From positions 496,001-560,000 of the forward strand of contig NZ_BBIW01000001.1 of NCBI RefSeq assembly GCF_000732325.1: a stretch of 64,000 bases of DNA. Direction: 5' to 3'. Shown in pieces: positions 1 to 64,000 of this stretch. The DNA comes from Paenibacillus sp. TCA20. GTDB lineage: Bacteria > Bacillota > Bacilli > Paenibacillales > Paenibacillaceae. Numbering within the stretch: position 1 is the stretch's first letter; each line of letters begins with the position of its first letter. A program made the translations under genes and the position numbers. Below the pieces are notes generated by a model. It saw only the letters and a list, made by a program, of their open reading frames with translations, did no database searches and was not told the DNA's origin.

Positions 1-632
1 AGAACAACGGCCATAAAGCAAAATTTGGATATTGGAGCAGTAATCGGGGCGGACCATTCTTTAAATTTTCCTTTAGACAGTTCATATACAATGACACCCA
101 AAATCGTCGGCACCACAATAATGAGCATCAAATCCTTGATCAAACTAAGCGTATCAAATTGAACCTCTGCTCCAAAAAACAACTCGATCAGACCTGGAAC
201 AACCAGTGGACTTAGAGCTGAATCCAGCACGACCATCGCAAGCATCAGAGGCACACTTCCATAAGACATTGACACCCACAAGACCGAGGATACACCAAGA
301 GGTATGATCGTAAATAGAACGAGTCCAATTGTATACCCCGATGAAGCACCAAATAACAATGTGCCCATAAAATAGGCTATCAAAGGAGCCAGCACATGTG
401 ACAGCAATAGTGTAACAACCATGACGGCCGGGCGCTGTACCACCTTCTTCAAGTGACGAACACCACACCCAATGGCCATAACAAAAGTAACGTAGCCAAA
501 CAGGTAAGGAGCCCATGATACATAGGATATCAGCTGGTCCGACAGCATAACGCCTAGTAATAATGTTAGCGGCATAATGATAAACATGTATTTTTCAAAA
601 CCTGCAGTAAAGCGCAGTGACAGTAGCCTCAT
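1..632 (-). CDS. Bile acid:sodium symporter (BASS)-like membrane transporter, 3' end outside window
   Basis: Reading the minus strand from an ATG at 632-630 gives an open frame to the window edge, about 210 residues with no stop. GAGAGGATC precedes the ATG by about ten bases. The product is almost entirely hydrophobic helices separated by short charged loops. It contains a helix ending in LDSALSPLVVPGL, which resembles the T-x-L-S-P-L segment of bile acid:sodium symporter family proteins. A family member would be a secondary transporter for organic anions in the cytoplasmic membrane. The family call rests on pattern only and the substrate cannot be read. Bacterial members are usually about 300 residues, so roughly a third is missing. 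A different ORF on the same strand (154-516) is a Cys/Trp-rich frame shadow. Confidence 0.6.
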   Translation of the reverse strand, partial: MRLLSLRFTAGFEKYMFIIMPLTLLLGVMLSDQLISYVSWAPYLFGYVTFVMAIGCGVRHLKKVVQRPAVMVVTLLLSHVLAPLIAYFMGTLLFGASSGYTIGLVLFTIIPLGVSSVLWVSMSYGSVPLMLAMVVLDSALSPLVVPGLIELFFGAEVQFDTLSLIKDLMLIIVVPTILGVIVYELSKGKFKEWSAPITAPISKFCFMAVV

Positions 633-752
633 GCTGCAACAGATCCTCTCTATGTAACTTATGTAAATTCATGTTCAGTTTTAATTGATCATATCATAGA
701 TTACCAGCTCATTTTCGTTCTTTATGTAAAATCTAATTGAATATAAGAATAC

Positions 753-794
753 AAAAAAAGCTCTGTACAGTGTATTTATACTGTACAGAGCTTT
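753..794 (-). terminator. Rho-independent terminator of the YdaD-like gene
   Basis: A perfect 15-bp inverted repeat (757-771 with 780-794, 8-nt loop) is followed on the minus strand by seven T residues. It lies 17 bp after the stop of the dehydrogenase gene and separates it from the transporter gene. Confidence 0.9.
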
Positions 795-810
795 ACGTAT
801 TAGAAACCTA

Positions 811-1677
811 TTAACCGTTGACCACTTCGCCGCCATTTACATGGATAACTTGGCCTGTTACATAAGAAGAGTCGCTGGTTGCTAAATATACATATGCAGG
901 TGCCAATTCTTCCGGCTGACCTGGACGCTTCATCGGCTGAGTTGCTCCAAATTCACTTACCTTCTGCTCATCAAAGGTAGCCGGAATAAGCGGAGTCCAG
1001 ATTGGTCCTGGAGCAACGGCATTGACTCGAATTCCTTTCTCTGCCAAATGCATAGATAAGGAACGTGTGAAGGAAGTGATGGCTCCCTTCGTCGAGGAAT
1101 AGTCTATGAGTGTCGGGCTGCCGCGATATGCCGTGATTGAGGTCGTATTGATAATTGAACTCCCACCTTTTAAGTGAGGCATTGCCGCTCTAGTCAAATA
1201 GAACATGCTGAAGATGTTGGTACGGAATGTCTTCTCAAGCTGTTCATCCGTAATATCCTCAAAGCTTTGCTGAGGATGCTGTTCAGCTGCATTATTGACT
1301 AATACATTCAGTTGTCCCAATTCCTCTACCGTTTGCTGTACCGCTTGCTGGCAGAAGGCCGGATCACCTACATCTCCAGCGATCAGGATACACTTTCTGC
1401 CTTCCTGCTCAACCTGGCGCTTCGTTTCCTCTGCATCACCGTGTTCATTCAAATATACGATGGCTACATCGGCACCTTCCTTGGCAAAAGTCACTGCCAC
1501 AGCACGGCCTATACCGCTGTCACCGCCTGTGATAAGCGCTGTCTTCCCTGTGAGCTTCCCTGCTGCCTTGTATTGTTCAGATTCGAATTCCGGTCTAGGA
1601 AACATTTCCGATTCGATTCCCGGCTGCTGATTCTGATGCTGTGGAGGCAAAGTTTGATTCACTTGATTCTGTCCCAT
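811..1677 (-). CDS. ydaD: SDR-family oxidoreductase, YdaD/GS39-like
   Basis: A 288-residue NAD(P)-dependent short-chain dehydrogenase. After an N-terminal tail with LPPQHQNQQPG it has the TGGDSGIGRA dinucleotide loop (about residues 50-59), an NNAAEQ motif, the catalytic S...YSSTKG with Tyr and Lys, and APGPIWTPL after the active site. It closely resembles B. subtilis YdaD (general stress protein 39), which has the same tail and ends in HVNGG..VNG. The substrate is unknown in the family. I chose the second in-frame ATG, at 1677, because AAAGGAG sits eight bases before it; the upstream ATG at 1710 has no ribosome site. The gene is monocistronic, with its own terminator at 753-794. Confidence 0.9.
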   Translation of the reverse strand: MGQNQVNQTLPPQHQNQQPGIESEMFPRPEFESEQYKAAGKLTGKTALITGGDSGIGRAVAVTFAKEGADVAIVYLNEHGDAEETKRQVEQEGRKCILIAGDVGDPAFCQQAVQQTVEELGQLNVLVNNAAEQHPQQSFEDITDEQLEKTFRTNIFSMFYLTRAAMPHLKGGSSIINTTSITAYRGSPTLIDYSSTKGAITSFTRSLSMHLAEKGIRVNAVAPGPIWTPLIPATFDEQKVSEFGATQPMKRPGQPEELAPAYVYLATSDSSYVTGQVIHVNGGEVVNG

Positions 1678-1886
1678 TTCTGATTTCTCCTTTCGAACGT
1701 CAATTTTCATTTCATTAACAGGTTTAGGATGGCTGTTCCCCTCCTCATTATTCCTAACGATTCAGTGACAGCCCATACTCAATAAATATCTCATCCTACT
1801 CAATATGGATTTACCCTCTCTTCATAGGATCAAACAATTCGAATGATTAATTCTCGTTCTTAAATCGATGAAAAAATCGGAAGCAC

Positions 1887-1930
1887 AAAAAGACAATGGT
1901 CGTTTGCTTATATGCAAATAACCATTGTCT
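1887..1930 (-). terminator. Terminator of the small membrane protein gene
   Basis: Arms 1891-1900 and 1921-1930 (AGACAATGGT and its complement) form a 10-bp stem, with a further five pairs inside. On the minus strand a run of five T residues follows. It lies 30 bp after the stop of the 1960-2379 gene. Confidence 0.85.
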
Positions 1931-1959
1931 CCGTTAATACATTATTATGTATCTTTAGT

Positions 1960-2379
1960 TTACCAAGGATTAACCATAATCCACAGCATGACCAATAGAA
2001 GCACTGCCAGAATGATACTAAATGTGCGCAGCTTTCCTTTTTCACTACTGATGTCTCTCTTCTCTTGAATACCTGCAATACCCAGACGTAGAGATTTCCC
2101 CATAATACCTGCAATCGCCAGCATAGCAAGGAAAATAACAACAACAAGAATCATCCAGGAAACGCCATACTCTCCTTGAGACATAATATATCCGCCGGAC
2201 AGCAATTGAATGATCAAGCCGTATTGAGCGATACGGTTAAAGGTTCTTACAGCTGCAATACTGCCCTCTTGTGCGGGTACCGACAATTTGCTGATTGCCG
2301 CAACGACAAAAGGAAGTAACAGATAGAAGCCGACTGAAACAGCTCCAAGAATGTGTACAAAATACATAATAGCACCCAT
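1960..2379 (-). CDS. Small integral membrane protein, unknown function
   Basis: The 139-residue product has about four hydrophobic segments: MYFVHILGAVSVGFYLLLPFV near the N terminus, a middle pair around YGLIIQLLSGGY and WMILVVVIFLAMLAIAGIM, and a C-terminal SIILAVLLLVMLWIMV. A basic, charged loop (about 98-118) probably faces the cytoplasm. AAAGGAGAG lies about 10 bases before the ATG, and a good terminator follows, so it is a real single-gene unit. I do not recognise a named family. It lies between ydaD and the TCA operon, and neither neighbour suggests a role. Confidence 0.75.
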   Translation of the reverse strand: MGAIMYFVHILGAVSVGFYLLLPFVVAAISKLSVPAQEGSIAAVRTFNRIAQYGLIIQLLSGGYIMSQGEYGVSWMILVVVIFLAMLAIAGIMGKSLRLGIAGIQEKRDISSEKGKLRTFSIILAVLLLVMLWIMVNPW

Positions 2380-2516
2380 ATTCGTTGATCTCTCCTTTCT
2401 TCAAATTGAAAACAATATCATCATATTACCCATTAGAATAATGCTGTAATCAGTCTATTCCCATAAGGAATATGTACAGGTAATACTCTTCCAAATTATA
2501 CTTGATAGGCGAGGAT

Positions 2517-2554
2517 AAAGAAAAGGAAACCCTCAAATAATTAAAGGGTTTCCT
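2517..2554 (-). terminator. Terminator of the citZ-icd-mdh operon
   Basis: A perfect 10-bp stem, AGGAAACCCT with AGGGTTTCCT (2524-2533, 2545-2554), 11-nt A/T loop, then TTTTCTTT on the minus strand, 38 bp after the mdh stop. Confidence 0.9.
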
Positions 2555-2592
2555 ATCATAATTCACGGATTTTTCATAATCAACATCTGAAC

Positions 2593-3534
2593 TCAGATAT
2601 GGATCACAGAAATTACATTGCGTACGGAGTCTGCTGATTGATCCAGTGCTGTCTTCTCATCGCTAGTAAGCTCGAGCTCAAATATCTTCTCGATTCCACT
2701 GCCGCCAAGAATGGTCGGTACACCAAGGAATAAATCATTGTATCCGTACTCTCCCTCGAGGTATGCAATGACAGGGATAATTCGTTTCTTGTCCTTCAGG
2801 ATCGCTTCTGTCATCTGAACCAGTGAAGCCGCCGGTGCGTAGTACGCACTTCCGTTTCCTAGGAGATTTACAATTTCGCCCCCGCCTACACGAGTCCGCT
2901 TGACGATGGCCTCAATTCGATCCTGAGGAATCAGCGTATCAATGGGGATGCCTCCCACACTGGAATAACGTACAAGTGGAACCATATCATCCCCATGTCC
3001 GCCGAGTACGAAACCACGGACATCTTCAACAGAAACATTCAGCTCCTGAGCGATGAACGTACAATAACGAGCCGTGTCAAGAACCCCTGACTGGCCTATG
3101 ACACGGTTCTTCGGAAAGCCCAGTGTCTGATACGCCGCATAGGTCATTGCATCCACCGGATTACTCAGGATGATGACGATCGAATCAGGACAATATTTTT
3201 TCACATTTTCACAGACAGATTTGACGATGCCTGCATTCGTATTTACGAGATCATCACGACTCATGCCCGGTTTACGGGCAATCCCTGCCGTAATAATGAC
3301 GATATCCGAACCTTCGGCATCCTCGTAGTTGGATGTACCGGTTATGTTACTGTCAAATCCTTGAACAGGACTTGCTTCCAGCATATCAAGCGCTTTACCC
3401 TTAGTTGGATTCTCAAGCTGAGGAATATCTATAAGCACGACGTCACCAAGTTCTTTTTGAGCCAACATAAGTGCCGTTGTCGCACCGGTAAAACCGGCGC
3501 CGACCACGGTGATCTTTTTACGCTGAATGGTCAC
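2593..3534 (-). CDS. mdh: Malate dehydrogenase
   Basis: NAD-dependent malate dehydrogenase (malate to oxaloacetate), the last TCA-cycle step, cytoplasmic. The 313-residue product is the usual length of the LDH-like MDH found in Bacillus. It has the [11 protein letters not shown] dinucleotide loop at the N terminus, an Asp (LID) ending the second strand, the substrate-side RKPGMSR loop, NPVD, and the catalytic [10 protein letters not shown] with the active-site His. The start is GTG, with GAGGAG about ten bases upstream; the icd stop is 15 bases away. It is the third gene of citZ-icd-mdh, the B. subtilis order. Confidence 0.96.
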
Positions 3535-3549
3535 AGTATCCGCTCTCCT

Positions 3550-4845
3550 CTACAGGTTTTTGATAATCTCGTCTGCAAACTCAGAGCATTTCACTTCTGT
3601 CGCGCCTTCCATTAAGCGAGCAAAGTCATAGGTAACGGTCTTGTTATTAATGGACGTTTCCATCCCTTTGTAGATCAGGTCAGCCGCTTCCTGCCAGCCC
3701 AAATGCTCAAGCAGCATAACACCGGACAAGATAACAGAACCCGGGTTAACTACGTCTTTGTCTGCATACTTCGGTGCTGTACCATGCGTCGCTTCGAAGA
3801 TGGCATGACCTGTTACATAGTTGATGTTCGCGCCTGGAGCGATACCGATACCACCAACTTGTGCAGCTAGAGCATCAGACAGATAGTCACCGTTCAGGTT
3901 CAGTGTTGCGATAACATCAAATTCTGCAGGACGAGTCAGAACTTGCTGAAGGGCGATATCGGCAATTGCATCCTTAACAATGATCTTGCCTGCATCTTCA
4001 GCAGCTTTTTGAGCGGCATTCGCTGCATCTGTACCTTCTTTTTCTTTAATTTCATCGTATTGTGCCCAAGTGAACACTTTATCGCCAAATTCAGCTTCCG
4101 CTACTTCATAACCCCAGTTCTTGAAGGCACCTTCCGTAAATTTCATAATGTTGCCTTTATGAACCAAAGTTACGCTCTTGCGTCCATGATTGATTGCATA
4201 TTCAACTGCTGCACGCACAAGACGTTTGGATCCTTCAGAGGATACAGGCTTGATACCGATACCGGATGTTTCAGGGAAACGGATCTTGTTCGCGCCCATC
4301 TCTTGCTGCAGGAACTGAATAACCTTCTTCACTTCCTCAGATCCTTCTTTGTACTCGATTCCTGCATAGATGTCTTCTGTGTTCTCACGGAAGATGACCA
4401 TGTCTACGAGGTCCGGACGTTTAACTGGAGAAGGTACACCGTCGAAATAACGTACAGGACGCAAGCATACATACAAATCCAGCTCTTGACGGAGAGCTAC
4501 GTTCAGAGAACGGATTCCACCGCCAATTGGAGTTGTAAGCGGCCCTTTAATAGCTACGATATATTCACGGATCGCTTCCAGCGTATCAGCCGGCAGCCAC
4601 TCTCCGTATGTATTGAATGCTTTTTCACCAGCAAACACTTCATACCAAGCGATTTGCTTCTCGCCATTGTATGCCTTCTCAACTGCTGCATCCAGAACAC
4701 GCTTCGATGCCTTCCAGATGTCACGGCCTGTCCCGTCACCCTCAATGAAAGGAATGATTGGATTGTTAGGTACTTGAAGTGAACCATTGTCAATTGTAAT
4801 TTGTTCGCCCTCAGTAGGTAGTGCGAATTTTTCAAAGTTCGGCAT
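3550..4845 (-). CDS. icd: NADP-dependent isocitrate dehydrogenase
   Basis: Converts isocitrate to 2-oxoglutarate and CO2 with NADP+. The 431-residue product has the typical [15 protein letters not shown] start, the substrate loop [13 protein letters not shown] (its Ser is the regulatory phosphorylation site in E. coli), [13 protein letters not shown] with the catalytic Tyr, [13 protein letters not shown] with the catalytic Lys, and [14 protein letters not shown], whose Lys-Tyr pair marks NADP rather than NAD use. The ATG is preceded by AGGAGGAT. It sits between citZ and mdh. The 157-bp gap to citZ holds a large hairpin (4895-4949), so its transcript level may differ from that of citZ. Confidence 0.97.
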
Positions 4846-4894
4846 TGTAAGTATCCTCCTTGTTATTTAGCGGGTAGTATTCGATAGGCTGACA

Positions 4895-4949
4895 AGCATG
4901 GCAGTGCCTTGGGTAATCAAGAGAGCCTCTCCTGCTACCCAAGGATGCT
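4895..4949. repeat. Inverted repeat between citZ and icd
   Basis: CCTTGGGTA (4907-4915) pairs with TACCCAAGG (4936-4944). The pairing continues as AGCAT (4895-4899) with ATGCT (4945-4949) across a 7-nt bulge. The 20-nt loop itself contains a GAGAG/CTCTC hairpin. No T run follows on either strand, so it is not a normal intrinsic terminator. It may be an mRNA processing or stability element inside the operon; the function is inferred. Confidence 0.55.
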
Positions 4950-5002
4950 ATGACTCTATTATACATATTTCTTCATTAAAATCCCTAGAGAGTCTATCAA
5001 AA

Positions 5003-6115
5003 TTATCGATTTTCGATAGAAATGTACTTTTGGGTTGTCGGTCCTGTATATTCTGCGCGTGGACGAATAATACGGTTATCCGCCAGCTGTTCCAAAATAT
5101 GTGCTGTCCATCCAGATACACGACTGATAGCGAAGATTGGAGTAAACAAATCTCTTTGAATACCAAGCTGTGTATAAACCGATGCAGAATAGAAATCCAC
5201 ATTAGGTCTCAGACCTTTTTGGCCTGTGATCAATTCTTCGATCCGAACGGACATTTCATACAGCTCTGTATTTTCATTCTGCTCACCAAGTTCACGAGAC
5301 ATCTTCTGCAGATGCTTCGCACGAGGATCTCCGTTCTTGTATACACGGTGTCCAAAGCCCATAATCTTCTCACGATTATCTAGCTTCTGCTGAATATAGG
5401 CTTCCAGCTTATCTTTGGAACCGATTTCATTCAGCATCTTCATAACAGCCTCGTTCGCACCGCCATGCAAAGGACCCTTAAGTGCACCAATCGCAGAAGT
5501 AACTCCGGAGTAGATGTCAGAAAGGGTAGCTACGGTTACACGGGCAGCAAAAGTAGATGCGTTCAGCTCATGATCCGCATGGAGAACCAGGGCCTGATCC
5601 AGTGCTTTGATTGCAGTTTCACTCGGCTCCTCTCCTGTAAGCATGTAAAGGAAATTCTCTGCGATGGATACCCCTTGTTTAGGCGCAATCGGCTCTTTGC
5701 CTTCACGAATACGAGCAATGGCTGCAACAATCGTTGGAAGCTGTGCTTGCAGCTTCACTGCCTTATTCTCATTTGCTTCCTGAGAGTCGTCTTCTGCCTG
5801 AGCATCATACAGCCCAAGTGCAGACACCGCTGAACGCAGAGCCGCCATTGTATTCAAGTCCCGCGGATAGAGTTTGATCTGAGCGATCAGTTCATCGGGA
5901 ATCGGTGCATATTCACTGAAGCTCTTATTCAATTGATCAAGCTCAGTTTTGTTAGGGAGCTTGCCGAACCACAGCAAGTAAGCAACTTCTTCAAAGCAAG
6001 CGTTCGCAGCGAGGTCATCGATATCATAACCACGATATGTAAGAACGCCGTCAACGATGGAACTGATTGAGGAAGTTGCTGCAACGATACCTTCAAGGCC
6101 TTTAGTAGCTGTCAT
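5003..6115 (-). CDS. citZ: Citrate synthase
   Basis: Condenses oxaloacetate and acetyl-CoA to citrate, entry step of the TCA cycle. The protein is 370 residues, the length of the small bacterial type. It starts MTATKGLEGIVA as in Bacillus CitZ and has the HADHELNASTF loop, GPLHGGANEAV with an active-site His, and GFGHRVYKNGDPRAK with the second His; the catalytic Asp is expected in the PNVDFYSA segment. I chose the second ATG (6115): AAGGAG is too close to the first ATG (6124) but correctly spaced for this one. It is first gene of the operon with icd and mdh, and a cre-like site lies 45 bp upstream. Confidence 0.95.
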   Translation of the reverse strand: MTATKGLEGIVAATSSISSIVDGVLTYRGYDIDDLAANACFEEVAYLLWFGKLPNKTELDQLNKSFSEYAPIPDELIAQIKLYPRDLNTMAALRSAVSALGLYDAQAEDDSQEANENKAVKLQAQLPTIVAAIARIREGKEPIAPKQGVSIAENFLYMLTGEEPSETAIKALDQALVLHADHELNASTFAARVTVATLSDIYSGVTSAIGALKGPLHGGANEAVMKMLNEIGSKDKLEAYIQQKLDNREKIMGFGHRVYKNGDPRAKHLQKMSRELGEQNENTELYEMSVRIEELITGQKGLRPNVDFYSASVYTQLGIQRDLFTPIFAISRVSGWTAHILEQLADNRIIRPRAEYTGPTTQKYISIENR

Positions 6116-6159
6116 CTTAAACATCTCTCCTTTTTATCAAAAATTTACAACATTTAGAA

Positions 6160-6173
6160 TGAAAACATTTACA
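6160..6173. promoter_or_regulatory. cre-like catabolite repression site upstream of citZ
   Basis: The plus strand reads TGAAAACATTTACA, one mismatch from the CcpA consensus TGNAANCGNTTNCA. It lies 45 bp before the citZ start. B. subtilis citZ is repressed by CcpA, so the position makes sense. The rest of the 347-base gap between citZ and fxsA (6116-6462) is AT-rich; I found no confident -35/-10 pair there, and only the fxsA terminator near its far end. Confidence 0.5.
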
Positions 6174-6420
6174 TTATTAAAGATTACAATATCACATAAC
6201 GGTATAGCCACGAAACATCACTGGAATCAGACACGCTGTGTAAACAACTTTCTTGAATTATCATACTGGATTTTGTCGCTCCTGTGAACATTTTGGAGAT
6301 GGATTAGGGCATCAAAGTTTTTTTTCAATATCATAAGACATTTTTTGTAATCACTTTCATTGACATTTAAGGAACCTTGGGACCTGAGACTTTGGTCTTG
6401 AATAATGATAAGTTTGATTA

Positions 6421-6456
6421 AAAAAAGAGCAGAAAGAAGTAATAACTTCTCTCTGC
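6421..6456 (-). terminator. Terminator of the thioesterase-fxsA pair
   Basis: A 12-bp stem with one G-U pair (6429-6440 with 6445-6456), 4-nt loop, then six T residues on the minus strand, just after the fxsA stop. Confidence 0.9.
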
Positions 6457-6462
6457 CCTTCC

Positions 6463-6858
6463 TTAAAAACGTTTATAAAACGTAATTTTTCCGTCTTTCA
6501 TCTTCTTCTCGATCCATTTCAGCAGGAACAAACGGTATATGGGTCTGGTTAGCGGAAACACAAGGGTGAATCCGATAATATCTGTTACGAATCCAGGTAT
6601 AATTAACAGGCTGCCACCCAAAAACACGCATAATCCATCCAGCATCTTTCGCCCTGGAACCAGGCCGTTTTGCATTTCATTACGTGTATCCTGAAGAACT
6701 TTACGTCCTTCAAATTGCATCATTGCCATCCCGATAATGGAGGTAACCAGAATGAGTAGTAAAGTATATCCTGCCCCTATTTGTTCGCTTACCCATATGA
6801 ACCCGAACAATTCCACTGCAGGAATGAGCAGCAGAAGCGCCCACATCCAGTTTCGCAT
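6463..6858 (-). CDS. fxsA: FxsA-family membrane protein
   Basis: The 131-residue product has the typical FxsA layout: an N-terminal membrane pair (WALLLLIPAVELFGFIWV and YTLLLILVTSIIGMAM), an amphipathic cytoplasmic part with FEGRKVLQDTRNEMQNGLVPGRKMLDG, a second hydrophobic pair (VFLGGSLLIIPGFVTDIIGFTLVFP) and a basic tail. In E. coli FxsA overproduction relieves phage T7 exclusion by the F plasmid; its normal role is unknown. It starts six bases after the thioesterase stop, so the two are co-transcribed, and it ends at a strong terminator. Confidence 0.9.
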   Translation of the reverse strand: MRNWMWALLLLIPAVELFGFIWVSEQIGAGYTLLLILVTSIIGMAMMQFEGRKVLQDTRNEMQNGLVPGRKMLDGLCVFLGGSLLIIPGFVTDIIGFTLVFPLTRPIYRLFLLKWIEKKMKDGKITFYKRF

Positions 6859-6864
6859 GTACGG

Positions 6865-7377
6865 TTACTCCCTTCCAATAGACAAAGCTCTCTTTAAAGC
6901 ATCGTACAGGTTTGGAACGCTTTTATCAAGCCTGACAGGCTTGAAGTCTGCATTTACCCACACATGCTGCGTCGATCCTGTGACAAGCAGCTCCCCAGGC
7001 AAATCCTCGGTATTCAATACGACCTCTTTGTTATCTATCTTTATCTTGTCTGCTGCCATATCTTCTCTTCGCACTTCATATTCGTAATGAAGTCGGACAC
7101 TGCTAAAATTATTTATACGCGTCCACACCGTAATATAGTCATCATACTTCGCAGGCAGCTTATACTTCAGGTCAAGTCCAATTACAGGCAGCAGAACCCC
7201 CTGCTCTTCCATGCTCCGGTAACTTAATCCAAGACTTCGGATCATTTCGGTTCTGCCGATTTCGAACCAGTTCACATAATTCGCATGGTAAACGACCCCC
7301 ATTTGGTCACTTTCCTGATAACGTACTCTGAACCGTGTTCCATACCAGGCTGTTCGTTCTATCTGCTGGGCTTTCAA
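6865..7377 (-). CDS. Acyl-CoA thioesterase, YbgC/4-hydroxybenzoyl-CoA thioesterase type
   Basis: A 170-residue hot-dog-fold protein. The segment YQESDQMGVVYHANYVNWFEIGR carries the D-x-x-G-V-V-Y-H-x-N-Y signature, with the catalytic Asp, of the YbgC/FCBC thioesterases, which hydrolyse acyl-CoA thioesters in the cytoplasm. The chain length acted on is not predictable. The C terminus (about 115-170) is longer than in E. coli YbgC (134 aa). I place the start at a TTG (7377), eight bases after AAGGAAGG; the open frame continues upstream to 7419 without a ribosome site there. The pyk terminator lies immediately upstream, so this gene pair probably has its own weak promoter or depends on read-through. 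Confidence 0.88.
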   Translation of the reverse strand: MKAQQIERTAWYGTRFRVRYQESDQMGVVYHANYVNWFEIGRTEMIRSLGLSYRSMEEQGVLLPVIGLDLKYKLPAKYDDYITVWTRINNFSSVRLHYEYEVRREDMAADKIKIDNKEVVLNTEDLPGELLVTGSTQHVWVNADFKPVRLDKSVPNLYDALKRALSIGRE

Positions 7378-7409
7378 ACTTTTGCACCTTCCTTTCTGGA
7401 AAAACTGTG

Positions 7410-7443
7410 AAAAAAGCAATGAGACGATAAATGTCCCATTGCT
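7410..7443 (-). terminator. pyk terminator
   Basis: An 11-bp stem with one G-U pair (7415-7425 with 7433-7443), then a T run on the minus strand, 37 bp after the pyk stop and directly before the thioesterase ribosome site. Confidence 0.9.
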
Positions 7444-7480
7444 TCTTTACAAATTCTATATGCTTAATGCTTCAGGAACC

Positions 7481-8899
7481 TTAGTGGATATGGTCGATCT
7501 TGATAAGGTTCGTGGATCCCGAGCGGCCAAGAGGAACGCCCGCTGTGATAACTACCAGATCTCCATCTTGCACGATTCCTGATTTTTTGCCGCCAACTAC
7601 TGCGTTTTCAAACAGCCCGTCAGTCGTGTCACAAGGCACACCTTTGACAGGTGTTACGCCCCAAGTCAATGCGAGTCTACGCATTGTACGATCTTCGTTC
7701 GTTACAGCAACGATCGGAGCTTCTGGACGATATTTGGAAACCATTCGAGCTGTATATCCGGATTCCGTAGAAGTAAGAATTGCTTTGGCATGCAGTTCGT
7801 ATGCACTGATTGCAACCGATTGACTGATTGCTTCAGTAACCGTTGTTTCTTGAGCAATTCGTTGCTTCTTGTATAGTTCACGGTAGTTAAGTGCAGACTC
7901 TGCTTTTTCAGCAATACGAGCCATTGTCAGCACAGATTCTACAGGGTATTTACCTGCAGCTGTTTCTCCGGACAGCATAATTGCATCAGTTCCATCGAAA
8001 ATGGCATTCGCAACGTCACTTGCTTCCGCACGTGTAGGGCGCGGGTTGCGCTGCATGGAATCCAGCATTTGAGTTGCTGTAATAACCGGCTTGCCGGCAA
8101 TATTACATTTTTCGATCATACGTTTTTGCACAACCGGTACATCTTCTGCTGGAATTTCAACACCAAGGTCACCGCGTGCAACCATCAGGCCGTCAGATAC
8201 TTCAAGAATTTCATCCAAGTTATCTACGCCTTCTTGGTTTTCAATTTTAGAAATAATTTGAATGTGTCCTGCATTGTGTTTGTCAAGCAGTTCACGAATT
8301 TCTAATACGTCACTTGCTTTACGAACGAAGGAAGCTGCAATAAAATCGATGCCTTGTTCAATTCCAAAAATGATATCGTTAGCGTCTTTTTCGGTAATAC
8401 CAGGGAGAGAAATTGCAACACCAGGAACGTTAACACCTTTCTTGCTCTTGATGGTGCCGCCGTTAACGATACGGCATTTAATATCCGTTTCGCTTACTTC
8501 CTCAACCGTCAGTCCGATCAGACCATCGTCAATCAAAATCGTTGATCCTGGGGATACATCACTTGGCAAGTCTTTGTATGTGATAGACAAACGGTCTTTG
8601 TTGCCAAGGATCTCTTCCGTTGTCAGAGTGATGTACTCGTCTTGAACCAGTTCGATAGGCTCAACTTCGAGTTTGCCTGTACGGATCTCAGGACCTTTCG
8701 TATCCAGCAGAATTGCAACTGATTTATTCAGCTCGTCACTCGCTGCACGAATTGTTTTGATACGTCCGCCATGCTCCTCAAAGTCACCATGGGAGAAGTT
8801 CAAGCGAGCTACGTTCATACCCGCCATAATCAATTTTTTTGTGTTTTCCAACGACTCACTGGAAGGACCAATAGTACATACAATTTTAGTTTTGCGCAT
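7481..8899 (-). CDS. pyk: Pyruvate kinase, short form without the C-terminal PEP-utiliser domain
   Basis: Converts PEP and ADP to pyruvate and ATP. The 472-residue product starts [16 protein letters not shown] and has [22 protein letters not shown], the active-site [16 protein letters not shown] with the catalytic Lys, [20 protein letters not shown] and a final [15 protein letters not shown]. The start at 8899 is chosen because GGAGG is ten bases upstream; the ATG at 8923 has no such site. B. subtilis Pyk is about 585 residues, with an extra C-terminal PEP-utiliser-like domain; that domain is absent here and a terminator follows at once. It lies downstream of accD-accA, as in Bacillus, but with no pfkA between. 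Confidence 0.96.
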
Positions 8900-8962
8900 T
8901 TTTCTAGTTTCCTCCGTTTTCAAAATCTCTCTTTATATATCTTTTCCAACAATTAAATCTAC

Positions 8963-8982
8963 TACAAAATTCGCCTTTTGTA
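8963..8982. repeat. Short inverted repeat between accA and pyk
   Basis: TACAAAA (8963-8969) and TTTTGTA (8976-8982), 6-nt spacer, in the 100-bp gap where pfkA lies in Bacillus. It could be an operator or a weak hairpin. No T run follows it on the minus strand, so accD-accA-pyk read-through is possible. Confidence 0.35.
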
Positions 8983-8999
8983 TAGGAACTTTGTCATAT

Positions 9000-10001
9000 T
9001 TAATCTTTAATTAACGAAGATTCTTCAGGCACTGTTTCCTTAGCTGTAATTTCCTGGAATTTACCTATTTTACGGAATTTCTCGTAGCGATCCTGACGAA
9101 GGGCCTCTCTATCCATCTGCAGCAGTTCATTAAGATGCTTCTCCAGCGCTTCCTTAATCGATACTGCCGTCGCTTCGTAATCCCGATGAGAACCGCCACG
9201 CGGCTCGGGAACGATATCCTCGATGACTTCCATCTCTATCAGATCCTGAGCGGTTATCTTCATCGCTTCTGCAGCCTGATCTGCTTTGGATGCATCCTTC
9301 CACAGAATCGAAGCTGCACCATTAGGTGAGATAACGGAGTAAATTGCATGCTCAAGCATTAGCACCCGATTGCCGACCGCCATCGCAAGAGCACCGCCGC
9401 TTCCTCCTTCTCCAATGATGACGCACAGCACAGGCACAGAGAGCTTGGCCATCTCAAGAAGATTACGGGCGATAGCTTCGGACTGACCACGTTCCTCCGC
9501 TGTTTTGCCCGGATATGCCCCTTTCGTATCTATGAAAGTAATAATAGGCCTGCCAAACTTGTTAGCCTGATGCATTAAACGGAGCGCTTTACGAAACCCT
9601 TCCGGGTGCGGACTCCCAAAAAAACGGGCAATATTATCTTTCGTATCCTTGCCTCGCTGCTGTCCGATAACCGTAACAGGACGTCCGTTAAGCTTGGCAA
9701 GTCCTCCGACCACGGCCAGATCATCACCAAACTGGCGATCTCCATGAAGCTCCATAAAGTCCGTAAAGATGAGCGATATCAGGTCCAGCGAAGTGGGGCG
9801 CTGCTGATGTCTTGCCAAATGCATTTTCTGAGGAGCTGTAATTGATGAGTAAATCTCCTCTTCCAATTTGGTATACCGCTCTTCCAAACGAGCCACTTCC
9901 TCTGCAAAATCGATGCCTTTTTCGATACCGAATTGCTGAAGCTCTTCAATTTTTTTGCGCATCTCAATAAGAGGCGCTTCATATGGCAACTCTCCCGCCA
10001 A
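9000..10001 (-). CDS. accA: Acetyl-CoA carboxylase carboxyltransferase, alpha subunit
   Basis: With AccD it transfers the carboxyl group from biotin to acetyl-CoA to give malonyl-CoA for fatty-acid synthesis. The 333-residue product has the typical [17 protein letters not shown] opening, [13 protein letters not shown], the crotonase-like core with [27 protein letters not shown], and [42 protein letters not shown], which line the active site. The start is TTG, with AAAGGAGAGG inside the 3' end of accD, so the two subunits are translationally linked and made in step. Confidence 0.96.
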
Positions 10002-10002
10002 T

Positions 10003-10893
10003 TTAGACCTCTCCTTTCGCGCTGTGCATGTCGAGCAGTTTGGCCAATGTATTCCGCAATTCCTTACGGTTCACGACCATATCCAGCTGTCCATGCTGCA
10101 AATTGAATTCAGCGGTCTGAAAGTCATCAGGAAGCTTCTGGCGAATGGTCTGTTCAATAACAATTCGGCCTGCAAACCCGAATATAGCTCCCGGTTCCGC
10201 AATATTTATATCTCCGAGCATAGCAAAGCTGGCGGAAACGCCGCCTGTCGTCGGATCGGTTATAACAGATATGAACAATCCGCCCTGTTCATCATGCCTG
10301 GACAGCGCACTGCTTGTCTTCGCCATTTGCATCAGACTCAGAATGCTCTCCTGCATACGAGCTCCACCTGAGGTGGAAAAAATAAGGATAGGAACCTTCT
10401 TCTCTGTGGCTTTCTCTATGGCGCGCGTAATTTTCTCGCCGACAACCGAGCCCATGCTGCCTGTAAAGAAGTCAAAGCTCATAACAGCAACGACCACCGG
10501 ATGACCATCAATCGTACCTTCACCTGTAACGACGGCATCCTTCAGGCCCGACTTCATCGTTTGCTGCTCCAGCTTAGATTTATAGCCTGGAAAATCCAGG
10601 GGGTCCACGGACACCATATCCGCGTCATACTCAATAAATCCTTCATCAAGCGTCATTTCAATACGCTCTCTTGCATTTAGACGCATATGATGACCGCATG
10701 ACGGACAAACTTTCAAATTCTTTTCAAGTTCCTTGCTGTATTGTATCGTGCCGCATTTGCTGCACTTATTCATGAGTCCCTCTGGAATCTCACGACGCGG
10801 TCGCTCTTCACCTTCAGGATTATCTGTGCGCTGTGCACGATCTGAAGGAATGGTCGCGTACTTCCGTTTTTTCTGGAAAATATCTTTGAACAC
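10003..10893 (-). CDS. accD: Acetyl-CoA carboxylase carboxyltransferase, beta subunit
   Basis: Partner of AccA in the carboxyltransferase. The 296-residue product begins [16 protein letters not shown] and carries a four-Cys zinc ribbon ([18 protein letters not shown] then [15 protein letters not shown], about residues 43-80). The crotonase core follows, with [23 protein letters not shown] and [20 protein letters not shown]. The start is GTG with AGAGGTG upstream. First gene of accD-accA. The 222-bp leader up to the next gene holds an AT-rich stretch near 10960 that may include the promoter; I could not assign one. Confidence 0.96.
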
Positions 10894-11115
10894 AACTACA
10901 CCTCTTCAGCCGTAAATTTGTGGCCCATGCAGTCAATTTGTATGATCGACATTGCATAATAAAGTTAACATGAGCAGCTATAAAATGTGCCCTATAAGCA
11001 AAAAAAGAGAAGAATGACACATGTGGGGAGTCGTTTCACTCTTTGCATCCGTAGCCCTTGTCCAATTTAGAAGCAGGTCCTAAAAATAATGAATACAATT
11101 CCACCGCCTTCAGTA

Positions 11116-11304
11116 TTATGAATGCAGAATGGAATTCAACACTTCCTGAACCTCTTCCAATTCTCCGGAGGGTACAAGAATTTCGTACTGTTGCTTGGAT
11201 AAGCTGATGGGACGGGCCTGTACCAAAAATCCTTCTTCCTCAAGCCGATTTGTAATTCTGTCAGCAATCTTTGCCGTCGGTGCAATATATATCACCGTCC
11301 ACAT
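11116..11304 (-). CDS. Small conserved-looking protein, DUF2007-like
   Basis: A 62-residue protein beginning MWTVIYIAPTAKIADRITNRL. The pattern (a beta strand, an alpha helix ending EEEGFLVQAR, a strand YEILVPSGE, a helix EEVQEVLNSIL) is a beta-alpha-beta-beta-alpha fold of the type found in DUF2007 'putative signal transducing' proteins. That similarity is from memory of the pattern and weak. AGGGGG lies 11 bases before the ATG. It is followed by about 220 bp before accD. No function can be given. Confidence 0.65.
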   Translation of the reverse strand: MWTVIYIAPTAKIADRITNRLEEEGFLVQARPISLSKQQYEILVPSGELEEVQEVLNSILHS

Positions 11305-11488
11305 GCCATTGTACGCCCCCTAAGCCTCATGTTCAAAGCCCGTATAATGGGTTAATGATAACATAACTGACTTTTTTTCCGCAAGGAAAGGAAAGGAAGG
11401 CATGGGACGATTATAACCATAATGTTCCTTCATTACATCTTACTGTAACATTCGTTATATCCATATTAGCAGAATATAAACCTTCCAA

Positions 11489-11974
11489 TTACAGCGGATA
11501 GACCTTCGCATTCGTGTTCTGATGCGCAATTCGAGCCGAAGCAGCAGCTGCAAGGCCTGCCACCAAATCATCCAGGAATACATGAATGCCCGCATTTTTG
11601 TCATTCAGATTCTTAATGATTCCGGTCTTCTCCTTGTCTAAATATCCAAAACTTGTAAGCCCTATCATACCATATACACTGGTAATTCCAAGTGCAAGAG
11701 TCTCGTCCACACCATACAGCGGCTCATCCGCCTCCATCAATGCCTGAAGCGGCTGAGGCAGCAGATTTTGCTCCGCCAGCTCATCAAGTGCTACCCCCGT
11801 ATATAACGTATACTGTACCTCACGCTTGGCAAGAACAGCCCGTACGCTTGTAACACACTCTTCTTCCTTTAATTCGGGATGAAACTTTTTTTGAAGATCA
11901 TAGACTATTTTGGCGATGGATTCAACGCTCACACCCCTGCGTTTCAGCATCGCTTCCGCAATTTCATATGACAT
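11489..11974 (-). CDS. Phosphatidylglycerophosphatase A-family protein (YutG-like)
   Basis: The 161-residue product resembles B. subtilis YutG, a PgpA-domain protein. The N-terminal third (MSYEIAEAMLKRRGVSVESIAKIVYDLQ) is followed by EPLYGVDETLALGITSVYGMIGLTSFGYLDKEKTGIIK and the C-terminal VFLDDLVAGLAAAASARIAH, with the paired Asp expected at the PgpA metal site. PgpA enzymes remove the phosphate of phosphatidylglycerophosphate, but this cytoplasmic branch lacks clear membrane helices and its substrate is not certain. The frame is open to 12073, but GGGGGAATC precedes the ATG at 11974, so I use that. Confidence 0.8.
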   Translation of the reverse strand: MSYEIAEAMLKRRGVSVESIAKIVYDLQKKFHPELKEEECVTSVRAVLAKREVQYTLYTGVALDELAEQNLLPQPLQALMEADEPLYGVDETLALGITSVYGMIGLTSFGYLDKEKTGIIKNLNDKNAGIHVFLDDLVAGLAAAASARIAHQNTNAKVYPL

Positions 11975-12186
11975 CCGCTGATTCCCCCATCCTTTAAAAA
12001 CTAGGAATTCCACATAAACTAAGGTATCCGCTTCAAAAATCAAAGCCCACCTTTGCACCTTAGGCCGCATCAATTCACAGCAACCATCGATACTTATAGG
12101 GTGTTCCTAAGTGTATGCGCCAGGTTCAAAAATAGTTCGTAAAATGTGCTCATGCACAACAGGGATGCCATATAAAATTACATTCA

Positions 12187-15100
12187 TTATTTCACGATAA
12201 CGGTATCTTCCCCGAGCATTTGTTCCATACGGTGAATCAGTTCAGGAGAGGGATTAATTCGATAACTGTCACTTAATGCCCGATACTCCCTAGTTTCTTC
12301 ATAAAAAAGGATCGTAGCTACATTTCCCGGATGTTCCTGTAACAAGACCTTAAGCTTAGTGAGCATCCCCGACTTCTCTATGTCAGGTTTAATCTTGATG
12401 AATACTCGCTGCTCGCCCCTGGCGGGCTTCCTATCCGTTACAACCCCTTGGCTATCTGACTTATTTTGCGCCCGTCCACTTCCACTGTTAGGCGGAGAAG
12501 TAGAACGACGATTTCTGCCGACTTTAGGCTGTGAAGCTTCTTCCGAACTGCTTCGCTCTTTACCTCCGCTCCCTCTGTTACGCTGCTGCATCATACGCTG
12601 CAACTTGTCTGTACTAAGCTCATCCACCTCATCAGCAAGCAGCTTGAAGCCTTCATCCTGAAGCTGAACTTTAGCCCGGAGCGCAATTAATTGACCTTTT
12701 GCCGCTAAGTTCTGACTTCTTCTCCACACTTCGGGAAACAATACCACTTCGGTCCGTTCGATCTGATCCTCCAGCTCCATGAAGGCCATCGCTTTGCCTT
12801 GCTTCGTAGTAATCGATTTGACGGAAACGACCATTCCGGCCGTAACAATCTGCGCATGCTCTTGTGCATCGTGAAGCTCCATCAGCTTATCCGCTTCGAG
12901 CTCTTCCAGAACTTCCGTAAAATCATCAAGCGGGTGACCGGATAGGTATAATCCAAGCAGCTCGCGTTCTAATTCAAGCTGCTGTGTAATCGTGTACTTA
13001 GGTATATCCGGATATTCAATTTCCCAATTCGGAGTCTCCACAAAATCAAACAGCTGGATCTGCAGATCCTCTCTCTCTTTGCGCCATTTCGTGGCCGCTT
13101 CTACCACTTCATCAAGCATGGCGAACAGCTGCGCACGGTGACCAGGCAATGTATCGAAAGCCCCGGCCTGTATAAGAGATTCTATGACCCGCTTGTTACA
13201 TACTCTTAGGTCCACTCTTCTGCAAAAATCGAGCAGACTCTCGAACGGTCCCTTGGCCCGCTCTGCAATAATGCTGTCTACGGCCTGTGTACCTACATTT
13301 TTAATGGCAGCCAGACCAAAGCGAATGCCCGTCTCACCACCGCCCGGAGTAAACAGCACTCCGCTTTCATTTACATCAGGTGGCAGCACAGGAATATTCA
13401 TTCGTCTGCATTCGACAACATACTCTGCTACTTTTCGATGATTTCCCATGACCGCCGTCAGCATCGAAGCCATAAATTCGACAGGATAATGTGTCTTCAG
13501 ATACGCCGTCTGAAAGGCCAATACTCCATACGCAGCAGCATGGGCCCGAGGGAAGCCGTAATTGGCAAACCGTACAATCATATCGTACACAGCTTCAGCA
13601 TCCTCGCTGCTATAGCCCTGATTCAGGCTCCCTTTTACAAAGTGCTCTCTCTCTTTATCAAGCACTTCCCGTTTCTTCTTCGATACCGCCCTGCGGAGCA
13701 GATCGGCTTCTCCAAGAGAAAAGCCTGCCATTAGAGAAGCAATCTGCATAATCTGCTCCTGATACACGATGATACCGTAGGTGTCCTCAAGTATTGGAGC
13801 GAGATCAGCATGCGGGTACTCGACCTTGATCTCCCCATGCTTTCCTTGGATATACTTAGGAATGAAATCCATCGGACCCGGACGATATAAAGCAACCACA
13901 GAGATAATATCTTCAAATACGGAAGGCTTCAAATCCTTCAGCACTCTTCTGATTCCGGCTGACTCCAGCTGGAATATACCTGTCGTATCTCCAGAACCGA
14001 GCATTTCATAGGTTAGCGGATCATCATCCGGAACTGTTTTGAAATCTGGAACTTGCTTCTGCTGATCCTGAATCCATCGCATACAGCGTTCAATGATGGA
14101 GAGAGTCCTCAGTCCAAGGAAGTCCATCTTGAGTAGTCCGATGGCTTCGAGATTCTCCATGGAATATTGAGTAAGCGCGGTCCCTTCACTGCCCTCCTGG
14201 AGAGGCACTACATCGGTCAGCGGGTCTTTGGATATAACCACACCTGCCGCATGCGTAGAAGCATGCCTTGGCATGCCTTCGACCTTTTTGGCCATTGTGA
14301 GCAGCTCTCTTGTTTTGGCTTTGGTATCATGCAGTACTCTAAGCTCATCGCTTATCTCCAGAGCTTTGGTGATATTCATCCCCACTTGTCCGGGAATGAG
14401 CTTGGCAGCCTTGTCCACTTCCCCATACGGAATATTAAGCACTCTTCCTACATCTCGAACGGCTGCACGCGCAGCAAGCGTACCAAAAGTAATAATCTGT
14501 GCGACATGCTCGCGTCCATATTTAGAAGCGACATATTCAATCACTTCATCCCGGCGTTCATCACTGAAATCAATATCGATATCCGGCATGGTCACCCGCT
14601 CAGGGTTGAGAAATCGCTCAAACAAAAGCCTGTATTTCATCGGATCCACATTAGTAATATTCAGTACGTAGGCAACGAGACTTCCTGCGGAGGAGCCCCG
14701 TCCCGGACCGGTTGCTATTCCCTCTCTATGCGCATAGGCGATGAAATCCCATACGATGAGGAAATAATCAGAGAAGCCCATTTTATCAATGACGGACAGC
14801 TCGTAATCCAGCCGTTTATTCAGCTCGGATCTCTGCTCTTCATGATGCCAGTTATCCGTATCCTTGTAGCGTTCTTCCAGCCCCTTCAGGCAGAGTTCGC
14901 GCAAATACTGTCCAGGCGTCAGATGCTCAGGGATCGGCCGGTACTCAGGCAGAATGGAATGTCCAAATTCCAGATCAAGCTGAATGCGGTCAGCAATTTT
15001 AAGGGTATTCTCTACCGCCTCTCTCACATGAGGAAAAAGACGAGCCATCTCATCGCCGTTTTTCAAATATAGCTGGCTTGAGGGAATCTTAAGCCGTTCC

Positions 15101-15795
15101 TCATCCTCCACCGTTTTGCCCGTACCAATGCATATAAGGACATCCTGCACCTCGGCGTCCTCTTGAGACAAATAGTGCACATCATTCGTTGCTACAAGCG
15201 GTATGGACAATTCTGCGGCAAGCTCAATCAGCTGAGGATTCACTCGCTTCTGCTCTGCCAGACCATGATCTTGAAGCTCAAGATAGTATCGGTCTCCAAA
15301 GATCTGTTTGTGCCTCATGGCTGCACTTTTGGCTTCATCATATCGTCCCATCAGAAGATGCTGAGGAATTTCTCCCCCGAGACAGGCACTGAGGCATATC
15401 AATCCTTCGTTGTATTTCGCCAGGCTCTCCATATCGATCCGCGGCTTATAGTGAAAGCCCTCCAAGTGACCAATGGAGCACAGCCTCATCAGATTTTGAT
15501 ACCCGGTCATGTTCTGCGCCAGCAATATAAGATGATAGATCGGTTGATCCTTGCGGCTGCCGCGTTCATGTCTTGAGCCTGCTGTAATATACACTTCACA
15601 GCCGATAATCGGCTTAATTCCTTTAGCTGCACATGCTTTATAAAAAGGAATGGCTCCATACATAACCCCATGATCCGTCAGGGCCAGAGCTTCCATCCCG
15701 TATCCTGCTGCTGTGTCCACGAGCTCTGCAATCCGCGCCGCACCATCTAGCAGGCTGTATTCACTGTGAACATGCAGATGCACAAATGAACTCAT
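12187..15795 (-). CDS. dnaE: DNA polymerase III alpha subunit, DnaE type
   Basis: Replicative polymerase; in Firmicutes DnaE extends RNA primers before PolC takes over on the lagging strand. The product is 1202 residues. The N-terminal PHP domain starts FVHLHVHSEYSLLDG. The palm has GPGRGSSAGSLVAYVL and PDIDIDFSDERRDEV with the catalytic Asp residues; fingers, helix-hairpin-helix and an OB-fold (IVTAGMVVSVKSITTKQGKAMAFMELED) follow. It is longer than B. subtilis DnaE (about 1115). A Ser/Arg/Gly-rich, low-complexity stretch (about 1070-1120) before a last beta-rich tail accounts for part of this. It lies back to back with ytrH, as in B. subtilis. Confidence 0.97.
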   Translation of the reverse strand: MSSFVHLHVHSEYSLLDGAARIAELVDTAAGYGMEALALTDHGVMYGAIPFYKACAAKGIKPIIGCEVYITAGSRHERGSRKDQPIYHLILLAQNMTGYQNLMRLCSIGHLEGFHYKPRIDMESLAKYNEGLICLSACLGGEIPQHLLMGRYDEAKSAAMRHKQIFGDRYYLELQDHGLAEQKRVNPQLIELAAELSIPLVATNDVHYLSQEDAEVQDVLICIGTGKTVEDEERLKIPSSQLYLKNGDEMARLFPHVREAVENTLKIADRIQLDLEFGHSILPEYRPIPEHLTPGQYLRELCLKGLEERYKDTDNWHHEEQRSELNKRLDYELSVIDKMGFSDYFLIVWDFIAYAHREGIATGPGRGSSAGSLVAYVLNITNVDPMKYRLLFERFLNPERVTMPDIDIDFSDERRDEVIEYVASKYGREHVAQIITFGTLAARAAVRDVGRVLNIPYGEVDKAAKLIPGQVGMNITKALEISDELRVLHDTKAKTRELLTMAKKVEGMPRHASTHAAGVVISKDPLTDVVPLQEGSEGTALTQYSMENLEAIGLLKMDFLGLRTLSIIERCMRWIQDQQKQVPDFKTVPDDDPLTYEMLGSGDTTGIFQLESAGIRRVLKDLKPSVFEDIISVVALYRPGPMDFIPKYIQGKHGEIKVEYPHADLAPILEDTYGIIVYQEQIMQIASLMAGFSLGEADLLRRAVSKKKREVLDKEREHFVKGSLNQGYSSEDAEAVYDMIVRFANYGFPRAHAAAYGVLAFQTAYLKTHYPVEFMASMLTAVMGNHRKVAEYVVECRRMNIPVLPPDVNESGVLFTPGGGETGIRFGLAAIKNVGTQAVDSIIAERAKGPFESLLDFCRRVDLRVCNKRVIESLIQAGAFDTLPGHRAQLFAMLDEVVEAATKWRKEREDLQIQLFDFVETPNWEIEYPDIPKYTITQQLELERELLGLYLSGHPLDDFTEVLEELEADKLMELHDAQEHAQIVTAGMVVSVKSITTKQGKAMAFMELEDQIERTEVVLFPEVWRRSQNLAAKGQLIALRAKVQLQDEGFKLLADEVDELSTDKLQRMMQQRNRGSGGKERSSSEEASQPKVGRNRRSTSPPNSGSGRAQNKSDSQGVVTDRKPARGEQRVFIKIKPDIEKSGMLTKLKVLLQEHPGNVATILFYEETREYRALSDSYRINPSPELIHRMEQMLGEDTVIVK

Positions 15796-15967
15796 GCTTC
15801 CATTCTTCCTCTCTACATTCTCAAATTTACGTATTTTATCTTTACTATTTTATCATATCAGACAAGGCTCCGCCCATAGAATAGAGTACAAGCCGGACGA
15901 CTCTGCATATCTCACTTAGAAGAACAGCTTGCTAAAAGTGCTATTTAAGAAAGGTGTGTAGTGAACA

Positions 15968-16291
15968 ATGACTTTCATGTCCAAAGTAATCCTAGATTTC
16001 TTTATCGCTTTCGGCATCGTTCTCGGTGGGTCCATGCTTGGCGGGATTGGGGCCGTAATGTCCATGCAGCCGCCTACACAAACGATGCTGGAGGTTGCCG
16101 GCCGCATTAAAATCTGGGCTCTTGCTGCAGCTGTAGGAGGCACGATTGACCCCATGCGGGTCATAGAAAGCAATATGCTGGATGGGAATCTGTCACCTGC
16201 CATTAAACAGATCCTTTATATTATATTCGCCTTTCTTGGAGCACATATGGGAACTGAGCTGGTTAAATGGGTGTGTACCATCCGGAATTAA
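15968..16291 (+). CDS. ytrH: Sporulation membrane protein YtrH
   Basis: The 107-residue protein has three hydrophobic segments (VILDFFIAFGIVLGGSMLGGIGAV, IWALAAAVGGTI, QILYIIFAFLGAHMGTELV) and matches YtrH, which in B. subtilis is made under sigma-E and helps spore formation. AAAGGTG lies upstream of the ATG. It is divergent from dnaE and followed after 19 bp by ytrI; synteny supports the call. Confidence 0.92.
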   Translation: MTFMSKVILDFFIAFGIVLGGSMLGGIGAVMSMQPPTQTMLEVAGRIKIWALAAAVGGTIDPMRVIESNMLDGNLSPAIKQILYIIFAFLGAHMGTELVKWVCTIRN

Positions 16292-16310
16292 GTAAGGAGG
16301 AAGTCAGCTT

Positions 16311-16793
16311 ATGCGTGTACCCGAGTATCGCCGCTTCCGGCCCTTTATACAGCTGTCTGGTGTATTTGTCCTCGGAATGATTGTAGGGAGCATCGTCTAT
16401 AATGCGATTTTTCATGCCAGCTACAATAAATTATGGATTGAGAATAAAGATCTCAAGATTCAGGAAGAGCAATATATTGATGATATTAATTCTTTGAAGA
16501 AATATAGTAAGAGACAGACCGTGATTAAGGAAATCAATATTCGTGCTGAGGAGTCCGAGAAGGCTCCTGATTCTGTGTACGTGAAGGAGATCATTCAACT
16601 GCTTACTGATGAGCTTGAGGTGCTCCGGGGAAGAGATGTTTATAATATCGATGAATACAGTAAAATGACACGCATTATGCTGAACAAGAAAACGTATAAC
16701 GTCCGAGGACATCCTTACACTGTCAAGATTACAACCATGCTCGTAATGGAAGGCGTTCTTCAGGTATGGGTTGATATTTCAGCTGCACCATAA
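16311..16793 (+). CDS. ytrI: Sporulation membrane protein YtrI
   Basis: A 160-residue protein with a cytoplasmic start (MRVPEYRRFRPFIQ), one membrane helix (LSGVFVLGMIVGSIVYNAIF), a predicted coiled coil (LWIENKDLKIQEEQYIDDINSLKKYSKRQ) and an outer domain ending in PYTVKITTMLVMEGVLQVWVDI. This is the YtrI layout. It works with YtrH in sporulation. AAGGAGGAAG provides the ribosome site. In B. subtilis nrnA follows ytrI, but here only 70 bp separate it from ytpI, so nrnA is not at this locus. Confidence 0.92.
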   Translation: MRVPEYRRFRPFIQLSGVFVLGMIVGSIVYNAIFHASYNKLWIENKDLKIQEEQYIDDINSLKKYSKRQTVIKEINIRAEESEKAPDSVYVKEIIQLLTDELEVLRGRDVYNIDEYSKMTRIMLNKKTYNVRGHPYTVKITTMLVMEGVLQVWVDISAAP

Positions 16794-16863
16794 ATGAGCT
16801 AAACATGTTACAATAAGTGATAATTCCATATTTATGTAACATAAAGGAGCTGTCCTTCTTTCT

Positions 16864-17175
16864 ATGCTGGATGTCATTCGTTATTTACTGTTTGCGCTGT
16901 TCATCCTCTCTACCGTCTGCGCAGCCTTCACAAGTATTCGTGGACGCAGAGCCAGTGATGCGCTGAAGCGAGGTCTCTACCAGGCAATGACAAGCATATG
17001 GATGGGAATCATGCTGATTGTTCTGGCCCTTATACAGATGTTTATGTTCAGCGGTTCTACGGTTGCCGTCGTTGTTGAGGGATTGTTCCTGGTGCTGGGT
17101 GCCTTCAATCTGTTTGCAGGAATTCGCAATCGCATTCATTACTCCCAGATAAAAAACGAAAAGTCTCCTTTATAG
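16864..17175 (+). CDS. ytpI: YtpI-family membrane protein
   Basis: 103 residues with three hydrophobic segments (VIRYLLFALFILSTVCAAFTSI, AMTSIWMGIMLIVLALIQMFMF, VVVEGLFLVLGAFNLFAGI) and a basic tail. It matches YtpI, which is of unknown function. AAGGAGCTG precedes the ATG. Its stop codon lies inside the hairpin shared with ytoI. Confidence 0.88.
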   Translation: MLDVIRYLLFALFILSTVCAAFTSIRGRRASDALKRGLYQAMTSIWMGIMLIVLALIQMFMFSGSTVAVVVEGLFLVLGAFNLFAGIRNRIHYSQIKNEKSPL

Positions 17176-17185
17176 GGAGACTTTT
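17159..17185. terminator. Bidirectional terminator between ytpI and ytoI
   Basis: AAAAGTCTCC (17159-17168) and GGAGACTTTT (17176-17185) form a perfect 10-bp stem with T runs on both strands. The ytpI stop codon falls in the loop. Confidence 0.9.
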
Positions 17186-17203
17186 CTGATGAATCATTAA
17201 TAT

Positions 17204-18541
17204 CTAGGATAGATCGATGGATTGCAGGGTCATGATCGCTTTACATATCAGCTGCCCGTCTCGGACCAGGTCAATATCCAGCTTGCAATTGCGTCTGCTG
17301 AGCTCCATTACACTTGGAGATATCGTCACTTTATCTTCAATTTGCAGAGGACGCACAAAATAGGTCGAAAAATTCTCCAGCATATGGTCATTTCCGGTAA
17401 TCTCACGCGCAATTCGATGTCCGGCCTGCGTCATGAGATGAATAAGCACCCCTTCGGAAATCGTGCCTAAGTCTGTCGCCATCTGAGGAATGATTACACC
17501 ATTGTACTTGATCTCTCCCTGCTCTCCTCTCTCTTCAACGAACCCATTCCATATCAAATGATCGAAGGTTTCTCCAAGCTGAGGCTGCTTCTGGGTGTCC
17601 CGCATCGCACTCAACACTTCTGTGCGCTTAACAGAAGTAATCAGCTTACGATTCCGGTCAACGATCGGTAAATAATCGATACCTTCCCAGGCCATAATCT
17701 GTGCGGCAGATGCGAGTGAGGTCTTAAGTGTTGCCGTGACAGGCTTGCGCACAACGCTTTTGTCAATACTTTGATGTTCAGGGAGATCTACGACATCCTT
17801 GCGGCTTATAATCCCGATTACCCGATTCCATTCATCAATTACCGGAAAACGCAGCTCTCCCGTTTCGAGCACCAGACGGCTGAAATCCGCCACTGTACTA
17901 CTCAATTTCAAATAGTAGGTTTTGGGCTTTTCACCGACAATATCTTCTACCAGCATAATCTTCTTCTTAATCAATCGGTCAAATATCGCTCTGTTAATCA
18001 TGGATGCCACAGTAAATGTGTCGTGCTTAGAAGAGATAATCGGTAAGCTCAGCTTGTCCGCAAGACCCACCACTTCTGGATCAGTACCGAAGCCTCCAGT
18101 AATAAGCACGCCTGCCCCTTGATTTAACGCAAGACTATGCGCATTATCTCTATTACCAACGATAAGCAGGCTGCCTGCATCGATGTACTTGGCCATGGCT
18201 TCTTCTTTCATAGCTCCAATGACGTATTTATACAAAGGTTTGCCCAGCCCTTCATTACCACCAAGGACATGTCCGCCCACAATCTCGACTACATCCCCGA
18301 AAGTGAGCTGTTCCGAGGCTCCTCGCAGCCTTTTCTCTACACGTACTGTACCAATCCGTTCTTTGGTAACGACAATTCCTGCATTTTCTGCTTCTTTGAC
18401 AGCACGGTAAGCAGTCCCTTCACTGACTCCCATTTCTCTAGCAAGCCCTCGAACCGATATCTTCGAACCGATCTTTAACTGCTCTATGTATTGAAGGAGC
18501 TGCACATGCTTCGTTACTGTTTCTTCTTCAAATCCTTCCAA
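17204..18541 (-). CDS. ytoI: CBS/DRTGG/thioesterase multidomain regulator YtoI
   Basis: 445 residues; B. subtilis YtoI is 439. Order of parts: a winged-helix DNA-binding region (SVRGLAREMGVSEGTAYRAVKEAENAGIV), a DRTGG domain (about 90-180), two CBS repeats with PVIDEWNRVIGIISRKDVV and LPIVDRNRKLITSVKRTEVL, and a C-terminal hot-dog domain (GTISEGVLIHLMTQAGHRIAREITG, NFSTYFVRPLQIEDKVTISP). CBS pairs bind adenine nucleotides and DRTGG domains are nucleotide-linked, so a regulator sensing a nucleotide or acyl ligand is likely; no target is known. The frame opens at 18589, but GAGGGG eight bases before a TTG supports 18541. Confidence 0.93.
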   Translation of the reverse strand: MEGFEEETVTKHVQLLQYIEQLKIGSKISVRGLAREMGVSEGTAYRAVKEAENAGIVVTKERIGTVRVEKRLRGASEQLTFGDVVEIVGGHVLGGNEGLGKPLYKYVIGAMKEEAMAKYIDAGSLLIVGNRDNAHSLALNQGAGVLITGGFGTDPEVVGLADKLSLPIISSKHDTFTVASMINRAIFDRLIKKKIMLVEDIVGEKPKTYYLKLSSTVADFSRLVLETGELRFPVIDEWNRVIGIISRKDVVDLPEHQSIDKSVVRKPVTATLKTSLASAAQIMAWEGIDYLPIVDRNRKLITSVKRTEVLSAMRDTQKQPQLGETFDHLIWNGFVEERGEQGEIKYNGVIIPQMATDLGTISEGVLIHLMTQAGHRIAREITGNDHMLENFSTYFVRPLQIEDKVTISPSVMELSRRNCKLDIDLVRDGQLICKAIMTLQSIDLS

Positions 18542-18741
18542 ACTCGACACCCCTCGGACGATAAAACATTTTACAATTAGTTTAATCAAATATTTTGCAT
18601 TAAAATCAGTTCATGTGACTCTTAGCTGCTGAAACCAAAAATATAGTTATTTCCGATTATAGCATTAATAAGGGGGACATCTCACCTTAGAACGGTAAAA
18701 AGAATTGCATCCCTCATTACATGAAGGTGCATCCGTTAAAT

Positions 18742-18789
18742 AAAAAGGGTTGACTCCATAACAGCAGCTACACTGTAGGAGACAACCCT
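18742..18789 (-). terminator. Terminator of the 18797-19568 gene pair
   Basis: AGGGTTG-CTCC pairs with GGAG-CAACCCT around one T-T mismatch, with an inner ACAG/CTGT stem; five T residues follow on the minus strand. Confidence 0.85.
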
Positions 18790-18796
18790 GCAAGCA

Positions 18797-19120
18797 TTAC
18801 TGTGAATGCTCTTTGGCCTGCGCCGGCACAATTTTCACTTTGTTTCCCTGTTCCGTATTATCCGTCCATTTAAGCTCCCACTGACGCAGCTTCGCTTTGC
18901 GGACACGGTCAAGCGTCTGCTTCTTCTCTTCATCAACGCCCAATATAAAGTGCAGGTTTGCACCGATGACTAGCAGTGTAAAGAACAGCCAGGCCATGCT
19001 GAATCCTGCGCTCCAGCCTGTAAATGAAAGCTTCGGTAATGCAAAAACCAGCATACCACCCGCAACAAGCATATACAGCGTGTGCTTCCACTTCGCAAAC
19101 TTCATACCCTTTCCTCTCAT
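18797..19120 (-). CDS. Small membrane protein, unknown function
   Basis: 107 residues with two hydrophobic segments (TLYMLVAGGMLVFALPKL and FSMAWLFFTLLVIGANLHFILG) and a long charged tail (DEEKKQTLDRVRKAKLRQWELKW), probably cytoplasmic. The ATG at 19120 has GAGGAG nine bases upstream; a second Met five codons on (19105) also has AGGAAAGG near it. It lies 100 bp downstream of the YheA gene on the same strand and the two share a terminator. I do not recognise the family. Confidence 0.75.
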   Translation of the reverse strand: MRGKGMKFAKWKHTLYMLVAGGMLVFALPKLSFTGWSAGFSMAWLFFTLLVIGANLHFILGVDEEKKQTLDRVRKAKLRQWELKWTDNTEQGNKVKIVPAQAKEHSQ

Positions 19121-19220
19121 TTCATTCAGCTCCTCATTTATTCCTTAGAATCTATATATCTATTCTATGAACGGAAAAATGAGATTATGTGAATCAATTT
19201 AGAGAAAGAGTCCGCAATTA

Positions 19221-19568
19221 TTATTTCAGTTCGCCGCCGTACAGATGCTGCAGACTTTCCATAATGATTTTGTTGACATCTTCAATAATGACGCTAAGGC
19301 GGCGTTCTGCCTCAAACAGTCTCCGAATATTCAAATTCAGACTTAGCACCTCAAAGGATTTTTCCATCGTTTCCATTTCCTCTTGAGAAGGCATGTCGCC
19401 TGTCATCATCCGCTGCTGGAGCTCATTCTGACGAACCCGAAACTCATCCAGCATACGCTGCGAATCCGGATCTGCGGCAACAAGCTTCATCGCCTGTGAG
19501 ATTTCCTTCACTTCTTCGCTGTCTTTAAGTGCTGCGGCCAAATCGTGTGCTTTGTCATAAACGTTCAT
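19221..19568 (-). CDS. yheA: YlbF/YmcA-family protein, YheA-like
   Basis: The 115-residue protein is nearly all helical: MNVYDKAHDLAAALKDSEEVKEISQAMKL, then DPDSQRMLDEFRVRQNELQQRMM and a C-terminal helix pair. This is the YlbF/YheA pattern. In B. subtilis yheA neighbours yheC/yheD; here it is divergent from the YheC/YheD-like array, which supports the assignment. Other members of the fold (YlbF, YmcA) act with YaaT on RNase Y; the role of YheA is not known. Confidence 0.88.
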   Translation of the reverse strand: MNVYDKAHDLAAALKDSEEVKEISQAMKLVAADPDSQRMLDEFRVRQNELQQRMMTGDMPSQEEMETMEKSFEVLSLNLNIRRLFEAERRLSVIIEDVNKIIMESLQHLYGGELK

Positions 19569-19785
19569 TATTCATTTTCCTCTCTGTCGATAAAGTGCTG
19601 CTGTACATTTACTTCCATCCCTCATGTTTTCGTACAACAACCTAAAATTAAATCAAGTTTTGCAAAAAATGGTCAATCACCAAGGGATATATGTCCTCAT
19701 ATGATGAATCACATGCACTTTCTCATACTCAGCTTACATCCAAAAACGACTGACATCATGTTTGCCCCCTGGAAGGAGATCCACG

Positions 19786-21153
19786 ATGTCCCAAAAAAAA
19801 ATAACGATCCACATCAGCGGATCAGGCATCCTGCAGGATGACGTCGTGATGATCGGTGAGAAATTTCTAAAGTTTTGGAAAATTCCTGCCGGACGTCCGC
19901 TCCAGCTTGCATTCGGAAGCTTTAAGCAAGAAGTTACCATTATTTCCGTACCCAAGTTTGAAGGCATGCGAGTGAGTCCCATACTAGCCGAGCGATGTGG
20001 TCTCACTTCTCGTACGGTTCTGAAGATCCGTTATTTCGATAGCAGCCGGACACTCCGTATCGGTCCCCTCATCAGCGTCCTGATCAGTCGCGATCATCCT
20101 GATAAGCTTGATCGGCCTTTCGGCTCTATCACGATGTTTTGCAGCGAACTGGTGAGGGCCTGTCAGAAACGGGGAGCATACGTGTACTTTATTACACCAG
20201 ACCATGTCGATTCAGTTACCGGGCAAATCGAAGGCTGGGTGTATGACGAAGGATGGAAAAAAAGAGTGATGCCTATTGCAGATGTCGTCAACAATCGACT
20301 GACTTCACGCAAGCTTGAGAACAAACCTAGCGTACAGCATTTTGTAAAGGAAGTAAAATCGCGATACGGAACCGTGACGTATAATGAGAAGTTTCTCGAC
20401 AAGAATGAAGTGTTCGAGGCGTTGAAATCGGAGAGCAGTCTAAGAAGGTACTTACCTGAATCACACTCCCTCAAGTCCTTTACTGTGCTCAAAACGATGT
20501 GTCAAACGTATCCGGTTATATTTCTCAAGCCCGTTCGAGGCAGCCTGGGCAAAGGAATCATACGTATATCCAGACAGTCTGATGGAACCTATATGACCCT
20601 TTCCACTCAGCTTGGCGGTGTCCAAAAGCAGGTATACTCCAGCCTCACCAAATTATTTGCAGGATTGTCTGGGAAGATGAAGACAACCAAATACCAGATC
20701 CAACAAGGACTGCATCTCATTGATATCGGCAAAAAACCGGTCGATTTCAGAGCATTGGTACAGAAAAATCGTGCAGGGAAATGGAAGGTAACCTCCATTG
20801 TCGCCCGCATTGCCGGCGGCAGCCATTTTGTATCCAACCTCGCCAGAGGCGGCTCACTCAGCACGGTAAGAGAAGCCGTAAACAAGAGCTTATTATCCAG
20901 TGATGCCAAAAAAAATGCTTATGTCTCTCTGCATAAGGCAGCGCTTAGTATTGCAGAAGGGATCGACGCGACCATTCCAGCGCATTTTGGAGAACTGGGA
21001 ATTGATCTTGCGATGGATTACTCGGGTAAGGTCTGGCTCATTGAGGTCAATTCGAAGCCCTCCAAGAATGACAACACACCGCTTACTGACAATAAGATCC
21101 GGCCATCTGTCATTACTATGCTCGATTATTCCGCTTACCTCGCCGGATTCTAA
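19786..21153 (+). CDS. YheC/YheD-family ATP-grasp protein 1 (long form)
   Basis: 455 residues. Residues 1-90 form an extra N-terminal beta-rich domain (ITIHISGSGILQDDVVMIGEKF onward). The YheC/D core starts at RIGPLISVL. ATP-grasp signs are the glycine loop IFLKPVRGSLGKGIIRI (about 245-261), DFRALVQKNRAGKWKVTSIVARI, and the metal site GELGIDLAMDYSGKVWLIEVNSKP with the usual Asp, Glu and Asn. ATP-grasp enzymes join a carboxylate to an amine or thiol through an acyl-phosphate; the substrate of this family is unknown. B. subtilis YheC/YheD are spore-coat-associated. The start at 19786 follows GGAAGGAGATC. First of five tandem paralogues. Confidence 0.9.
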   Translation: MSQKKITIHISGSGILQDDVVMIGEKFLKFWKIPAGRPLQLAFGSFKQEVTIISVPKFEGMRVSPILAERCGLTSRTVLKIRYFDSSRTLRIGPLISVLISRDHPDKLDRPFGSITMFCSELVRACQKRGAYVYFITPDHVDSVTGQIEGWVYDEGWKKRVMPIADVVNNRLTSRKLENKPSVQHFVKEVKSRYGTVTYNEKFLDKNEVFEALKSESSLRRYLPESHSLKSFTVLKTMCQTYPVIFLKPVRGSLGKGIIRISRQSDGTYMTLSTQLGGVQKQVYSSLTKLFAGLSGKMKTTKYQIQQGLHLIDIGKKPVDFRALVQKNRAGKWKVTSIVARIAGGSHFVSNLARGGSLSTVREAVNKSLLSSDAKKNAYVSLHKAALSIAEGIDATIPAHFGELGIDLAMDYSGKVWLIEVNSKPSKNDNTPLTDNKIRPSVITMLDYSAYLAGF

Positions 21154-21178
21154 CAACTGGAAAGGAGGAATCAGATCC

Positions 21179-22279
21179 ATGAAAAAGCCGCTTGGTACGC
21201 TCGGTGTGCTCGTGAATGAACGGAAGGGAACACCCCCATTTGCCGATGAATATTTCTGCAGGCGGCTCTGTCAAGAAGGAGTAAACTTTGGAATGAATGT
21301 CGTTGTGCTCACCCCCAGAAGCTCAGAGCCAAATGGTAATTATCTAGGTTATCAATATATTAAGGGCACCTGGACCCAGCTTCCGGTAGAACAGCCCGAT
21401 CTGATCTATGATCGATGCCTGTCACCTGTACCCGGCATATTCAGACGAAGAATAAATAAGGCTGCGAAATCAACTTCACACAAGGTCAGATATTTATCCC
21501 GGGGACTACCGGGTAAGTGGCATGTTTATAACTCCCTTCGTCTAAACGCTGTGCTGAGAGAGCATTTGCCCGAAACAGCCATCTACACGAATGTAGAACA
21601 GCTGAAGCAATGGCTGGTACGGCATCCTCAAGGTGTATTCTTGAAGCCGCAGGCAGGAACACACGGCAAAAGAACCGTTCTCGTTCGCAGGCAGCCTGAG
21701 AATGGCAAGCTTATCATTCAGGGACGCAATCGCTCCAACCACATGTTCAACAAGCGTTTCACCAATCATGAACTTGGACTCAGCCAGCTCCATCGCATCC
21801 TTTCCACTCGAACATTTATCATTCAGCCATTTCTCTCACTCATGAATCACGAGGAAAAACCATTTGATCTGCGTGTTCTCGTTCAGAAAAATGGCAGGGG
21901 GAAATGGAGCTTAAGCGGTCAAGCGATTCGTGAAGGCGGTCATGGCAGTCTTACTTCTAATCTTCACGGAGGCGGAACAGCTGTGGACTGCCGCTCCTTT
22001 CTGGAAACGGAATACGGCAAGGATCAAGCCGATCTCATTATGAACAAAGCGGCTGAGCTCTCCGCTATCATCCCCGTGGTACTAGAAGGAAGGTTTGGTC
22101 GTTTAAGCGAGCTTGGTATCGATTATGGGATCGACCGTGATGGGAAGCTGTGGATTATTGAAGTGAATTCCAAGCCGGGCCGCTCTTCCTTTCTGCTCGC
22201 AGGTGATGTGGAAAGCGCGAGTCTTGCTTACAACCGGCCTCTTGAATATGCCCGTTATTTACTGCTTCGTACCCAATAA
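21179..22279 (+). CDS. YheC/YheD-family ATP-grasp protein 2 (short form)
   Basis: 366 residues, starting directly at the core (MKKPLGTLGVLVNERKG) without the 90-residue domain of paralogues 1 and 3. The metal site SELGIDYGIDRDGKLWIIEVNSKPGRSS is intact, as is DLRVLVQKNGRGKWSL. The glycine loop reads VFLKPQAGTHGKRTVLV, with Arg where the others have Gly, so nucleotide binding may differ. AAAGGAGGAATC precedes the ATG, 25 bp after gene 1. The frame is open far upstream (to 20900) inside gene 1, but that part is a frame shadow. Confidence 0.9.
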   Translation: MKKPLGTLGVLVNERKGTPPFADEYFCRRLCQEGVNFGMNVVVLTPRSSEPNGNYLGYQYIKGTWTQLPVEQPDLIYDRCLSPVPGIFRRRINKAAKSTSHKVRYLSRGLPGKWHVYNSLRLNAVLREHLPETAIYTNVEQLKQWLVRHPQGVFLKPQAGTHGKRTVLVRRQPENGKLIIQGRNRSNHMFNKRFTNHELGLSQLHRILSTRTFIIQPFLSLMNHEEKPFDLRVLVQKNGRGKWSLSGQAIREGGHGSLTSNLHGGGTAVDCRSFLETEYGKDQADLIMNKAAELSAIIPVVLEGRFGRLSELGIDYGIDRDGKLWIIEVNSKPGRSSFLLAGDVESASLAYNRPLEYARYLLLRTQ

Positions 22280-22395
22280 CGTCAAGCAAAACGAATAAGC
22301 ACACTAAAATAGCCGAATACATCCAGCACAGCTGGCCTGAGACGAGACAGCTAAGCTCAAGATCAGCAGCGTTTCAGGATAGGAGGATAAAATCA

Positions 22396-23769
22396 ATGAG
22401 TCTGACTTTGTGTAATGTGCACTTTACAAAAAGGCCGGAGAAGGTCATCTATATATCCAATGCATTAATGAATAACTTCCAGCTATCCGGTAAAAAAACA
22501 GTTCATGTCCGGCTTGGCAAACAGCGTATCAATGTCCATCTCAAACCACTTAAAAAATCCGGAAAACACATCTATCTGTCAAGCAGCGTCCGCAACGCAA
22601 TTCAAATTCCAAATCCAGGCAATATTCTTATCAAAGGAGTCGAGGGAGATGAAGTTCAGCTCGGTCCGCTGATCGGTATTCTGTCTGACGGTCCGACTTC
22701 TGCATCACAACCGTTCGGCTCACGAACCGGATTTGTGAAACAATTGCTTAAACAAGGTAATCAGGATTCTTATACATTCGGATTTACTCCGAAAGATATT
22801 GATTGGGGAAATGAGAGGGTCTACGGCTATTTTCTGAACAGCAGTGGTGGATTCTCTAGAAAATACGTGCCGCTTCCAGACGTCGTATATAACAGGCTGC
22901 CGAGCAGAAGATCCGACTTCTCGCAATCGACCAACCAGCTTCGTGACCGCTTTGAGCGAAAGAACATTCCTTTTTTCAACTGGAGCTTCTTTAACAAATC
23001 CGATATCTATCGATTGCTGGAGAATGATCAGACAGTTAACAGCTATGTACCGGAGTCACACATGAATCCAAGCATGGAAAAGATCAAGGAAATGCTGGAC
23101 CGTCATCAATTTGTATATTATAAGCCTTCCGCAGGAAGTCTCGGTCAAGGTATTTTTCGTCTGACCTACTTGCCCAAGAAAGGTTATTATGCCAGGTTCA
23201 GAAAGCCAGGCGGCAATGTACTTCTCCGATTTACTTCGTTCAAGAAGCTTGCAACCATGCTTCAAGCCAGACTTGGATCGAGAACGAAGGATTACGTTGT
23301 CCAGCAAGGGATTCGGTTGATTGAGATCGATGGCTGCCCTATAGATTTTCGTTTTCATATGCATAAGAACGGGAATAACGAGTGGGTTGTTGTCGGGATC
23401 GGTGCCAAAAAAGCCGGAAAGGGCTCCATTACTACTCACATTAAGAACGGCGGCTCCCTTATGACACCAGAACACGCTCTCAGCAAAACCTTTGGTGACC
23501 GAGCGCAAGAAATCCTGCAGAAATCTAAGAACACAGCGATTAAATTAGCTGAGGCTATCGAGTTTCATCATAAACATCTTCTCGGTGAAATCGGTTTTGA
23601 TCTCGGTATTGATCAGGAGGCACAAGTATGGATGTTCGAAGCGAACGCCAAACCGGGCAGATCCATTTTTCGTCACCCTTCCCTCCGCACAGAAGGGAAA
23701 GCTTCGGTGGAGCATATCCTGGCGCACTGCATGTATCTGAGCAAATTCCGGAAGAAGGAAAGTTCTTAA
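22396..23769 (+). CDS. YheC/YheD-family ATP-grasp protein 3 (long form)
   Basis: 457 residues with the N-terminal domain of the long form (about 1-95), then QLGPLIGILSDGP. Loop FVYYKPSAGSLGQGIFRL, core DFRFHMHKNGNNEWVVVGIGAKKAGKGSITTH, and metal site LGEIGFDLGIDQEAQVWMFEANAKPGRS are all present. AGGAGGATAAAATCA precedes the ATG. A 116-bp gap to gene 2, the longest in the array, holds nothing I can name, so a second promoter could lie there. Its stop (TAA, 23767-23769) touches gene 4. Confidence 0.9.
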   Translation: MSLTLCNVHFTKRPEKVIYISNALMNNFQLSGKKTVHVRLGKQRINVHLKPLKKSGKHIYLSSSVRNAIQIPNPGNILIKGVEGDEVQLGPLIGILSDGPTSASQPFGSRTGFVKQLLKQGNQDSYTFGFTPKDIDWGNERVYGYFLNSSGGFSRKYVPLPDVVYNRLPSRRSDFSQSTNQLRDRFERKNIPFFNWSFFNKSDIYRLLENDQTVNSYVPESHMNPSMEKIKEMLDRHQFVYYKPSAGSLGQGIFRLTYLPKKGYYARFRKPGGNVLLRFTSFKKLATMLQARLGSRTKDYVVQQGIRLIEIDGCPIDFRFHMHKNGNNEWVVVGIGAKKAGKGSITTHIKNGGSLMTPEHALSKTFGDRAQEILQKSKNTAIKLAEAIEFHHKHLLGEIGFDLGIDQEAQVWMFEANAKPGRSIFRHPSLRTEGKASVEHILAHCMYLSKFRKKESS

Positions 23770-24875
23770 TTGGAGGCAAAAAAAACACAAAGCCAACGAT
23801 CGCCATATTAACTGTTTATGATAGAAAGAGAAAATTCCGAGGGAACCATAAAAATTTTAAAGACATTATCAAAACAGGCGAACAATTGGGGTGTCAGGTC
23901 TATGTCGTTACGGTTCGCGATCTGAACCTGTCCGCCGACTTCATTAAAGGATACAAGTACAGTGCAGAGCGGAAGGAATGGCTCCAGGGCCGGTACCCAC
24001 CACCCAACATTGTTTACAATCGGATTCCTCTTCGTGAAGATGAGAGCCGGCCGCTGGTGCAAAAAAAAATCAAGGAATGTATCGCTCATCCCAAAATCAA
24101 TCTGTATAATCCTTACTTTTTCAACAAATGGGAATTGTTTGAATGGCTGAGCAAAGCGAGGTCAACCGTATCATTTGTCCCCCATACTCGTAAGCTCAAA
24201 TCGTCTTCTGTAATCAGCAGCATTCTTCAATCCCACCCTACTGTATACCTTAAGCCAGAAAGCGGAAAGGCCGGTAAAGGGATAATGACCCTTCAATATC
24301 GTGAGGAAGATAAGCTTCCCTATAAGCTCAAGATCCAGGATCAATCCAAGAGCACAACCTATAAATCCTCTAATCTGGAGTCGTTATGGAAGAAAATTAA
24401 GCGCAGTATTAAACAAAACGACTATATAATCCAACAAGGTATTGAGCTGGCCGAATATGGAGGACGTCCCTTCGATCTTCGGGTTCTTGTGCAAAAAAAT
24501 GCGAATGGTCAGTGGCGCATGACCGGTGTAGGAGCCCGCCTGGCCGGCCGCAGAAGCATCACGACTCACGTTCCGCGCGGAGGCAGTATTGAAGATCCGA
24601 TCCTGCTTCTCAGCAGCGTATTTGACACACAGCTGGCCAGTAACATTCTCAACGATGTAAAAAGCACCGCTTTGGAAATTGCCAGACAGATAGAGAAATC
24701 ATCGGGTCACGCCTTGGGTGAAATGTCGATGGATCTCGGCATTGACCAGGACGGAGGCATATGGTTTTTTGAAGCCAATTCCAAGCCGATGAAATTTGAT
24801 GAACCTGCTATTCGCAAAAGATCGCTTGAACGGTTAATCCAATACTGTACGCACCTAGCGAAGCAAAATGGATAA
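23628..24875 (+). CDS. YheC/YheD-family ATP-grasp protein 4 (short form), start uncertain
   Basis: The core begins KPTIAILTVYDRKRK and has VYLKPESGKAGKGIMTL, DLRVLVQKNANGQWRMTGVGARL and GEMSMDLGIDQDGGIWFFEANSKP. The only canonical in-frame start is the ATG at 23628, inside gene 3, with AGGAGG 11 bases upstream; it would add 47 residues that look like a shadow of gene 3. By comparison with genes 2 and 5 the protein should start near 23769, where the sequence reads TAATT: the gene 3 stop overlaps an ATT, with AAGGAAAG six bases upstream. Either an ATT start or the overlapping ATG is used. The product is about 368 residues by the former, 415 by the latter. Confidence 0.8.
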   Translation: MDVRSERQTGQIHFSSPFPPHRRESFGGAYPGALHVSEQIPEEGKFLIGGKKNTKPTIAILTVYDRKRKFRGNHKNFKDIIKTGEQLGCQVYVVTVRDLNLSADFIKGYKYSAERKEWLQGRYPPPNIVYNRIPLREDESRPLVQKKIKECIAHPKINLYNPYFFNKWELFEWLSKARSTVSFVPHTRKLKSSSVISSILQSHPTVYLKPESGKAGKGIMTLQYREEDKLPYKLKIQDQSKSTTYKSSNLESLWKKIKRSIKQNDYIIQQGIELAEYGGRPFDLRVLVQKNANGQWRMTGVGARLAGRRSITTHVPRGGSIEDPILLLSSVFDTQLASNILNDVKSTALEIARQIEKSSGHALGEMSMDLGIDQDGGIWFFEANSKPMKFDEPAIRKRSLERLIQYCTHLAKQNG

Positions 24876-24913
24876 ACCATCCAAATTTGACTATCAAAGA
24901 AGGTGATCATTCT

Positions 24914-26014
24914 ATGCCGTCACCTGTCTTAGGCATACTGACACTGTACCTCAACGACAAAAAACAACTCGAAGAAAAGAAAATATACGAGCGAATGATT
25001 TCGGAAGGCGAACGGCTCGGACTCGATGTTTATGTATTCACTCCATCCGATGTCCATCCGTCCAAAGAGATGATTCATGCCCTGATTTATGAGACAGAGC
25101 ATAAACGATGGGCTCGAAAATGGCGAAAGTTCCCTGATATGATATTTGACCGGTGCAGAATCCAGCGGAGTGCCCGTTTCCAAGAGCTCAGACTTTTCAG
25201 ACAAAAGTATGCGCATCTCCTCTTCTTGAATCGGCCATTACGCAATAAGTGGACTATACATCAGGTACTGCATAAGAAACAGCGATTCAGACCCTATCTA
25301 CTGGACACCAAATTGTACAGCAGTAATGCAGATCTGAAGAGCATGCTCATGAAACACAGTCTGCTGTATATTAAGCCGATTAACGGAACAGGGGGCCGCG
25401 GAATTCTCAGAATCGAACGATTAACCAAGGACGGCCTCCTGCTCGTTCAAGGCAGAGATCATCAACGGCAGATTCTGGAGCCGAGACAGATGCACTATAA
25501 GCTGCTCCCTAAGCTGCTGAAGAATTGGGAAGTCAGGAGCCGATACATTATCCAGGAAGGGGTTCAGCTCCAGCTAGCCAGTGGACGGGTGCATGATTAC
25601 AGGATGCTGGTTCAGAAGAATCAAGAGGGGATATGGGAATTCACTGGCTGTGCCGGTCGGATCGGAGGACATAAGAGTGTCACTTCCAATCTTCATGGCG
25701 GGGGAACAGCGATTGAAATGAATGAACTATTAACACAGTGGATTACCGATTCGGATAAGAGAGCAGAGGTTCGTGCTGCTGTCGAGCACTTTGGAGTCGA
25801 TGTTGCAAAATATTTAGAAGCCACTTATGGTGCATTATGTGAGTTGGCACTCGATATTGCCATTGACAAGAACGGCGATATTTATCTGATTGAGGTAAAT
25901 CCGAAGCCTGCAAGGGAAGTCTTTGCACAAATTGGCCAGAATGAGGTTTACAAGCAAGCGATTGTGAAACCGCTGGAATACTCTCTGTGGTTATATAAGC
26001 AGAGGAGTTCATAA
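24914..26014 (+). CDS. YheC/YheD-family ATP-grasp protein 5 (short form)
   Basis: 366 residues starting MPSPVLGILTLYLNDKK. Loop LLYIKPINGTGGRGILRIE, core DYRMLVQKNQEGIWEFTGCAGRIGGHKSVTSNLHGGGTAI, metal site CELALDIAIDKNGDIYLIEVNPKPAREV. The ribosome site is AAGGTGATC before the ATG at 24914; an upstream in-frame start at 24887 has none. It lies 38 bp after gene 4 and closes the array, ending before a large inverted repeat. Confidence 0.9.
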   Translation: MPSPVLGILTLYLNDKKQLEEKKIYERMISEGERLGLDVYVFTPSDVHPSKEMIHALIYETEHKRWARKWRKFPDMIFDRCRIQRSARFQELRLFRQKYAHLLFLNRPLRNKWTIHQVLHKKQRFRPYLLDTKLYSSNADLKSMLMKHSLLYIKPINGTGGRGILRIERLTKDGLLLVQGRDHQRQILEPRQMHYKLLPKLLKNWEVRSRYIIQEGVQLQLASGRVHDYRMLVQKNQEGIWEFTGCAGRIGGHKSVTSNLHGGGTAIEMNELLTQWITDSDKRAEVRAAVEHFGVDVAKYLEATYGALCELALDIAIDKNGDIYLIEVNPKPAREVFAQIGQNEVYKQAIVKPLEYSLWLYKQRSS

Positions 26015-26050
26015 TTGTCCTATGCCTCATCATTGATTATATGAGTTAAG

Positions 26051-26126
26051 AAACCGCATATGCGTAATTCCCTTCGAAAGCTTGAAAGCAATTGACAACG
26101 TCCAAAGGGGATTTCATATGCGGTTT
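26051..26126. repeat. Long inverted repeat between the YheC/D array and the HAD gene
   Basis: AAACCGCATATG (26051-26062) and its exact complement (26115-26126) flank 52 bases; pairing can extend inward through TTCCC/GGGAT with small bulges. It lies between converging genes, so a bidirectional transcription stop is the likely role, although no clear T run follows. Confidence 0.6.
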
Positions 26127-26154
26127 ACTCATTTCTATAAGCAGTTATTCATTA

Positions 26155-26841
26155 CTATTCAGCTTGTTTATACAAGGTCAACAATTCTGTAAAGTCATTT
26201 AGAAGCGCATTTGAGCCCTTCAATTCATCCTCGCGCCCAAACCCTGCATAAGCGCAGCCAATCACTGTTTGTCCATTCTCCACGCCTGCTTCGACATCAG
26301 AGGATCGGTCTCCTACCATCCATGCCGAACGAATATTGTGTTTATCTAACAATAGCTTGACCAGATCAACCTTTGATGCTGTTGCATACTCTCCGGCACT
26401 ATACAGATCATCAAACAGATGTGCAATACCATAAGCTTTGGCGACACCCTTTACATAATGCTCCAGTCCATTACTTGCAACAAACAGCTTCACACCGTAA
26501 TCATGCAGTGCCTTAAGCGTATCAACCACCCCAGGATATAGTACACCTATCCCCTGCTCTAATCCTTCCAGCTCGAGCTGCAGCAACAGTTCATCGGCAC
26601 GCAGCTTCGCTGCCTCTGTTGAATTGGGTATTACCCGCTTCCATATATCAGGAAGCAGCATGCCCAGACTGCCGAGAATAAGCTCTTCAGGCGGTGTCGC
26701 TCCTTCGTGATGTCCTTCTTCTCTTAAAATATCAAACATTTTATGGTACACAGGAACGAGCAGCGATTCCGTCTGAAACAGTGTTCCGTCCATATCAAAA
26801 ATCATTGCCTCGGGTTTATTCAGTATGATCCTTTTTTCCAC
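26155..26841 (-). CDS. HAD-superfamily phosphatase
   Basis: 228 residues. Motif I FDMDGTLFQTE with the nucleophile Asp, a helical cap (about 20-95), motif II FVASNG, a Lys in ASKVDLVK, and motif III MVGDRSSDVEAGVENG. This is the PGP/beta-phosphoglucomutase-like HAD branch, cytoplasmic and Mg-dependent; the substrate is not predictable. Start GTG with AGGGG ten bases upstream. Confidence 0.88.
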   Translation of the reverse strand: MEKRIILNKPEAMIFDMDGTLFQTESLLVPVYHKMFDILREEGHHEGATPPEELILGSLGMLLPDIWKRVIPNSTEAAKLRADELLLQLELEGLEQGIGVLYPGVVDTLKALHDYGVKLFVASNGLEHYVKGVAKAYGIAHLFDDLYSAGEYATASKVDLVKLLLDKHNIRSAWMVGDRSSDVEAGVENGQTVIGCAYAGFGREDELKGSNALLNDFTELLTLYKQAE

Positions 26842-27190
26842 TAGTCCGCATCCCCTATTCTATTAAATATAAGTTTGCTATTACGAATGATTTAGTCGTA
26901 AGTCCACCTGTCTATGATAAGCATTCCAGCTCCCACATGTAAACCTTTCAAATGTAAATTTTCAGTCCTGCTTCCGTTTATTCTGTGTGTTGAACCTTCG
27001 TACTATACTTTTAGTTTCATCTTTCATCTTGAGGAAAAAAGGGTATATATAATGGCGAAGGATAAGGAAAGGAGAAAAGGGAGAAATTATACTGTCAAGC
27101 TCTCTTAGAGTTCTAGGTTCCACATACATATGCGGGCTGTAGGAGCAGGAGCAAATACTAAAATAGGAGAATGGAAAGGAGTCTTAACGC
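26842..27190. other. Divergent intergenic region, HAD gene / Ca2+ ATPase
   Basis: 349 bases without a supported gene. It must hold promoters for both flanking genes. TATAAT occurs near 27047, but no -35 at a proper distance is visible. A short frame there (MAKDKERRKGRN..., 18 codons) lacks a ribosome site. AAAGGAGTC at its end is the ATPase ribosome site. Confidence 0.4.
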
Positions 27191-29839
27191 TTGAAATACT
27201 ACCAAATAGATAAAGAGGAAGTTCTGCGTGAAGTGAACAGCAGCTTAGAGGGCCTGTCGAAGGAAGAAGCACAGAAGCGAATTGAAACAACAGGATACAA
27301 TGAACTAAAAGCAAAGGATCGAGATCCCATCTGGAAGCTGTTTCTTGAAAACTTCAAGGACCCTATGGTGATCGTCCTGCTGATTGCGGCGATTGTGCAG
27401 CTGATTCTTGGACAATTCATTGAATCACTTATTATATTCCTTGTACTAATTCTTAATGCTATCGTCAGTGTTGTGCAGACTCGAAAGGCTGAGAGCTCTC
27501 TCGATGCGCTTCGTAATTTATCTGCTCCAGAGGCCAAGGTTATCCGTGCAGGAGCACGAGTTACCATTCCGGCAAGGGAGCTTGTACCCGGCGATATTGT
27601 CATTCTGGAAGCAGGTGACTACGTACCTGCAGATGGACGCATTATCGAATCCGGCAGCCTTAAAGTGAATGAGGGTATGCTGACTGGCGAGTCTGAAGCC
27701 GTGGAGAAGCATACGGACCCGATCGAAGGAGATGCAGCTCTCGGAGATCGGCGTAATATGGTATTCAGCGGTGCACTAACCGTGTATGGACGGGGAACGG
27801 TCGTCGTCACCGCAACTGCTGGCAATACCGAGATTGGTAAGATCGCCGGGCTCATTGAAACTGCGGAGATGAAACAAACACCTCTTCAGCGCAAGCTTGA
27901 TAAATTCAGTAAGAAGCTGGGTGTGTTTATTCTCATCCTCTCGATCATTATATTCGGTGTTGAGGCTGGTCGCATCTGGCTGTCAAATGATACAGGAGAT
28001 GTTACGAGCTCTATCCTTAACGCGCTAATGTTTGCTGTTGCCGTAGCGGTTGCTGCGATTCCCGAGGCCCTCTCTTCGATTGTGACGATCGTACTCTCTG
28101 TGGGAACCAACAAAATGGCAAAGCAGCACGCCATTATCCGCAAATTGCCGGCGGTAGAATCGCTGGGCTCCGCGAGTGTTATCTGTACAGATAAGACAGG
28201 TACACTAACACAGAATCGAATGACCGTTGTTGATTACTTCCTGCCCGAAGGAGCTAAGGAAGAGTTCCCGGATAACCCGCAGGAATGGAATGATGCAGAA
28301 CGCCGGCTTCTTCATATTGCGGTATTGTGCAACGATTCTCATATTAATGAGGAAGGTAAGGAGCTGGGAGATCCGACCGAGATTGCACTCATTGCATTCA
28401 GTAACAGCAAGAACAAGCACTATCGTGAAATTCGTGATCAGTTTCCAAGAGAAGCAGAGATTCCATTCGATTCCGATCGAAAGCTGATGTCTACCATCCA
28501 TACCTTTGCCGGTCAAAAAGCAATATTAACTAAAGGCGGTCCTGATGTATTATTCAGCCGTTGCAAGCATGTATTTATGAAGGGAGAGCAGGTTCCGCTC
28601 ACAGACGAGCTGCTCACTCAGTTCCAGGAAGCAAATGAGAATTTCTCTGAAAGAGCACTTCGCGTGTTAGCTTATGCTTATAAAACAATACCAAGTGATA
28701 AAAATGAGCTTGGTGTTGAGGATGAGTATGATCTAACCCTAGTAGGTCTGACTGCCATGATCGACCCGCCGCGTGAAGAAGTATACGATTCAATTATTGA
28801 ATCGAAGAAGGCCGGCATACGTACGGTAATGATTACAGGCGACCACAAGACGACTGCGCAGGCCATTGGGCGTGATATCGGTCTGATGGATGACCATGAT
28901 ATCGCCGTAACAGGACAAGAGCTGGACGCGATGTCTGAGGAAGAGCTGGATCAGAAGCTTGAGAATATATCGGTCTATGCCCGCGTATCACCAGAGAACA
29001 AGATAAGGATTGTACGTGCCTGGCAGAAGAAAGGAAATATCGCTGCCATGACTGGGGACGGCGTTAACGATGCCCCGGCCCTGAAGCAAGCCGATATCGG
29101 GGTTGCCATGGGCAGCGGAACGGATGTAGCCAAGGATTCCGCGGCGATGATTCTGACGGACGACAACTTCGTGTCCATTGTTAAGGCCGTCGGTGTCGGC
29201 AGAACCGTGTTTGATAATATTAAAAAAGCGATCGCATATTTATTTGCAGGAAATCTGGGTGCGATCATCGCCATCCTGTTCGCGCTCATCGTTGACTGGA
29301 TCAATCCTTTCACAGCAATACAGCTTCTATTCATTAACCTAGCCAATGATTCCCTTCCAGCGATTGCACTTGGTATGGAAAAACCGGAGCCGAACGTCAT
29401 GTCTCGCAAGCCAAGGGACATCAACGAAGGGATCTTTGCGGGAGGCACGCTCAGCGCTGTGCTCACACGAGGAATCCTTATCGGGATTGCCGTTATTACA
29501 TCACAATATATCGGTCTATCCCATTCACCTGAGATGAGCGTTGCAATGGCCTTTACAACCTTAATACTGGCCCGCACCCTGCAAACGTTCGCTGCACGCT
29601 CAACACAGCAGACGATTTTCCAAGTCGGGCTATTCTCGAACAAATATGTCCTCGGTGCTGTAGCTGTATGCTTCGTGCTGTACGCTGTCACCTTGATTCC
29701 AGGTGTGCGAGGAATCTTCTCTATTCCTGATGCATTTGGCTGGAATGAGTTCTTCATAGCCGCTGGCTTAGCGCTGGGTGCTGTAATTCTGATGGAGATT
29801 ATGAAATTGATCCGCAATACAACAGCTCAGCGTAATTAA
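27191..29839 (+). CDS. Calcium-transporting P-type ATPase (P2A, SERCA-like)
   Basis: 882 residues, the usual length. It has the N-terminal cytoplasmic segment (GLSKEEAQKRIETTGYNEL), the actuator TGES in MLTGESEAVEKH, membrane helix 4 with AAIPEAL (the PEGL-type Ca2+ site), the phosphorylation motif CTDKTGTLTQNRM, the MITGDHKTTA and MTGDGVNDAPALKQADIG hinge motifs, and helices 5-10 including NLANDSLPAIALG. It pumps Ca2+ out of the cytoplasm using ATP. Start TTG, 9-10 bases after AAAGGAG. Substrate is judged from the membrane-site residues. Confidence 0.92.
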   Translation: MKYYQIDKEEVLREVNSSLEGLSKEEAQKRIETTGYNELKAKDRDPIWKLFLENFKDPMVIVLLIAAIVQLILGQFIESLIIFLVLILNAIVSVVQTRKAESSLDALRNLSAPEAKVIRAGARVTIPARELVPGDIVILEAGDYVPADGRIIESGSLKVNEGMLTGESEAVEKHTDPIEGDAALGDRRNMVFSGALTVYGRGTVVVTATAGNTEIGKIAGLIETAEMKQTPLQRKLDKFSKKLGVFILILSIIIFGVEAGRIWLSNDTGDVTSSILNALMFAVAVAVAAIPEALSSIVTIVLSVGTNKMAKQHAIIRKLPAVESLGSASVICTDKTGTLTQNRMTVVDYFLPEGAKEEFPDNPQEWNDAERRLLHIAVLCNDSHINEEGKELGDPTEIALIAFSNSKNKHYREIRDQFPREAEIPFDSDRKLMSTIHTFAGQKAILTKGGPDVLFSRCKHVFMKGEQVPLTDELLTQFQEANENFSERALRVLAYAYKTIPSDKNELGVEDEYDLTLVGLTAMIDPPREEVYDSIIESKKAGIRTVMITGDHKTTAQAIGRDIGLMDDHDIAVTGQELDAMSEEELDQKLENISVYARVSPENKIRIVRAWQKKGNIAAMTGDGVNDAPALKQADIGVAMGSGTDVAKDSAAMILTDDNFVSIVKAVGVGRTVFDNIKKAIAYLFAGNLGAIIAILFALIVDWINPFTAIQLLFINLANDSLPAIALGMEKPEPNVMSRKPRDINEGIFAGGTLSAVLTRGILIGIAVITSQYIGLSHSPEMSVAMAFTTLILARTLQTFAARSTQQTIFQVGLFSNKYVLGAVAVCFVLYAVTLIPGVRGIFSIPDAFGWNEFFIAAGLALGAVILMEIMKLIRNTTAQRN

Positions 29840-29845
29840 TAAATT

Positions 29846-29883
29846 AAGGGCTGCCTCACCTCATGGGTGTGGCAGCCCTTTGT
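29846..29883. terminator. Terminator between the ATPase and yfkAB
   Basis: AAGGGCTGCC (29846-29855) and GGCAGCCCTT (29871-29880) with an inner CACC/GGGTG stem. The T run is short (TTT) on the plus strand. Converging genes; likely bidirectional. Confidence 0.8.
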
Positions 29884-29890
29884 ATACAAA

Positions 29891-31036
29891 CTATCCGATG
29901 ATATTTGGAAAGGCCTTACGTGTCTTGAAATCAATATCTTTGTAATACATATCTCTTACGAGCAGATTAGGCCCACAGCAGCTCGCTGCATCGCAGAAGC
30001 AATTCACCGTTTGATTCAATGGATGATTTGAAGTCCATTCCGAGAAAATATCATCCAGTCTCTCATTCTTAATATTTCCGAATTCCGGAATATCCGCAAA
30101 ATCGGTTACGTATACGTTGCCGGTAAACATGTTCACATTCACTCGATTGCGGCCATCCGGATCATTTCTTACTGTTACATTCGGCTCTTTATATAGACGG
30201 GAAATGAGCCTGCGATCCTCATCTCCCCCATTGCACGCATAGAACGGCAGTGTTCCGAAGAGCATCCACATGTCCTGATCTCTCACATCCAGCAGTCCAT
30301 GGATCGCGTTACGCATATCATCCAGCGACAAGACAGGTAGTGACTCAGCAAAGTTTGAAGCATACATAGGATGAACCTCATGCCTTCTTGCTCCCATTTG
30401 TCCTATGAGCTTGTGGATCTCACCCAGCTTCTGATGTGTGCGATAATTAATCATTGATTCTGCAGAGATGAACATTCCCTGTTCGCTTAGCTTCAAGGAG
30501 TTCTCCATCATGCGATCGTACATTTTGGCTGCCGTATTATAGCTGACCGGGCGATTCGTGTTCGCAAATCCTACCTCATGAAAGTCAGAGGCATTCAAAT
30601 AATTAAATGAAATATGCATAACATCCAGATAGGGCAGCAGCTTCTCATATCGACTAATATCCATCGTCAAATTTGAGTTGATCTGTGAGCGGATCCCACG
30701 TGATTTGGCGTACTTGAGCAGAGGAAGAATCATTTCATCCACTGTTTTCTCCAAGAAGCTCGGTTCCCCGCCCGTCAGGCTAATCGTCTCTAGATGCTCC
30801 ACCTGATCCAACGCCTCAATCATTTGAGATACTGGAATGGAGGGAGCCTCTCTCATAACCAGCATCTCACCGACAGCACAATGCTCGCAGCGCATATTGC
30901 ATAAATGAGTGACAGTCATTTCAACGCTGGTGAGCACATGCTTACCATATTTTCTTAACGACATCATCGGATCCCAGGGATCATATGCCGGAGAAAGCGC
31001 ACGAATATTCTTCATTTCATGATTCATTAAAGTCAT
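29891..31036 (-). CDS. yfkAB: Radical SAM/CxCxxxxC protein YfkAB
   Basis: 381 residues. The radical SAM cluster motif is THLCNMRCEHC (C-x3-C-x2-C), followed by SLTGGEPSFLEK, the SAM-binding GGE. The C-terminal CFCDAASCCG fits the CxCxxxxC pattern that defines the YfkAB family, which probably binds a second iron-sulfur cluster. Reaction and substrate are unknown. AAGGTG precedes the ATG. It ends a possible three-gene unit with the HD-GYP gene and yunD (gaps of 55 and 51 bp). Confidence 0.9.
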   Translation of the reverse strand: MTLMNHEMKNIRALSPAYDPWDPMMSLRKYGKHVLTSVEMTVTHLCNMRCEHCAVGEMLVMREAPSIPVSQMIEALDQVEHLETISLTGGEPSFLEKTVDEMILPLLKYAKSRGIRSQINSNLTMDISRYEKLLPYLDVMHISFNYLNASDFHEVGFANTNRPVSYNTAAKMYDRMMENSLKLSEQGMFISAESMINYRTHQKLGEIHKLIGQMGARRHEVHPMYASNFAESLPVLSLDDMRNAIHGLLDVRDQDMWMLFGTLPFYACNGGDEDRRLISRLYKEPNVTVRNDPDGRNRVNVNMFTGNVYVTDFADIPEFGNIKNERLDDIFSEWTSNHPLNQTVNCFCDAASCCGPNLLVRDMYYKDIDFKTRKAFPNIIG

Positions 31037-31091
31037 TTATTTCACCTTATTTCCTAAATTGAACTATGCTGTCCTGCTAAACTACACTACA

Positions 31092-32216
31092 TTATGTAAA
31101 CTGTGGCTGTTCAGCGATCGATAATACCGAGGAAGACTCACCCATCACTCCTGTAATCATCACCGATAGACGATGAAACAGATCCAGTTCATAAGGGGCT
31201 GTAAGGGTGTAACCTTCCTGATCCATAATGATCCGAACTACCGGTCTCTGTGGAGCTTCCGGATGCAACCGTACAACGACTGCCGTCTCTCCTGTAGATA
31301 ACTGAACAGTCAAACCTACGGGATATATCGCTGCATAGTCCCGAAACAATTCTAACATTTTTTGATCATACTGCGTACCCGAACCTGCAAAAAGCATTTC
31401 GACCGCTTGATGCGGCAGCAGAGCATTCTGATAAATTCGGTTTGTCGTCATCGCATCATAAGAATCGGTTAAAGCGATCAGTTTACCGTAATCGTGAATA
31501 TCGGGCCCAGACAAGCCCTGTGGATATCCCCTTCCATCCATTCGTTCATGATGCTGTAAAGCACAGTGGGCTGAAATAAGCGGAATTCCTGGCTCATCTT
31601 TGAGGAGCTTAAACCCATAAACGGTATGATTCTTTACAATATCATATTCCTCATTGGTGAGCTTACCCGGCTTCTGCAGAATATGAGCAGGGATCTGAGT
31701 TTTTCCGATATCATGGAGCAGAGCTCCAAGCCCTAACTCCATCAATCTCTTGTTGTCATAACCAAGTGCCTTGCCTAACACTAATGAATAAATACATACA
31801 TTTAATGAGTGCTCGTATAAAGCATGGTCCATGGATTGCATCCCGGTGAGCATAATCATCACATCTTGACGAGAGCTGATATCTTCAAGAATCTTCTCCA
31901 TTAGTCCCACGAATACTTTGCCGAGATGAGGATAATAGCCCCGCATCGTTCCACTGGAAGATAACATAGAAAACTGAGTCTTTATCTCTTTCATGGCCTG
32001 TATACGGGTTTCTTCTCGTAATAATTCCGGAAATTCAATATCATCAGTATTCGGATCATGAATATACACATAGCTTAAGCCTAATTGACCTAAACGATGA
32101 ATCAAATTGGCGGTCAATTCGACCTGCTCGCCTAACAATATAATTCCTTCGTCATTATATATTCTTTTGCCCAGCTTCATTCCGGGCTGCAGCATTTGAA
32201 TGGGTATTAAACGCAA
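31092..32216 (-). CDS. HD-GYP domain protein, probable c-di-GMP phosphodiesterase
   Basis: 374 residues. An N-terminal region of about 125 residues starts MRLIPIQMLQPGMKLGKRIYNDEG. The HD-GYP domain follows with EHSLNV, LLHDIGKTQIP, KNHTVYGF, HHERMDGRGYPQGLSG and TDSYDAMTTNRIYQ, so all expected metal ligands and the GYP motif are present. HD-GYP proteins hydrolyse cyclic di-GMP. A beta-rich C-terminal tail follows (about 310-374). The layout is like the plus-strand paralogue at 34709, which has lost its HD His. Confidence 0.9.
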   Translation of the reverse strand: MRLIPIQMLQPGMKLGKRIYNDEGIILLGEQVELTANLIHRLGQLGLSYVYIHDPNTDDIEFPELLREETRIQAMKEIKTQFSMLSSSGTMRGYYPHLGKVFVGLMEKILEDISSRQDVMIMLTGMQSMDHALYEHSLNVCIYSLVLGKALGYDNKRLMELGLGALLHDIGKTQIPAHILQKPGKLTNEEYDIVKNHTVYGFKLLKDEPGIPLISAHCALQHHERMDGRGYPQGLSGPDIHDYGKLIALTDSYDAMTTNRIYQNALLPHQAVEMLFAGSGTQYDQKMLELFRDYAAIYPVGLTVQLSTGETAVVVRLHPEAPQRPVVRIIMDQEGYTLTAPYELDLFHRLSVMITGVMGESSSVLSIAEQPQFT

Positions 32217-32267
32217 AGTGATCTCTCCTGCCTAAATCAGATGCTATTAGCGGATTTCATTTTATTC

Positions 32268-33710
32268 TCATTCAAGAATCCATCTCTGTCTCAGACATTC
32301 ATCAAGCGAATTCGGTCTCTTAAGCTCCATGGCTATCAAATCACGGATAAACTCTGGTAAACGATAAGCTGGCTCTGAACCGAGCGATAGGCTCTGATAT
32401 CCCACATTGAACGTAAACATATCCAGTGTTCCCACTCGATATAGCTGCTCATCATTCAAAGGAACGCCTCCTATATTCAGCTCGGTAATTCGTTCATATG
32501 GAGCTTTGGTCGGATCGTAATGTAACTCTGCACCATCGATGCACAGGACTCCCAGCTGGTATCCTCGAAATCCAAAGCCTTTAAATACGAGGTCCCTGTA
32601 CTCTGGTATTAAGCTCTCCTCCATAGCTGTACGAAGGTCAGCGCCTTTTAACAGAATGGTGCATGCATTAATCGGAGAAGGGCATAAAGCATGCAGCATC
32701 CCCTCCGTTATATTCCCTTCCTCCAAATCACCAAGCAGCTGACCTGCATTAACAACCGCCAGATCTGTACCCGTAAATTGCCGCACTGCCTGAGCTAATA
32801 AATTTCCAAATGACGATTCTCTGTCCCAATGAATGGCAAGTGTTCGATCCGTCACAGCAATGGTTCTACCTAATTTATTTTCGGCCTGTTCCCGATGTGT
32901 AATAATAGCAGCCGCCACATTTTCATGCAGAAGATTGTCATCCACAGGCAGGCACCCACCTGAAACCAACTTAAAATGCTCTTCCTCGCTGGATCTTTCC
33001 ACGGTTATTTTTCCGAGGTATTGACCATATTTGCCCGCACCGCATAAGAGCGTCTTGTTTATTTCCAGCGGCTCCTCCAATACGTGATGCGTGTGGCCTC
33101 CCAATATCATATCAATTCCATCGATCTGTTCAGCAATTCTCTGATCGGTTGTTAGTCCCAAATGCGATAACAGAATTACGATGTCTGCTTGCTCTCTTAT
33201 TTGTGTTACCTGAAGCTTTAGCGTTTCGATTGGATTAAGCACCTTCATCCCAAGCAGCTCATAGAACGCGCTAAACGGTGCGGTAGATCCCAATATACCT
33301 ATTCGTATGTCGCCCTTTGTCAAAATAGTCGATGGCTCCATCCAGGCCGGAGGCTGCCCTGAACGTTCTTCAATCAGATTACCGCATACGACCTTGCATA
33401 ACAGACCTGCATATGCCTGATCTAGGATATCCGGTGTAAAGGTTAATCCCTCATTATTACCAATCGTAATTGCATCATAGCCCGTTAAGTTTAGAACATC
33501 TACATTGGCCCCGCCCATGGAGCCTTCGGTCTCCACTGCCATCCGGTCCATGTGATCTCCAATATCCAATACTAGAATTTCTTCTCCGGGTTCTGCCTGC
33601 TCTCTCTCCCTTTGGATCATCGCAGCGATGGAACCCATTTTCTCAAAATGGCTGTGAATATCATTCGTATGAAGAATGGTCAAGGTTTGTTTAGGCATAT
33701 GGTTCGTCAT
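32268..33710 (-). CDS. yunD: 5'-nucleotidase/metallophosphatase family protein YunD
   Basis: 480 residues. The N-terminal metallophosphatase domain has LTILHTNDIHSHFEKM, LDIGDHMDR, AITIGNNEGL, LLSHLGLTTD and ILGGHTHH; the C-terminal 5'-nucleotidase domain runs from about 280 and contains GNLLAQAVRQFTGTDLAVVNAG. There is no signal peptide, unlike secreted 5'-nucleotidases, which fits YunD. It would remove phosphate from nucleotides or similar esters. GGAGGAAT lies before the ATG. Confidence 0.9.
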   Translation of the reverse strand: MTNHMPKQTLTILHTNDIHSHFEKMGSIAAMIQREREQAEPGEEILVLDIGDHMDRMAVETEGSMGGANVDVLNLTGYDAITIGNNEGLTFTPDILDQAYAGLLCKVVCGNLIEERSGQPPAWMEPSTILTKGDIRIGILGSTAPFSAFYELLGMKVLNPIETLKLQVTQIREQADIVILLSHLGLTTDQRIAEQIDGIDMILGGHTHHVLEEPLEINKTLLCGAGKYGQYLGKITVERSSEEEHFKLVSGGCLPVDDNLLHENVAAAIITHREQAENKLGRTIAVTDRTLAIHWDRESSFGNLLAQAVRQFTGTDLAVVNAGQLLGDLEEGNITEGMLHALCPSPINACTILLKGADLRTAMEESLIPEYRDLVFKGFGFRGYQLGVLCIDGAELHYDPTKAPYERITELNIGGVPLNDEQLYRVGTLDMFTFNVGYQSLSLGSEPAYRLPEFIRDLIAMELKRPNSLDECLRQRWILE

Positions 33711-33889
33711 CTCTGTATTCCTCCTCCGGATACTTATTAGCCATAAATTAATGCGCTATATAAACTAAATTCTCGTCATTTTGCTCACTCTGGTCCATTG
33801 GATCTATCTAAAAGATAAGAATAACATTTTCATAAAGGATATGATATATTAAAAGGGTTTATCAATACATCCGTTCGAGGTGAAATCAT

Positions 33890-34621
33890 TTGAAACTGTC
33901 CGTGTTATTATTCGCTGGTGTCGCAGAGAGAATTGGGCAATCTAAGATTGAATTAAATATAGATCATGCAGTCACGGTAAACGATTTGAAAAAGCAGCTT
34001 GCAGAAGCGTATCCTGAAGCTTCCTTACTCATCCATTCCTCACTAATTGCTGTAAATATGAATTATGCACCAGGCCATGTGGTGATCAACGAAGGAGACG
34101 AAATAGCGCTGATCCCCCCCGTTTCCGGCGGAGAAGGTCCCACCTATTCATCAAATTCCGTTCAGCAAACCCACACCTCTGATGATGGACTATACTCTAT
34201 TGGATATGCCCCCCTATCGGTAGAAGAAACTTCGGCCAAAGTCATCACTGCCAATCACGGAGCAACCTTAACCTTTATAGGAACAACAAGAGAAATGACC
34301 GGCGATCAGCGCACCGTCCATCTTGAATATGAAGCATACATACCCATGGCATTATCTACAATGAAGTCGATTGGTGATGAAATCAATGAAAAGTGGCCTG
34401 GCGCGCAATGTGCGATATCCCATCGATTAGGCAAAGTGGATATTGCCGAGACAAGTGTCGTGATTGCCGTCTCTTCCCCCCATCGTGACGATGCCTATAA
34501 GGCAAGCCGGTACGCTATTGAGAGGCTGAAACAGATTGTCCCGATTTGGAAGAAGGAGATCTGGGAGGACGGATCAGAATGGAAAGGACATCAAACTGGT
34601 CCCTGGGACCCATTAAAATGA
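33890..34621 (+). CDS. MoaD-MoaE fusion, molybdopterin synthase
   Basis: 243 residues. Residues 1-81 are MoaD (MKLSVLLFAGVAERIG ... EIALIPPVSGG), ending in the Gly-Gly that carries the sulfur as a thiocarboxylate. A linker of about 25 residues follows, then MoaE (from about 106), with VHLEYEAYIPMALSTM, ISHRLGKVDIAETSVVIAVSSPHRDDAYKASRYAIERLK and VPIWKKEIWEDGSEWKG, including the expected active-site Lys residues. Together they convert cPMP to molybdopterin. In the fusion the Gly-Gly is internal, so cleavage after it would be needed, as reported for mycobacterial MoaX. Start TTG after GAGGTGA. No other moa gene lies in the window. Confidence 0.9.
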   Translation: MKLSVLLFAGVAERIGQSKIELNIDHAVTVNDLKKQLAEAYPEASLLIHSSLIAVNMNYAPGHVVINEGDEIALIPPVSGGEGPTYSSNSVQQTHTSDDGLYSIGYAPLSVEETSAKVITANHGATLTFIGTTREMTGDQRTVHLEYEAYIPMALSTMKSIGDEINEKWPGAQCAISHRLGKVDIAETSVVIAVSSPHRDDAYKASRYAIERLKQIVPIWKKEIWEDGSEWKGHQTGPWDPLK

Positions 34622-34641
34622 CTAATCATTAAAACTAGTCG

Positions 34642-34670
34642 TTGTCTGTCCATTTTTTTCTTGATATGAT
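34642..34670 (+). promoter_or_regulatory. Candidate sigma-A promoter of the HD-GYP-like gene
   Basis: TTGTCT (34642-34647), 17-bp spacer, TATGAT (34665-34670), 38 bp before the start codon. Confidence 0.55.
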
Positions 34671-34708
34671 AAATTTAAAAACTTTACATTTAAAGGTGGT
34701 TAATTGTC

Positions 34709-35755
34709 TTGAGATTACATGTCACCGACTTAAAGCCTGGTTTATTGCTTCAATCGGATACTTTTAATCCTTCCGGAGTGCAGCTGATGTCAGCAGGATC
34801 CATAATTGATGATTCAGACATCGATAAACTGATGATGCACGGTATTGATTATGTAGACATAACAGAGCCTGCCACCCAGACTGCTCCTGTCTTCAGATCA
34901 TCCCCAGGAGAATCCCTGCTTAAGCTAGTTCCAATGTTCGATAGTACCATGATAGGAACTGCCTCGATCTTTAAGGAAGCTACAACATCAGGACGTTTCT
35001 CGATATCGGAGGTTGACGATCTGCTTAAGCCAATGGCTGAACAGCTTCTGGAGCAGAAGGATGTCGTGTCACTTCTTCTCCTGCTTGATCGTGATGATGA
35101 GTATACTTACAACCATTCCGTACAGGTAGGCATTCTTACATACTATATGGCTTCATGGCTCGGTTATGCCCCGGAGGACTGCTACACCATCTCCAAAGCA
35201 GGTTACCTCATTGATATAGGGAAATCTATGGTGCCTGAGAAGCTGCTTCACAAGCCAGGCAAGCTAAGCCCAGAGGAATTCCGTGTGATGAAAAAACACG
35301 CTAAGCAGGGATATGACATTATATTAGAGTCTACCGGTAATGAAACACTCGCGATTCCTGCATTACAGCATCATGAACGGGAAGATGGCAGCGGTTACCC
35401 TTACGGATTACGCAAAGATGATATTCATCCTTATTCCCGAATTGCGGCTGTGGCAGATGTGTACAGTGCGATGACGACTCATCGTGTGTATCAATCCAAG
35501 CAAGAATACATATCCGTGTTATGCGAGCTATACGGACTCAGCTTCGGACAGCTCAATGCAAAAGTAACGCAGAGCTTTATCAAGCATCTCCTGCCTAATT
35601 TTATTGGCAAACAGGTATTACTGACTTCAGGAGATACAGGTACGATTGTAATGAATAATCCGAATGATCATTTCCGTCCGCTCGTCCGTTGTGGACAAGG
35701 CTTTGTAGACTTGGCCAAACAACGAGATATTACTATTGTAGAAATTTATATCTAG
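34709..35755 (+). CDS. HD-GYP-like protein with a degenerate HD motif
   Basis: 348 residues, with the N-terminal region MRLHVTDLKPGLLLQSDTFNPSGV similar in design to the 31092 paralogue. The domain keeps YNHSVQVG, KKHAKQGY, LQHHEREDGSGYP and VADVYSAMTTHRVYQ. The position that should read H-D-I-G-K reads L-I-D-I-G-K: the His is Ile while the Asp stays. That His is a metal ligand in active HD-GYP enzymes, so the protein may be inactive and act as a c-di-GMP sensor or have altered metal use (inference). Start TTG with AAAGGTGG upstream; a terminator follows at 35868. Confidence 0.88.
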   Translation: MRLHVTDLKPGLLLQSDTFNPSGVQLMSAGSIIDDSDIDKLMMHGIDYVDITEPATQTAPVFRSSPGESLLKLVPMFDSTMIGTASIFKEATTSGRFSISEVDDLLKPMAEQLLEQKDVVSLLLLLDRDDEYTYNHSVQVGILTYYMASWLGYAPEDCYTISKAGYLIDIGKSMVPEKLLHKPGKLSPEEFRVMKKHAKQGYDIILESTGNETLAIPALQHHEREDGSGYPYGLRKDDIHPYSRIAAVADVYSAMTTHRVYQSKQEYISVLCELYGLSFGQLNAKVTQSFIKHLLPNFIGKQVLLTSGDTGTIVMNNPNDHFRPLVRCGQGFVDLAKQRDITIVEIYI

Positions 35756-35867
35756 AACATACGTTACATAATAAGTCCTTGATTCCTTTCATATCAGCTA
35801 GAACTACTTAGAAAGAACAATCTAGTACATACTTCCTTAGATCATCAAATGAAAAACATTTGTAGAA

Positions 35868-35903
35868 ATAGAGGCCTTTCCTATACGGATGGCCTCTATT
35901 TTT
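35868..35903 (+). terminator. Terminator of the HD-GYP-like gene
   Basis: ATAGAGGCC (35868-35876) and GGCCTCTAT (35891-35899), then five T residues. Confidence 0.85.
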
Positions 35904-35938
35904 ATATAGCCTAAGCAGCTGCTTGATCACGATGTGAA

Positions 35939-35981
35939 CAAAAAAATACGTGCCCAGCCATAAATGGCCAGAACACGTATT
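35939..35981 (-). terminator. Terminator of the suf operon
   Basis: AATACGTG (35945-35952) with CACGTATT (35974-35981), an inner CCAGCCAT/ATGGCCAG-type stem, and seven T residues on the minus strand, 32 bp after the sufB stop. Confidence 0.9.
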
Positions 35982-36012
35982 AGAAATCATTTCAAATGTT
36001 AAATAGCTCTGC

Positions 36013-37410
36013 TTAACCGATCGAGCCTTCCATCTCGAATTTGATGAGACGGTTCATCTCCACCGCATACTCCATTGGAAGTTCTTTCGTAAACGGTTCA
36101 ATGAAGCCCATAATGATCATTTGTGTTGCTTCGTCTTCAGAGAGGCCGCGGCTCATCAAGTAGAACAGCTGATCCTCAGACACCTTAGATACGGTTGCTT
36201 CATGCTCAAGCGTAATATTATCGTTCATGATCTCATTGTAAGGAATCGTATCCGAAGTGGACTCGTTATCCAGAATCAATGTATCACACTTAATGTTCGA
36301 TTTAGCGCCTTCTGCATTGCGTCCGAAGGAAGCCAGACCACGGTAGGTTACTTTACCGCCATGCTTACTAATTGATTTGGATACAATTGTAGAGGTTGTA
36401 TCTGGTGCAAGGTGAATCATCTTCGCACCTGCATCCTGATGCTGATCTTTACCCGCTACTGCAATCGAAAGTACAGAGCCTTTCGCGCCGCGTCCCTTAA
36501 GAACAACTGCAGGATACTTCATAGTCAGCTTGGAACCGATGTTACCATCAACCCATTCCATGGTTGCATTTTCTTCTGCAACTGCACGCTTGGTAACGAG
36601 ATTGTAGATGTTCGGAGCCCAGTTCTGAATCGTCGTATAACGTACACGTGCATTTTTCTTAGCGATAATCTCAACAACCGCACTATGCAGAGAGTTTGTG
36701 CTGTAAATTGGAGCCGTACATCCTTCTACGTAGTGTACAAAGCTGTCTTCGTCAGCAATAATCAGGGTACGCTCAAATTGACCCATATTCTCAGAGTTAA
36801 TCCGGAAGTAAGCCTGCAGTGGAATTTCACACTTCACGCCTTTTGGCACGTAGATGAAGCTTCCGCCTGACCATACAGCACTGTTCAGAGCAGCAAACTT
36901 GTTATCTGCCGGAGGAATCACGGTTGCGAAGTACTCCTTGAGAATCTCTGGATGCTCCTTCAGCGCTGTATCAGTATCCATGAAGATAACGCCTTGATCC
37001 TCAAGATCCTTCTGCATGTTGTGGTATACAACCTCAGATTCATATTGAGCAGATACCCCTGCCAGGAACTTTTGCTCTGCTTCTGGAATACCCAGTTTGT
37101 CGAAGGTTTCCTTGATTTCTGCAGGAACCTCTTCCCATGTCTTTCCTTGCTTCTCCGAAGGTCTTACGTAGTACTGAATATCATTAAAATCAAGCCCGTC
37201 GAGATCGCCGCCCCAACGAGGCATCGGCATCTTCTCAAACTGTTTCAAGGATTTCAGACGGAAATCGAGCATCCATTCAGGCTCTTCCTTAATACGGGAG
37301 ATTTCTCTTACAACCTCTTCCGTCAGACCTTTACCTGTTTGGAAAATGGACTTATGCTCATCCCGGAAACCATATTTATACTCTTCCATTTCTGGCGCTT
37401 TTTTTGCCAT
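36013..37410 (-). CDS. sufB: Fe-S cluster scaffold subunit SufB
   Basis: 465 residues with the typical [19 protein letters not shown] opening, [38 protein letters not shown] and the C-terminal [44 protein letters not shown]. It builds iron-sulfur clusters in the SufBC2D complex, taking sulfur from SufS through SufU. GGGAGGTAG precedes the ATG. Last gene of sufCDSUB. Confidence 0.97.
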
Positions 37411-37430
37411 GTGGGTCTACCTCCCTATCG

Positions 37431-40373
<2,943 letters not shown>

Positions 40374-40399
40374 TTAAGATATCCTCCTCCGTTTATTCT

Positions 40400-41182
40400 T
40401 TACGCTTCTTGGCCAACAGTTTCGTCTTCAATTCCCAGTTCTGCCTTGATCCAGTCATAACCTTCTGCTTCAAGACGTTCTGCAAGCTCAGGACCACCAG
40501 ATTTAACGATACGTCCTTGCATCATAACGTGTACATAGTCTGGCTTGATGTAGTTCAGCAAACGTTGGTAGTGAGTGATAATCAAGAAGCCACGATCCTC
40601 ACTCTTCATTGCATTGACACCTTCTGCAACGATACGAAGAGCATCGATATCAAGACCGGAGTCAATTTCATCCAAAATAACGAGCTTCGGATCAAGCATC
40701 ATCATTTGAAGAATCTCATTACGCTTCTTCTCACCACCGGAGAAGCCTTCATTAAGGTAACGATGAGCAAACTCAGGGTTCATCTCAAGATCTTTCATCT
40801 TACCTTCCATTTGGCGGATGAACTTGATCAGAGAAATTTCGTTACCTTCTTCACGGCGTGCATTGATTGCACTGCGCAGGAAGTCGGAATTTGTTACCCC
40901 TGCAATCTCACTTGGATATTGCATTGCAAGGAACATCCCTGCACGAGCACGCTCATCAACTTCCATTTCCAGAACGTCTTCGCCGTTCAAAGCAACAGAG
41001 CCGCCAGTTACTTCATACTTAGGGTGACCCATCAGTGCTGAAGCAAGCGTACTTTTACCCGTACCATTCGGTCCCATGATCGCGTGAATTTCTCCACCGT
41101 TCATGTTGAGGTTAATGCCCTTCAAAATTTCTTTTCCTTCTATTTCTGCTTTAAGTCCTTCAATGACGAAATTTGTAGCCAT
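40400..41182 (-). CDS. sufC: Fe-S assembly ATPase SufC
   Basis: 260 residues, ABC-type ATPase: Walker A GPNGTGKSTLA, signature FSGGEKKRNE, Walker B KLVILDEIDSGLD, H-loop ITHYQR. It drives shape changes in SufBC2D. The frame opens at 41218, but GGAGG precedes the ATG at 41182, and MATNFVIEGLKAEIEGKEIL is the usual SufC start. First gene of the operon. Confidence 0.97.
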   Translation of the reverse strand: MATNFVIEGLKAEIEGKEILKGINLNMNGGEIHAIMGPNGTGKSTLASALMGHPKYEVTGGSVALNGEDVLEMEVDERARAGMFLAMQYPSEIAGVTNSDFLRSAINARREEGNEISLIKFIRQMEGKMKDLEMNPEFAHRYLNEGFSGGEKKRNEILQMMMLDPKLVILDEIDSGLDIDALRIVAEGVNAMKSEDRGFLIITHYQRLLNYIKPDYVHVMMQGRIVKSGGPELAERLEAEGYDWIKAELGIEDETVGQEA

Positions 41183-41284
41183 ATGTGCCTTTACCTCCAA
41201 TAGAAATGAATTTCCCACTTGAAATCATGAAGTATATTTAATAGGGTATCCCCTTGATTTCCAGCTTCACTCGATAAGTGTCAC

Positions 41285-41312
41285 TTTATAATAATTCTAA
41301 ACTGATTCTCAA
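41285..41312 (-). promoter_or_regulatory. suf operon promoter with a PerR/Fur-like box
   Basis: On the minus strand: -35 TTGAGA (41312-41307), 16-bp spacer, -10 TATAAA (41290-41285), about 100 bp before sufC. The 15-mer TTAGAATTATTATAA (41300-41286) over the spacer and -10 differs at one position from the PerR box TTATAATNATTATAA. Just upstream a ten-base direct repeat (TTGAGAATCA twice, 41322-41303) takes in the -35. The remainder of the 388-base gap (41183-41570) holds a long leader and the dps terminator. Confidence 0.55.
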
Positions 41313-41520
41313 TGATTCTCAAGTCATTTATGTGGGAAAGTTTACAGACGCCGTAAACAAAATACCCTTGTCCACATAAACTAAATAGACACAGCTTCCC
41401 GAGGTGCTTCCTAAGTGGTCCAATATTTATGCATTCTATAATAAATAAGGAGGCAAATCAAATGATCTTTCCCCCTTTCACTAAGAAATTATCGGACCTT
41501 TATTGTTCCTTCATATAATG

Positions 41521-41549
41521 AAAAAGTCTGGTCATATCGACCAGACTTT
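41521..41549 (-). terminator. dps terminator
   Basis: Perfect 11-bp stem AAAGTCTGGTC/GACCAGACTTT (41523-41533, 41539-41549), then T residues on the minus strand. Confidence 0.92.
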
Positions 41550-41570
41550 AGAATTGTGAAATTATCTATC

Positions 41571-42035
41571 TTATGCCAAGTAAGAACGCAGCATCCAGAT
41601 ATGCTTCTCCAGATCAGCCTGGAAGCCAGTCAGCATATCTGCTGTCGGGCCATCTCCTGCTTCCTCCGCAGCTTCAATACCTTCTGCATATTCTTCGGAT
41701 AGTGTTGCGAAATCCTCAATCAGATTTTGAACCATGGTCTTCGGATCTTCACCGCCGGATGCCTCTTGGATGGAAGCCAGGTCCAGGTATTCCTTCATCG
41801 TTGCTGCCGGACTACCTTTAATAGTAAGAAGTCGTTCAGCCACTTCGTCCATTTGAAGAGTAACTGCATTGTACAGCTCTTCAAATTTAGTATGAAGGGT
41901 AAAGAAATTCGAGCCCTTAACATACCAGTGGTAATTGTGAAGCTTAACGTACAATACATTAAGATTCGCAACCTCTCGATTCAGCAGCTGTTCAATCGTT
42001 GTTTTGTTTTCTGTTTTATTTGTTGATTTTGCCAT
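41571..42035 (-). CDS. dps: Dps-family DNA-binding ferritin-like protein
   Basis: 154 residues, four-helix ferritin fold. The ferroxidase site pattern is HNYHWYVKGSNFFTLHTKFEELY and MDEVAERLLTIKG. Dps forms a 12-mer, oxidises Fe2+ with H2O2 and protects DNA in stress. A Lys/Thr-rich tail (MAKSTNKTENK) could touch DNA. The frame opens at 42086, but AAAGGATGGGATC precedes the ATG at 42035. A sigma-B-like promoter lies at 42097-42122. Confidence 0.94.
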   Translation of the reverse strand: MAKSTNKTENKTTIEQLLNREVANLNVLYVKLHNYHWYVKGSNFFTLHTKFEELYNAVTLQMDEVAERLLTIKGSPAATMKEYLDLASIQEASGGEDPKTMVQNLIEDFATLSEEYAEGIEAAEEAGDGPTADMLTGFQADLEKHIWMLRSYLA

Positions 42036-42096
42036 AATGATCCCATCCTTTAACTTATATTTATGATCACATTTATCTTTCGCCACTAGTTCTAAG

Positions 42097-42122
42097 TTAC
42101 CCTTGTACGATTTTAATGAAAC
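42097..42122 (-). promoter_or_regulatory. Sigma-B-like promoter of dps
   Basis: Minus strand GTTTCA (42122-42117), 14-bp spacer, GGGTAA (42102-42097). The sigma-B consensus is GTTTAA-N12-15-GGGTAT, so each box has one mismatch. B. subtilis dps is sigma-B-dependent. Whether this genome has sigB cannot be seen here. Confidence 0.5.
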
Positions 42123-42245
42123 AAGTTAAGAACTCTATTCCTTAGAGTAAACTCCGACAAAAATATCATGATCCAGCAGTCTCTGCATTATGCAAATTTA
42201 CGAAATGAAATCTTTGGCGGTTCATCTTATGTAATAGCTTCATTT

Positions 42246-42333
42246 AAAAAAAAGCAGTCTCCTATAGACAGATTCGACTCAAGGATGAAGTATTACCCTC
42301 ATTAGCTTCGCATCGTCCGATAGTGGGACTGCT
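42246..42333 (-). terminator. Long hairpin with T tail after yunC
   Basis: AGCAGTC (42253-42259) pairs with GACTGCT (42327-42333). The bases between them pair further in steps (CTAT/ATAG, GAC/GTC, GAT/ATC, CGA/TCG), giving one imperfect hairpin of about 80 nt. Eight T residues follow on the minus strand. It lies 50 bp after the yunC stop within a 347-base gap (42036-42382). It is much longer than a usual terminator, so a small structured RNA is possible. Confidence 0.55.
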
Positions 42334-42382
42334 ATTCATATTATGTTCGCTTACTACTCCTCAGCTTACTCTTTCATTCCCA

Positions 42383-42685
42383 TTACAGCATTCTTTGCAG
42401 CGCCTCTACCCCACTCATTCCAGGAACTATACCTAATCTTTCAGCTTCAATGGTTACAGATTCCATCGGTGCAGCAAGCAGTTCTGCAATGGTCTTGACG
42501 CCAACTGCCCGAGCTGCGATAATGCTGCGCGCAGCCAAACGCTCGTTTAGCAGGCCAACATCAAGTGCTCCGCACATAATGTATCCTTTGGAAGTCGAGA
42601 CTGTAATCAGTGTTGTTTTGGGTAATTTAACTTCAACTGCTACAAGGGTATGGTCTCCAACTTGAACCGGCTCCAATGTTACCAT
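42383..42685 (-). CDS. yunC: DUF1805 protein YunC
   Basis: 100 residues: VEVKLPKTTLITVSTSKGYIMCGALDVGLLNERLAARSIIAARAVGVKTIAELLAAPMESVT is the DUF1805 pattern. B. subtilis YunC is of similar length and lies near yunD and the suf genes, as here. Function unknown. GGGGGTG lies before the ATG at 42685; the 29 codons upstream in frame (to 42772) have no good start. Confidence 0.9.
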   Translation of the reverse strand: MVTLEPVQVGDHTLVAVEVKLPKTTLITVSTSKGYIMCGALDVGLLNERLAARSIIAARAVGVKTIAELLAAPMESVTIEAERLGIVPGMSGVEALQRML

Positions 42686-42949
42686 AAGTGTAACACCCCC
42701 TTCACTTAACGCGTCTCGACAGTTTATTCCTGGGTCTTCTATATGGTGTGGACAGTAGCGGATACTTTTCATGCTAAAAGAACCATGTCTTAAAACCTAC
42801 CATTCCACCCTCATACTCATAAAAAAATCCTAAATTTTCGTATAAATATGCGTCTATGGTAGTATTCATGATTGCGTTTTAATGATATAGTTAGAGAATC
42901 AATGTACATAAATATTCCATTATAAGAGCAGTGCGAGGTAAATATTATT

Positions 42950-43441
42950 ATGAAAAATACGACGTCAGCAGGCACGAGTAACGAGACCGAATTTCTTTTT
43001 AACGTTGACATTATGATTCACAGCAAGTCCGATGCCCTTGCACTGCAATCCCTTCTCGAAATGCTTAATGCACAAGATCAAATTGCAGATTTCAGAATTC
43101 AGTCCGGAATGAGGCTGGGAGCAAGAATTGAGCAAGCTTTGAAACAAACAGCTGTATCCGATCTAAACTTGAAACCGATTCATAAATCTCCTCTCCTCCC
43201 TGCATCCGGAACGATGAAGAGAGAAGAAGAGGACCGTTGCCCTTCAGAGAAATGGCTTATGTCCGCCATGAAGGAAGGGAGACTGATCAGGCTCGATATT
43301 CGTGATAAGAATGGCAAAGATAAGAGCATTCCGTGCCGAGTTCTTAATTTTGATGCGCTATCCAAGCTGGTCAGCATTTATCATGTGGATGAGAAGCAGG
43401 TCTACTCCATCCATACGTCCGAGATCGAGAAGTATATCTAG
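42950..43441 (+). CDS. Hypothetical protein, 163 aa
   Basis: A soluble-looking protein. The N-terminal part (FNVDIMIHSKSDALALQSLLEMLNAQDQIADFRIQSG) predicts alpha/beta; a middle stretch is polar (HKSPLLPASGTMKREEEDRCPSE); the C-terminal part (LIRLDIRDKNGKDKSIPCRVLNFDALSKLVSIYHVDEKQVYSIHTSEIEKYI) looks like a small beta barrel, as in WYL or SH3-like folds. GCGAGGTAA precedes the ATG. No family recognised. It is monocistronic. Confidence 0.75.
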   Translation: MKNTTSAGTSNETEFLFNVDIMIHSKSDALALQSLLEMLNAQDQIADFRIQSGMRLGARIEQALKQTAVSDLNLKPIHKSPLLPASGTMKREEEDRCPSEKWLMSAMKEGRLIRLDIRDKNGKDKSIPCRVLNFDALSKLVSIYHVDEKQVYSIHTSEIEKYI

Positions 43442-43451
43442 GAATAAGCAA

Positions 43452-43486
43452 GAACGGCCACTCTCAGCTAATGAGAATGACCGTTC
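43452..43486. terminator. Hairpin between the 42950 gene and ywdK
   Basis: GAACGG-CA-TCTC pairs with GAGA-TG-CCGTTC with small mismatches, 7-nt loop; a T run begins ten bases later on the plus strand, overlapping the ywdK stop. Probably bidirectional but not a classical form. Confidence 0.55.
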
Positions 43487-43493
43487 CTTATCC

Positions 43494-43865
43494 TTATTTT
43501 TTTAACACGGACACGACAACAAGAATCCAGCCTATAATGAAGCAAATTCCCCCTAATGGTGTAATTGCCCCGAGAATGCCGATTCCCGTCATGCTAAGCA
43601 CATATAAACTTCCTGAGAACAGTATAATGCCGATGAGCAGCAGTCTTGCCGCCCAATCTAATGCCTTCTTTGGACCGAAGCTGTTGGCAAGAAGTGCAAT
43701 AAGCAAAATTCCAAGCGCATGCATCATATGATACTGCACGCCGGTTTCATACGTAGTAAGCCGCTCTTCACCAATAATCGGTTCAATAATATGTGCACCA
43801 AAGGCGCCAATCAGGACAGACAGCATCGCTAAAATTGAACCTATGGCAACCCATTTTTTTGCCAC
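43494..43865 (-). CDS. ywdK: DUF423 membrane protein (YwdK-like)
   Basis: 123 residues, four membrane segments. WVAIGSILAMLSVLIGAFGAHII and TYETGVQYHMMHALGILLIALL are the DUF423 signature, followed by LLLIGIILFSGSLYVLSMTGIGILGAITPLGG. Function unknown. The start (ATG, 43865) has GAGGAGTG upstream. Confidence 0.9.
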   Translation of the reverse strand: MAKKWVAIGSILAMLSVLIGAFGAHIIEPIIGEERLTTYETGVQYHMMHALGILLIALLANSFGPKKALDWAARLLLIGIILFSGSLYVLSMTGIGILGAITPLGGICFIIGWILVVVSVLKK

Positions 43866-44038
43866 TTGATATGTTCACTCCTCAATGAAATGTATTCTAA
43901 ATTATCTTAACCTAATTTACGCGCCATTTACTAGTGAACATCCCTTTAACATTGTGACAGAACGGTTAGAGAGATACAGCTTGCATTTTAATTTGAATTA
44001 TGGAAAAGTTAACTGTAAATCTATAAAGGAGCGACTTC

Positions 44039-44452
44039 ATGGATAAGAACCAAGTACCCGATTACGAACAACTTCAAGAAGTAAACAATCCCTATGGCAC
44101 TTTTCAGCCGCCCCCTGCTAAGGTTAAGCATTCAGGTCCTGGTATTGCGTCTTTCATTGTTAGCATAATTTCCCTGGTCCTTTACATCGCTGTTCTCGCC
44201 CTGTCACCAGCTGCGGCAGCTGAAATACTTGAGAATCCCGATCCAGAGGCAATGCTGAACAACTTATATGTAATTGTTATCGGACTTTTGATTCTTGCCA
44301 GCCTTGGACTGAATATCATTGGTGTTATCCTTTCTATTATCGGATTGGCATTAAAGAATCGAAAAAGAGCATTTCCACTGGTTGGCCTTATTTTAAATGG
44401 ACTGATCCTGCTGATTGTCATTGGCTTTTTCAGCATGACCGTTGTGGTGTAG
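44039..44452 (+). CDS. DUF4190-like membrane protein
   Basis: 137 residues. A proline-rich cytoplasmic start (YGTFQPPPAKVKHSGPG) is followed by three hydrophobic segments (IASFIVSIISLVLYIAVLAL, LYVIVIGLLILASLGLNIIGVILSIIGLAL, AFPLVGLILNGLILLIVIGFF). The G-hydrophobic pattern with a KNRKRAFPLVGLILN loop resembles DUF4190. AAAGGAGCG precedes the ATG. Function unknown. Confidence 0.8.
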   Translation: MDKNQVPDYEQLQEVNNPYGTFQPPPAKVKHSGPGIASFIVSIISLVLYIAVLALSPAAAAEILENPDPEAMLNNLYVIVIGLLILASLGLNIIGVILSIIGLALKNRKRAFPLVGLILNGLILLIVIGFFSMTVVV

Positions 44453-44491
44453 AATAAATCCTCTTCGCGACGAACCTTTTTGCTGCCTTTT

Positions 44492-44521
44492 TTGCTACAC
44501 ACGCCAAATATGCATTATAAT
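44492..44521 (+). promoter_or_regulatory. Candidate degV promoter
   Basis: TTGCTA (44492-44497), 18-bp spacer, TATAAT (44516-44521). A small dyad TTCACA/TGTGAA follows near 44540 and could be an operator. Confidence 0.5.
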
Positions 44522-44608
44522 GTTTGATGTAAATCCGTTTTTCACACGATGATGTGAATAGGAAGATGATTTATGAAGAAGAAATAACTAAGTATAAAGG
44601 GGATTGAG

Positions 44609-45460
44609 ATGTCGCGAATTAAAATTTTTGCGGACAGTACTAGTGATTTGCCAAAAGAATGGATCCATCAGTATGACATTGGCATTGTCCCTCTCTATGC
44701 CGTATTCGGAGACGAGTCATTGAAGGATGGAGTGGATATCGTTCCTGAAGAGCTGTACGAACGTGTCAAAACAGAAGGACGGCTACCGAAGACTGCAGCT
44801 CCATCACCGGCCGATTTTATGGCCTGTTTTGGCCCTTACATAGATGAAGGCTACGATATTCTATTTATCAGCCTCTCTTCAGAGCTGTCGTCAACCTATC
44901 AAAATGCACTGCTGGCTGCTTCAGAATATCCCGATGGCAGAGTTACCGTGTTTGACTCCCTTAATTTATCAACGGGAATCGGTCTTCAGGTGATCAAGGC
45001 GGTACGCGCAGTGGAAGAAGGGCTTTCGGTTCCCGAAATTGTGAACCGTCTTACCCAGATCCGACCACAGGTTGATACTGAATTTGTAATTGATACATTA
45101 GATTATCTATATATGGGCGGCCGCTGCTCGGGGATGCAAAATTTAATCGGCAGTCTGCTCAAGATTAGACCGGTTATCAAAGTAACGGATGGCAAAATGA
45201 CACCTGCATACAAGGTCAGAGGCAAACGGGAAAAAGCGATGGATCAGATGCTCTCAAATGCACTGAGCAAAGCATATGAAATGGACAATGATATTATCAT
45301 CGTTGTTCACTCCATGTGTGAGGATGATGCGCTTTATCTGCAAAAGGTATTGCAGGAAAAAACAAATGCCAAAGAGGTTGTTCTAGCTACTGCAGGTTGT
45401 GTTATTTCCAGTCATTGCGGACCTAAAACCATTGGTATCATCTACACTAAATCATATTAA
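44609..45460 (+). CDS. DegV-family fatty-acid-binding protein
   Basis: 283 residues: KIFADSTSDLPKEW, VDGV..., PKTAAPSPADFMACF, SLSSELSSTYQNALLAA, FDSLNLSTGIGLQVI, DTLDYLYMGGRCSGMQNLIGSLLKIRPVI. This is the DegV/FakB fold, which holds a fatty acid for phosphorylation by the FakA kinase in Gram-positive bacteria. FakA is not in the window. GGGGATTGAG precedes the ATG. Confidence 0.92.
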   Translation: MSRIKIFADSTSDLPKEWIHQYDIGIVPLYAVFGDESLKDGVDIVPEELYERVKTEGRLPKTAAPSPADFMACFGPYIDEGYDILFISLSSELSSTYQNALLAASEYPDGRVTVFDSLNLSTGIGLQVIKAVRAVEEGLSVPEIVNRLTQIRPQVDTEFVIDTLDYLYMGGRCSGMQNLIGSLLKIRPVIKVTDGKMTPAYKVRGKREKAMDQMLSNALSKAYEMDNDIIIVVHSMCEDDALYLQKVLQEKTNAKEVVLATAGCVISSHCGPKTIGIIYTKSY

Positions 45461-45466
45461 AAAGAA

Positions 45467-45502
45467 AAAGAAGACCCTGCATTATATTGCAGAGTCTTCT
45501 TT
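45467..45502. terminator. Bidirectional terminator, degV / GH105 gene
   Basis: AAAGAAGAC-CTGCA (45467-45481) pairs with TGCAG-GTCTTCTTT (45488-45502) with one mismatch; A and T runs flank both sides. Confidence 0.88.
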
Positions 45503-45515
45503 TCTTATGTTCGTT

Positions 45516-46643
45516 CTATACTGTTATTTCGGTCAATTGTGCCTCGAGCTCGAGACATGCCATAACAAATGGAGCTAATCCTTTAGGATCATCCGTACGC
45601 TGCGGTTCTCCAATATAGTATTCGAATGATCCATCCCTATACGGCTGACCGCCGAGACCAGCTACCTTGCATATGCCTTCCAATGCGTAAGAACCATCCT
45701 CACGTGCTTTAACAAACTGGCGAACGATGCCTTCATGTCCCCTCCGAGCAGCCTCCAATGCATGACTGCCCAAATAACCAAGACGGGCCCCTTTTGCGAG
45801 TGCACATACAAACATTGAGGAGGCAGATGCCTCCAAGTAGTTGCCTTCTTGCTCAGGCAGATTCAGTACTTGATACCATAAGCCAGTCGCCTCATCCTGC
45901 ACCTTCATGATTGCCTCACACACCCGATAGAAGATGCCGATGACCTGACCGCGTTTAGGATGATCCAAGGGCAATGTATCGAGCACATCGGTGATCGCCA
46001 TTACATACCAGCCGAGAGCTCTTCCCCAGAAGTGCGGAGAGCAGCCTGTGATTGAATCGGCCCAAGCCTGTTCCCTGCTCTCATCATAAGCATGATATAG
46101 TAATCCAGTTTCTGGATCTCGTGATACTTTTTCCATCAACAAAATTTCATGCACAGCCTCGTCAAACCATTCATTTGCACCAATCAGATCTGCATAAGCC
46201 GTCATCAACGGACAGGCCATATAAACGCCATCCAGCCACATTTGGAACGGATAGATTTTCTTATGCCATAGTCCTCCTTCGGCCGTTCGAGGATGGCTTC
46301 TTAGCTGTGTCATCAGGTGCTCGATCGCGATTCGATATTTCTCATCACCCATTTCTTCGTACAGAGTAAACAATGTCTTCCCTTGATTCAATTGATCCAC
46401 ATTGTATTCATTCAAACGATATGTATGAATATGGCCGTCATCCTGAATGAATAGATCCATGTTCGTTTTGAGGTAATCAAAATAGATAGGGTCGTTCGTC
46501 GCCCGCCATACTCGTTCAACAGCGGTCATCATGCAGCCATTTTCATAATTCCAGTGCAGCCTTGAATGAAAATCCCCCCATGGCAATTGCTTGTTACGGT
46601 TCATGAATGAATCCAATATCCGAGTAGACCAAATGATATCCAA
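45516..46643 (-). CDS. Glycoside hydrolase family 105/88, unsaturated rhamnogalacturonyl hydrolase-like
   Basis: 375 residues, (alpha/alpha)6-barrel. QMWLDGVYMACPLMTAYAD carries the catalytic Asp of the YteR/YesR family; DSITGCSPHFWGRALGWYVMAITDVLDTLP and ASASSMFVCALAKGARLGYL are family signatures. It removes unsaturated galacturonyl units from pectin fragments after lyase action. It has no signal peptide, so it acts in the cytoplasm. Start TTG, ten bases after AGGAGG. No transporter or lyase gene lies beside it. Confidence 0.9.
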   Translation of the reverse strand: MDIIWSTRILDSFMNRNKQLPWGDFHSRLHWNYENGCMMTAVERVWRATNDPIYFDYLKTNMDLFIQDDGHIHTYRLNEYNVDQLNQGKTLFTLYEEMGDEKYRIAIEHLMTQLRSHPRTAEGGLWHKKIYPFQMWLDGVYMACPLMTAYADLIGANEWFDEAVHEILLMEKVSRDPETGLLYHAYDESREQAWADSITGCSPHFWGRALGWYVMAITDVLDTLPLDHPKRGQVIGIFYRVCEAIMKVQDEATGLWYQVLNLPEQEGNYLEASASSMFVCALAKGARLGYLGSHALEAARRGHEGIVRQFVKAREDGSYALEGICKVAGLGGQPYRDGSFEYYIGEPQRTDDPKGLAPFVMACLELEAQLTEITV

Positions 46644-46790
46644 AGCCCGTTTCCCTCCTATGATTGTTATTCATAATTCATATTTGCCTAATGTGTCCAA
46701 GTATCGAATCTCACTTTTTAACTATATAATGGAAATAAAGCGTATACAAGGTTAAATACACAAAAATACGATCTCCATATAAAATCGCAT

Positions 46791-46825
46791 AAAAAACCGC
46801 TGACAGCATATAAGCTGATCAGCGG
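46791..46825 (-). terminator. pdaA terminator
   Basis: CCGCTGA-CAGC (46797-) with GCTG-TCAGCGG (to 46825), then six T residues on the minus strand. Confidence 0.9.
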
Positions 46826-46849
46826 GCTTGCATATTTCACAGATTAATT

Positions 46850-47626
46850 TCAGTAGGTCTTGGTCTTTAATTCATCCAAGCTTTTGAAGGTGTAGCCCTG
46901 AGCTCTCGCAGCATCTATGATGGAGCCAAGTGCCTCTGTATTGTCCTTGGATACCGAATGCAGCAGAATTACAGCACCCGGATGCAGCTGCTTCATCACT
47001 TGATCATAGGCATACTGCGAGCCTTTCTGAACATTCGTATCCCAATCCTTATAGGCGATGGACCAGAATACATCGGTGTATCCGAGACCACGACTTACTT
47101 CAAGCGTTCGATCACTAAATATTCCTCGAGGTGGCCGGAGATAAGGGTATTCTTTACCTGTCAGCCTCTTGGTCTCTTCCTTGACTTGGTCCAGCTCGAT
47201 CTTGATTTTTTCATTCGAAGTTATCGTGAGATCGGGATGGCTCCAGGAGTGGTTTCCAACGATGTGTCCTTCTTGACTCATCCGGCGAACTAGGTCCGGC
47301 TTGTCCTTCAGATAATGTCCTGTTACAAAAAAAGCAGCAGGCACCTTCTTTTCTTTCAATACATCCAGGATAGCTGGTGTATACCCATTCTCATACCCAT
47401 TATCGAAGGTCAGATACAATTCCTTCTGCTTCGTATCTCCCATAAAAATAGCACCATGCTTCTCCAGAATATGTTTAAAGCCTTCCTCGTTAATGGAGGC
47501 TGATTGTCCGTCCTTGCTTTTCTTAAACCCAAAATGAAATGCGTCCTTCACGGAGGAAGCATGGACCATCTGTGTCCCTGAAATGAGGATTGCGATTATC
47601 GTGCCCAGGACGAGCAACTTTTTCAT
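46850..47626 (-). CDS. pdaA: Polysaccharide deacetylase, PdaA-like (spore cortex)
   Basis: 258 residues. Signal-type N terminus (KKLLVLGTIIAILISGTQMVHA), then LTFDNGYENGYTPAILDVL (the PdaA form of the TFDDG motif, with Asn for the second Asp), HIVGNHSWSHPD with the metal His residues, YLRPPRGIFSDRTL and PGAVILLHSVSKD. PdaA removes acetyl groups from muramic acid, leading to muramic delta-lactam in the spore cortex. AAAGGGGCAG precedes the ATG. Confidence 0.92.
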   Translation of the reverse strand: MKKLLVLGTIIAILISGTQMVHASSVKDAFHFGFKKSKDGQSASINEEGFKHILEKHGAIFMGDTKQKELYLTFDNGYENGYTPAILDVLKEKKVPAAFFVTGHYLKDKPDLVRRMSQEGHIVGNHSWSHPDLTITSNEKIKIELDQVKEETKRLTGKEYPYLRPPRGIFSDRTLEVSRGLGYTDVFWSIAYKDWDTNVQKGSQYAYDQVMKQLHPGAVILLHSVSKDNTEALGSIIDAARAQGYTFKSLDELKTKTY

Positions 47627-47851
47627 TTGTGATCTGCCCCTTTCTTAATTTGATCTTTGGCCCAATTCCACTTGAACGATGTCTAACGAACACAGCAGGC
47701 CTAATACTTTCACTTGCTGTCACTTTACGTAATATAAGCAGATATTTATATTTTTATGTAGTATTTTGCTAATTACTTTCATCCGTTATAATCGAAATGT
47801 AGGGGAACCAAATTGTACTAAAAATACATATTTTCTAAGGAGAGAAGGGCC

Positions 47852-48391
47852 TTGTCTATAAATAAGAATCCGAGAGTCATTTGGCTTACAGGCCTATCTG
47901 GATCTGGCAAGACGACACTTGCGTCCCATCTGGAACACGTTTGGAAGAGAGAAGGAATTCCCTGCTACATGCTGGATGGGGATCAAGTGCGCCGCGGTTT
48001 AAACCGGGACCTGGGATTCAGCCCAGAGGACCGCAGAGAAAATTTAAGGCGAATTGCAGAGGTATCTAAGCTATTTCTCAACTCAGGCACCAATGTCATC
48101 GCAGCGTTTATTTCTCCACATGAGCAAGATCGGGAAATGGTGAAATCCATGTTTGAGCCTGGGGAATTTGTAGAGGTGTATGTGAAATGTTCTGTCGAAG
48201 TCTGTGAACAGCGAGATCCGAAGGGATTATACCAAAAAGCAAAACGTGGTGAAATTTCGAATTTCACAGGGATATCAGCTGGATACGACATACCAAACAA
48301 GCCCGATATCATCATAGATACCGAGCTTCAAGATATTGAGCTGTCCGTCTCCTTACTCGTCACCGCGTTACAAAGACATGCCCTAGCTTAA
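47852..48391 (+). CDS. cysC: Adenylyl-sulfate kinase (APS kinase)
   Basis: 179 residues. Walker A is GLSGSGKTTLA; LDGDQVRRGLNRDLGFSPEDRRENLRRIAEVSKLF is the APS-binding region. FISPHEQDREMV, YVKCSVEVCEQRDPKGLYQKAKRGEISNFTGISAGYD and PDIIIDTE follow. It phosphorylates APS to PAPS, the sulfate donor of sulfotransferases. No sulfurylase or PAPS reductase is near. It converges on the lasso operon, whose first gene is a sulfotransferase. Start TTG after AAGGAGAGAAGG. TATAAT at 47787-47792 may be its -10 box. Confidence 0.94.
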   Translation: MSINKNPRVIWLTGLSGSGKTTLASHLEHVWKREGIPCYMLDGDQVRRGLNRDLGFSPEDRRENLRRIAEVSKLFLNSGTNVIAAFISPHEQDREMVKSMFEPGEFVEVYVKCSVEVCEQRDPKGLYQKAKRGEISNFTGISAGYDIPNKPDIIIDTELQDIELSVSLLVTALQRHALA

Positions 48392-48413
48392 TGGCTTCTT
48401 CTATTGGCACCTT

Positions 48414-48454
48414 CAGACGGAGAGCATCCTGTGTTATAAAGATGCTCTCGTCTG
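48414..48454. terminator. Hairpin between cysC and the lasso operon end
   Basis: CAGACG-AGAGCATC (48414-48428, one bulged G) pairs with GATGCTCTCGTCTG (48441-48454). Strong stem between converging genes, but no T run. Confidence 0.55.
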
Positions 48455-48503
48455 ATAAGACAGCAATTGACCGAAAGCACCATCTGCATCTGTAGACAGC
48501 CCT

Positions 48504-50243
48504 TCATATGCTCCTTGCTGCATTACTTTGCCCCCTCCCTTCAAGCACGATGACTTGATCAGCGCCTTGAATAGTAGACAAGCGGTGTGCAATGACGACG
48601 ATCGTCATCCGCCCCTGCAACGCCTTAAGTGCTTCTTGTATAGTGAGTTCATTCTCGCCATCCAGTGCGCTGGTTGCTTCATCTAATATGAGAATGGCCG
48701 GCTTACGTAATATCGCTCTTGCGAGTACAATCCGCTGTCTCTCCCCTCCAGATAATCGGACTCCCCGATCACCGATGATGGTATCCAGTCCTTGCGGCAA
48801 ATCAACAACAAAATGGGCGGACGCAAATCGCAGCGCTTCCCACAGCTCCTCCTCGGTAGCATCACGCTTAACCAGAACAAGATTGTCCCGTATCGATGTA
48901 TGGAACAAGAAAGGCTCTTGCGATACATAACTGATCGACTGACGCCAGGCTTGCAGCCGTGATGCCTCCAAAGGAGCTTTATCCAAGAGAATGGTCCCTT
49001 TTGTCGGCTGAATTAACCCCATGAGCAGATCAATAAACGTACTTTTACCTGCACCTGAGCGTCCCACAATTGCCGTCATACCGTTAACGGGAATAAAGGT
49101 ATTAACGTGCTGCAGCGCATCTTGGGTTTGTCCTGGATATCGATAGGATATATCCTCACAGCGAATCCCTGTCTTCAAAGCAATCGGTTTGATATCCGTA
49201 CCGCTCATCGGAGTATTTAGGCTGCCGGATTCCAAAGCCTGCTCACATTCTTGTTGCAGCTGTAACAAGCTCCGGAAAGCAGGGATCAGCGAACCGATAT
49301 ACTCCAGACTGGTTTGGATCATGGAGAACCGGGGCCATAATCTCGAGAATATAACAATCATCAACAGCAAATGCTCAGCAGGATAAGAAAACAGGTTAAG
49401 AGATGCATACACAAACAAGGCAATAATAACAGCCGCAGCGATTCGATAAATCAGCTGTGTAGTTGAATTAAGACGAATATAAGACACCATGTTGTGCTCC
49501 ATTCGCTTGCACAAGGCTTTAAAGCCTGTTTCATGCTGCTGCTCCAGATTGTTGCTCTTAATATCCTTCATCCCGTTAAAATGCTCGACGATCTCAGACA
49601 TATATTGTTGAGACAGATCAGATGTGTGATCCCCCAAAGCCTTGGCTTTGCGTATAAACGGCCGGAGAACCATAAACAGAATGGCACCAAAGCCTAATAC
49701 CATCAGAGTCAATTCGGCAGACAGCCAAAAGGCAAATCCAATCTGAATGACTGTAAATATGACCGATGCCGTAAGCTGAATTAAGACGTTCGTTCCTTGG
49801 CTCACACGCGCCAGCTCTGAGGTGAGGATATGGTTAAAGTCTGATTTTTTCTTCGTTAAAAAAAGCTCCCATTTGGAATAAATTAATAGTCTATACGTTT
49901 CATAACGCAAGGTATGTATAAAGTTTTGCTGGATTTGAGAGCTGAGAATGTTCTGATTACGCTGCATTAACGCCTGAAACGTCAAAATAACCACAAAAAT
50001 GAGAAGTACAAGTAAAAGCTGTGATTGCTGCGGTACAAACCCAAGAAGACCGGTGACCCATTCGAGCGGGACTGAATCATTCACGCCAGAGTCCAACACA
50101 TTAATTGCAGACAGCATGGGAACCAGTAAGTAGATTCCAAACCCTTCCAATATACTGATGATGACCATAAACAAAATGCTGGCGATCAGCTTGGGACCTG
50201 TAATAGAGTACAGCTTCTTTAGATAGGTTCGAAGTTCAATCAT
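48504..50243 (-). CDS. Lasso cluster ABC exporter (ATPase-permease, D protein)
   Basis: 579 residues: a permease part with six membrane segments (about 1-310) and an ATPase part with VGRSGAGKSTFIDLLMG, LSGGERQRIVLARAILRKPAILILDEATSALDG and the H-loop VIAHRLST. This is the half-transporter type that exports mature lasso peptides and gives self-immunity. The frame opens at 50360, but AAAGGGAG is correctly placed for the ATG at 50243, which overlaps the end of the nucleotidyltransferase gene by eight bases. Last gene of the operon. Confidence 0.9.
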   Translation of the reverse strand: MIELRTYLKKLYSITGPKLIASILFMVIISILEGFGIYLLVPMLSAINVLDSGVNDSVPLEWVTGLLGFVPQQSQLLLVLLIFVVILTFQALMQRNQNILSSQIQQNFIHTLRYETYRLLIYSKWELFLTKKKSDFNHILTSELARVSQGTNVLIQLTASVIFTVIQIGFAFWLSAELTLMVLGFGAILFMVLRPFIRKAKALGDHTSDLSQQYMSEIVEHFNGMKDIKSNNLEQQHETGFKALCKRMEHNMVSYIRLNSTTQLIYRIAAAVIIALFVYASLNLFSYPAEHLLLMIVIFSRLWPRFSMIQTSLEYIGSLIPAFRSLLQLQQECEQALESGSLNTPMSGTDIKPIALKTGIRCEDISYRYPGQTQDALQHVNTFIPVNGMTAIVGRSGAGKSTFIDLLMGLIQPTKGTILLDKAPLEASRLQAWRQSISYVSQEPFLFHTSIRDNLVLVKRDATEEELWEALRFASAHFVVDLPQGLDTIIGDRGVRLSGGERQRIVLARAILRKPAILILDEATSALDGENELTIQEALKALQGRMTIVVIAHRLSTIQGADQVIVLEGRGQSNAARSI

Positions 50244-51414
50244 ATTCATGTCTCCCTTTAAGAACCATGCGCTGCCTGATTCTGCGCCACATCCATAGGA
50301 AAGGGCGTAAAGGTATGTATAGAAAATGCAGCTTGCGGGGCAGTGGCAATAATTCAGCATCCATCGGACCTGGATACAGCCTTCCTAGCAGCATGATCAT
50401 TCGTCGTTTCGGAGATTTGATCTGTTTCAGATAATTTATCCCTGTTTCTTTATCAGGTTCTTCAAGGATCAAATTTAATGCATACTCCGTTAATTTTATT
50501 GTATGGGCATGCTCCACTAATTCTTTCATTTTACTTGTAAGCGGGGCTCTCAATAATCTCGAACACAACAGGTAAGCCTGCCCTGCATAGAATTCACTTT
50601 CATGCAGTTCCGCATAGTATTCAAAATTATGAATCGTATTGTTCTTACGTAATATGAGATCGATATCCATTAACCAACGAAGTCTAAACCATCCATGTCT
50701 TGCTCCATGACTGACGAGATACATGAATAGATCTTCTTTGCCTAGGTAAGACACCTCGTGTTCAACTATAGTTATCGTTTGTCTTCTATTCCACAATTCT
50801 TGAAAAGAAATGTCTTTTGCTCCGGATGGATTAAGCTTCCAATGAACCTCAATTTGCGTTTTATGCTCCGGATGAAACAGAGAGATATGATGGTCCTTCC
50901 ATTTCCAGCCTTCCATAATAAATGGGGTATCATACTTTTTAATATAACCCGCTTTTTCTAGAACATTTAGGGAGGCATCAACATCACTAATGTTGACCAG
51001 TAAATCAAGATCCTTGGAAGTTCGATGCGCAAGATCTCCATATAATTCGAAAGCAAGAATCGGCCCTTTTAACATAATAACCTTAATATTTTGTTGTTCC
51101 AGGACTGAGGTGACTCGCTCCATTTCAGCCGTCAGTCTCATCATATAGAAAGTGTTATGCGTCACTGCCTTCTGAATTTGATCCATTACATCCAATGGGA
51201 CTACTTCGTGGAATGATTGTAATCGTGCATAAATAAGCGGGTAAATGCGGTGGTGGTAAATTAATCTATTGAATTCCTTCCAATCTATTGTTTCAACCTC
51301 ATATTTTTGTCGAATTTCCTGTTCAGTTACACGATCTTCTGCTAGTAAATCACACATGAATTGAAATTCAATGGATTCTCCGACAAATATATTATTATTT
51401 TGAATACTCATCAT
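50236..51414 (-). CDS. Lasso cluster nucleotidyltransferase-family protein
   Basis: 392 residues. VIMLKGPILAFELYGDLAHRTSKDLDLLV (about 113-140) carries the G...R-x-S-x-D-x-D site of the NTP_transf_5 family. The C-terminal half is helical (LFMYLVSHGARHGWFRLRWLMDIDLILRK). Such genes are frequent in Bacillus/Paenibacillus lasso clusters; for pseudomycoidin the homologue was reported to add hexoses to the phosphorylated C-terminal Ser. I set the start at the first ATG of the ATG-ATG pair, eight bases after AGAGG; an in-frame GTG lies at 51423. It overlaps the exporter gene. Confidence 0.88.
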   Translation of the reverse strand: MMSIQNNNIFVGESIEFQFMCDLLAEDRVTEQEIRQKYEVETIDWKEFNRLIYHHRIYPLIYARLQSFHEVVPLDVMDQIQKAVTHNTFYMMRLTAEMERVTSVLEQQNIKVIMLKGPILAFELYGDLAHRTSKDLDLLVNISDVDASLNVLEKAGYIKKYDTPFIMEGWKWKDHHISLFHPEHKTQIEVHWKLNPSGAKDISFQELWNRRQTITIVEHEVSYLGKEDLFMYLVSHGARHGWFRLRWLMDIDLILRKNNTIHNFEYYAELHESEFYAGQAYLLCSRLLRAPLTSKMKELVEHAHTIKLTEYALNLILEEPDKETGINYLKQIKSPKRRMIMLLGRLYPGPMDAELLPLPRKLHFLYIPLRPFLWMWRRIRQRMVLKGRHEYD

Positions 51415-51442
51415 TTTGCTCACCCTCTGACTTCACTCTGGT

Positions 51443-51901
51443 TCAAGCATTTTTGTTAGAGAACATCCCTACAACGGTATATTTCTCGATTTCGTCTGCT
51501 CCAGCTACATACATGGGACCACTACGAAGCCAAGCATGCGCACTCATTCCTCCGCTTTCGTTACGTGCAACACCTAGATAAAGCGTACTTTGAATATTGC
51601 GTCTTTTCAGCATCTTCATCCCGGCAATACTAGTGACAAGGCATTCACTCCTCCAAGGAGTATGTTTAGCCGTCATATCAATGGCCTTGGCAACTTTCAG
51701 TCTAATGGGATCGAGATCAGAGCTCCGATCATATGATGTTTCTTCATTCTCACAATCTAACATCTGAGCAACTTTTGAGAAAGGGCGCAGGTTAAGTACT
51801 CGTGCATAGGCCAAATAAAAGAAAGCCTCTATGATCAGTTTTCTCATGGCAGGCTTTTGTTTGGTGAAAGAGCGAAGTAATAAAGTTTTGCTCCACATCA
51901 C
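51443..51901 (-). CDS. Lasso peptide leader peptidase B2 (transglutaminase-like)
   Basis: 152 residues matching the McjB C-terminal domain. RSECLVTSIAGMKMLKRRNI has the catalytic Cys (about 87), MSAHAWLRSG the His (about 122), and VAGADEIEKYTVVGMF the Asp (about 136). It cuts the leader from the precursor with help from B1. The start is a GTG two bases after the B1 stop (an ATG follows directly); GAGGAT serves as ribosome site, so the two are coupled. Confidence 0.92.
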   Translation of the reverse strand: MMWSKTLLLRSFTKQKPAMRKLIIEAFFYLAYARVLNLRPFSKVAQMLDCENEETSYDRSSDLDPIRLKVAKAIDMTAKHTPWRSECLVTSIAGMKMLKRRNIQSTLYLGVARNESGGMSAHAWLRSGPMYVAGADEIEKYTVVGMFSNKNA

Positions 51902-51902
51902 A

Positions 51903-52196
51903 TTAATCCTCTTTTTGTTTAATTAATCCTTCCTTAAGGAGGGAATTCATAAATAGCTCTACCTGTTGACCACATGTAGATTGATCGATTGAATATTCAG
52001 CAGATAAGATATTAACAATTTCTGAAATCGTGTTGCCATCAGCAAGTAGTTCCCAGATTCGCCCACCTGTACGGCCCAAGTTATAATACTTTCCTGACTG
52101 AATTGACATCATCACTTTATCACCATTCATGTCACTGACAACATGTCCTTCTTGCTGAATATAGTGGACATCTTGTAATATCGTTTCTAATTTCAT
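51903..52196 (-). CDS. Lasso peptide B1 protein (PqqD-like leader recognition)
   Basis: 97 residues with the PqqD fold: MMSIQSGKYYNLGRTGGRIWELLADGNTISEIVNILSAEYSI and a helical C terminus. B1 binds the precursor leader and delivers it to B2. Its ATG overlaps the kinase stop (ATGA). Confidence 0.92.
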   Translation of the reverse strand: MKLETILQDVHYIQQEGHVVSDMNGDKVMMSIQSGKYYNLGRTGGRIWELLADGNTISEIVNILSAEYSIDQSTCGQQVELFMNSLLKEGLIKQKED

Positions 52197-53140
52197 TTGG
52201 TTACCCTCACTCCTCTTTCAATGGCTTGCAGCACAGTATTCACAAGTTGCTCAATAGTTATAGAATTCTTCGGACGATGCAGTCGACACAGATCTACTTG
52301 ACTTGCAATCTCTGTCACCTTGTCAAAATGCCACTGCATATTCTGTATTCTTTTGACAAGTGGCAACCGATAAGTATGTGCTTGGAGCAACTGAATACCC
52401 TCAAGCGTAGATACTGAATTCAACTGTACTTCTGGCTGATGATCTGAGGCAATAAGCTCAAATACACCTGCTAACGGTATCCTAGCTTGAGCTTGACTAA
52501 AATCCTTTTTCCTCGGAACGGCATACTTCCATTCGTCCTTAATTACACTAAGTCCATCAGAACTCATAGTTAGCAGATCAAGACTAAATGCATTTAGTTT
52601 TTGCTGGGGATAAGCCGGAGAAACCATAGGTACAGATTGATTCGTGCTGACAGCAATGACATCGTCACTAATAAGTCTGTAGCCTCTATTTACAAAGGCC
52701 GCAGATAAAGTTGATTTGCCTGCACCTGATTCCCCAACAAAAGCAAATGCATATCCATTCATAGCTACTGCGCTACCATGTAAAGGTAATATATTTCGCT
52801 GCAGCAGCAATACGCCCATACACGTTCCTAGCAAATACAGCCTAACTCTGGATAAATTACAGCCATTATGCGGCATTACCGTCACAGTTCTGCCTTGTAC
52901 GACATGAAATGTTCCTACTTCAGGTATTTGAAATAAAAATTGATCATCCCTGCTTTGAAAATTCTGCTCAGCCAACCCCCAGTCAAAGCAGACAGAGGAC
53001 AAATCTCCAAACTGAATGGTTACATCAATATTCGTCTCTTCTGCAACAATTATAGCTGTCAATTCAGGAAGAGGCATTTCACTTTGAATGGTTAATCCAA
53101 AAGCTAAATAGGCGGATACAGCTGATTTATCTTGTGACAT
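52193..53140 (-). CDS. Lasso cluster HPr-kinase-like enzyme (PadeK type)
   Basis: 315 residues. The C-terminal domain resembles HPr kinase: LPLHGSAVAMNGYAFAFVGESGAGKSTL (Walker A, about 136-144) with a conserved His (121) and LISDDV (Asp 159-160). The N-terminal part (1-115) is beta-rich. PadeK of paeninodin phosphorylates the C-terminal Ser of the precursor; the precursor here also ends in Ser. GGGAGGATTAC precedes the ATG. Confidence 0.9.
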   Translation of the reverse strand: MSQDKSAVSAYLAFGLTIQSEMPLPELTAIIVAEETNIDVTIQFGDLSSVCFDWGLAEQNFQSRDDQFLFQIPEVGTFHVVQGRTVTVMPHNGCNLSRVRLYLLGTCMGVLLLQRNILPLHGSAVAMNGYAFAFVGESGAGKSTLSAAFVNRGYRLISDDVIAVSTNQSVPMVSPAYPQQKLNAFSLDLLTMSSDGLSVIKDEWKYAVPRKKDFSQAQARIPLAGVFELIASDHQPEVQLNSVSTLEGIQLLQAHTYRLPLVKRIQNMQWHFDKVTEIASQVDLCRLHRPKNSITIEQLVNTVLQAIERGVRVTK

Positions 53141-53184
53141 GTAATCCTCCCAGCTGGTCTATTTAAAAGCTATTTTATATCGGT

Positions 53185-53235
53185 TTACAGCTATCAGCGA
53201 AAGCAGATATAGATCGTTTTCACTGATAGCTGTAA
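53185..53235. other. Strong hairpin between the precursor and kinase genes
   Basis: A perfect 13-bp inverted repeat (53185-53197 with 53223-53235), continuing with four pairs after one mismatch. It lies 42 bp after the precursor stop. No T run follows on the minus strand, so a processing, stabilising or partial-stop element that raises precursor mRNA over the downstream enzymes is likelier than a full terminator (inference). Confidence 0.7.
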
Positions 53236-53277
53236 GCTGTCAGTATGCATAAGTAAAAATGACTCCATTACTTCTTA

Positions 53278-53412
53278 TTAGCTAGGATCATACAAATCCG
53301 CATCATGCTCGGAGATCCAGTCAATTTGTCTGAATCCAGTTCCTTGCTTAGTCTCACTCATTTCAAGAACTTCAAGGCTAGGTATTTGCCATTCCATTTT
53401 GTTGTTTTGCAT
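53278..53412 (-). CDS. Lasso peptide precursor (A), paeninodin family
   Basis: A 44-residue peptide. AGGAGG lies eight bases before the ATG. The leader is MQNNKMEWQIPSLEVLEMSE then TK, with the W..P...VL pattern bound by B1 and Thr at -2. The predicted core is residues 23-44: QGTGFRQID forms a nine-residue ring closed by Asp9, and the tail is WISEHDADLYDPS with Tyr19 and a C-terminal Ser22. The HDADLYDPS-type tail is shared with other Paenibacillus precursors of this family. Residue 1 is Gln, where Gly or Ala is usual. It sits between cyclase and kinase genes. Confidence 0.9.
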   Translation of the reverse strand: MQNNKMEWQIPSLEVLEMSETKQGTGFRQIDWISEHDADLYDPS

Positions 53413-53464
53413 TCCTCTCACCTCCTTTCAATAATTTCAGATATACAACTCAATTTAGAGGCCG

Positions 53465-55393
53465 TTAGAATTGCTGCAAAAAACGATAAACGATCAGGCT
53501 GTGCATCAGCATCCGAACCTCAGGATCCCATGCAAGTTCTAAACGAGGATTATCCAGCTTAGTAATTCCTTTATGAATCTGGTCTATATTAAGGTAGTCT
53601 GAAATTGAAGTATCATTAGTCATTCGTTTTAGCTCGGATACCCAGATGTCCCATTCCGGCTTAATTCTATAAATCCAATCCGCTGGTTGAACGCCTCGTA
53701 TAGTCTGATTAAGTCTCACGTTATCCGGTAAGTAATTCACTGTGGAGCGACGCAGCAGAGCGCGATCTCGTCCTTTTTGAACATATTGCTCTAGTGGAAC
53801 AGATAAACAGTATCGAACCACCCTTGGATCATTGGTTGGATCACGTTCAATAAGCCCGTATCGCATAGATAGTTTCGTTGCCATTGCCCCATTCTTGTTA
53901 GCCACGGCCAAGTTATTTATATTTTCTTTTCGTGCAGTTAATGCGTTAATATAAACCGTTTGTTTATTTACAACGTATGGCTTCATTTGCCGATGCATTT
54001 CCATTCTTCGAGCAAAATCCGGGTGGATAAGTTCAGGCACTTCGACTGTTCCTCCCACAGCCGCACGCTGCCTGCGAAGCATGGGAAAAGCCTTTCTTCC
54101 GATAATCGGCAGCAGCTTGCCTCGCGGTACTTCGGCCAGACGGCTGTATTGCTGAACTTCCCTTGCGAGGTGAACCAGCTTGCCTCTTCGCAATAAATGA
54201 GCATAGTAGTCTAACGCCGGCCCCCATGAAATTGTGAAGTTTCCCATGGCCCCTGTAAGCATTACCCCTACTCCCTGCTCCTGTGCACGTTCATAAAACC
54301 CCCGAATCCAGAATGAGTTTTCAAAAAATTTGTAGGGGGTCTCCATGATGTCCAGCCAGTCATTCACTTCCGTCAGCGGACTCTTGCCAGCAAAATTCAT
54401 ATAGTTCTCTCGAATATTCCCTACAAAATTCACTGTGGATTGAATGTAAGGCGTTTCATCTGCAATTAACCGGCTGGACGTCCAATCCTCGAAGCCTGAT
54501 ACAGGTACGTAGCTGTAGGCATGAAGCTCCTTGCCATTCAATTTCAGCATCGGTGAGGCGAAGCTCGCAACCGTTCCTGAATCAAGTCCACCACTGAGGG
54601 CTGTGCCTACTTGCTTATATGTTCTGACTCTTGCCCGAACAGCCTGGTCGAATACATCTCGGAAGGCCTCTTCATATTCTTCATCCGACTTCAGATACAG
54701 CGGCTCTATTTCTTCAAAATTGCTGTATTGACGTAATTCGACTCCCTGCCTGCCTACCTTAATCCAATGTGCAGCCGGAATCTGTCTGACATTACGATAC
54801 GCAGTGGCGTGAACGTCATAGGATTCATACATTCCGCGGATCGCCAGAAATTCGGCCAGCCATTGCTCGTTTAACTCTTTGTTAAAATAAGGCATATGGA
54901 AGAGCGGATTCATCGAGCTGCAGAACGCAAAATGCACACCATCATCTATATAGTAAAAGGACCTGCGGCCTGACTCATCACGTGCACCAAACAATTGATC
55001 CTTCCTTGAATCCCAAATCATAAAGACATAATCACCTAATAAATGCTTAGGAGCATCTTCTCCCCACTTCACATAAGCTTCCAGTATCAATTGGCTGTCG
55101 GAAATCGTGATTCGCTCTTTAAGAGGGATCTGCAGCTTGTCAAACAGCTCACTGCGATTATCAATAATCGCATCCGCAGTGATGGTGATATCCCGCCTTT
55201 CATCGTAGAGGGGAAGCACTTCATGGACGGACTCCGGGGTCACCCACTGCATATGACAGCTAAAAAAAACATGAGCATCACTCCATGAGTGAATGCGATC
55301 CCACTTATATTTCGTCAAGTAAGCTCCTGCGGGGTCCATATCTTCAGGCATAATCGGCTCTCTGCGGGAAAAGCATCCCATGATGGCACTCAT
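53465..55393 (-). CDS. Lasso cyclase C (asparagine synthetase-like)
   Basis: 642 residues. An N-terminal glutaminase-like domain lacks the Cys2 nucleophile (it starts MSAIMGCF); the synthetase domain has the ATP/PPi loop ALSGGLDSGTVASFA (267-273) and the IDDGVHFAFCSSMNPLF and GRRSFYYID segments. It activates the Asp9 side chain with ATP and joins it to the amine of residue 1. GGGAGGGGAAATC precedes the ATG, which overlaps the sulfotransferase stop (ATGA). Confidence 0.93.
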   Translation of the reverse strand: MSAIMGCFSRREPIMPEDMDPAGAYLTKYKWDRIHSWSDAHVFFSCHMQWVTPESVHEVLPLYDERRDITITADAIIDNRSELFDKLQIPLKERITISDSQLILEAYVKWGEDAPKHLLGDYVFMIWDSRKDQLFGARDESGRRSFYYIDDGVHFAFCSSMNPLFHMPYFNKELNEQWLAEFLAIRGMYESYDVHATAYRNVRQIPAAHWIKVGRQGVELRQYSNFEEIEPLYLKSDEEYEEAFRDVFDQAVRARVRTYKQVGTALSGGLDSGTVASFASPMLKLNGKELHAYSYVPVSGFEDWTSSRLIADETPYIQSTVNFVGNIRENYMNFAGKSPLTEVNDWLDIMETPYKFFENSFWIRGFYERAQEQGVGVMLTGAMGNFTISWGPALDYYAHLLRRGKLVHLAREVQQYSRLAEVPRGKLLPIIGRKAFPMLRRQRAAVGGTVEVPELIHPDFARRMEMHRQMKPYVVNKQTVYINALTARKENINNLAVANKNGAMATKLSMRYGLIERDPTNDPRVVRYCLSVPLEQYVQKGRDRALLRRSTVNYLPDNVRLNQTIRGVQPADWIYRIKPEWDIWVSELKRMTNDTSISDYLNIDQIHKGITKLDNPRLELAWDPEVRMLMHSLIVYRFLQQF

Positions 55394-56667
55394 GATTTCC
55401 CCTCCCTTCCAGACAAGTACCCCTGAGCCCAGGATGACAGCCGGTTCCCAAATGGCAGTATGGATTTAATTCGATTAAGCTTGCTTCTAAGCTGGATCAG
55501 CTGCTTCTCCACATGGTTCTTCTCCATATAGCTCTTCGTTAATCGGTTCTCCAGCAGCCTGACTCTCGTTTCAAGCTGAGCAATCTGGATGGAAGCCTGC
55601 CTGTGATCCCTGATCTGATTCACTTGCACAGCCTCTAATTCCAGGTCATCTACAGCTCCAGCAAACTGTGTCCCTGTAAGAATACTACTTGTGCTTAATT
55701 CATAGTCCGGCTTCCATATATAACCGCTCGATTTCAAAAATTGCTGCTCAATCCGCTCCATCGTCGCTTCGTCTGGCGAGAGCTCATACCTCACGCCCGT
55801 TATCCGCTGTGCTTCTTCCAGTTCCTCCGAGTACCCAAGATCATGAAATATTCGTGCTCCCAGCACTCGGCAATAGGCATCCATCTCATCAGGACTAAGC
55901 TGATCCTTCCAAGCGTCAATGGACTGCACATGCGCCTGTGTATGATTCAATAAGAAGGGGTCCCCTGCCCCCATACTGTAAAAAAGATCCGCTTTTTCTT
56001 CACTTACCGGATTACCGTACTGCTCCATTCCTTCACGGTAAGAAATACCGATAAACTCGCACAGCTTGCGTAATTGTTGTTCAGGCTGCCGCACGAGCTC
56101 TTCATATTGAAGCTTGTAGGAGTAGGCCGATTCTCCCTTAAAATACGTAGCGTAGCGGAACAGCCCCGCTGTAAGGTCGACGATCTTCATACCAGGAATA
56201 GGCTGCTTGAGATCCTCAATCAGTGAAAATGGTTCTCCGCTATATGCATTGACCTTCTTGTAGGATGCAGCCACAGATAGCGGGTTACGAAATAATCCAA
56301 TTCTTTGCGATTCGGGAAACACGGCATCCAGAAACTCTAGCAATATATAATATCTTGGCGACTTATCTATGATCTTACGTGCGCCATTCTGATTTAATAA
56401 TCCCTCATATATCTCCACTCCGAAGCTGCGTGCTGCTCTATGAAACAAATCTTCTGAAATAATTCCATTATAGAATTGACGGATAATCCCCGTGCCTCCA
56501 TAGGGGCGTACAGGAGCTAGTTGCAAGTCCGCAAGTGAGAGCAAATACCACATCTCCTGTGCGGCGAACACTTCCTCATGGTTCTGCAGCATCACTGTTG
56601 TAAGTGAGCTTCCGCTTCTGGGCGTACACAGCAAAAATACGAGTTGATCATCACGGAAATGCTTCAA
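55390..56667 (-). CDS. PAPS-dependent sulfotransferase, first gene of the lasso operon
   Basis: 425 residues. FLLCTPRSGSSLTTVML is the 5'-phosphosulfate loop (14-21), DKSPRYY (101-107) a conserved segment, and RIGLFRNPLSVAASY (122-136) the 3'-phosphate motif with Arg127 and Ser. The C terminus adds a predicted coiled coil (about 355-405: QASIQIAQLETRVRLLENRL) and a basic tail, which may dock a partner. It moves sulfate from PAPS to a hydroxyl. Start TTG, eight bases after AAAGGAG. Its end is coupled to the cyclase, which ties it to lasso peptide production. Confidence 0.9.
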   Translation of the reverse strand: MKHFRDDQLVFLLCTPRSGSSLTTVMLQNHEEVFAAQEMWYLLSLADLQLAPVRPYGGTGIIRQFYNGIISEDLFHRAARSFGVEIYEGLLNQNGARKIIDKSPRYYILLEFLDAVFPESQRIGLFRNPLSVAASYKKVNAYSGEPFSLIEDLKQPIPGMKIVDLTAGLFRYATYFKGESAYSYKLQYEELVRQPEQQLRKLCEFIGISYREGMEQYGNPVSEEKADLFYSMGAGDPFLLNHTQAHVQSIDAWKDQLSPDEMDAYCRVLGARIFHDLGYSEELEEAQRITGVRYELSPDEATMERIEQQFLKSSGYIWKPDYELSTSSILTGTQFAGAVDDLELEAVQVNQIRDHRQASIQIAQLETRVRLLENRLTKSYMEKNHVEKQLIQLRSKLNRIKSILPFGNRLSSWAQGYLSGREGKS

Positions 56668-56733
56668 TGCTGCGACTCCTTTCCGACAAATAACTGTACA
56701 TTATTTGTTAATAGTACTTCTATCCTAGAATTA

Positions 56734-56787
56734 TGATACTTTATGTATTGTAAAACCTACTTTGTGATACATTTTGTATCATGTCAA
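56734..56787 (-). promoter_or_regulatory. Twin 17-bp dyads and -35 box upstream of the lasso operon
   Basis: Dyad 1 is TGATACAAAATGTATCA (minus strand, 56781-56765), a perfect 7-3-7 palindrome directly after TTGACA (56787-56782). Dyad 2, CAATACATAAAGTATCA (56750-56734), matches it at 13 of 17 positions. Starts are 31 bp apart, about three helical turns. No good -10 lies 17 bp from TTGACA (CAAAGT), so the promoter may need an activator. Dyad 1 differs from the TnrA/GlnR box at two symmetric positions. An 8-bp repeat (56686-56693/56701-56708) lies in the leader. Confidence 0.6.
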
Positions 56788-56841
56788 TGCTTTATTTTTC
56801 ATCCTTTTTCACTTTTGTATTTTCATATTTGATTCATAAAT

Positions 56842-56885
56842 AAAAAAGTCTGCTCCAAAGATATTATCTTCGGAAACAGACTTTT
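56842..56885 (-). terminator. thrC terminator
   Basis: AAAAGTCTG-TCC pairs with GGA-CAGACTTTT; a T run follows on the minus strand. It insulates the lasso operon from thrC. Confidence 0.88.
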
Positions 56886-56937
56886 ATGCCGTTCTTCGTA
56901 ATTATGCAATTAAATAAGGTTTAAACTGAATTCTGTT

Positions 56938-58341
56938 TTAGGCGTTGTAAAAAGGGAGAAGCTCTGCCACGACAGCATCAAGCGTTCCATCTACCAGCTT
57001 CTTCCGTGTCGGCAGATCCGTTAGTCTTGCAATCTGCTCAGGGAACTTCTGCTCAATCCCGCACAGCTCGATGGCTTCATTAAACTTGGCCGGATGTGCT
57101 GTAGCCAGCGACACGACTACTTCCTGTGCTCCCACCTTTTGCTCAGCTGCCTTTACCCCACAGGCCGAGTGAGGATCGAGCAGATAGGTCGTTTGCTCAT
57201 GATACTTCTTGATTGTGTCCAAACATTCTTCACCAAGCACTCCATAAGCTGCAAACTCTTGTTGTACTTTAGCTAGGATGTCTTCGGGAATTTGAATGTA
57301 GCCCTTCTCTTGGAAAGACTTCATATATTCTTCCGTCTGAGCAGCATTCTCTCCCAGTACGTAATACAAATAACGTTCAAAGTTGCTAGCAACCTGAATA
57401 TCCATTGACGGGCTGTAAGTCGTATGGAATTGGTCTGGCTTATACAGCCCTTTATTTACAAACTGCTCGAGGATGTTGTTCTCATTCGTAGCCAATATGA
57501 GCTTGCCAACAGGAAGCCCCATCAGGGATGCAAGATATCCTGCAAAAATATCACCAAAATTACCTGTCGGGACGCTGAAATGAAGCGGTGCAGCCGTTAG
57601 TTCCGGACGCTCGTCCGTCACCCGGAAGTATGCATAGAAGTAGTAAACCGTCTGAGCGAGAATCCGCACAATATTGATAGAATTGATCGCACAGAGATGA
57701 TGCTCATTCTTGAATTCTACATCCGCAAACAGCTGCTTGATCATGCGCTGGCAATCGTCAAAATTACCTTCAACAGAAAGATTCAATACGTTGCTGTCCT
57801 GTACTGTCGTCATCTGCAGCTCTTGAACCTTGCTGACCTTGCCATTCGGATGCAAAATGCAAATATTGATGCCTTCTTTTCCTCGAACACCTTCAATTGC
57901 AGATGCACCGGTATCCCCTGAGGTTGCTCCGAGAATATTAATCTGTTTATTGTATTTGCGCGCGACATAAGTATATAGATTACCCATCAGCTGTAGTGCG
58001 ACATCTTTGAACGCAAAGGTAGGTCCATGGAACAGCTCAAGCAAATATATTTGATCCGTCAGCTTGCGCACGGGTGTAACAGCTTCATCACGAAATGTGC
58101 TGTAGCTCGCATACACCATTTCTTTTAGCTCGGCTTCCGGAATTTCTTCATTTGTATAATAGGAGAAAATTTCGAGCATGAGATCTTGAAAGGATAGATT
58201 CCGCCATGCTTCCAGCTGTTCCGTCGATAATGAAGGTATTGTGCTCGGTACAAGCAGACCTCCATCCGTTGCCAGCCCCATCAGAAATGCATCGATGAAA
58301 CCAACTCCACTTACATGTCCTCGAGTACTATGATATTGCAT
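56938..58341 (-). CDS. thrC: Threonine synthase
   Basis: 467 residues, the long (E. coli/yeast-like) type. MQYHSTRGHVSGVGFIDAFLMGLATDGGLLVP, LFHGPTFAFKDVALQLMG with the PLP Lys (about 112), GATSGDTGASAIEGVRG, and SVPTGNFGDIFAGY. It converts O-phosphohomoserine to threonine. GGAGGGAAAC precedes the ATG. No hom or thrB next to it. Confidence 0.95.
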   Translation of the reverse strand: MQYHSTRGHVSGVGFIDAFLMGLATDGGLLVPSTIPSLSTEQLEAWRNLSFQDLMLEIFSYYTNEEIPEAELKEMVYASYSTFRDEAVTPVRKLTDQIYLLELFHGPTFAFKDVALQLMGNLYTYVARKYNKQINILGATSGDTGASAIEGVRGKEGINICILHPNGKVSKVQELQMTTVQDSNVLNLSVEGNFDDCQRMIKQLFADVEFKNEHHLCAINSINIVRILAQTVYYFYAYFRVTDERPELTAAPLHFSVPTGNFGDIFAGYLASLMGLPVGKLILATNENNILEQFVNKGLYKPDQFHTTYSPSMDIQVASNFERYLYYVLGENAAQTEEYMKSFQEKGYIQIPEDILAKVQQEFAAYGVLGEECLDTIKKYHEQTTYLLDPHSACGVKAAEQKVGAQEVVVSLATAHPAKFNEAIELCGIEQKFPEQIARLTDLPTRKKLVDGTLDAVVAELLPFYNA

Positions 58342-58599
58342 CTGTTTCCCTCCTGCATAATGGACCCAATTCTCGTTTCACTGGACCTCTACTTTTTCTT
58401 TTTAACCATAATACTACTATCTTGGATAAAAGCGAATCTTTTTCTTACAGGAATCGTCAATACCATGGCATTTTGAAAAAAAACGTTTTGATATATTCTC
58501 TATTTATTATATATGTCATCACATAACGTCCCTGCCCGTGAATATACATAATTTACAGCAGGCCAAACTGTGCCGCGTAATCCAAGGGGGGTGCCTAAC

Positions 58600-59766
58600 A
58601 TGCCAGATTCTCGCCATCCTTACTCGTTTGTCGTTTCCAAAGAAGATTGGTCGCTTCACCGTAAAGGGTACCAAGACCAGCAGCGTCATCAGCAGAAGGT
58701 GAAAGATATCATTAAGCAAAACCTGCCCGATCTTATTACGGAAGAAAATATTATCATGTCCGATGGCCAGCAAATCATCAAGGTTCCAATCCGGAGTCTG
58801 GATGAATATCGCTTTGTGTACAATTATCAGAAGCAGAAGCATGTCGGCCAGGGTGACGGGGACAGCCAGGTCGGTGATGTCATCGGCCGCGATCCTGCGG
58901 GACAAAAACCCGGCAAGGGTGAAAAGGCTGGCGATCAGCCAGGTCACGATATTGTCGAAGCTGAGATCAGCATTGAAGAATTGGAGAACATGCTGTTCTC
59001 TGAATTGGAACTGCCGCATTTAAAGCAAAAGGATAAGGAACAAATTGAAACGCACAACATCGTGTTTAACGATATCCGCAAAAAAGGAATGCAATCCAAC
59101 ATTGATAAGAAACGGACCATTCTTGAGAACCTGAGACGGAACGCCACAAGCGGAAACCCGGGCATCCACCACATCAGTCCGGATGATCTGCGTTACAAGA
59201 CCTGGGACGATACCGTGATTCCGCATTCTAACGCTGTTATTATCGCAATGATGGACACTTCCGGTTCTATGGGGTCCTTTGAAAAATACTGCGCACGCAG
59301 CTTTTTCTTCTGGATGACCCGCTTTCTTCGCAAGCAGTATGAAAAGGTAGAAATTGTCTTTGTCGCCCACCATACGGAAGCGAAAGAAGTAACCGAGGAA
59401 GAATTTTTCACCCGGGGAGAAAGCGGCGGTACCATCTGCTCCTCAGCATATATGAAGGCTCTTGAAATTATTGATCGGCGCTACCCTCCTTCAAGCTATA
59501 ACATCTATCCCTTCCACTTCTCGGATGGAGACAATCTCACTTCTGACAACGAACGCTGTGTGAAGCTCATCGGTGAACTGCTGAAACGAAGCAATATGTT
59601 TGGCTATGGAGAAGTGAACCAATATAACCGCAGCAGTACGCTGATGTCCGCTTATCGCAATATTAAAATGGATCAATTTATGTACTACGTGATCAAGGAG
59701 AAAGGCGAAGTCTACAAAGCGCTGCGCACCTTTTTCCACAACAAGGAAGGAGGAAGTGCTTCATGA
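58600..59766 (+). CDS. yhbH: Sporulation protein YhbH
   Basis: 388 residues, DUF444 family: [41 protein letters not shown], a Gly-rich linker (about 85-115), and a von Willebrand-like domain with [14 protein letters not shown] and [25 protein letters not shown]. It belongs to a set with PrkA and SpoVR, but prkA is not beside it here. AAGGGGGGTG precedes the ATG at 58600; the open frame upstream (58570) has no better start. The stop overlaps spoVR by ATGA. Confidence 0.93.
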
Positions 59767-61202
59767 GCAATGAGATCAATGAACTGGAATATGCAATTGC
59801 AGAAATCATGGAGATCGCCGACGGATTTGGGCTTGATTATTATCCGATGCGTTATGAGATCTGCCCTGCTGACATCATATACACTTTCGGTGCCTATGGT
59901 ATGCCGACTCGATTCAGCCATTGGAGCTTCGGCAAGACGTTCCAGAAGATGAAGATGCAGTATGACTTTGGTCTGAGCAAAATATATGAGCTCGTCATTA
60001 ACTCCAATCCATGCTACGCCTTCCTGCTCGATGGAAACTCCCTGATTCAGAATAAGCTTATTGTAGCCCATGTGCTTGCACACTGTGATTTTTTCAAGAA
60101 CAATGCCCGCTTCTCAGCCTCCAACCGCAATATGGTGGAGAGCATGTCAGCGACGGCAGACCGAATCAGCCAGTATGAGCTTGAATATGGTACGGAAGCC
60201 GTGGAATCCTTTATTGATGCGGTCCTCGCTATTCAGGAGCATGTAGATCCGCAGCTGATCAAGCCTCAGCATCTCGACAAGCAGCGTTACATGGAATTGA
60301 AAATGAAGCAGCAAAAAGAAACCAAAGTCATTCGCCCTCCCGGACGATATGACGATATTTGGGCCATCGGCGAACCTGTAGAATCTGCAGAAGAGCAGCA
60401 GCAGCAGAAGGTTCGCCGCTTCCCTCCTGAACCAGAGAAGGACATCATGTGGTTCATACAGGAATTTTCCGAAACACTAACCGATTGGCAGAGAGACATC
60501 ATGAGCATGCTTCGTGAAGAGATGCTCTATTTTTGGCCCCAAATGGAAACCAAGATTATGAACGAAGGCTGGGCTTCCTACTGGCATCAACGTATTATAC
60601 GCGAGCTGGACCTGACAAGTGAAGAAACCGTGGAATATGCCATGCTCAATGCCTCTGTTGTACAGCCGTCGAAGCAAAGCCTGAACCCTTATTATCTTGG
60701 AGTCAAAATCTTCGAGGATATCGAACGCCGCTGGGATCACCCGACTCTTGAGGAGCAGGAGCGCTTTGGCCGTAAGCCAGGGCAAGGAAGGTCCAAAATG
60801 TTCGAGGTTCGCGAATACGATTCAGACACCTCGTTCATCCGCAACTACATGACAAAGGGCCTGGTCGAAGACCTCGACCTGTATGTGTTTGAGAAAAAGG
60901 GACCCGAATGGAAAATTACCGACAAGTCCTGGGAAAATATTCGGGATCAGCTGATCTATGCCAGAGTCAATGGCGGCTCACCGTATCTCGTCGTGCATGA
61001 CGGAGATTATCTTCGTACCGGCGAGCTGATGCTTAAGCATCAGTACGAAGGTATTGAACTTGACTTGAAATATATGGAACGCACGCTTCCTTACGTATAT
61101 AAATTATGGGGTCGAACGGTACATCTTGAGACCATTATCGAAGATAAACCGGTGCAATTTACATTTGATGGGAAAAAGATCCACCGCAAACTGTTAAATT
61201 AA
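59763..61202 (+). CDS. spoVR: SpoVR family protein
   Basis: 479 residues: [89 protein letters not shown]. SpoVR is involved in spore cortex formation in B. subtilis; its biochemistry is unknown. It is coupled to yhbH and ends at a clear terminator. Confidence 0.95.
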
Positions 61203-61218
61203 CACAATTGCCCTGTAT

Positions 61219-61259
61219 AAGCCTGTTTCCGCTCATTTTTGGGTTGAAACAGGCTTTTT
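61219..61259 (+). terminator. Terminator of yhbH-spoVR
   Basis: AAGCCTGTTTC (61219-61229) and GAAACAGGCTT (61246-61256), then T residues. Confidence 0.92.
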
Positions 61260-61394
61260 CATGGAGTACATTGAAATATAGGGGGCATTACATCTAAACC
61301 CATTAAAATATGATATAATCAACTTTTGTTAGCGCCTTACATTATTGCGCTCATCATTAGAATTTCTTTGATAGAATTAAAGGAGCGAACGAAC

Positions 61395-61949
61395 TTGATC
61401 AACTTAGGTAGAAACGAACCGTGCCACTGCGGCAGTGGCAAGAAATATAAAAAATGCTGCCTCGAGAAAGACAGACAGCAGCAGCGCAATGTAAGGGTGG
61501 CCACATCAGTCGAAGTCATTACGAATCGGCGCCCTGGATCTGCAGTATCCGCTGTATCTAAGATGCCCCCTGCCCCACAGGTAGCTGATCAGAACTCCCA
61601 GATGTCTGCCCTGAACTTTACTGAGATGAGTTGGGAACACGACATGCACCGTGAGCTTGCTGAAACCGCCATTCCTTCAATCGCAGAAGAGTACAAGCTG
61701 ACCGAAGAAGAGACAAGTGAACTTATCTCTCTGTGGAACAACTATAGCAATAGTGAAGCTCCTCGTTATCGTAAGCCGGGAGGTTTCGCTGGTGCATTAG
61801 AATATGTCACTGCAACGAAACAAGGCAGTACCATCAGTCAATCCGAGCTTGCTGCTAAACATGAGGTATCGGCTACAACCCTCTCCAAGAGCATTGGACA
61901 GCTGTCTGAATACGCGGAGAAAGCTTCCTTTGCGAGTCAAGGTGTCTAA
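61395..61949 (+). CDS. SEC-C motif protein with C-terminal helix-turn-helix
   Basis: 184 residues. The start NLGRNEPCHCGSGKKYKKCC is the SEC-C zinc motif (C-x-C-x8-C-C). A low-complexity linker (about 35-75) is followed by a helical part and by TISQSELAAKHEVSATTLSKSIGQL, a helix-turn-helix pattern. SEC-C motifs bind zinc and often occur in SecA or as adaptors; here with an HTH it may bind DNA (inference). Start TTG, nine bases after AAAGGAG; upstream codons to 61326 have no ribosome site. Confidence 0.88.
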   Translation: MINLGRNEPCHCGSGKKYKKCCLEKDRQQQRNVRVATSVEVITNRRPGSAVSAVSKMPPAPQVADQNSQMSALNFTEMSWEHDMHRELAETAIPSIAEEYKLTEEETSELISLWNNYSNSEAPRYRKPGGFAGALEYVTATKQGSTISQSELAAKHEVSATTLSKSIGQLSEYAEKASFASQGV

Positions 61950-61958
61950 GTCAGAGCG

Positions 61959-61999
61959 TCCGAAAGTGCCCTGCTCAGCAGGTCCTTTCGGATTTTTTT
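61959..61999 (+). terminator. Terminator of the SEC-C gene
   Basis: TCCGAAAG (61959-61966) and CTTTCGGA (61985-61992), inner CCTGCT/AGCAGG stem, then seven T residues. Confidence 0.92.
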
Positions 62000-62001
62000 A
62001 T

Positions 62002-62658
62002 TTAAAATGCGGTGTACAAAATAGATTTCGCCTCAAACTCTTCCACCTTAGAATTATATTCATAGGTAATCACTAGGTCGCCAATATATTGAGAGAAGGA
62101 TTGTGCAACACCTAGTGTGGCCGTCACGATGCTGTCCTTCACCTCATAATTGACATAATTACCTACAGATACAGGACCAACCTCATCAAATTCTGCGCTC
62201 ATCTGTATGTATTCTTCTGCAGTCTTCACAGGATCCTTCATCATGATCTCAACCATCTGCATTCCATCAACGATATGGAGCTGTTCCACATAGACCCCTG
62301 TTCCATCAGCAGCCGTTAAAAATACAATTGCATCTTCTGTCCCATCCTGCGTAACATCACTTGCCATTAATTGTGCAGCTGCAGTCTCAGAGGCCACACT
62401 TCTCCAAGGAAAGTTAAGAAAACGGCCTTCCCATGCCAATGTCATTCCTTCATAGATTCCATCTGTTTCTTGTACCGGATACAATGCATTGTCGGTACCC
62501 GATATAACAGCCACTGCATCCATTGCTGGCTCGATTTTTACTTCTTCTGTATTCTCTATATTTGAAAGGGAGCTCCCCTTAATCTCTGCAAAAACAATCG
62601 CACTTCCCACAAACATGACACAAGTCAGCAGAATGACTGCTTTAATTAATCTATTCAA
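62002..62658 (-). CDS. Exported protein, unknown function
   Basis: 218 residues. A signal-type N terminus (NRLIKAVILLTCVMFVGSAIVFAEI) leads to a mature part with SDVTQDGTEDAIVFLTAADGTGVYVEQLHIVDGMQMVEIM, which resembles one FG-GAP-like beta repeat (D-x-T-x-D-G), followed by two beta-rich stretches. No catalytic motif seen. Start TTG, 11 bases after AAAGGAG. Family not recognised. Confidence 0.78.
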   Translation of the reverse strand: MNRLIKAVILLTCVMFVGSAIVFAEIKGSSLSNIENTEEVKIEPAMDAVAVISGTDNALYPVQETDGIYEGMTLAWEGRFLNFPWRSVASETAAAQLMASDVTQDGTEDAIVFLTAADGTGVYVEQLHIVDGMQMVEIMMKDPVKTAEEYIQMSAEFDEVGPVSVGNYVNYEVKDSIVTATLGVAQSFSQYIGDLVITYEYNSKVEEFEAKSILYTAF

Positions 62659-62775
62659 TTAAAATTTAACTCCTTTATGAATCTATTTCACTTGTCCTTG
62701 TCCCATTATATAGCTCATCCTTACATATAAGATAGTCATTCTCGTAATAAATGGGTAAATTTCTTGAAAAGAATG

Positions 62776-62838
62776 AAAAAACACCTTCTCACTTGATCTG
62801 CATGAAAAACCTCATGAGATATGAGTGAGAAGGTGTTT
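62776..62838 (-). terminator. Terminator of the LacI-type regulator
   Basis: Perfect 15-bp stem (62779-62793 with 62824-62838), 30-nt loop containing a small CTCATGAG palindrome, then six T residues on the minus strand. Confidence 0.9.
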
Positions 62839-62875
62839 CCTTATTTGAATAAATAGAATGTACAATAACTGCGCT

Positions 62876-63883
62876 TCAGGCAAGCTTAGCCTTCCCTGTG
62901 GTTTGCCTTACAATCAGTTCAGAAGGCTCCATAATGACAGGCGGAGAGTAATCCCGGTTCTCTATGAGCGCAATCAAGCATTCAATCGATTTAATGCCGA
63001 TGGAATAAATATTTTGATTCACTGTCGTTAGATTTGGCTTGAATACCTGCGCATGATAGGTATTATCGAATCCGACGACAGAGATGTCTTGAGGAACGGA
63101 CAGCCCGTGCTTCTCTATTTCATGAATGGCACCAAAAGCGGAGAGATCCGAAGCACATACAATGCCTGTCGGCGTGTCTTTGAGTGCAAGCAGTCTGCGC
63201 ATCGCAGCCGCTCCGCCGTCGAATGTATAATCACATACCTCAAGGTAATTGGTCAGGTATGATAATCCGCAGCTAATCAGGCCTTGTCTGTATCCTTCAA
63301 GCCGCATATTTGCAATTGAAGGCCCCAATGTGCCGGATATGTAGGCTATTTTACGATGACCGAGCTCGTAAAGATGCTTGACGCCCTTATGGATTGCATT
63401 TTGGTTATCTGTTGTAATATATCCTGCCCGCTTGCCGACAATATCCATATCGACAAACATGGTCGGGATATCCGAATGTATCAATTCGTCAATGCTGCGA
63501 TTATCGCGCTCCACTCCAAATACGACAACTCCATCCACATTCCGGCTGCGGCAATGCTTAATAAATGAATAATGCGGATCATCAAAGCGAGTGGATAAAC
63601 GGACCAGATCATATCCGCTGTTCTCAAGCGCTGTCTTAATTCCTTCTAATAGTTCGGCTACATATGGATTGGTGAAGGGGACGGTCAACAACACGCCTAC
63701 AGTCCATGATCTTCTTTTTACTAACCCCCTTGCAACTACATTCGGTTGATAGTGCAGCTGCTCAATGGCCAGGTTTACTCTTTTACGTGTTTTGTCACTT
63801 ACATCGGGATAATCATTCAGCACCTTTGAAACGGTAGCAACTGAGACCCCGGCTTCTTTAGCCACATCATGGATCGATGCCAT
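62876..63883 (-). CDS. LacI-family transcriptional regulator
   Basis: 335 residues. The DNA-binding part (MASIHDVAKEAGVSVATVSKVLNDYPDVSDKTRKRV) includes the hinge helix region, followed by a periplasmic-binding-protein-like sensor domain (SWTVGVLLTVPFTNPYVAELLEGI ... VVGFDNTYHAQVFKPNLTTVNQ). It most likely controls a sugar gene set lying beyond the window edge. The start at 63883 follows AAGAGGTGATC; the frame opens ten codons earlier. The 117 bases upstream to the window end show no certain operator. Confidence 0.94.
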   Translation of the reverse strand: MASIHDVAKEAGVSVATVSKVLNDYPDVSDKTRKRVNLAIEQLHYQPNVVARGLVKRRSWTVGVLLTVPFTNPYVAELLEGIKTALENSGYDLVRLSTRFDDPHYSFIKHCRSRNVDGVVVFGVERDNRSIDELIHSDIPTMFVDMDIVGKRAGYITTDNQNAIHKGVKHLYELGHRKIAYISGTLGPSIANMRLEGYRQGLISCGLSYLTNYLEVCDYTFDGGAAAMRRLLALKDTPTGIVCASDLSAFGAIHEIEKHGLSVPQDISVVGFDNTYHAQVFKPNLTTVNQNIYSIGIKSIECLIALIENRDYSPPVIMEPSELIVRQTTGKAKLA

Positions 63884-64000
63884 TTGATCACCTCTTACGT
63901 TCTCATTATCCAAAACGCATTCGTATGCTTGTTAGCTTGGTTTTGCATGAATGAATTCATTATAGCCTAAAAGGTGTGATCCTCATAGAATTAAATTGTA

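Follow-up and report, generated by a model that had tools for sequence, protein, structure and literature searches.

A lasso peptide operon of Paenibacillus sp. TCA20 led by a sulfotransferase gene and flanked by an APS kinase gene, with possible O-sulfation of its product

The operon is located on the minus strand at positions 48504-56667 of the window, the whole stretch of 64,000 nucleotides that was analysed (positions 496,001 to 560,000 of contig NZ_BBIW01000001.1, Paenibacillus sp. TCA20). It consists of eight genes in the order S, C, A, K, B1, B2, N, and D. Gene S (55390..56667) encodes a PAPS-type sulfotransferase of 425 aa (Sulfotransfer_3, PF13469, 7.6e-24) and starts with TTG, preceded by AAAGGAG. 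Gene C (53465..55393) encodes the asparagine synthetase-like lasso macrolactam cyclase (PF00733; NF033535 at 1e-108, below the curated cut-off of that profile). The precursor gene A (53278..53412; product MQNNKMEWQIPSLEVLEMSETKQGTGFRQIDWISEHDADLYDPS) matches the paeninodin family profile NF033524 above its cut-off (7.1e-12). It is followed by the HPr-kinase-like lasso kinase K (52193..53140; PF07475, 1.1e-8), the PqqD-like leader recognition protein B1 (51903..52196; NF033536, 1.7e-34) and the transglutaminase-like leader peptidase B2 (51443..51901; NF033537, 1.4e-25), the last two above the cut-offs. The nucleotidyltransferase-family tailoring enzyme N (50236..51423; PF14907, 2.1e-55) is PsmN-like, and D (48504..50360; PF00005, 6e-32; PF00664, 8.9e-13) is an ABC exporter. 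The true start of D is probably near 50250, shorter than the longest reading frame, and the 125 nt overlap of N and D hinges on the over-long predicted start. The stop codon of S (TGA, 55392-55390) and the start codon of C (ATG, 55393-55391) share the sequence ATGA. The gene order and single strand proposed in the first-pass annotation are thus borne out by strong family matches, and the overlap by direct reading. According to the profile matches, the paeninodin-type gene set is complete, with split B1/B2, cyclase, exporter, and HPr-like kinase. As in pseudomycoidin-type clusters, the kinase and the PF14907 nucleotidyltransferase both lie inside the operon.

The precursor most likely starts at the ATG at 53412 (44 aa), with the good ribosome site AAAGGAGGTGAGAGGA upstream. 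When a longer GTG start is used, the intergenic gaps are 43 nt between C and A and 137 nt between A and K. Features of the paeninodin type are present, namely a WxxP motif in the leader, Thr at position -2, an acidic residue at core position 9, and a C-terminal Ser. Alignment with the cores of relatives gives QGTGFRQIDWISEHDADLYDPS as the predicted core, with a ring between Q1 and D9. Its landmarks are the ring acceptor Asp9, Ser12 three residues past this ring-closing residue, Tyr19, and the C-terminal Ser22. The operon product would therefore be a class II lasso peptide of the paeninodin type, predicted to adopt the threaded lasso form.

The match of S to PF13469 reaches 85.6 bits against a cut-off of 27, and S is the sole Sulfotransfer_3 and the sole Sulfotransfer_1 match in the source genome. 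Across an alignment of 32 sequences with identities down to 44%, the residues R17, E38, R127, and S135 never vary, nor do the motifs PRSG, QEMW (containing Glu38), DKSPRYY, and RNP...S135. Aligned with TPST2, R17, E38, and R127 each face a residue of the corresponding motif, and the spacing between R127 and S135 is the expected one. The essential set of sulfotransferases was described as an Arg, a Ser, and a His or Glu base in between (PMC6637879). This rule fits S, with R17 in the PAPS loop, S135 in the second motif, and E38 between them. We take Glu38 to be the base, equivalent to Glu99 of TPST2; a literature check on this equivalence found no support for it. By sequence, the nearest solved structures are the CurM and olefin-synthase (OLS) sulfotransferases, followed by TPST. 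The CurM and olefin-synthase domains act on the hydroxyl of an acyl chain. They align over approximately the first 250 residues of S (PDB 4gbm, 4gox) and are domains of polyketide synthases, whereas S is a stand-alone protein that has a helical tail. By fold (Foldseek), TPST2 ranks first, with CurM, olefin synthase, and TPST1 close, all at moderate TM-scores. The AlphaFold model of S alone is confident over most of residues 1-320, weak at approximately 220-240, and poor at 328-357. It places a helix at residues 348-403 in the C-terminal extension, which in this model is probably a coiled coil. An identity as the nodulation sulfotransferase NoeE was rejected; NF052394 is the best NCBIfam match, yet it scores 140.3 against a curated cut-off of 500. 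Judged by its conserved residues, S is apparently an active PAPS-dependent sulfotransferase, and the motifs claimed earlier for the coupled gene are upheld by the invariance of R17, E38, R127, and S135.

The survey covered 327 Paenibacillaceae genomes, of which 86 carry S, 191 a related cyclase, and 224 an APS kinase. Beyond this family, a sample of 399 genomes of class Bacilli yielded no match to S, and one scan of genome contigs returned a single near relative. Operons and cores were tabulated from approximately 140 loci. In nearly all loci examined, S opens the lasso operon, and the ATGA overlap with C is present in most loci of the genus of the window. Since the same operon is headed by S in dozens of Paenibacillaceae genomes, as the search suggested by the first-pass annotation revealed, the S-first arrangement is not due to chance. 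In loci L045 and L065 the operon is rearranged to S-K-B2-(N)-D-C-A, with S remaining first. A second, S-free lasso unit (C-A-K, with cores like GGPNGVFPDKNGKGSNNGHAHES) is located between N and the exporter in L075 (10296-15181), and similar units occur in the S clusters L076-L079, L084-L086, L088, and L112. In clusters of the L075 type both units apparently share a single exporter. In the clusters of genus g7 (L082, L087, L150, L153-L156), the precursor gene is multiplied into an array of three or four similar copies; some of these clusters have lost S and still carry the APS kinase and Thr12.

The architecture itself is already known. According to a 2021 review (PMC8498205), which credits the layout to Zhu et al. 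2016, some lasso clusters of Bacillota begin with a putative sulfotransferase gene and have a nucleotidyltransferase gene located between B2 and D. Strain APC 4171 carries a lasso cluster with sulfotransferase and nucleotidyltransferase genes (2024, PMC11381294); the same paper attributes the finding of both genes in P. polymyxa CR1 to Zhu et al. 2016. A 2014 survey also listed a sulfotransferase and an HPr kinase in lasso clusters of anaerobes (PMC4289311). The clusters of P. polymyxa CR1 and APC 4171 share with that of the window a sulfotransferase and a nucleotidyltransferase in a paeninodin-type operon; the core of the window differs in sequence. Paeninodin of Paenibacillus dendritiformis C454 has the same precursor family, the kinase, the B1/B2/C/D set, and the C-terminal Ser, whereas neither a sulfotransferase nor a nucleotidyltransferase is described for it in the literature covered. 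Pseudomycoidin of Bacillus pseudomycoides DSM 12442 shares tailoring by kinase and nucleotidyltransferase, with no sulfation described. The RaxX/RaxST system of Xanthomonas, a tyrosine-sulfated RiPP, has in common the peptide precursor, a TPST-like PAPS sulfotransferase, and ABC export; unlike the product proposed here, RaxX is not a lasso peptide, and the substrate is Tyr. In agreement with the first-pass annotation, no characterised sulfated lasso peptide was found in the searchable literature; nor was a functional test of a cluster sulfotransferase. Of the overall interpretation in that annotation, what stands is the lasso operon and, coupled within it, a sulfotransferase that is apparently active. 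The architecture was not unreported, given the credit to Zhu et al. 2016 in PMC8498205 and PMC11381294. The proposed sulfation of the C-terminal Ser is not supported either: in paeninodin and pseudomycoidin the kinase and the nucleotidyltransferase are known to act on this residue, and S-free clusters conserve it as well. New are the link to donor supply by an APS kinase, the conserved catalytic residues of S, and the acceptor hypothesis for position 12.

The APS kinase gene cysC (47852..48391, plus strand; TIGR00455, 1.1e-67; NF003013, 2.5e-72; both above the cut-offs) lies just outside the operon and is convergent with exporter gene D. Genes for a glycoside hydrolase of family 88 and a polysaccharide deacetylase are located just past it (45516-46643 and 46850-47626, both minus strand). 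An APS kinase gene is found within 20 kb of S in 71/90 substantial S loci of Paenibacillaceae. It lies downstream in 70 of these 71, convergent in 59 and co-directional in 11; being usually on the opposite strand, it is not part of the operon. Among the best 60 APS kinases by similarity to that of the window, 55 are linked to S. Among the 19 loci with no APS kinase nearby is the group classed as P. polymyxa-like from its core sequences; there the gene is not adjacent to the cluster, whereas in the window the only APS kinase of the genome is. P. polymyxa itself is the species from which S was originally described. One S relative of 45% identity (G272, contig C33, 89396-90876) starts approximately 50 bases after an APS kinase gene; no lasso cyclase is among the matches listed for this contig, and it is the sole substantial S so placed, where S and the APS kinase may form a pair away from any lasso cluster. 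The ATP sulfurylase and CysH genes of the source genome sit together on another contig. Its CysH carries CC and CxxC cysteines, which we take to be typical of APS reductases. This suggests that cysteine synthesis may not need PAPS, although some enzymes of the APS-reductase type accept both APS and PAPS. In the RaxX system, PAPS is derived from the products of raxP and raxQ, housekeeping genes that are not cluster-linked (PMC6637879). No paper linking lasso peptides with APS kinase was found in a search that covered the subscription literature thinly, and Zhu et al. 2016 may contain such a link. The APS kinase beside the cluster, which is absent from the first-pass annotation, strengthens the case for sulfation.

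In each of the 81 S clusters whose core could be read, core position 12 is Ser or Thr; the 63 distinct S cores have Thr in 42 and Ser in 21. Two hydroxyl positions never vary in the S clusters, position 12 and that of the C-terminal Ser; at position 19, 96% of these clusters have a hydroxyl residue. Ser/Thr12 occurs in 7/58 S-free clusters, cluster counts that are not a random sample, since cyclase score partly guided the choice of S-free loci, and three loci of g7 were taken for their APS kinase. These seven come from three lineages (g7, G266, and G292, the latter with a degraded S) that are nested among S-bearing relatives and appear to have lost S. Five g7 genomes retain the APS kinase and Thr12 and have no Sulfotransfer_3 gene; a hidden second sulfotransferase was sought between exporter and APS kinase in two g7 loci, and none was present. 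In locus L093 the cyclase falls among S-free clusters of the AGPG type, yet S, the APS kinase, and Thr12 are present. On the cyclase tree the association of position 12 with S gave three agreeing, no opposing, and three tied independent pairs, which is not significant; with so few independent events the test is underpowered. Position 12 is nevertheless the hydroxyl that seems to track S in the sequences compared, and Ser12 of the window core is the acceptor we infer to be most likely, with Tyr19 or the C-terminal phosphosugar as alternatives. A C-terminal Ser is less likely as the sulfate site, since its hydroxyl is needed by the kinase.

The modification may instead be placed on a hexose built by K and N on the C-terminal Ser, giving a sulfated phosphoglycan with no side chain sulfated, which we consider rather unlikely. 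N is present in 78/81 S clusters against 15/58 S-free clusters, and the top NCBIfam match of S is to a nodulation sulfotransferase, though at 140 against 500 bits. Three S clusters without N were considered as an argument against a sugar acceptor; it was dropped because N is present elsewhere in those genomes, so that a sugar acceptor retains some plausibility. The co-variation of S and N on the cyclase tree is, however, not clean, the nearest solved relatives (CurM, olefin-synthase, and tyrosylprotein sulfotransferases) are not sugar enzymes, and the invariant Ser/Thr12 would be left unexplained.

Sulfation of Tyr19, which lies in the acidic stretch DADLYD, would parallel the action of RaxST on RaxX and agrees with the tyrosylprotein sulfotransferases being the best Foldseek matches. 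Tyr19 is found in 51 of the 63 distinct S cores; the others carry Thr, Val, Asp, or Gly, and three contain no Tyr at all, so that the S cores do not share the conserved acceptor Tyr expected for an enzyme of the TPST/RaxST kind. The P. polymyxa-like core of L092 has Val19 together with a full-length S, and an S-free clade with Lys12, which the cyclase tree places among mostly S-bearing branches, retains Thr19. Tyrosine sulfation is accordingly regarded as unlikely.

It is quite improbable that S acts on another substrate, such as a cell-surface polysaccharide, or is merely a co-transcribed bystander. Paeninodin clusters were reported to be frequently near capsule loci (PMC13381572), and lasso clusters look complete after loss of S (L115, g7). 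However, S nearly always leads the lasso operon and is frequently coupled translationally to C, its presence follows a residue of the core peptide, and the sole substantial S relative apart from listed cyclase matches is the one on G272 contig C33. Locus L116 (4436-4747) and L115 have P. polymyxa-like cores with S degraded or missing and the rest of the cluster complete. Repurposing of S as a non-sulfating, chaperone-like partner of the cyclase, which would suit its translational coupling to C and its loss or decay in a few lineages (G266, G292), is very improbable given the catalytic and PAPS-binding residues invariant in relatives down to 44% identical and the APS kinase linkage of S loci.

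Sulfation of the lasso peptide from PAPS is the preferred reading, at Ser/Thr12 or possibly at Tyr19 or a C-terminal sugar. The APS kinase beside the operon would supply PAPS to S, and S would move the sulfate from PAPS onto a hydroxyl of the linear precursor or an intermediate before export by D. Other lasso tailoring enzymes use the linear precursor as substrate (PMC8498205). By analogy, K would phosphorylate the C-terminal Ser, as PadeK does in paeninodin, and N would add a hexose to the phospho-Ser, as in pseudomycoidin; the product may thus be phosphorylated as well as sulfated, and is probably glycosylated. The calculated monoisotopic mass of the predicted lasso is 2531.135; it would rise to 2611.092 with sulfate or 2611.102 with phosphate, a difference of 3.6 ppm, to 2773.154 with phosphate and hexose, and to 2853.111 when sulfate is added to these two. 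The activity of S, the peptide as its substrate, and the site are all deduced from sequence comparison. It is considered likely that the lasso product is sulfated from PAPS at one site or another; the assignment of the sulfate to Ser/Thr12 is tentative, at clearly less than even odds. The complete proposal, that a subclass in Paenibacillaceae with S and a linked APS kinase makes the first sulfated lasso peptides, O-sulfated at Ser/Thr12 and both phosphorylated and glycosylated at the C-terminus, is given a probability of about one in three.

With the linked APS kinase and the residue at position 12, a long-standing annotation becomes experimentally testable. If sulfation is true, heterologous expression of such clusters without a PAPS source could overlook the modification. 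The Paenibacillaceae would then possess a widespread subclass of lasso peptides with a dedicated sulfation module acting on aliphatic Ser/Thr.
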